A DNA stretch of 22,940 bases from a virus, in IMG/VR virus record IMGVR_UViG_3300025431_000016, positions 1 through 22,940 of that record; one strand, 5' to 3'. Below, in pieces: positions 1 to 22,940 of this stretch; position 1 is the stretch's first letter, and each line of letters starts with the position of its first letter. The notes under the pieces are model-generated. The model did no database searches and was not told where the DNA came from. It saw only the letters and a list, made by a program, of their open reading frames with translations. The translations under genes were made by a program, and so were the position numbers.

Positions 1-24
1 AGAGAGCCCAACTAAGGACCCTCT
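1..24 (-). terminator. Hairpin after the coat gene, candidate terminator
   Basis: Read on the minus strand just after the coat protein stop, AGAGGGTCC, a TTAGTT loop and GGGCTCTCT form a 9-bp stem including two G-T wobbles. The position, right after the last gene of the head operon, fits an intrinsic terminator. Any T-tract would lie outside the window, so termination itself is inferred. Confidence 0.5.
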
Positions 25-39
25 AAAGTTACTACCGAA

Positions 40-975
40 TTAGTCGATAGTAATAGTAGCTAACGCTAGTGACTCAGGACGTAATACTTTACGACCCCAT
101 ACCAATAGACCTCTTACGATGTCTCGGAATGAAGTAGTAGAACGTACTGTTTCAACAGTCGATAAAGACTGTGCACAAGACATTGCTGACATATGACCAG
201 CTAGTACCGTAGGCAGGCTTGAACCTGAGAACGAACCAGTACCTGTTACAGTAGGCATATTGTTAGACTTATACATCTTGAAGCCACGTAGTGAACCTGA
301 AGCAACTAGACCGTTACGTAGACCACCATCACCTTGGTTGTAGTCAACTGACATCAACTTAGATGAAGTTTGTGCTAACTCCTCATAGAACTGAGGTGCA
401 GCTACAACCCAACGATTCTCTTCTGGTACGTTGTTGTCGTCTAATTGACGAGCAAGACGTGCTAGAACATTCAACGGGTCTACTTCACCTGAAGCGTGAC
501 CAGTATCGATAGGTGCTGATGCAGTACCATACGTATTAGTTGTCGCGCCAGTTACAGCCGCTTGTAATACGTTAGAGTCGAAAGAGTCTTTCAACTTGTA
601 CGCTGCGTTATCAGACGCAATCTGTTGCCAGTTTACGTGTGAGAAGCGTGCTTCTAAGTCATCTACTTCGAACTGGAAGTACTTAGCTTGGTCTACTTGA
701 AGAACTAATTCTTCGTCAGTAAGGTTCGTGCTAGAGAGAGTTGCATCACGAGTGTAACTGTTTACACTGATTTGCGGCTCTTTGATGATGTTAACTGTAT
801 CACCGAACTGAGCGATTTCACCCATATAGTCAGTGTTACAGATTGCTTCAGCTACTGCTGATTTACGGAAAGCAACTTGTACTTTCTTTGAAAAAACTTC
901 TGGCAGCCAAGACGAGTTTGTTTGTCCCGAGACGGCTGGGTCGAAGTTCATTGATGCGCCTGTTTCGAAGCCCAT
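40..975 (-). CDS. Major capsid (coat) protein
   Basis: This 311-residue protein is the likely major coat protein. It follows the portal and scaffold genes in the same direction, which is the standard head-gene order. The sequence looks like the P22/HK97-fold coat proteins of podoviruses: a short N-terminal arm (NSSWLPEVFSKKVQVAFRKS, residues about 21-40), a beta-rich part with the FGDTVNIIKEP stretch near residue 57, and a segment around residues 165-200 containing LNVLARLARQLDDNNVPEENRW and VAAPQFYEEL, typical of such coat proteins. It ends with RSTTSFRDIVRGLLVWGRKV. The start at 975 is supported by an AGGAG ribosome site seven bases upstream. No signal peptide or membrane segment is visible. 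The family assignment rests on context and recognised style and was not checked by a search. Confidence 0.85.
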   Translation of the reverse strand: MGFETGASMNFDPAVSGQTNSSWLPEVFSKKVQVAFRKSAVAEAICNTDYMGEIAQFGDTVNIIKEPQISVNSYTRDATLSSTNLTDEELVLQVDQAKYFQFEVDDLEARFSHVNWQQIASDNAAYKLKDSFDSNVLQAAVTGATTNTYGTASAPIDTGHASGEVDPLNVLARLARQLDDNNVPEENRWVVAAPQFYEELAQTSSKLMSVDYNQGDGGLRNGLVASGSLRGFKMYKSNNMPTVTGTGSFSGSSLPTVLAGHMSAMSCAQSLSTVETVRSTTSFRDIVRGLLVWGRKVLRPESLALATITID

Positions 976-1042
976 AATATTTCTCCTGTTTAGATATCAA
1001 GCAACCTATTGCTAGGGTACTATCAATCATTACTTAATTAAA

Positions 1043-2008
1043 CTAACCTTCTCTGATTCTTCCAGTTTGGAAAGCAGCATCAATCTCAGACTGATAGTGC
1101 TCGTACTGGTCAACAGAAAGGTTAGCGATTTCTGAGGTTGTCCACATCTTCTCTTGAGGCGAGTGGTCTTCGACTTTCGTCTTGACTGATACTGCATCTG
1201 CAGCTGAGCCTCTCGTATCTTTATCTGGACTGGTTTTTTTCGACACAGCTTTAACTGTACTAGGTGTAACGCCAACGTCCTGTTTGTATAGGTCAATAGC
1301 TCTAGAAGCTAATGTAGCATCTCCGTTGTTTTCATAAATCCAAGACTGAATTGCTTCTGGCTGGACTCTTGCCCAATCGTGAAACTCTTCAGACTCTCTT
1401 ATGTTAACAAAGTCAGGATGCAGATTAAGAAGTTCTTGTTCTGCTGCCCTACGGTTCGCTACGTTCTCTTTTTCTGATAACTGTTTAACTTGTGTCTGTA
1501 AGTCAGACAGTTGCTCTTCAGCTCTCATATGTGCTACTGTTTCTACTACATCATAAACATCGGGATAGTCCTCTCTAAAAGTAGCCAGTTCTTCTGGGGT
1601 TTTAGGTGCGGTATAGGTAGGACGAGAAGATAACATTTCTGCTTTTAAAGATTGCTCTTTAGACTTCCAGTCTCCTAGTTTTCTATCGTAATGTTTCTTC
1701 AAATCATCGTAACGCTTTTTGAAGTCTACCTTCTTGAATTTCTCATTAGGCTCTTCTTTATAAGTGTCGCTTACTTGGGTTGCCTCTTTATCTTCAGTAT
1801 CTGTAGTGACCTTTTCTTCTTCTAAGATTGTTGTCTCACCATTAGATATAACTGCTTCATTGCGAGGGGCTAAGTAAGCTAAGGAATCATCAGCACTGGT
1901 AAGACCTCTCTTAGCGTCTTTGTTACTGTTGTCCCATTTCTTATTTGCGTTATAAGGGTTTGCTTGTGGTTGTTGGATTTCCTCCGTTCTTGCTGTTGCT
2001 GTTGTCAT
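1043..2008 (-). CDS. Capsid assembly scaffold protein
   Basis: This is a 321-residue, highly charged, Glu/Lys/Gln-rich protein directly upstream of the coat gene, where podoviruses encode the internal scaffold that guides coat polymerisation and leaves the procapsid. The N-terminal third is low complexity and acidic. The middle has predicted coiled coil (FKKRYDDLKKHYDRKLGDWK and AEEQLSDLQTQVKQLSEKEN). A conserved-looking block with ATFREDYPDVYDVVETVAHM, HPDFVNIRESEEFHDWA and RAIDLYKQ is typical of phage scaffolds. The reading frame stays open 20 codons further upstream, but GGAGG lies at the right distance before the ATG at 2008, giving the start MTTATARTEEI, so I use that. The basic C-terminus (FQTGRIREG) could be the coat-binding end, as in other scaffolds (inference). 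Confidence 0.75.
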   Translation of the reverse strand: MTTATARTEEIQQPQANPYNANKKWDNSNKDAKRGLTSADDSLAYLAPRNEAVISNGETTILEEEKVTTDTEDKEATQVSDTYKEEPNEKFKKVDFKKRYDDLKKHYDRKLGDWKSKEQSLKAEMLSSRPTYTAPKTPEELATFREDYPDVYDVVETVAHMRAEEQLSDLQTQVKQLSEKENVANRRAAEQELLNLHPDFVNIRESEEFHDWARVQPEAIQSWIYENNGDATLASRAIDLYKQDVGVTPSTVKAVSKKTSPDKDTRGSAADAVSVKTKVEDHSPQEKMWTTSEIANLSVDQYEHYQSEIDAAFQTGRIREG

Positions 2009-2172
2009 ATAGACCTCCATTAAGTGCCCAGTGTTTCTGGGGTGGCTTTCGGGGTTGTAATAATCCAAGGTGCTCTTACAAAGTAAGGGGTAGCCTTGGG
2101 GCTGTCGCTACAAAGTCAGTCTAGTCTCGTCAGTTTGACTGGGTGTTTGTAGTTAGTTTATAAAATTTGTTG

Positions 2173-3558
2173 TTATCTGTATTGGTTAGGGTACTCATCC
2201 TCAGGATAGATAGCCTCGTTACCTCTGTCTAACAATGCTTTATGTTCTGGAGACATATCATCTACCTCTGCATTGTATTCTGGTAAGCTATCTACGTACT
2301 CTTGTTCCTTAGCCTGTATAGCTTCTTCTTTCATACGTGCTCTATGCTCAGCAGGCTTTCCTTCATAATCCTCAGGTGTGATTGAACGGCTGGGTGTATT
2401 AGCAGCGTCTGCAATACCTTGTAAGAAAGAACCCAAGCCTTTCTCTTTGTTCTCTGTAGGCTGTACTTGTTCTTGCTGTACTGGTACACCGCCACCTTCA
2501 TAACCAGGGCGGCTGAAGAAACCTCCCTTAGCGAAGCCAGTATCATCCATCTGTTGGTACTCTTGCTTCATAGAAGATTCGTCGTAGTCCCCTTCAGCTT
2601 TGTCCATCATCTTACGTAGCTTGTCTACACCTAACTGCTTAACTGCTTTAGCTGTAAATACAAACTCACCATCTGATAATCTAGCAGGGATAGAATCACT
2701 AGTCTCTGTGCCTGGTCCTTCTACAGCACCTTCAGATGTAAATTCTGAACTCATAGTACTACTCACTTTATTCAGTATGTCTTCGAGTTCTGGGTAGTCA
2801 GACATTGCCTGTGCAAGGACCTCAGTATCTTCTGGTGATAAACCTATTTCTGATTCTTCTTCCATCATAGGCATCTCCATAGGTACGTCATCGTTAAAGT
2901 CTAACGGTACTTCAGGTGCTAACATAGAACCTTCTGCATCATAAACTGAACCACCTTCTGCATATCCTCTTGCATATCCGCTTTGTGTTGGACTATACAT
3001 ATATTCTTCCTCTACTTGTTGTGTGGGTATTTGCTCTTTTGTTACTCTGTTTGCAATACCTTTTTGAAATTCTGGGTAAGTTGATTCCATCTTCCATAAT
3101 CTAGAAGTTCCGTCTAACATACCACCTTGTGCAAATCCTATTCTTTTATACATTGGTATGTTTCCTAGTTTTTGTTTGTCTGCTGCTGCGTTAGCTGTGA
3201 ATGATGGATTATTAGCTTTAAGGATTAAACACGCACTGTGATCTCCTGCGTTACATTTATCACTTAAGCCTTGGAAGCGGTGTGCTTTTGATTTCTCTGC
3301 ACCTACGCCTCTTGTAATATGTGTGTACTTACCTGAAAGCTTCTGTCCCATTATGGAGTCTTTATCTTTACTCCAAGCAGTCTTGGTAGCTAACTTGGCA
3401 AAGGCGGAGTCTTCATCAGAAGCACCATAAGGTACATAACCTCTAGCGTATTCTGTCCACGTCTTAGTTACTTTACCATCTGTAGTTTCTTGCATCTCTC
3501 TTTCAAACTCTGTAAGATACTTATCTGGAATTTCACCTTCGGTTGCGCGCTTAGCCAT
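2173..3558 (-). CDS. Head-region structural protein of unknown function (Gly-patch type)
   Basis: This 461-residue protein lies between portal and scaffold genes. Its sequence is low in hydrophobic core and rich in Glu, Met, Gly and Ser. It carries repeated short glycine patches (FAQGGMLDG near residue 143, YARGYAEGGSVYDAEG near 196, FAKGGFFSRPGYEGGG near 344) separated by acidic linkers. A block SIPARLSDGEFVFTAKAVKQ at about 290-309 is a recurring motif in virion-associated proteins of marine podoviruses and of phages with similar portal genes. The N-terminal 120 residues form a separate, more globular part with three Cys (SDKCNAGDHSACLILK). A virion role, perhaps an internal or connector protein, is inferred from position only. 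It starts 15 bases after the portal stop and so is co-transcribed with it. Confidence 0.55.
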   Translation of the reverse strand: MAKRATEGEIPDKYLTEFEREMQETTDGKVTKTWTEYARGYVPYGASDEDSAFAKLATKTAWSKDKDSIMGQKLSGKYTHITRGVGAEKSKAHRFQGLSDKCNAGDHSACLILKANNPSFTANAAADKQKLGNIPMYKRIGFAQGGMLDGTSRLWKMESTYPEFQKGIANRVTKEQIPTQQVEEEYMYSPTQSGYARGYAEGGSVYDAEGSMLAPEVPLDFNDDVPMEMPMMEEESEIGLSPEDTEVLAQAMSDYPELEDILNKVSSTMSSEFTSEGAVEGPGTETSDSIPARLSDGEFVFTAKAVKQLGVDKLRKMMDKAEGDYDESSMKQEYQQMDDTGFAKGGFFSRPGYEGGGVPVQQEQVQPTENKEKGLGSFLQGIADAANTPSRSITPEDYEGKPAEHRARMKEEAIQAKEQEYVDSLPEYNAEVDDMSPEHKALLDRGNEAIYPEDEYPNQYR

Positions 3559-3573
3559 TACTTAAGTACGTTA

Positions 3574-5826
3574 TTACGTAGTAGCAGCATCTGCTTGACT
3601 AAACTCACTTTCCCCTGGCATCGGTACATTTCCTGTTCCGATTGTGCCATCGCCATTGCCTGTAACACCTTCACCTGCTCCACCTCCAGGTATTCCTCCA
3701 CCTTCACCCATAGGGGATTGTTGAGCATTTGCTCCAGGTGGTGATTGCTGATTTTGAAGTCCGATAATTTCTGCATAGATTGCTGCCTCTTCAGGTGAGT
3801 TGATTATTTCTTCAGGGTCGAAGTCAAGACTGTAAGCCAACTCTTGAATGATTTTAGATACTTTAACAAACGGAGCAACAGCTGGATTCTGAACTGACTG
3901 AAGGAAAGTAGTAAGTCTCTGAGACCTAACTTCCTTTTGCATAAGAGAACTAGTTCCCGTAGCTTTAATTTCCAAATCACCAACAACATTTAACTCTCCT
4001 TCGTAGAACTGCATATTCCATTGATAGAAAGATACAGCTAATGGTTTCAATAAGAAGTCGTCAAGGTTCTTAACAACTGTTTTAATGTTCAGTGAAGCCG
4101 CACCCATCAACATAGACATACCAGATGCTGTTCTTGTCATACCTTGAACACCAGTATTACCGTGTGAATATGATGGGATTCCAGTGGACTCGTCAGCAAT
4201 CTGTCTGAATCTATCAAACATTTGCATATTCTCTGGTGCAGTATTTGGAAACTTCAATCCATAAATTGACTGACCAGGCATACCTGCTTGTCTCTTGAAT
4301 ATCTTACCTGGGTAGATATCCATTGACTGTCCCGCTACTAAAGCAGCTTCGTCTACATCGAATACTAACGAACCAGCAAGTGCTAAGTTATCAATAGCCA
4401 TTCTTGCGTGTCCGTTCATAATCTGTTGAGAGTCTTCCATATTCTCTGGAACACCTACACCCCAGAAAGAGTATGGGTTCTTCTCGTACGGTACCGCATT
4501 ATAAGGTAATCTACTTGGCTTGAAAGGGTTACCTACTAAACGGATAATCTTTCCCTGACATACCCAAGCGTTTACTTGAATCTCTTCTAAGTCATCAACA
4601 GAGTCATCAATCTCAAGACCCGCATCTCTAGCGTACTCAGCATCCATAACGCCCCAGTACTCTAACACTTCAAATCTTTCTGTGTCTGTAAAGCTAGATG
4701 AATTGTTATCTAACTTAATCTCATCTTCAAACGAACGCTTCTGATAGTTGTAGCCTTGTTTGATACATTCTGATATCTTCTGCTTATCAAAGTAAGGACG
4801 TTTCATTAACGCTCTTAGTTGTGACTTATTATACTTATGTCTATGTACAGCCCACTCAGCTTCATCCATAGATGTTGAGTTAGGGTCAGGATAGAAATCC
4901 CAAGCACTAACAAACTCAAGCCTAGGTACTCTTACATCTTCAGGTGTATATTCTCTACCACCTTGTTCTGATGTAGTCCATTTATGAACTGTCTTGTTGA
5001 AGTTGAAAGGACCTTTGATAATACCTGTACCTAACAGTACAGATTCAAAGATAGCGTTACGTATTTCTGTTGCACCATTAGACTCTTCAATCTGGTCGTG
5101 AATTAACTTCTCCATTCTACGGGCAGCTATCTGTGCAGGTTTAATCTGTGGATTCTCAGGTGCGCGAGATGGACCTTCTGTAACAACTGTCTCACCTTCT
5201 TTGTTCTGATACTCTTCTTCTAGAGAACCTAAGAACTTGTCTGTATCTGATTGAACTGCACCAGGTGCTAACGTATTACCGTCACCCGCAAAGCCAACGT
5301 CATAAGGATTAAAATTACCTACGTTGTCTTCAGTTACACCTTCTTCAGCAGATGCGTAGTCTAAGTTACCTTCAAGGTCAGGAGCTGCATCTAAAGGACC
5401 GCCAGTCTTTTCTTGTAGTGGATTTAGATGTGCGTACTCTGCAATACCATCAGGTACTATAGTCTCTTGAATCTGGATAGGTAAATTAGAGCCTGAGAAT
5501 ACTACGTCTATTAATTGACCGTAAGCAGCTAGTACTTTAGTCTTGGTAACCTTAATGAATACCTTAGACTTCTCGTTCTCTTTGAACTTGATATTCTTAT
5601 TATAGACACCACGGTAGTTGTGGTAAGCTTCTAACCAGCGCTTCTCATCGTCACGCCTTCCACGCTCTGCTGATTCAAATCTTTCTTCGACTAACCTCGC
5701 TAGGTTAGATATAAATACTGCGTTTAAACCATCTTCTGAAGGAGTCTCTGGTTGTACGAGCTCATCCGCAGATACAAATGGCGTTTGAGATTCATTAATG
5801 TTTAAAGGTATTTCTTTCTTAGCCAT
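3574..5826 (-). CDS. Portal (head-tail connector) protein
   Basis: At 750 residues this is the size of large podoviral portals, the dodecameric ring at one capsid vertex through which DNA is packaged and ejected. It sits after the terminase genes and before scaffold and coat. Visible landmarks include an N-terminal segment with RFESAERGRRDDEKRWLEAY, a central stretch EFVSAWDFYPDPNSTSMDEA near residue 305, and PYNAVPYEKNPYSFWGVGVP near 445, typical of connector cores. These are followed by the MNGHARMAIDNLALAGSLVF helix. The last 60 residues are a Gly/Pro/Gln-rich, probably disordered tail (SPMGEGGGIPGGGAGEG). No strong Shine-Dalgarno precedes the ATG at 5826. The predicted 5' UTR from the promoter at 5860-5888 is under 40 bases. 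Confidence 0.85.
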   Translation of the reverse strand: MAKKEIPLNINESQTPFVSADELVQPETPSEDGLNAVFISNLARLVEERFESAERGRRDDEKRWLEAYHNYRGVYNKNIKFKENEKSKVFIKVTKTKVLAAYGQLIDVVFSGSNLPIQIQETIVPDGIAEYAHLNPLQEKTGGPLDAAPDLEGNLDYASAEEGVTEDNVGNFNPYDVGFAGDGNTLAPGAVQSDTDKFLGSLEEEYQNKEGETVVTEGPSRAPENPQIKPAQIAARRMEKLIHDQIEESNGATEIRNAIFESVLLGTGIIKGPFNFNKTVHKWTTSEQGGREYTPEDVRVPRLEFVSAWDFYPDPNSTSMDEAEWAVHRHKYNKSQLRALMKRPYFDKQKISECIKQGYNYQKRSFEDEIKLDNNSSSFTDTERFEVLEYWGVMDAEYARDAGLEIDDSVDDLEEIQVNAWVCQGKIIRLVGNPFKPSRLPYNAVPYEKNPYSFWGVGVPENMEDSQQIMNGHARMAIDNLALAGSLVFDVDEAALVAGQSMDIYPGKIFKRQAGMPGQSIYGLKFPNTAPENMQMFDRFRQIADESTGIPSYSHGNTGVQGMTRTASGMSMLMGAASLNIKTVVKNLDDFLLKPLAVSFYQWNMQFYEGELNVVGDLEIKATGTSSLMQKEVRSQRLTTFLQSVQNPAVAPFVKVSKIIQELAYSLDFDPEEIINSPEEAAIYAEIIGLQNQQSPPGANAQQSPMGEGGGIPGGGAGEGVTGNGDGTIGTGNVPMPGESEFSQADAATT

Positions 5827-5859
5827 TTATAATAAGAGATAGTTAAACTTGTATATACT

Positions 5860-5888
5860 ATTATACACCTGTTTACGGGTTTTGTCAA
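5860..5888 (-). promoter_or_regulatory. Consensus sigma70 promoter for portal-scaffold-coat genes
   Basis: On the minus strand a perfect TTGACA (5883-5888) and perfect TATAAT (5860-5865) are 17 bases apart, with TG one base before the -10. It fires toward the portal ATG at 5826. The promoter and 25 bases upstream form a 54-bp cassette (5860-5913) that recurs at 8926-8979 with 46 of 54 identical bases. The block of 21 bases furthest upstream is identical in both copies. Confidence 0.85.
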
Positions 5889-5918
5889 CCCCTAAAGTGT
5901 AAATAGTTTGAAATTAGT

Positions 5919-6440
5919 TTAGATGGGTATGAGGACTAACAGTAAAAGCCTATCAGATGGGGATTTGTTATATACTTCGTGGAGTGTTCTATAATCAAAG
6001 ATAACGAACTCTCCCTCTTTAAAGTCTCTACGTTCTCCATCGGCAATGATATAAGATGTATCTTCTACCTGTAATCCTAACATACACGTAACAAAACTAT
6101 TGTCGTGAGTATGTGGTTTAATATGTCCACCTACTTTAAGGAGAGAGAATGCATAAGCCTCTACGTTAGCTATACTCTCACATAGTTTAATAGTCTGTGT
6201 AGCTATACCTTTATTCTTAGTCGCATACTGACCTGTAGTGTCACTAACTATAACGTCTTCATCTTCAGGCTTAAGGGGAGACCAGTACCAGTCATTACTT
6301 CTACCGTCTGTTATCTTAGGCATCGTATCTATGATTGAAAGACCTTCATCTCTTATAACTTTCCAGTTATCCTTTAGAGGCTGTAGGTGTTCCGCGAAAT
6401 CCACGTACTCATAGAAAGGTTTAGTAACCAAAGATTTCAT
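5919..6440 (-). CDS. Aspartyl/asparaginyl beta-hydroxylase-like Fe(II)/2-oxoglutarate oxygenase
   Basis: This 173-residue protein resembles the AspH domain family (cupin-fold dioxygenases using iron and 2-oxoglutarate). The signature is GGHIKPHTHDNSFVTCMLGLQ at 104-124, where H110 would be the first metal ligand. It is followed by FKEGEFVIFDYRTLHEVYN at 140-158, where H154 would be the second, and R164 would bind 2-oxoglutarate. This matches the family pattern of a His in a G-x-x-P-H context, an FDxxxxHEVxN motif and a downstream Arg. The gene overlaps the 3' end of the terminase gene by 20 bases and precedes the portal promoter, so it is an extra gene set inside the packaging/head operon. 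The substrate is unknown: a virion protein, a host protein or a free amino acid are all possible. Confidence 0.7.
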   Translation of the reverse strand: MKSLVTKPFYEYVDFAEHLQPLKDNWKVIRDEGLSIIDTMPKITDGRSNDWYWSPLKPEDEDVIVSDTTGQYATKNKGIATQTIKLCESIANVEAYAFSLLKVGGHIKPHTHDNSFVTCMLGLQVEDTSYIIADGERRDFKEGEFVIFDYRTLHEVYNKSPSDRLLLLVLIPI

Positions 6441-8091
6441 CCGCTACTGCCTGTGTATCAAGGTTTCTCTTGAACTCAAACATCTCGTTAAACGTTGTGG
6501 AGCGCGGTCTAGACATAATCAAGTAACGTAGAGCATCGTATGCGTGGTCTGCAGCTTTAGTGTCTACGTCCTCAGGTCTTGTCTTATCAACAGGGATTGT
6601 TTGTAGTTCTCGTATAAGAGATGGACAGTTGCTGAAGATTTGCATCTTAGGTCTGCCATCTACCTTATTCTGTTTAAGTCTTTCGTGTATCTGTACTTTA
6701 CCAGCTAGTCTATTCTTATCTGCTGGTCTTAGTTTATGTCCTGCTCTAACAAGTATCTCACCAATGGTAGGTCCTGTATAGCCAGTTCTGTTCCAAGCCG
6801 CTGTGTCTAACACGCCAGGAATAGAGTACGCGTCACCTTCTTCGTACGCTGTCATTCTTTCCGCTAGGTCTTCACCAGTTAATCCTTTTTGATATAACTC
6901 TCTATAGATAATTAATGTATCATCACTAGGGTCTACTGCTGCCCATACAACTGCTGACTCTGCTGCATAACCGTAGTCAACACCTTTAAGTCTAGACCAG
7001 TTAGGTGGTATATCAAATGGAGGTATAACGTGTATAGATGTATCAAACTCTACAAAGGCTGCACCTTCGTTTACATCCCAGTTACCCTCTAGTAATTGCT
7101 TACGTTGTACAGGAGGTAGAGATGCTAACATCTTCTTATAGTCTGTACCTGATAGATAAGGGTTGTCATCTAACAAAGCAGGAATAAACTTCCTGCTTAC
7201 GTCATCCTTACCAATGAATGATTCGTTAGCAGGTGAAGGTTCAATGTATCTTTTCTTTACCCAATGAGCACCAGCACCACCAGGGTTAGCTGTGCATCTC
7301 ATATACGTTTGTATCTCTGGGTCTGTAGTTCTAAGTCTAGAAGCTAAGTAGTTCCAAGCAAACTCTGTAGGTAGATGTGTTATCTCATCAAACCCTATCC
7401 AACTATATGCTTGTCCTTGATATCTATATACGTCTGCATCTTTCTCAAGAAACGAGAACTGTACAGAAGCTCCCGATGGAAACTTCCAAGTCCTATCTAC
7501 TTCTTTGAACTTAGCTCCTTTGAATGCTTTAGGATATAGTTCTCTTGACTTATCAATTAGCTCTCGTAGTTCAGGCATAGAACGTCTAAGTATAAGAGCT
7601 CTGTGTTGTGGTCTGTGTGCGTAACGTAAAGGGTCTACTAACATAGCGTATGACTTACCACCACCTGCTGCACCACCGTACAGTACATCTTTCTCTGGTG
7701 CTGCTAAGAACTCTGTCTGTGGACCAGGGTTAGGTTTAAATGCTACTGTTGCGTTCTCTTGTCCTATTGACGTAGCAATATCTTCGTCACTAACAACACT
7801 AGATATTGCGTTACCATCTTCAGCGTTTCTTATCTTAACAGAAGCAGCACTCTTCTTACGACCTGCTCTAGCTCTACTCTCTTTTAATTTTTTGTCAGCT
7901 CCCTTTGCTCTAGAGAACTTACGAGGGGCTCCTTTCTTAAAGCCTCTCTTCTTACGAGGAGTACCATCTAACTTACACAGTACCATATTATCTTTAACAT
8001 CTAAAACATCTATGTCTAACTCAGGAAATAATTCCTTACAGTCCTGTATAGTAATCTTAGGGATGTCTTTAGTTGTTATTCCTTTAGCCAT
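6421..8091 (-). CDS. terL: Terminase large subunit (DNA-packaging ATPase and nuclease)
   Basis: This 556-residue protein is the packaging motor that docks on the portal. The ATPase domain has Walker A GGAAGGGKS at 139-147, a Walker B-type WIGFDE at 231-236 with E236 as the likely catalytic base, and a TANPGG coupling motif at 267-272. The RNase H-like nuclease domain starts with KGVDYGYAAES near 369 (D372) and ends with the acidic DTKAADHAYDALRYL at 510-524 (D515 and D519). The first 100 residues are an unusually basic extension (RKKRGFKKGAPRKFSRAKG and KESRARAGRKK) before the motor core, perhaps for DNA or small-subunit binding (inference). The start overlaps the upstream small gene by 8 bases, indicating translational coupling. 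Confidence 0.93.
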   Translation of the reverse strand: MAKGITTKDIPKITIQDCKELFPELDIDVLDVKDNMVLCKLDGTPRKKRGFKKGAPRKFSRAKGADKKLKESRARAGRKKSAASVKIRNAEDGNAISSVVSDEDIATSIGQENATVAFKPNPGPQTEFLAAPEKDVLYGGAAGGGKSYAMLVDPLRYAHRPQHRALILRRSMPELRELIDKSRELYPKAFKGAKFKEVDRTWKFPSGASVQFSFLEKDADVYRYQGQAYSWIGFDEITHLPTEFAWNYLASRLRTTDPEIQTYMRCTANPGGAGAHWVKKRYIEPSPANESFIGKDDVSRKFIPALLDDNPYLSGTDYKKMLASLPPVQRKQLLEGNWDVNEGAAFVEFDTSIHVIPPFDIPPNWSRLKGVDYGYAAESAVVWAAVDPSDDTLIIYRELYQKGLTGEDLAERMTAYEEGDAYSIPGVLDTAAWNRTGYTGPTIGEILVRAGHKLRPADKNRLAGKVQIHERLKQNKVDGRPKMQIFSNCPSLIRELQTIPVDKTRPEDVDTKAADHAYDALRYLIMSRPRSTTFNEMFEFKRNLDTQAVADEIFGY

Positions 8092-8341
8092 CTTTAGCCA
8101 CCATCTTATGTAAACCTTGTGCAGATACCTTTCTACCTGTAGTAGCTTCTAACCAACCAGCAGCATCTCTATATGAGAACGCGCCTTGTCTAACGTAAGA
8201 CTTAGCTTCTTCTAAAGCTTCTAGTTGTTGAGTTATAGGTGTAACGTATCCAGGAGCTTCATCTACTGTTTTATATCCAAACGGTACGGTAGAGCCTTTA
8301 AGCTTTACTCTTAGTTCACCAGTGTTAGTTAATAGACTCAT
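8084..8341 (-). CDS. Small protein with HTH-like C-terminus, between TerS and TerL
   Basis: This 85-residue protein is of unknown function. The C-terminal half, with AKSYVRQGAFSYRDAAGWLE followed by TGRKVSAQGLHKMV, has the spacing of a helix-turn-helix like those of resolvase and small terminase N-termini. The N-terminal half includes a YKTVDEAPGYVTP segment. It starts 2 bases after the TerS stop and overlaps the TerL start by 8 bases, so all three are translated together. That context favours a role in DNA packaging, perhaps DNA recognition, but this is inference. Confidence 0.6.
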   Translation of the reverse strand: MSLLTNTGELRVKLKGSTVPFGYKTVDEAPGYVTPITQQLEALEEAKSYVRQGAFSYRDAAGWLEATTGRKVSAQGLHKMVAKDG

Positions 8342-8342
8342 A

Positions 8343-8774
8343 TTATTCTACTATCTCAGCAGTCTCTGCATCTATAGTCATCTCTTCTTTAGCAGGTATA
8401 ATAAAGATACCACCAGATACGTTATGTTCTACGTTCATCTTTTGTTCTTTAACAACACCCACTCTGTCTAACAAAGTCTGAGCAGCTTGTAACTTCTGAT
8501 TAACCTGTGGTATAGGCATATCACTGGTCATAATGTCTACTATTTTGTTAGCTGCTCTAGGAGCGTTCTTAGCTAACGTATGTGTAGCTATCTCTATTAG
8601 TTCACTAGATAAAGATTGTAGTAAGAAAGTAGAGGGAGCTGATGAATCATAACCAGCTACTGTCATAGCTTGTCTAACATCTCCAGTCTTAGAATCATAC
8701 ATAGCATCTAAGAAAGATTGTTGCTTCTCTGTGTACTTTCTTTTCTTTTCTAACATAGTCTGTGGTATGGACAT
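8343..8774 (-). CDS. terS: Probable terminase small subunit
   Basis: This 143-residue protein is the first gene of the leftward operon, where the DNA-recognition subunit of terminase is expected. The N-terminus has KRKYTEKQQSFLDAMYDSKT followed by RQAMTVAGYDSSAPSTFLLQ, a helix-turn-helix arrangement used by TerS proteins to bind packaging sites. The middle has a helical oligomerisation-like stretch (AARAANKIVDIM-type, here NAPRAANKIVDIMTSD, then NQKLQAAQTLLDRVGVVKEQ), the usual TerS ending. An AGGA ribosome site lies seven bases before the ATG at 8774. The assignment is by context and sequence style. Confidence 0.7.
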   Translation of the reverse strand: MSIPQTMLEKKRKYTEKQQSFLDAMYDSKTGDVRQAMTVAGYDSSAPSTFLLQSLSSELIEIATHTLAKNAPRAANKIVDIMTSDMPIPQVNQKLQAAQTLLDRVGVVKEQKMNVEHNVSGGIFIIPAKEEMTIDAETAEIVE

Positions 8775-8803
8775 AGTAGTTCCTAGTTGTCTAACAAAAC
8801 AAA

Positions 8804-8823
8804 CAACAGCTTAAAGACTGTTG
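8804..8823 (-). terminator. Possible attenuator hairpin in the terminase leader
   Basis: In the roughly 145-base leader between the promoter at 8926-8954 and the TerS ATG, the minus strand reads CAACAG, an 8-base loop and CTGTTG, then a T-rich TTTGTTTTGTT run. The stem is only 6 bp, so attenuation is a weak suggestion. A 14-bp perfect palindrome TATAGATATCTATA sits just upstream at 8825-8838. Confidence 0.3.
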
Positions 8824-8925
8824 GTATAGATATCTATATGAATATCTTAGAAACTCTTAAAGAATTAATATAAATAATAAAGAAATATAAACTCCTAAGA
8901 ACTCTTGAAGATATTCTATATGAAT

Positions 8926-8954
8926 ATTATACACACGTTTAGAGGTTTTGTCAA
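8926..8954 (-). promoter_or_regulatory. Consensus sigma70 promoter for the terminase genes
   Basis: On the minus strand TTGACA (8949-8954) and TATAAT (8926-8931) are both perfect, with a 17-base spacer. The cassette 8926-8979 repeats the portal promoter cassette. Four of its eight differences are a CCCC/GGGG switch next to the -35 box. It drives the small and large terminase genes and the hydroxylase gene. Confidence 0.85.
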
Positions 8955-9151
8955 GGGGTAAAGTGTAAATAGTTTGAAAATAAATAGACAGTGCTTTAGT
9001 AGTAGTACTTATAATGAATATCATAATGAGGGGCGAGACTGTCATAATGTACTTATACTGGTTGACAAGGATATATGGTGTAAAATGTATAACAGTGCTA
9101 TAAATATACTAGGGGGGCGGGGGTGTCCCTGCGTACCCGTGCGTATACCTT

Positions 9152-9170
9152 AATGATAGTCATTCTCATT
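9152..9170 (+). promoter_or_regulatory. Fur-box-like operator 1
   Basis: AATGATAGTCATTCTCATT is a 9-1-9 dyad. In the register of the E. coli Fur consensus GATAATGATAATCATTATC, bases 9149-9167 match at 15 of 19 positions by eye. A TATAAA -10-like hexamer follows two bases downstream. Confidence 0.6.
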
Positions 9171-9220
9171 CGTATAAACTATATCATAATATAATAATAC
9201 AATGATACACACATTATGTA

Positions 9221-9239
9221 AATGAGAATCATTCGCATT
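9221..9239 (+). promoter_or_regulatory. Fur-box-like operator 2
   Basis: AATGAGAATCATTCGCATT is a 9-1-9 dyad with one mismatch between arms. It matches 14 of 19 positions of the E. coli Fur consensus in the shifted register. It is the weakest of the three sites. Confidence 0.5.
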
Positions 9240-9245
9240 AACATC

Positions 9246-9294
9246 AACTGTATTAGAATATCATAATAAAACTGTATAAGAATATCATAATAAA
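9246..9294 (+). repeat. 24-bp tandem direct repeat, two copies
   Basis: AACTGTAT-T/A-AGAATATCATAATAAA occurs at 9246-9270 and 9270-9294 with one mismatch and a 24-bp period. The core GAATATCATAAT also appears near 9016, outside the tandem pair. It lies between Fur-like sites 2 and 3. Function is unknown; it is iteron-like in form. Confidence 0.7.
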
Positions 9295-9313
9295 TAGGTG
9301 GTGGTTTACAGTA

Positions 9314-9332
9314 AATGATAATCATTCTCATT
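9314..9332 (+). promoter_or_regulatory. Fur-box-like operator 3
   Basis: AATGATAATCATTCTCATT differs from the perfect dyad by one base. It matches 16 of 19 positions of the E. coli Fur consensus and fits the AATGANAATNATTNTCATT form seen in gammaproteobacteria. A perfect TATAAT lies four bases downstream (9337-9342), so a bound Fur dimer would cover a promoter there. Confidence 0.65.
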
Positions 9333-9441
9333 CGCATATAATAGTATTATAATCCAATAATATAATAATATAATGATATTCTAATGCTTTACTACATAAG
9401 CATATAACGATATTATAATATAACTATACAATAATATGCAA

Positions 9442-9491
9442 ATAGTTGAAAAATAACTTGACAAAGTTTAAAAAGTATGTTACGCGTATGC
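9442..9491 (+). promoter_or_regulatory. Rightward promoter-like cassette, copy 1
   Basis: A TTGACA at 9458-9463 is preceded by ATAGTTGAAAAATA. The same arrangement recurs at 9551-9600 with conserved downstream bases (GTTTAA and TGTTA). The -10 is not obvious at 17 bases in this copy, so it may need an activator or be a degenerate duplicate. Confidence 0.4.
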
Positions 9492-9550
9492 GTTCCTATT
9501 CTTTTATAGGGGATAATCTAAAAACTACATTAGAATATTATAATAACGTG

Positions 9551-9600
9551 ATAGTTGAAAAATAGTTTGACATTGGTTTAATAATCTGTTAAGGTGTGCA
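9551..9600 (+). promoter_or_regulatory. Rightward promoter-like cassette, copy 2
   Basis: TTGACA at 9567-9572 is followed 17 bases later by TAAGGT (9590-9595), a weak -10. The upstream ATAGTTGAAAAATA block is shared with copy 1, 109 bases away. It is well placed to transcribe the gene starting at 9731. Confidence 0.5.
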
Positions 9601-9633
9601 CCATATCAATAAACAAAGGGTTTTTTGGTATAC

Positions 9634-9671
9634 GTTGCAATTTTGCAACAATTTGTAGTAAAAATACTACA
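9634..9671 (+). repeat. Two adjacent perfect inverted repeats
   Basis: GTTGCAA-tt-TTGCAAC (9634-9649) is followed four bases later by TGTAGTA-aaaa-TACTACA (9654-9671). Both have perfect 7-bp arms. They lie in the untranslated leader or operator zone of the gene at 9731, and may be protein-binding dyads or RNA hairpins. Confidence 0.6.
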
Positions 9672-9686
9672 CTTTGTTATTAGCGT

Positions 9687-9703
9687 TAATTAACAGTTAA
9701 TTA
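9687..9703 (+). repeat. TAATTAAC-N-GTTAATTA dyad, copy 1
   Basis: A perfect 8-1-8 dyad sits 27 bases before the ATG at 9731. It shares the flanks TTAGC and TTAG with copy 3. It may be an operator (inference). Confidence 0.65.
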
Positions 9704-9730
9704 GCAAAGATTATAAAAAAGGTAACTATT

Positions 9731-10222
9731 ATGACTAACACAAAAATAAAGAAAATCACGAAAAACACTACACCGAATAACATTAACAAAAGTAAAAAGA
9801 TATCAGATTTTAAAAACTTGATTAACCTTGCGAATGCAACGGATAAAGAATTAAAAGAATTATCAATCACCAAAGGCAAAGTTTGTGATAATATCGTTAA
9901 TTACTACATAGGTTTAAACATTGGCGAATTTGAAAATAAATTCAAAACTGACGCCATAGAAAATGATATTGCTATACGTTTAAAAGGCTTTAAACCATCA
10001 CCAATCGCAAAACCAATCATTGGTACTGCCAAAACGGTGATATCGAATTGCAAAAAGTTTATAAAACTAGGTAACGTTATCAATAAAACTACTACTTATA
10101 AAGCAATACGCAAGGCAACCGCGTCAAAACCAACTTTGACAGAAAATCGAATTAATCTGAATAAAAAATTAGCTTTACTATCTGACGATATTATCGCTAA
10201 ACTACTTGAAACCTTAAAATAA
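9731..10222 (+). CDS. Basic 163-residue protein of unknown function, first early gene
   Basis: I do not recognise this protein. It is strongly basic and Lys/Asn-rich, especially in the first 30 residues (MTNTKIKKITKNTT) and the centre (ISNCKKFIKLGNVINKTTTY). It lacks membrane segments and has one helical stretch around LINLANATDKELKELSITKG. An AAGG ribosome site lies upstream. It is the first rightward gene, has its own promoter-like cassettes, is followed by a hairpin (10237-10268), and is flanked by dyads at 9687-9703 and 10303-10319. Its codon use is more AT-rich than the replication genes. All this fits a self-contained, exchangeable early cassette encoding a nucleic acid-binding or host-takeover protein, but the function is inferred only from charge and position. 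Confidence 0.65.
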   Translation: MTNTKIKKITKNTTPNNINKSKKISDFKNLINLANATDKELKELSITKGKVCDNIVNYYIGLNIGEFENKFKTDAIENDIAIRLKGFKPSPIAKPIIGTAKTVISNCKKFIKLGNVINKTTTYKAIRKATASKPTLTENRINLNKKLALLSDDIIAKLLETLK

Positions 10223-10236
10223 CCTTTTAACAAAAA

Positions 10237-10268
10237 GCCATTAATCGCCTTAACGGGTGATTTTTGGC
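10237..10268 (+). terminator. Hairpin after the basic early gene, candidate terminator
   Basis: GCCA-tt-AATCGCC, loop TTAACG, GGTGATT-tt-TGGC folds as a 7-bp stem with one G-T wobble plus an outer 4-bp stem across a small internal loop. A TTTTT run lies within the 3' arm. It begins 14 bases after the stop codon. Confidence 0.5.
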
Positions 10269-10302
10269 GTCCGTTATAAAGTAATTTTTACTAATTAGCT
10301 GT

Positions 10303-10319
10303 TAATTAACTGTTAATTA
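10303..10319 (+). repeat. TAATTAAC-N-GTTAATTA dyad, copy 2
   Basis: A perfect 8-1-8 dyad with T at the centre, so it is inverted relative to copies 1 and 3. A further half-site, CTAATTAGC, lies just to the left, giving three half-sites at 11-base spacing. The remaining sequence between 10223 and 10490 is AT-rich and shows no gene. Confidence 0.65.
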
Positions 10320-10439
10320 GTAAACGTTATATATAAGATTTAAGCCATTATTATTGAATAACCTATACATAGTATAGATTTTATATAATAGTTGCTTAAA
10401 TCGAATATATGAGCGTTTAATAGGTCATTACTTAGCCGT

Positions 10440-10456
10440 TAATTAACAGTTAATTA
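10440..10456 (+). repeat. TAATTAAC-N-GTTAATTA dyad, copy 3
   Basis: Same dyad and orientation as copy 1, again preceded by TTAGC and followed by TTAG. It sits 34 bases before the ATG at 10491, so copies 1 and 3 each immediately precede a gene. Confidence 0.65.
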
Positions 10457-10490
10457 GTGAAAAATAATAATAAAACTTAGAGGATATAAA

Positions 10491-10661
10491 ATGATTAATA
10501 CAAACTATGATTTTGATAATAATAATCAAGATGATTTAATGATTAATGGTAACGATAACGATTTTCTGATATCGGATTTTGTAACAGAATTTGATAATAT
10601 GAATGAGTTTGATGTAATGGATTTTGATAATAATGAGGTGTTTACTAATGAATATAAATAA
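10491..10661 (+). CDS. Very acidic Asp/Asn-rich 56-residue protein
   Basis: This protein is not recognised. It opens MINTNYDFDNNNQDDLMING and continues with FVTEFDNMNEFDVMDF. It has a large excess of Asp and Glu, many Asn and Phe, and only one Lys, at its C-terminus. AGAGGA stands seven bases before the ATG. Small acidic early phage proteins often mimic DNA or bind host RNA polymerase or restriction enzymes, so an inhibitor role is a fair guess from composition but unproven. It overlaps the next gene by 14 bases in another frame. Confidence 0.6.
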   Translation: MINTNYDFDNNNQDDLMINGNDNDFLISDFVTEFDNMNEFDVMDFDNNEVFTNEYK

Positions 10662-10779
10662 CGTGATGGATTTATATGTTTACTTAGCATTTAGCGGGGT
10701 AATCTTTTGTGTTGTGATGTTTGGGTGGGTGTTAATCTCACTTAAGAAGTGGAATAGAATGACGAGAGATAACCACTAA
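10648..10779 (+). CDS. Small one-helix membrane protein
   Basis: This is a 43-residue protein with one long hydrophobic segment (VYLAFSGVIFCVVMFGWVLI, residues 11-30) followed by a basic tail (KKWNRMTRDNH). That pattern implies a single-pass inner-membrane protein with the tail in the cytoplasm. A GAGG ribosome site inside the upstream gene precedes its ATG, and its stop overlaps the next ATG (TAATG), so it is translated in a coupled chain. Function is unknown; superinfection exclusion or membrane targeting would be guesses. Confidence 0.6.
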   Translation: MNINNVMDLYVYLAFSGVIFCVVMFGWVLISLKKWNRMTRDNH

Positions 10780-10973
10780 TGAGAAAATTAAACAAGAAAC
10801 AAAAGAATATGATTGATATATTTATTAAAAACAATCAATCAGGTGGAATGTTTTTAAGTGCAAGTGTTATTGATAGTGATGGTGCAATTGAAAATGTTAA
10901 TCGTTATGATACGTGTTGGTCTGATATTGAAAGATATTATACCGATAACTTTAATAAAGGAGAATTATGCTAA
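10779..10973 (+). CDS. Small hypothetical phage protein, 64 residues
   Basis: This protein is not recognised. It begins with a basic helix (MRKLNKKQKNMIDIFIKNNQ) and then becomes acidic with several aromatic residues (VNRYDTCWSDIERYYTDNF). It has no membrane segment. It overlaps the upstream stop by one base and the downstream start by seven bases, and a GGAG near its 3' end serves the next gene. It belongs to the early operon. Confidence 0.6.
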   Translation: MRKLNKKQKNMIDIFIKNNQSGGMFLSASVIDSDGAIENVNRYDTCWSDIERYYTDNFNKGELC

Positions 10974-11674
10974 AAACTAAAGATATAAAATTTAACGGGG
11001 GTTTGCTGAGTGCAGGTAGCAACGCTAAGATAATCAAAGATAACGGTGATGAATATATCGTTGCGGGATTATCTCTCGCACCTGCTGATACAGTAGAGGG
11101 TGTAAACGTATGTGCTATGGCAGAATGTGCGGACTGTAAGAACGATTGTCTATATACAACGGGGCGAGGGGCGATGTCTAACGTACAACAAGCAAGAAAA
11201 CGCAAGACAGAATTTTATCGAGATGACAAAGAGGGTTTTATGCGTGTAGTTGAGGGTGATATCTCTGCGTTCAAGCGTAAGTGTGAACTGTTAGGGGTGA
11301 AACCCGCTATTAGATTGAACGTACTGTCGGACATTAACTATATGAAAACGATTAAGAAGTTTCCCGATGTGCAATTCTATGATTACACTAAGAATGTTAA
11401 GTGGGCGTTTAAAGAAGTCCCCGATAACTATCACCTTACGTTTAGTTATAGTGGTGCTGATGTATATAAACCGTTAGTACGTAAGGTTATAAAAGAAACA
11501 TCTCATAACGTAGCTGTGGTATTTCGTAATGAATTACCCGATACATTTATGGGGCGTAGAGTTATTGATGGGGACATTAATGACTTTAGATTTGATGATG
11601 ATAAAGGTGTTATCGTTGGATTGAAAGCAAAGGGTAAGGCGCGAAAGAGTACGTCTAACTTTGTTGTTAAGTAA
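10967..11674 (+). CDS. GP88-like four-cysteine phage protein
   Basis: This 235-residue protein resembles the phage GP88 family, a widespread group without assigned biochemistry. The signature is a short beta-rich start, then SLAPADTVEGVNVCAMAECA followed by DCKNDCLYTTGRGAM, with cysteines C49, C54, C57 and C61, and a conserved VQQARKRKTEFYRDD after it (residues 73-87). The Cys cluster could bind zinc or an iron-sulfur centre. The rest has alternating strand/helix elements (PAIRLNVLSDINYMKTIKKF and the TFSYSGADVYKP segment) and a basic C-terminus (KAKGKARKSTSNF). A GGAG just upstream precedes the ATG. Family membership is recalled from the motif pattern; the function remains open. Confidence 0.6.
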   Translation: MLKTKDIKFNGGLLSAGSNAKIIKDNGDEYIVAGLSLAPADTVEGVNVCAMAECADCKNDCLYTTGRGAMSNVQQARKRKTEFYRDDKEGFMRVVEGDISAFKRKCELLGVKPAIRLNVLSDINYMKTIKKFPDVQFYDYTKNVKWAFKEVPDNYHLTFSYSGADVYKPLVRKVIKETSHNVAVVFRNELPDTFMGRRVIDGDINDFRFDDDKGVIVGLKAKGKARKSTSNFVVK

Positions 11675-11737
11675 GACCGTTACTGTCTGCAATAATGTAG
11701 ATGGGACATTATAAAATAAAATATAGGTATAAATAAA

Positions 11738-12091
11738 ATGACAAACTTTTTTAATAAAATCTTCAACCGTACTACGGCAACTACAACTACAACTACTGAT
11801 TTGTTTACTCGTATTAGTGTACATCACAATAAGAATACGCGTAAGGTAAATCAAACCACCACTGTAGCACTGAGAGGTAACAAGAAAGAAGCCATTGCTG
11901 AGATACTACGTAAGGGTATTCCAATGACAGCGAGAGAGTTAGCACATACTGCAGGCTTCAAGCTGTCGTATGTAGCATCAGCGTTTCAGTACGACAAGAA
12001 AAACCTACCTACTACACGTCTGTTTAAAGAAGCAGGTAGTCGCAAATGTATGTTCTCAGGCAACGTAGCTAAGCTATACACTGTGAAATAA
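11738..12091 (+). CDS. Thr-rich linker plus winged-helix-like protein
   Basis: This is a 117-residue protein. Residues 12-20 are a Thr tract, with a further Thr/Asn/His-rich linker. From about residue 48 a DNA-binding-like domain follows: NKKEAIAEILRKGIPMTARE, LAHTAGFKLSYVASAFQYDK and RKCMFSGNVAKLYTVK, resembling a winged helix with a beta-wing end. It may regulate early genes. A 16-bp perfect palindrome overlaps its stop codon. The upstream 63 bases show no strong ribosome site, only AGG about 12 bases ahead, so expression may be low. Confidence 0.6.
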   Translation: MTNFFNKIFNRTTATTTTTTDLFTRISVHHNKNTRKVNQTTTVALRGNKKEAIAEILRKGIPMTARELAHTAGFKLSYVASAFQYDKKNLPTTRLFKEAGSRKCMFSGNVAKLYTVK

Positions 12092-12102
12092 ACGCGTTTA
12101 TT
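12087..12102 (+). promoter_or_regulatory. 16-bp perfect palindrome, possible operator
   Basis: AATAAACGCGTTTATT is a perfect palindrome spanning the stop of the winged-helix-like gene and lying just before the strong ribosome site of the next reading frame. It may be a binding site for a dimeric regulator or an RNA hairpin. Confidence 0.4.
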
Positions 12103-12115
12103 CTAGGAGAATACT

Positions 12116-12151
12116 ATGACTACAAATAGATTAACGAGGGGATTACTATGA
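12116..12151 (+). CDS. Possible 11-codon leader peptide
   Basis: ATG with an excellent TAGGAG site (spacing 6) opens the peptide MTTNRLTRGLL. Its TGA overlaps the next gene's ATG as ATGA. The peptide is probably a translational-coupling leader that brings ribosomes to the 99-residue gene. It may instead be a decayed gene remnant. Confidence 0.4.
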   Translation: MTTNRLTRGLL

Positions 12152-12447
12152 TTGCATACAAGTTAGTACGTAAACTTAAGAGTGGAAAACTAACACCACT
12201 CTTTATAAACAAGACACAAGGTATTGAACTTAATACGTGGTATAAGTCAGAGTGCCACCCAACCAAAGGCTTTAAGGTTAGGCAAGGTTGGCACTGTACC
12301 TCAACACCTAACGCACCACACCTAACGAATAAGGGTAGAGTGTGGCTCAAGGTAGAGATTGAGGACGTAACAGAACACCAACGACCACAGTCACAAGGTG
12401 GGGTGTGGTACACAGCAGATAAGATTAGATTTTTGGAGGCACTATAA
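12148..12447 (+). CDS. Conserved phage hypothetical protein, 99 residues
   Basis: The pattern AYKLVRKLKSGKLTPLFINK, HPTKGFKVRQGWHCTSTPNA, and RVWLKVEIEDVTEHQRPQSQ with the WYTADKIRF ending is one I recognise from many unrelated tailed phages and some prophages. No function is established. It is probably a compact beta-rich domain, with one His-Cys pair (WHCTS). GAGGGG eight bases before the ATG is the ribosome site. It follows the 11-codon leader with an ATGA overlap and shares one base with the next gene. Confidence 0.7.
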   Translation: MIAYKLVRKLKSGKLTPLFINKTQGIELNTWYKSECHPTKGFKVRQGWHCTSTPNAPHLTNKGRVWLKVEIEDVTEHQRPQSQGGVWYTADKIRFLEAL

Positions 12448-12617
12448 TGAATAACGATTACGATGACGATGTAGAAGTAAGTGATTGCTGTGGTGCTGAG
12501 ATAATCTATACAGACATATGTAGTGACTGTAAAGAGCATTGTGGTGTGCAAGAGTGGGACGATGACGAAGAAACACCTGAGCAGATGAACGAGAGTTTAC
12601 GTGCGTTAGGATTTTAA
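12447..12617 (+). CDS. Small acidic zinc-ribbon-like protein
   Basis: This 56-residue protein has Cys at 14, 15, 25, 28 and 32 in DCCGAEIIYTDICSDCKEHC, a treble-clef or zinc-ribbon pattern frequently seen in small phage proteins. Acidic stretches lie at both ends (NNDYDDDVEV and EWDDDEETPE). The fold would be held by a single zinc ion. GGAGG precedes the start within the upstream gene, and the ATG overlaps its stop by one base. A role in binding a host protein is possible but not shown. Confidence 0.6.
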   Translation: MNNDYDDDVEVSDCCGAEIIYTDICSDCKEHCGVQEWDDDEETPEQMNESLRALGF

Positions 12618-12630
12618 TAGGAGATATATG

Positions 12631-13026
12631 ATGAAAACATTAAGTGAACAAGTAGATTTATTAGAGGTAAATAATAGGAACACTATTTATCAGATGAAGA
12701 AGTGGAGAGAACACGCAGAGAGTCTTGAGTTGCGGTTAGATAACCTAATAGAAGAGAGAGATGAAACACTCGTAAATAGGGATATCGCAGAGGACGCAGT
12801 ACTTGAATTGGCAGCTGAAAGAGATATGTTAGCAGAGGAGAATGCTTCATTTGCTAACTACCTAGAGTACCACGGATACTCACAGTGTGAGGTAGATAAT
12901 ATTGCACAAGGTTGGCACGGTTCAGTGAGTGACAGGTTAGAGGACGCTGAGGAACTAAAAGCTGAGGTTAAAGACCTTAAGTTTAGACTAAATACAATTG
13001 CAAACTACACAGTAATGGAGAATTAA
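12631..13026 (+). CDS. Coiled-coil protein, paralogue of the gene at 13521
   Basis: This is a 131-residue, Glu/Leu-rich protein, almost all helix. The N-terminal 60 residues are coiled coil (WREHAESLELRLDNLIEERD). A segment at about 73-105 (ERDMLAEENASFANYLEYHG and YSQCEVDNIAQGWHGS) is shared with the gene at 13521. A further helix, EDAEELKAEVKDLKFRL, ends it. AGGAG lies seven bases before the second of two adjacent ATGs (12628 and 12631), so I take 12631 as the start. Function unknown. Confidence 0.65.
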   Translation: MKTLSEQVDLLEVNNRNTIYQMKKWREHAESLELRLDNLIEERDETLVNRDIAEDAVLELAAERDMLAEENASFANYLEYHGYSQCEVDNIAQGWHGSVSDRLEDAEELKAEVKDLKFRLNTIANYTVMEN

Positions 13027-13027
13027 G

Positions 13028-13201
13028 ATGAACACTAAACGAATTGAAACAGGTGGAGGTAACTACTTAATACAAGTAGATGATAACTCACGAGTATTAA
13101 TTATTGGTGAGGGTTTAGTTACTGTTTGGGAGAGCGAAGAAGATTTCTACGCTAACCTCGATGGTGCTACCAACCAACCACTAGACACATTTGAATATTA
13201 A
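13028..13201 (+). CDS. Small hypothetical protein, 57 residues
   Basis: This protein is not recognised. It looks beta-rich (NYLIQVDDNSRVLIIGEGLV and TVWESEEDFYANLDGA) and acidic. Its ATG follows the upstream stop by one base, so it is translated by coupling. A membrane segment is not evident. Confidence 0.5.
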   Translation: MNTKRIETGGGNYLIQVDDNSRVLIIGEGLVTVWESEEDFYANLDGATNQPLDTFEY

Positions 13202-13212
13202 AGGAGAATAAA

Positions 13213-13371
13213 ATGACAGAACAGCAAGAGAATACATTATCAGACCTACATTATCTAGTAGCTAATAAAAACTATTGGACGGATAGATGGTATAAAGATG
13301 ATACATCCTTTGAGATGTGGAGAGCAATTGATGAAGCGATTGAATTAATTAATGAGTTAAAGGAGAAATAA
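13213..13371 (+). CDS. Small helical hypothetical protein, 52 residues
   Basis: This protein is not recognised. It is helical and rich in Trp, Asp and Glu (ANKNYWTDRWYKDD, then FEMWRAIDEAIELINELKEK). AAGGAG ahead of the ATG is a strong ribosome site. The next gene starts two bases after its stop. Confidence 0.55.
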   Translation: MTEQQENTLSDLHYLVANKNYWTDRWYKDDTSFEMWRAIDEAIELINELKEK

Positions 13372-13372
13372 G

Positions 13373-13519
13373 ATGACTAAATATCACGTATATAGTTCAA
13401 TGTTAGGCGGATATCTTGCAATGGATTTCACAACAAAGGAAGAAGCACAAGAATACATCGAGGATTATCACTGTAAGATTGAGAAAACTCAAATGAAAGT
13501 ATTAACACAGGAGAAATAA
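13373..13519 (+). CDS. Small hypothetical protein, 48 residues
   Basis: This protein is not recognised. It starts with a strand-forming MTKYHVYSSMLGGYLAMDFT, followed by a helix TKEEAQEYIEDYHCKIEKTQ. This hints at a compact beta-alpha fold such as is common in phage micro-proteins. An AAAGGAG site sits in the end of the previous gene. Confidence 0.5.
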   Translation: MTKYHVYSSMLGGYLAMDFTTKEEAQEYIEDYHCKIEKTQMKVLTQEK

Positions 13520-13520
13520 T

Positions 13521-13730
13521 ATGTATGAAGAAACAACACAAGAACAAATAGATAGACTATACCGTAAAATCTCTAGTCTTATAGAGGAGAGAGATATGTT
13601 GGCTGATGAGAATAAGAACTTCAGTGAGTACCTAAGTAATGACTGGTGCTACAGTCAAAGACAAATTGAGGAGGTTGCTAGGACAGGACACTCACCAACA
13701 CCACAGGAGGATTTAGATGAAAGTATCTAG
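13521..13730 (+). CDS. Coiled-coil protein, short paralogue of the gene at 12631
   Basis: This 69-residue protein shares ERDMLADENKNFSEYLS and YSQRQIEEVARTGHS with the protein at 12631 (ERDMLAEENASFANYLE and YSQCEVDNIAQGWHGS). It lacks the longer N-terminal coiled coil and the C-terminal helix. It looks like a tandem gene duplication that has shrunk or diverged. AGGAG lies ahead of the ATG, and its end overlaps the next gene by 14 bases. Confidence 0.65.
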   Translation: MYEETTQEQIDRLYRKISSLIEERDMLADENKNFSEYLSNDWCYSQRQIEEVARTGHSPTPQEDLDESI

Positions 13731-13947
13731 AATAATTAAACTGTTACAAGAAACATACGAACCCGATGATGAACTAATGATTGATTGGATAGACAAGTAC
13801 CAAGCAGAAGTTGATACCGAGGAGCAGTGGAATTGGGCTGTCGGTATGATGGAGGGCAGTAGCGAGGGAATGATTGATATGTATTATGTACAGGATATGG
13901 TAAGTGAAGCGATTGCTGATTTAGAAGCAGAACAAAGGAGTAGATAA
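13717..13947 (+). CDS. Small acidic hypothetical protein, 76 residues
   Basis: This protein is not recognised. It is acidic and helical, with KVSRIIKLLQETYEPDDELM and WIDKYQAEVDTEEQWNWAVG, and a Met-rich middle (GMMEGSSEGMIDMYYVQDMV). An AGGAGG site lies in the overlapping upstream gene. Its last residues, EAEQRSR, are encoded by a 23-base sequence that recurs at the end of the next gene. Confidence 0.6.
   Translation: MKVSRIIKLLQETYEPDDELMIDWIDKYQAEVDTEEQWNWAVGMMEGSSEGMIDMYYVQDMVSEAIADLEAEQRSR
13923..13945 (+). repeat. 23-bp exact direct repeat, copy 1 (gene-end junction)
   Basis: The sequence running from AGAAGCAGAACAAAGGAGTA to GAT occurs here and at 14099-14121. Both copies sit at the 3' end of a gene and supply both the C-terminus (EAEQRSR) and the AAAGGAG ribosome site for the gene that follows. 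Confidence 0.85.
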
Positions 13948-14123
13948 TGAAAGATAAGATTAAAGAGATTAATATACCAATCAGTGAGTTTGATGTTGAG
14001 ATGTTGAAGAACGTAGCCTATGACAACGACCATTTCTATTGGGAGTTTGAGGTTGTTGGTAGTGGTGAACTCATACGAGTAAACTTTATGAGTGTCGAAG
14101 AAGCAGAACAAAGGAGTAGATGA
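13947..14123 (+). CDS. Small hypothetical protein, 58 residues
   Basis: This protein is not recognised. It reads KDKIKEINIPISEFDVEMLK, then YWEFEVVGSGELIRVNFMSV, with a mixed strand/helix character, and ends EEAEQRSR like its upstream neighbour. The AAAGGAG of the first repeat copy is its ribosome site. Confidence 0.55.
   Translation: MKDKIKEINIPISEFDVEMLKNVAYDNDHFYWEFEVVGSGELIRVNFMSVEEAEQRSR
14099..14121 (+). repeat. 23-bp exact direct repeat, copy 2 (gene-end junction)
   Basis: Identical to 13923-13945. The distance between copies is 176 bases, about one small gene, so recombination between copies would remove or duplicate the gene at 13947-14123 cleanly. Confidence 0.85.
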
Positions 14124-14314
14124 TGAATAATGATACCAACGTAAGGGGTACACACAGAAGTACGCCACAATCGAATCCTCGTAAGGCTGAGGATGATATA
14201 CGGATGGATAACCTCAAGGATATGTTTCATACCACTACTATTATGGACAGTATGAATAGGATTATGAAATTAGTAGAGAAAGGTGAGCGACTTAAGAGAG
14301 GTAGTTATGAATGA
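14120..14314 (+). CDS. Small basic hypothetical protein, 64 residues
   Basis: This protein is not recognised. It starts with a polar, probably disordered segment (NNDTNVRGTHRSTPQSNPRK) and ends with a helix (IMDSMNRIMKLVEKGERLKR). Start is at one of two adjacent ATGs (14120 or 14123), served by AAAGGAG in the repeat. The end overlaps the next gene by 8 bases. Confidence 0.5.
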   Translation: MMNNDTNVRGTHRSTPQSNPRKAEDDIRMDNLKDMFHTTTIMDSMNRIMKLVEKGERLKRGSYE

Positions 14315-14729
14315 GAAGACGTTTGTACTAACAGATGGTAGTCGTTGGACTCTCAAAGAGATGATGGCACACACTGGGTTAGAGAAAGGTATGTTATATA
14401 CTAGAACACAGCGAGGTATCAATGAGAAGGAGGAGTTGTTTGCACCAAGACAGAAGGTATCCGATAGACCTACTAAGGTATACACACTCACTGATGGCAG
14501 TGAATGGACAGCGAATAGTTTAGCTAAACATTTGAACTGTAAGAAAGCCACAGCACAGTCAAGGTTCTATTCTAAGTTTCCATTAGACCCTGAACGTGTG
14601 CTTAAGCCAGTGGTAGGCAGTAACTACGAAACAGATTGTGTTAATAATAAGGTAATAAGTGGACGTGTTAAAGGTCGTATGTATTATGATGCTGAAGGAC
14701 ATTGGAAATTATTTAATAGGTGTACGTAA
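14307..14729 (+). CDS. Protein with tandem 'LTDGS-W' HTH-like domains
   Basis: This 140-residue protein carries two related units: FVLTDGSRWTLKEMMAHTGL (from about residue 6) and YTLTDGSEWTANSLAKHLNC (from about residue 59). Each is followed by a helix typical of a helix-turn-helix (KGMLYTRTQRG and KKATAQSRFYSKF), suggesting a duplicated DNA-binding domain. The C-terminal VKGRMYYDAEGHWKLFNRC is a third, different motif. An upstream GTG at 14283 is possible, but GAGAGG before the ATG at 14307 favours the start used here. It may be a regulator; the role is inferred. Confidence 0.6.
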   Translation: MNEKTFVLTDGSRWTLKEMMAHTGLEKGMLYTRTQRGINEKEELFAPRQKVSDRPTKVYTLTDGSEWTANSLAKHLNCKKATAQSRFYSKFPLDPERVLKPVVGSNYETDCVNNKVISGRVKGRMYYDAEGHWKLFNRCT

Positions 14730-14920
14730 TGAAGACATATAAGTTTAATAAGGTAGATATGATTGAGTGTAAGATGACTACATTAATTGAGGTCAGTGCC
14801 AGCAGTTTAACAGTAGCTAAGTCATTGATACTTAACGGAAAAGGTGAGCAAGTGGGACTGATGTTCACTGATGCAGATATATTAGAAGAAGGGGAGGTTA
14901 AGTATGTCAAAGATAGGTGA
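14729..14920 (+). CDS. Small hypothetical protein, 63 residues
   Basis: This protein is not recognised. It starts MKTYKFNKVDMIECKMTTLI and contains a Thr/Ser-rich stretch and an acidic end (FTDADILEEGEVKYVKDR). The ATG at 14729 overlaps the previous stop by one base (TAATG), and AGG lies nine bases ahead. A GTG further upstream at 14720 is less likely. It overlaps the next gene by 17 bases. Confidence 0.5.
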   Translation: MKTYKFNKVDMIECKMTTLIEVSASSLTVAKSLILNGKGEQVGLMFTDADILEEGEVKYVKDR

Positions 14921-15056
14921 TTATATTATCGGTATGGAAGAAGAAGGTAAACTTGTGTATCGTAATGATAGAAAAGAGTACGTACCTGTGGGGTTATCAC
15001 CTCGGAGTGATGTAATTAAGTATAGAAAACAACGTAAAAAACAACGGAGAAAATAA
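14904..15056 (+). CDS. Small protein with basic tail, 50 residues
   Basis: This protein is not recognised. It reads MSKIGDYIIGMEEEGKLVYR, then ends in a cluster of Lys and Arg (KYRKQRKKQRRK) that could bind nucleic acid. A GGGGAGG site stands ahead of its ATG, and its stop is one base before the DUF932 gene. The track of strong ribosome sites from 12100 on continues here. Confidence 0.55.
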   Translation: MSKIGDYIIGMEEEGKLVYRNDRKEYVPVGLSPRSDVIKYRKQRKKQRRK

Positions 15057-15057
15057 G

Positions 15058-15864
15058 ATGAATAACTTTAAACAAGTAGAAGAAAGAATGTTATGGACAA
15101 CAGATGGTACGTTCCTAGACAGACGTGCACCTAAGCACAAGGCTATTGTTGATGTAGATACAGATGAGATTATCTCAGTGGTAGGTATGGGTTATAACTT
15201 AGTACAGAACTCAGAGATAATCCCTCAGTATGAACGAGCTATCGCTAGGTCTAACCTAAACACAGATGGTATGGAACGTAAGATAGATTACTCACACGAT
15301 GGTGCGAGGACAGTGGTATCGTATCGTTTCCCTGCTCATAGGATTGCTGTTAAAGAGGGTGACGAGATGGACTTAATGATAACGGTTCTTAATAGTTATG
15401 ATGGTTCGTGGAAGTTTATGTCTATGGTAGGTGCGTTCAGATTACTATGTACTAACGGACAAATCATTGGTGATAGCTTCTCATCGTACTACGGTAAGCA
15501 TACCAAGAGTTTAGATGTGGACTATGCCATCAACAAGTTAGAGGATTCTCTTGAAGTTTATCTACACAATGCTGAACTATGGAAGCAGTATCCTACAAGT
15601 AAGATAACGATAGGACAAGCTAACACTGTACTGTTAGCATTGGCTAAGGATAACATTAAACTGATGGAAGAATTAAATTCTACATATCAGAAGTATGTAT
15701 TCGAAATGGGACACAACCTATGGGCTCTGTTTAATACACTAACGGATTGGTCTACTCATTCTAAAGTTACGAACGTGTCTAACAAACCCAGTATCGTAGT
15801 GAGTAGAGAGGATAGGGTACGTAAGGTACTGCCTATGTTGAATGAGTTACTGTTAGCTGCTTAA
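15058..15864 (+). CDS. DUF932 family phage protein
   Basis: This 268-residue protein resembles the phage/plasmid DUF932 family, commonly encoded next to replication and recombination genes, with no settled biochemical role. Recognisable parts include KAIVDVDTDEIISVVGMGYN at about residue 28, followed by a region with RTVVSYRFPAHRIAVKEGDE, ITVLNSYDGSWKFMSMVGAF and RLLCTNGQIIGDSFSSYYGK (residues 128-147), and a helical end. GGAG precedes the ATG. The gene closes the dense early gene block and is followed by a 260-base regulatory gap. Confidence 0.75.
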   Translation: MNNFKQVEERMLWTTDGTFLDRRAPKHKAIVDVDTDEIISVVGMGYNLVQNSEIIPQYERAIARSNLNTDGMERKIDYSHDGARTVVSYRFPAHRIAVKEGDEMDLMITVLNSYDGSWKFMSMVGAFRLLCTNGQIIGDSFSSYYGKHTKSLDVDYAINKLEDSLEVYLHNAELWKQYPTSKITIGQANTVLLALAKDNIKLMEELNSTYQKYVFEMGHNLWALFNTLTDWSTHSKVTNVSNKPSIVVSREDRVRKVLPMLNELLLAA

Positions 15865-15885
15865 TTATTTATTTAATATAAACAC

Positions 15886-15914
15886 TTGACACATAGTTTT
15901 TTATCTGCTATACT
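15886..15914 (+). promoter_or_regulatory. Strong sigma70 promoter for the ssDNA-binding protein
   Basis: TTGACA (15886-15891), 17-base spacer and TATACT (15909-15914), 5 of 6 at the -10. It lies in the 260-base gap between the DUF932 gene and the ssDNA-binding protein. No gene is visible in that gap; its RNA contains a CTTAAT-taactc-ATTAAG hairpin near 15982-16001. Confidence 0.8.
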
Positions 15915-16043
15915 GATAATCTTTAAGAGTTGTTTAGAAAACTTCTAGTTAAGTTGTTATAAAAAATTAAATATAAGATAGCTCTTAATTAACTCATTAA
16001 GAATTTTATACCAAATTATTATACATAGACTTAGTGTTAGGTG

Positions 16044-16049
16044 TATAAT
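16044..16049 (+). promoter_or_regulatory. Possible second promoter: extended -10 TGTATAAT
   Basis: GGTGTATAAT is identical to the -10 region of the portal promoter. No good -35 lies 17 bases upstream, so it would depend on the extended -10. Proposed as a second start for the ssDNA-binding protein mRNA. Confidence 0.35.
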
Positions 16050-16124
16050 AGAATAAGCGAAAGCAAAGAGTGGTACTAATACAATGTTAGTATCTAAAAT
16101 AAAATATAAGAAAGGAGTATGCAA

Positions 16125-16586
16125 ATGATTGCAACAGGAAAAGCACAATGGGCAAAGGTATTGCCACATCAGTTAGTAACGGACGATAAATATAAAGACT
16201 TTAACTACTGGTCACTTGACTTAGTGGTTACGGACGCTGAGAAGAAACGTCTTAAGGGATTGAACCTACGTCCGTATCATAAGGACGATGGTGAGACAGA
16301 GACTAACATCTATAAGTTCTTACGTAAGGAAGTTACAGCTAAGGGTAAAGAGAACGGTGCCCCAACAGTTGTTGATAGCGATAAGAACCCGTGGAACAAT
16401 GGTGAGTTAGGTAACGACAGTGTTGTTAACGTTAGTTTCTATACATATGACCACCCTAAGACTAAGAAGTTTGGTTTAGGTAAGGGACTCAACGCTATCC
16501 AAGTAGTTGAGCACGTGCCGTTTGCAGGTGCAGGTGGTGTGAGTGAGTTCGATGCTACTGAGGGTGCTGTAACCGCAGAGTTTTAG
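16125..16586 (+). CDS. ssDNA-binding protein (DUF2815-like)
   Basis: This 153-residue protein matches the style of the DUF2815 family, ssDNA-binding proteins of the OB-fold class found in phages with T7-like replication. Features: TGKAQWAKVLPHQLVTDDKY at the start, FNYWSLDLVVTDAEKKRLKG, DKNPWNNGELGNDSVVNVSF and LGKGLNAIQVVEHVPFAGAG. The acidic C-terminus (FDATEGAVTAEF) is typical of ssDNA-binding proteins, which use it to contact partners. AGGAG is only one base from an upstream ATG at 16119 but seven bases from the ATG at 16125, so I use 16125. It has a promoter and terminator of its own, suggesting high-level expression. Confidence 0.75.
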   Translation: MIATGKAQWAKVLPHQLVTDDKYKDFNYWSLDLVVTDAEKKRLKGLNLRPYHKDDGETETNIYKFLRKEVTAKGKENGAPTVVDSDKNPWNNGELGNDSVVNVSFYTYDHPKTKKFGLGKGLNAIQVVEHVPFAGAGGVSEFDATEGAVTAEF

Positions 16587-16611
16587 AGTAACCTTAGGGT
16601 AATAAAACATT

Positions 16612-16633
16612 AAGGGCATCTTCGGATGTCCTT
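16612..16633 (+). terminator. UUCG-tetraloop terminator after the ssDNA-binding gene
   Basis: AAGGGCATC, TTCG loop, GATGTCCTT forms a 9-bp stem (one G-T pair) with a very stable UUCG loop, followed by TCT. It lies 26 bases after the stop codon. The short T-tract suggests partial termination. Confidence 0.8.
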
Positions 16634-16659
16634 TCTACCTCTAACGAACGGAGATATCT

Positions 16660-18309
16660 ATGGACAAGTTAGACCACAACCAATCCAATTGGAAAGCTCA
16701 ACACCTACCGTGTGATGCTTGCGGTTCATCTGATGCAGTATGTGTCAATGAAGATGAATCGTGGCATTGCTTTAGTTGTCACACACACGGACAGAATTAC
16801 GACAACGAATACTCAGGAGAATATATGACAGAAAGTAAACCATCAGCAATAAGAACAGAGGGTGTAGCTGGTGCACTCGTAGACAGAAAGATAACGGCTG
16901 AGACAGCTAAGAAGTATGGGGTTACTATACGTATGAACAACGATGGTAGCATTAAGAACCACCTATATCCTTACTACAAAGATGGTGAACAGGTAGCACA
17001 AAAGATACGTGACGTACAAGATAAGGACTTCCGTATCGAGGGTACGGTTAGAGATGCTGAGTTGTTTGGTATGGACACAGTACAAAAGAAAGGTAAGTAC
17101 ATTACTATTACTGAGGGTGAGTGTGATGCGATGGCAGCATACGAATTGATGGGTAGTAAGTGGGCTGTTGTTAGTGTCATCAACGGTGCGTCCTCTGCAC
17201 CTAAGGATGTTAAAAGAAACCTTGAGTTCTTTAATGAGTTTGAAACAATCGTTATTTGTTTTGATGCTGATAAGGCAGGTAGAGATGCCGCTAAGAAAGT
17301 AGCTGAGTTATTCCCACCGTCTAAGGCTAAGATTATGACGATGCCTGAGGATTATAAAGACGCTAATGAAATGCTCAAGGTAAACAAGAAGCAATCCTTT
17401 ATGGAGTCTTGGTGGAACGCTAAGCTATTTGCACCTGATGGTATCGTTAGAGGTGATGATATGTGGGGTGTTGTTACTGAAGAAGTTAATCAATCGTTTG
17501 TTGAGTACCCTTGGCAAGGATTGAATGAGCTTACCTATGGCATACGTACACACGAGTTGGTTACTATCACAGCAGGCAGTGGTATGGGTAAGTCACAAAT
17601 CATTAGAGAGTTAGTGTTCTACCTAATGAACTTAGAGGACAGTGGTAACGTAGGTCTTCTTATGTTAGAAGAATCTATTAAACGTACTGGCTTAAGCTTG
17701 ATGTCACTATCGGCTAACCAACTGTTACATTTACCTGACGTACATATAGATAAGGAAGAGTTAAAGAAACACTATGATGCTACGCTAGGTACGGGTAAGG
17801 TATTCTTATATGATAGCTTCGGGTCTAACAGTGTAGATAACATCATTGCTAGGGTCAGGTATATGGCTAAGGGTTTAGATTGTAAGTACATATTCCTTGA
17901 CCACATCTCTTTGCTAGTGTCTGACCAACAGAACGGTGATGAACGTAAGGCACTGGATGAGATATCTACTAAGCTACGTACGTTAGTACAAGAGACAGGC
18001 ATTGCATTGTTTATGGTTAGTCATCTACGTAGACCAGGAGGTACAGCACACGAGGAAGGGGGTATGACCTCACTGTCACAGCTTAGAGGGTCAGCAGGTA
18101 TCGGACAACTATCTGATATGGTGATTGGTCTTGAGCGTAACGGACAGGACGATGACCCTGTAATACGTAACACAACTACTGTTAGGGTACTCAAGAATAG
18201 ATTCTCTGGTCTCACTGGTCCTGCTTGTTACCTGCACTATGATAAAGATACTGGTAGAATGAATGAAGTTGATAATCCTAATGAAGCAGGAGACACCGAT
18301 GAGTTCTAA
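16660..18309 (+). CDS. T7-like bifunctional primase-helicase
   Basis: This 549-residue protein primes lagging-strand synthesis and unwinds DNA, like T7 gp4 (566 residues). The N-terminal zinc finger has Cys18, Cys21, Cys37 and Cys40. The TOPRIM primase fold shows E152 in TITEGECDAM and D202/D204 in FDADKAGRD. The helicase domain has Walker A AGSGMGKS at 305-312, Walker B IFLDHIS with D414, and the motif 4-like LRGSAGIGQLSDMVIGLERN at 475-494. The C-terminus VLKNRFSGLTG carries the arginine of the arginine-finger type. An acidic tail (NPNEAGDTDEF) resembles the T7 polymerase-contacting tail. It ends 11 bases into the polymerase gene. Confidence 0.95.
   Translation: MDKLDHNQSNWKAQHLPCDACGSSDAVCVNEDESWHCFSCHTHGQNYDNEYSGEYMTESKPSAIRTEGVAGALVDRKITAETAKKYGVTIRMNNDGSIKNHLYPYYKDGEQVAQKIRDVQDKDFRIEGTVRDAELFGMDTVQKKGKYITITEGECDAMAAYELMGSKWAVVSVINGASSAPKDVKRNLEFFNEFETIVICFDADKAGRDAAKKVAELFPPSKAKIMTMPEDYKDANEMLKVNKKQSFMESWWNAKLFAPDGIVRGDDMWGVVTEEVNQSFVEYPWQGLNELTYGIRTHELVTITAGSGMGKSQIIRELVFYLMNLEDSGNVGLLMLEESIKRTGLSLMSLSANQLLHLPDVHIDKEELKKHYDATLGTGKVFLYDSFGSNSVDNIIARVRYMAKGLDCKYIFLDHISLLVSDQQNGDERKALDEISTKLRTLVQETGIALFMVSHLRRPGGTAHEEGGMTSLSQLRGSAGIGQLSDMVIGLERNGQDDDPVIRNTTTVRVLKNRFSGLTGPACYLHYDKDTGRMNEVDNPNEAGDTDEF
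16815..16827 (+). promoter_or_regulatory. Internal ribosome site and start for a zinc-finger-less helicase
   Basis: AGGAGA stands five bases before an in-frame ATG at 16825, residue 56 of the primase-helicase, just after the zinc finger. The product would be 494 residues. T7 gene 4 makes such a short form (4B) from codon 64; the same plan is inferred here. Confidence 0.6.
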
Positions 18310-20068
18310 ATTAGTATTTGATATTGAAGCTGATGGGCTTGACCCCACCCAGATATGGGTGGTGTGTGCTAAGAAGATAGGCAGTGAGTTTGACCCATTC
18401 GTATTCAAAGATAAAGATACCTTTCAGAAGTACGTTGATAGTGTTGATGAGGTAATAGGGCACAACATCATTGGCTATGACGTACCAGTACTTGAACGCC
18501 TATGGGGTATAGACTTCAGTGGTAAGAAGATTACTGATACGTTAGTTATGTCTAGACTATCTGAACCTTCTAAGTTAGGAGGTCACGGGCTTAAGAAGTG
18601 GGGTGAATATCTCCACTGTGATAAGGGTGACTACGATGACTGGTCTAGGCTAACACCAGAGATGATATCGTACTGTAAACAGGACGTTAGAGTTACTGAG
18701 TTAATATACAAGACGGTACTCAAAGACCTTGAAGGATTCAGTGCTGTATGTGTTGAGTTAGAACATAAGGTAGCTACAATCATTAATCAACAGCAGCTTA
18801 ACGGTTGGTTGATTGATGAACGTGAAGCTAACGTACTACACGCTGAGTTGTGTGAACGTAAGCAAGGCTTAGTAGATAAGGTACTAGAAACATTCAAGCC
18901 CTTACCTGTGTTCATTAAACTTAATGTACTTAAGCACCCTATGAAAGCTAATGGTCAACCATCTATGGCATATGCTAAACAGATGGCAAGAGGTGCACAC
19001 TTCAACGACAAGAGGGAGTGGGGATGTATCGAGTACCCTGAGTTTAACCTAGCGTCTAGACAACAGATAGTTAGATACCTTGAACACTTTGGTTGGACAC
19101 CTACTAAGTTTACTGATAAGGGTAACGCGATGGTAGATGAGTCAGTGCTTAAGGGTATCACTGACATACCTGAGTGTGTGATGATAGCTGAGTACTTCTT
19201 AATCTCTAAGAGAGAAGCTATGCTTAGAAATATCTTAGGTAAGGTAAGTGATGACACACGCATACACGGTTACGTTAATACTAATGGTGCAATCACTGGA
19301 CGTATGACACACTCTGACCCTAATATGGCACAGATACCCGCATCTAAACACGATGATAAGGGTGAGCTTATATGGGGTATAGAGGGTGGCTACGGTGCAG
19401 ACTTTAGAAACATCTTCAAAGCAGAGGAAGGTTATGTTATTGTAGGTTGTGACGCGAGTGGTCTTGAGTTAAGAATGCTTGCACATTATATGAATGATGA
19501 GGGGTACACAAATGAAATATTACACGGAGATATACACACAGCAAATCAAGTGGCTGCAGGACTTCAATCAAGAAATCAGGCAAAGACTTTCATCTACGCA
19601 TTCTTGTATGGTGCAGGGGATGCAAAGGTCGGGAGTATCGTTAACGGAGGGGCAAAGGATGGTAAACGACTTAAGACAAAGTTCCTTAATAATACGCCAC
19701 CACTTAGAGATTTACGAGAACGAGTTGGAAAGGCTGCTAAAAGAGGGTATGTCAAAGGACTTGATGGCAGAAAAATCTGGATTCGGTCTGAACACGCAGC
19801 ACTTAACTCTCTCTTGCAAGGGGCGGGAGCAATCGTGATGAAGAAAGCGTTGACAATCTTAGATGACTGTGCTACAATAGCTGGACTTGATTATAAATTT
19901 GTGGGTAATATCCACGATGAGTACCAAACAGAGGTACTTAAGGAACACGCTGATGCATTTGGTGTTCTTGCTGTTGAAGCTATACGTGAGGCAGGTCAAG
20001 CGTTTGAAATGAGATGTCCTCTTGATGGGGAATATAAAGTAGCATTAACTTGGGCAGGGACACACTAA
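18299..20068 (+). CDS. T7-like family A DNA polymerase with 3'-5' exonuclease
   Basis: This 589-residue replicative polymerase is about 115 residues shorter than T7 gp5 (704). Exonuclease domain: D8 and E10 (FDIEADG), D61 (HNIIGYD) and D129 (YCKQD). Polymerase domain: motif A VGCDASGLELRMLAHY with D385, motif B with R425, K429 and Y433 (RNQAKTFIYAFLYG), motif C GNIHDEYQ with D540. Tyr433 matches T7 Y526 rather than the Phe of E. coli Pol I. The size suggests the thioredoxin-binding thumb insertion is missing or reduced (inference). A 12-codon upstream extension is open but AGGAG precedes the ATG at 18299, inside the primase gene end. Codon use changes within about 19480-19860. Confidence 0.95.
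   Translation: MSSKLVFDIEADGLDPTQIWVVCAKKIGSEFDPFVFKDKDTFQKYVDSVDEVIGHNIIGYDVPVLERLWGIDFSGKKITDTLVMSRLSEPSKLGGHGLKKWGEYLHCDKGDYDDWSRLTPEMISYCKQDVRVTELIYKTVLKDLEGFSAVCVELEHKVATIINQQQLNGWLIDEREANVLHAELCERKQGLVDKVLETFKPLPVFIKLNVLKHPMKANGQPSMAYAKQMARGAHFNDKREWGCIEYPEFNLASRQQIVRYLEHFGWTPTKFTDKGNAMVDESVLKGITDIPECVMIAEYFLISKREAMLRNILGKVSDDTRIHGYVNTNGAITGRMTHSDPNMAQIPASKHDDKGELIWGIEGGYGADFRNIFKAEEGYVIVGCDASGLELRMLAHYMNDEGYTNEILHGDIHTANQVAAGLQSRNQAKTFIYAFLYGAGDAKVGSIVNGGAKDGKRLKTKFLNNTPPLRDLRERVGKAAKRGYVKGLDGRKIWIRSEHAALNSLLQGAGAIVMKKALTILDDCATIAGLDYKFVGNIHDEYQTEVLKEHADAFGVLAVEAIREAGQAFEMRCPLDGEYKVALTWAGTH
19850..19878 (+). promoter_or_regulatory. Intragenic sigma70 promoter-like site
   Basis: TTGACA (19850-19855), 17-base spacer, TACAAT (19873-19878) inside the polymerase gene, upstream of motif C. 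It could add expression of the nuclease and small genes downstream. Chance occurrence in coding DNA is possible. Confidence 0.4.
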
Positions 20069-20934
20069 TGGCAAAGAATAAAACAGTAGATACTTTAGTA
20101 GAGGATGTTGAAAAACTATTCACTAACATAAGTAAAGGTAAAGAACTTAAGATGCCTAAGGCTAAGGTAGCTAAGTTGATGGCAGGACTTGAAGAAGTTC
20201 TACACCAATGGGCGACACCTAGAGGTCAGAGTTCTGGCTTAAGAATGTCTAACGTAGGTAGACCTAACAGACAGCTATGGTATGACGTTAACACTGATGC
20301 TACAGCAGAAGAGATGGGACCTGATGTTATGTTTAGGTTCTTATATGGTCACGTTGTTGAAGAGTTCTTACTATTCTTTGTTGACTTAGCAGGTCATAAG
20401 GTTGAGATGCAACAAGCAGAGGTAGATGTATGTGGTCTTAAGGGACACATTGACTCAGTGATTGATGGTGTTGTTATTGATATCAAGACCGCTAGTGATT
20501 ACTCATTCAAGAAGTTTAAGGAAGGTAAGCTCTCAGAGAATGACCCCTTCGGTTACCTTGCACAGCTCGCGGGCTATGAACACGGTCTTAAGAGAGAGGG
20601 TGGTGGCTTCTTCGTAGCTAACAAATCAACAGGTGAGTTATGTTTATTCAGACCTGATGACTTAGAGATGCCTAACATCGAGACACGCATCACTAAGGTA
20701 CGTGAAGAACTTAAGCAAGACAAAGCACCCGAAGAAAGATGCCACCCTATCATAGACATTGGTAAGGCAGGCAACCAAGGACTGCATAACTCTTGCAAGT
20801 GGTGCAGTCATAAGGTAGCGTGTAACCCTGACGCTAGGGTATTTAGATATTCTACTGGTGACTTATTCTTTACACACGTAGAGAAGAGACCTCGCTCAGA
20901 CATTGAAGAAGTAACTAAGGAGTACTACAAATGA
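20068..20934 (+). CDS. PD-(D/E)XK exonuclease of RecB/Cas4 type
   Basis: This 288-residue protein has the RecB-nuclease motif order: GHVVEE at 94-99 with H95 (motif I), HIDSVIDG near 127-134 with D129, VIDIKTAS near 137-143 with D138 and K140, and YLAQLAGY at 163-170 with Q166. At the C-terminus CKWCSHKVAC (C243, C246, C252) has the CxxC-N5-C form of the 4Fe-4S staple in Cas4 and AddB, but the usual N-terminal partner Cys is Asn in SNVGRPNRQLWY (position 67). C225 might replace it. It likely resects or degrades DNA in replication/recombination, like T7 gp6 functionally (inference). It follows the polymerase with a one-base overlap (TAATG). Confidence 0.8.
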   Translation: MAKNKTVDTLVEDVEKLFTNISKGKELKMPKAKVAKLMAGLEEVLHQWATPRGQSSGLRMSNVGRPNRQLWYDVNTDATAEEMGPDVMFRFLYGHVVEEFLLFFVDLAGHKVEMQQAEVDVCGLKGHIDSVIDGVVIDIKTASDYSFKKFKEGKLSENDPFGYLAQLAGYEHGLKREGGGFFVANKSTGELCLFRPDDLEMPNIETRITKVREELKQDKAPEERCHPIIDIGKAGNQGLHNSCKWCSHKVACNPDARVFRYSTGDLFFTHVEKRPRSDIEEVTKEYYK

Positions 20935-21170
20935 ACGGAAGAAAAGCTAAAGCAATAAGAAGACAAGCTAAAGAAGATATGGTTGAGTGGTTACAATCTT
21001 TACTTGAAGGTGAAGAGAGAGACAAGGTAACCTTTAGTACTGTGTTAGACCTAGCCCCTGAGCAAACACACGTTATGAACTTTGGTGTGGTTAGACTATC
21101 TATATATTCATTCCAATGGTTTGTTAAGATGATTAAACAAGGCAAGGACTGGCGAGCTATAGGTGTCTGA
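20931..21170 (+). CDS. Conserved small podophage protein, 79 residues
   Basis: This protein has a basic N-terminus, MNGRKAKAIRRQAKEDMVEW, then LQSLLEGEERDKVTFSTVLD, and a helical end with RLSIYSFQWFVKMIKQGKDW. I recall similar small proteins near the replication genes of podoviruses, but no function is known. AAGGAG is the ribosome site, and the ATG overlaps the nuclease stop (ATGA). It overlaps the next gene by 8 bases. Confidence 0.6.
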   Translation: MNGRKAKAIRRQAKEDMVEWLQSLLEGEERDKVTFSTVLDLAPEQTHVMNFGVVRLSIYSFQWFVKMIKQGKDWRAIGV

Positions 21171-21396
21171 GGACATACTACTTAAGTTATCTTTAGATGT
21201 CAAGACAGGCATTATGGAGATGTCTATGGTAGATAATACACGAGAAGGAAGCACAGCTAACAGAGTACTTTATCCGTTAGCTATGGGTATCAGTGTTGTG
21301 TTAGAGAAAGCACCCAGCTTATTGTATGATGCAGGTACTGAGTTGTATGATACTGATGATACTTATATAGTTATGGATAGTGATACAAAACATTAA
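21163..21396 (+). CDS. Small hypothetical protein, 77 residues, GTG start
   Basis: This protein is not recognised. It has an acidic, strand-rich profile (SEDILLKLSLDVKTGIMEMS) and ends with DTDDTYIVMDSDTKH. No ATG is present near the start, so a GTG that overlaps the upstream stop by 8 bases is the likely start, with translation coupled. The first ATG is about 50 bases further in and would give a much shorter product. Confidence 0.5.
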   Translation: MSEDILLKLSLDVKTGIMEMSMVDNTREGSTANRVLYPLAMGISVVLEKAPSLLYDAGTELYDTDDTYIVMDSDTKH

Positions 21397-21411
21397 CAAC
21401 GGAGAAAGAAT

Positions 21412-21615
21412 ATGAATGACGCAATCAACCCTAACCACTACAAGCAAGGCAACATACAGGTCATAGACTTTATCTTAGACCAGAAGCTAACGTACGTAGA
21501 AGGTAACGTAATCAAATACGTTAGTCGTTATAAGTTTAAGAACGGTCTAGAAGATTTAAAGAAAGCACAGTGGTACTTAAATAAACTAATGCTAGAACTA
21601 ACCAAGGAAGATTGA
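21412..21615 (+). CDS. DUF3310 family protein
   Basis: This 67-residue protein shows the DUF3310 pattern: NPNHYKQGNIQVIDFILDQK near the start, then YVEGNVIKYVSRYKFKNGLE and LKKAQWYLNKLM. This compact helical domain is common in tailed phages beside nucleotide-metabolism genes and has sometimes been labelled a nucleotide kinase without proof. GGAG stands upstream of the ATG. It stops within the next start (TGATG overlap). Confidence 0.8.
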   Translation: MNDAINPNHYKQGNIQVIDFILDQKLTYVEGNVIKYVSRYKFKNGLEDLKKAQWYLNKLMLELTKED

Positions 21616-21815
21616 TGGACGATATATTAATAGTAAATATTGTATGGCTTCTAGTAGGTGCATTAGCTGTATGGTACGCAGATAAGAGAGCGTACAATGA
21701 AGGTATAGCGGATGCCATCATAATGCATAGGACAGGGCAACTAACGTACTCTACCTATGAGGATGGGGATGGCACACCTATGATTGATATGGAGATTAAA
21801 CCTAATGAAGAATAA
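21615..21815 (+). CDS. Small membrane-anchored protein, 66 residues
   Basis: This protein has an N-terminal hydrophobic segment (ILIVNIVWLLVGALAVWYAD, residues 4-23) that would span the membrane, followed by KRAYNEGIADAIIMHRTGQL and an acidic end. It is likely an inner-membrane protein with a cytoplasmic C-terminal part. The ATG overlaps the DUF3310 stop by one base, and AAGGAAG upstream is the ribosome site. It overlaps the start of nrdA by 11 bases. Function unknown. Confidence 0.6.
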   Translation: MDDILIVNIVWLLVGALAVWYADKRAYNEGIADAIIMHRTGQLTYSTYEDGDGTPMIDMEIKPNEE

Positions 21816-22940
21816 CATACACGTAAAGAAAAGAGATGGTACACTAGAGCTGCTGGATTATGATAAGATTCATATGATGTTAGCTCAATGTGCTGAGGGA
21901 CTTAAGGTATCTGTATCTGATGTAGCACTTAATGCACACCTAAAGATTGCTAATAAGATGTCATCAGTTGCTATACAACAGACACTTATTAAGAGTGCAA
22001 GTGAGAAGCTAACACCTGAGCATCCTGACTACGGTGTACTAGCGGGTAGATTGTTAGTAACCAATATGAGGAAGGAAGTATATGGTAGCTTTGAGCCTAT
22101 CAACTTCTTAGACTACATCAAGAAGAATGTTAAGTCCCGCTTGTATAGTCCTGAGATACTAGAGAAGTACAGTGAAGAAGAGATTGCATACCTAGGTAGC
22201 TACTTAGATTATGATAATGATTTAGAACGAGTACACTCAAGTGTTACACAGCTAGAGAGTAAGTATCTGATTAAGGATGTTAAGACTGACACTCCCTTAG
22301 AGATGATTCAAGAGACGTTTATGATTATCCCTATGGTTATCTTTGCTGACGAAGGAGATGCTAAGTTAAGCTATGTGTTGGACTTCTATAAAGCACTGAA
22401 GAATGATGAGATTAGTTTACCTACTCCAGTCATTAGTGGTGTACGTACTAGACTTAAGATGTTCTCTAGTTGTTGTAAGATTAAGATGGGTGACACCAGT
22501 GAATCTATCCTGTCTACTGAGTATGCACTGTCTCTTATGACAGCACAGCGAGCAGGTATTGGTATTGATATGGGTCTAGTCAGGGGTATCTTAGCACCAG
22601 TCAAGAACAATACTGTTAAACATACAGGTGCATTACCACTACTTAAAACAGTAGAGGCTGCAAGTAAACAGTTCACACAGAATGCGTTACGTAGTGGTGC
22701 TACTGTAGTTAACTATCCTATTTTTAATTGGGAGATTATGGATGTCTTGGAATACAAAAACAATCAAGGTAGTAATACTACTAGGGCTAGGTTTATTGAT
22801 TACGCTATCGGCATCCCTTCAATCTTTATTGAGCGTGTCCTTAGCAAAGGAGAGTGGACTTTATTCTCCTCAGAGGACGTGCCAAAACTATTTGAATCCT
22901 ATGGACAAGCAGACTTTGACGAGGTGTATAAACATTATGA
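21805..22940 (+). CDS. nrdA: Class I ribonucleotide reductase large subunit, 3' end beyond window
   Basis: This is the first 378 residues of the enzyme that turns ribonucleotides into dNTPs for phage DNA synthesis. The N-terminus KKRDGTLELLDYDKIHMMLA is an ATP-cone regulatory start. DYGVLAGRLLVTNMRKEVYG and LYSPEILEKYSEEEIA follow. The first active-site Cys lies in RLKMFSSCCKIKMGDTSESI, equivalent to the FSSC segment of NrdA. Then come AQRAGIGIDMGLVRG and ATVVNYPIFNWEIMDVLEYK, and the GIPSIFIERVL stretch. GGAG precedes the ATG at 21805. The small subunit (nrdB) is not in the window and is expected downstream. The reading frame is open to the last base; the gene is truncated by the window edge, not broken. 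Confidence 0.9.
   Translation, partial: MKNNIHVKKRDGTLELLDYDKIHMMLAQCAEGLKVSVSDVALNAHLKIANKMSSVAIQQTLIKSASEKLTPEHPDYGVLAGRLLVTNMRKEVYGSFEPINFLDYIKKNVKSRLYSPEILEKYSEEEIAYLGSYLDYDNDLERVHSSVTQLESKYLIKDVKTDTPLEMIQETFMIIPMVIFADEGDAKLSYVLDFYKALKNDEISLPTPVISGVRTRLKMFSSCCKIKMGDTSESILSTEYALSLMTAQRAGIGIDMGLVRGILAPVKNNTVKHTGALPLLKTVEAASKQFTQNALRSGATVVNYPIFNWEIMDVLEYKNNQGSNTTRARFIDYAIGIPSIFIERVLSKGEWTLFSSEDVPKLFESYGQADFDEVYKHY

Follow-up and report, generated by a model that had tools for sequence, protein, structure and literature searches.

Gene 1 and the early transcription unit

We analyzed a 22,940-base IMG/VR virus record with a GC content of 39%, the whole of which is referred to here as the window. 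Structural genes run leftward from position 8774 and early genes rightward from 9731, and a 950-bp AT-rich gap separates the two sets. The nearest cultured relatives are the Pelagibacter phages HTVC103P, HTVC104P, and HTVC115P. The terminase is 68–72% identical to theirs at the amino acid level over about 80% of the protein, the portal DNA is 76% identical to that of HTVC103P, and GP88 shares 48.5% identity with its homologue in the Puniceispirillum phage HMO-2011. These phages resemble the window in those genes but differ from it at the first early gene, gene 1, a homologue of which was absent from every phage record searched. The features of the locus are as follows.

9567..9595, + strand: early promoter TTGACA-17-TAAGGT, about 90 bp upstream of dyad 1
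9600..9672, + strand: structured leader with the hairpins GTTGCA-ATTT-TGCAAC (9634–9649) and TGTAGTA-AAAA-TACTACA (9654–9671)
9687..9703, unstranded: dyad 1, TAATTAAC-A-GTTAATTA, 27 nt before the gene-1 ATG
9731..10222, + strand: gene 1, encoding a 163-aa basic, all-helical protein of no known family, a probable regulator (ORF, homologues, AlphaFold2)
10243..10265, + strand: intrinsic terminator directly after gene 1
10292..10319, unstranded: dyad 2, the overlapping pair TAATTAGC-T-GTTAATTA and TAATTAAC-T-GTTAATTA, 11 bp apart, past the gene-1 terminator
10429..10456, unstranded: dyad 3, an overlapping pair of the imperfect TACTTAGC-C-GTTAATTA and the exact TAATTAAC-A-GTTAATTA, 34 nt before the gene-2 ATG
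10491..10661, + strand: gene 2, encoding a 56-aa acidic protein (NYDFDNNNQDD...), the first gene past the terminator
12086..12103, unstranded: lone dyad of another class, AAATAAACGCGTTTATTC, with one mismatch, over the stop of a 117-aa ORF and before a Shine-Dalgarno (SD) sequence

Carriers of gene 1 are uncultured marine viruses of bacteria, kin to pelagiphages and HMO-2011. Homologues of the protein were found in IMG/VR in L002 (94% identity), L003 and L026 (48%), L012/L013 (51%), and L015 and L017 (52%), and more diverged ones in L028 (44%), L018 (25%), L044 (22%), and L041 (partial). The initial annotation had described the product as basic, the gene as unrecognised, and its sequence as more AT-rich than the neighbouring genes. 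The protein of the window indeed carries a net charge of +18, and full-length homologues range from +9 to +22. With 29.7% GC, gene 1 is more AT-rich than terS (36.8%) and GP88 (39.4%), but not than the genes at 10491 (22.2%) and 10779 (26.2%). The gene also stayed unrecognised, as no match was obtained in Pfam, PHROGs, PDB sequences, cultured phages, or GTDB genomes. Pfam and PHROGs searches with single proteins and with alignments gave just noise at E-values of 0.008–0.5, each in one or two members, and PADLOC likewise gave noise only. A tblastn search of 50,697 phage records with the window, L015, and L044 homologues returned no match, a PDB sequence search with the gene-1 protein returned none that was significant, and a scan of GTDB genomes gave 183 pattern matches and no relative.

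Fold prediction, suggested in the initial annotation, was carried out with AlphaFold2. The window protein was modeled with a pLDDT of 81 and eight helices, a disordered basic N-terminus preceding an ordered helical domain, and the L044 homologue (pLDDT 78) showed a similar order of helices. Foldseek searches of the PDB with these two models gave nothing below an E-value of 0.38, and we claim no new fold; the best match of the L044 model was HrtR (E-value 0.38, probability 0.25), and the window model gave nothing useful. The sole match in BFVD was an uncharacterised Pseudomonas phage protein, V5YTR4 (probability 0.85, TM-score 0.43, E-value 0.33). No recognisable DNA-binding domain was found by the Pfam, PDB-sequence, and Foldseek searches, and no profile of the helix-turn-helix or ribbon-helix-helix families matched the protein.

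The promoter and the terminator are conserved among the related loci. The early promoter was read from the sequence and the alignment; its -10 element is weak in the window, relatives have TTGACA with TATAGT or TAACAT, and a sigma-70-like promoter was scored 129–158 nt before the ATG in L003, L026, L012, L015, L017, and L028. A script detected a terminator directly after gene 1 in each of the 11 loci, with stems that differ in sequence; a stricter tool scan did not list it. No consistent promoter was found across loci between this terminator and gene 2.

The leader between promoter and dyad 1 is itself strongly structured, with a folding z-score of -5.4 over 9600–9733. Its two hairpins have 4-nt loops and show paired changes at two hairpin positions across seven loci (GTTGCA/TGCAAC to GTTGTA/TACAAC, and GTAGTA/TACTAC to GTTGTA/TACAAC). 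Hairpins of this kind with other sequences seem to be present in L018, L028, and L044. No Rfam family matched the leader hairpins; possibly they are put-like or stability elements. A long inverted repeat, GATTTAAGC...GCTTAAATC, occupies 10329–10410, between the terminator and gene 2, and is partly conserved in L012, L015, L017, and L028.

Dyads around gene 1 and their variation with the protein

The initial annotation had reported three perfect 8-1-8 dyads, TAATTAAC-N-GTTAATTA, and these are present as exact copies at 9687–9703, 10303–10319, and 10440–10456, placed as described before the ATG at 9731 (27 nt), past the gene-1 stop codon, here measured as 80 bp beyond 10222, and before the ATG at 10491 (34 nt). 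There is no further exact copy in the window, and no other exact dyad of that size recurs in it. The placement is not random: with up to three mismatches allowed, the window held five matches, all inside 9687–10456, whereas the same search of 100 dinucleotide shuffles gave a mean of 0.35 and a maximum of 3, so that no shuffle reached the observed number. An exact 8-arm dyad family with at least three copies likewise arose in 0 of 5,000 first-order simulations of 9600–10490. The longer flanks TTAGC and TTAG noted for copies 1 and 3 do occur there but are not limited to them, since copy 2 has both. At copies 2 and 3, the dyad is part of a longer array in which half-sites overlap at a distance of 11 bp; the array at copy 2 reads CTAATTAGC-T-GTTAATTAAC-T-GTTAATTAG.

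Gene 1 and its dyads are kept between terS and GP88, even though the homologous proteins share just 22–52% identity. All loci with gene 1 carry a dyad at matching places. In every locus holding that stretch, dyad 1 lies 17–29 nt before the gene-1 start codon, and wherever a related contig extends to gene 2, dyads precede that gene as well. The last of these is 21–38 nt from the ATG in the window, L002, L015, L017, L028, L018, L044, and L041; L012 is an exception, with an extra stretch that puts the last dyad 188 nt before the gene-2 ATG. Between one and four copies lie on the far side of gene 1, with just one in L018 and L041, and more occur in other early intercistronic gaps (L012:2319 and L028:4941).

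By sequence and spacer length, the dyads fall into four classes, all with the core AAT-W-AAC and its mirror half (GTT-W-ATT) 1–2 bp away. The dyads at gene 1 are distributed as follows.

TAATTAAC-1: window, L002, L003, L026
AAATAAAC-1: L012, L015, L017
TAATTAAC-2: L028
AAATAAAC-2: L018, L044, L041

On the protein tree, these class labels require three changes, which is the minimum, and none of 200 shuffles gave as low a number; the test covers 11 protein rows and four classes, and because several rows are close kin, the association represents few independent events rather than eleven. Class B does not come out as a single clade in the tree. The classes differ by two site changes, T or A at the fifth base of the half-site and a spacer of 1 or 2; inspection of the protein alignment by eye pointed to residues 75, 81, and 100 of the window protein among the candidates to account for the half-site change. 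Sites of the gene-1 protein were predicted to be present wherever the gene is, to lie at the same places, and to change with the protein, and all three predictions held. The initial annotation had counted against its proposal any relatives that keep the gene and lack the dyads. Taken literally, L012, L015, L017, L028, L018, and L044 are such relatives, the TAATTAAC-1 dyad being absent or degenerate in them; however, each place holds a different dyad with the AAT-W-AAC core, which argues for a cognate operator.

Dyads and gene were also compared in the other direction. Among 73 IMG/VR stretches with an exact AAATAAAC-N-GTTTATTT, at least three near copies were present solely in contigs L012, L013, L015, and L017, which are the only ones of the 73 that encode the gene-1 protein. 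The exact GTTAATTAACWGTTAATTAG occurred in four contigs, three of which carry gene 1; the fourth, L004, is an unrelated contig with a single copy, which we put down to chance. L042 and L020 have the same neighbourhood as the window with a different first gene, and neither has any of the four dyad classes. Dyads of these classes were likewise absent from the same place in the four cultured phage records inspected, and L042 and these four phages have unrelated first early genes in this position.

L042 has dyads of its own. Between 2282 and 6456, an unrelated dyad, TTTTACAG-S-CTGTAATAG, occurs six times, in five exact copies and one imperfect one, against 0.06 expected by chance, and four exact copies lie 30–41 nt before the next ATG of early genes. 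The first gene of L042 encodes 146 aa and is unrelated to gene 1; together with these dyads, it appears as a second set of protein plus sites at the same place. Because L042 has its own repeated dyads, the position is suggested to hold an exchangeable regulator with matching sites.

The lone dyad at 12086–12103 belongs to the class found in distant relatives, AAATAAACGCGTTTATTC, whereas the window's own class is TAATTAAC-1. It recurs at L002:5086, a copy that is not independent of the window, and is possibly a further site. Two other identities were considered for the dyads and rejected. A promoter formed by the dyad plus a -10 element (TTAACA-17-AATAAT at 10443, 10 of 12 positions) had no such match kept in the other classes, and the dyad contains, by eye, CTGT-N6-ACAG rather than the N8 spacing of a LexA-type site.

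Proposed action of the gene-1 protein and competing explanations

The operator reading of the initial annotation, possibly for the 163-residue protein itself, is strongly supported: the class of the dyad shifts with the lineage of the protein, and these dyads are missing from loci that have a different first gene. Judging from sequence comparison, the dyads are in all likelihood the cognate sites of the gene-1 protein, and because the sites change in step with the protein, it very probably controls the early genes through them. Gene 1 would probably be the first gene read after infection, in the order sigma-70-like promoter, leader, dyad 1, gene, and terminator. Its product, a basic helical protein probably acting as a dimer, would bind directly to AAT-W-AAC, a spacer of 1–2 bp, and GTT-W-ATT. 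Bound at dyad 1, some 90 bp past the promoter of its gene, the protein would stop RNA polymerase and thus limit its own synthesis, and on the dyads just before gene 2, it would turn down the early operon once enough had accumulated, acting as a repressor rather than an activator.

How the sites would work depends on their location. The dyads do not overlap the conserved promoter, which counts against this model, as does the failure of the searches to find a DNA-binding domain in the protein. Because the sites are away from the promoter, a protein bound to DNA would act by blocking elongation. With sites some 90 bp beyond the promoter and next to ribosome-binding sites, a stoperator-like roadblock on DNA is the most likely form of control, and we consider it moderately probable. 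DNA as the target is favored by the near-perfect palindromes, by half-sites that overlap at 11 bp, and by a 1-bp spacer that may be A or T in either strand sense. The central C-G pair, moreover, is invariant in 31 of 31 sites, and a loop of 1–2 nt could not close this pair in RNA. Against DNA, nearly all dyads are located next to ribosome-binding sites, in leaders or gaps that are transcribed.

An RNA target is an alternative that we regard as possible but rather unlikely. The same pair of protein and site would then work on short mRNA hairpins, with the protein as a translational repressor or as a lambda-N-like antiterminator that lets polymerase pass the gene-1 terminator. The sites do lie 17–38 nt before start codons, ahead of SD sequences, and also in gaps of the operon (L028:4941, L012:2319, and window 12086), and the interval from terminator to gene 2 is without a consistent promoter. 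The order of promoter, site, gene 1, terminator, and other early genes resembles pL-nutL-N-tL1. At arm positions 7–10, moreover, G-T outnumber A-C pairs on the transcribed strand by 22 to 6 (17 to 15 at control positions 11–14), a count inflated by related copies; such an excess in the outer arms is what an RNA hairpin would give. Dyad 1 also lengthens to about 10 pairs in most loci, partly by paired changes, but the extra pairs are not conserved at many downstream sites. The core stems are nearly all A-U, with folding energies of about -0.1 to -6.1 kcal/mol in six sites folded, the invariant C and G would be unpaired in the loop, and sites overlapping at 11 bp are hard to see as hairpins. Of similarly low probability is a bolder reading, in which a new phage protein family reads palindromic hairpins in early-mRNA leaders and gaps and controls translation or termination through a protein-hairpin code. 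This proposal draws on the four site classes for one family and on L042, where an unrelated first gene has its own unrelated dyads in similar places; if true, a start-proximal control system would be swapped as a set of protein plus sites between marine phages.

Other explanations give the gene-1 protein a different part or none. Repeated, similar dyads beside the gene of a basic protein, with an AT-rich gap that holds long hairpins, could also be iterons of a replication origin, with gene 1 encoding an initiator that represses itself. We find this improbable, as copies also occur before gene 1 and in gaps past GP88, unclustered and at start codons, the number on the far side falls to one in L018 and L041, and gene 1 lies in the first transcription unit, not beside the polymerase and helicase. 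Binding by a host regulator, the class then mirroring the host rather than the protein, might be considered because the phages also bear Fur-box-like, seemingly host-directed sites. It is quite improbable: the dyads follow gene 1 and are all missing from L042 and L020, which have another first gene, and the Fur-like boxes are alike across dyad classes, so that the set of host regulators need not have changed.

The initial annotation had also raised the possibility that the dyads mark the ends of a mobile cassette carrying gene 1, and near-identical copies do flank the gene on both sides. This now seems very improbable. While the genomic location stays fixed, the dyad classes vary with the protein, the sites differing between lineages at the same synteny, and copy numbers are unequal, with one to four on the far side and more elsewhere in the operon (L012:2319 and L028:4941). 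The comparison of relatives for presence or absence of the cassette revealed no empty site, and the hallmark of a transposon or cassette, terminal repeats that recur at unrelated sites or enclose unrelated cargo, was not found.

Known systems and other repeats in the window

The general kind of system, a phage early regulator with repeated sites, is known; the gene-1 protein is a new family with matched sites, and its variant features are that these are palindromic, start-proximal, and of four matched classes. In phage lambda, N is a small basic protein of the first early unit, with a nut (boxB) site in the leader and a terminator after the gene, and types of site and protein change together between phages. 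The gene-1 system is similar in having a terminator between the first and the other early genes (11 of 11 loci) and a site upstream in the leader. It is unlike N/nut in that, by eye, the aligned leaders show no boxA and the protein alignment no arginine-rich N-terminus, and unlike boxB, its sites would form A-U stems with 3–4-nt loops.

The stoperators of Cluster A mycobacteriophages such as L5 and Trixie block elongation, and their repressors and motifs diverge together (PMC6550527, PMC9283540). As in the gene-1 system, one phage protein is associated with several copies of a site, including one near its own gene, the sites lie away from promoters, and protein and motif diverge together between phages. 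Stoperators, however, are asymmetric, bound by monomers, and spread genome-wide in temperate phages (PMC6550527, PMC9283540), whereas the gene-1 sites are palindromic, few, and confined to early leaders and gaps, and nothing shows lysogeny. The gene-1 protein was unrelated to the Cluster A immunity repressor in every search made.

The SAS and ESAS repeats of Cluster K mycobacteriophages are start-associated repeats of unassigned function (PMC3203893). They are similarly tied to the translation starts of a subset of genes, include inverted repeats in ESAS, and differ between subclusters (PMC3203893). The passages cited name no cognate protein (PMC3203893), and the sequences are unrelated to ours, whereas the gene-1 sites accompany one identified gene. 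In these uncultured marine phages, an early protein that had gone unrecognised gains a testable function, and the four site classes matched to proteins form a natural set from which a recognition code could be read.

Further repeats were observed elsewhere in the window. The gap between late and early genes contains three Fur-box-like 19-mers, AATGATAATCATTCTCATT and variants (9152–9170, 9221–9239, and 9314–9332), with none expected in shuffles, and similar sites occur in varying number in the same gap of L003, L002, L026, L012, L018, and L044. Stretches of 29–31 nt in Klebsiella RaK2-like, T5-like, and other enterobacterial phages resemble them with weak E-values. Among the papers searched, none dealt with Fur boxes in lytic phages. 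Sites of this kind might connect the early promoters of the phage with iron regulation in the host.

Two 58-bp copies of a leftward promoter region, 84% alike, lie at 5859–5916 and 8925–8982, the latter with a perfect TTGACA-17-TATAAT at 8954–8926, and are likely the late promoters of terS and portal. Finally, a 29-nt direct repeat (97%) occurs twice in a row at 13923–13951 and 14099–14127, bridging the 3' end of one ORF (..AEQRSR, then ATG) and the start of the next, and looks like a small-gene insertion or a recombination joint.
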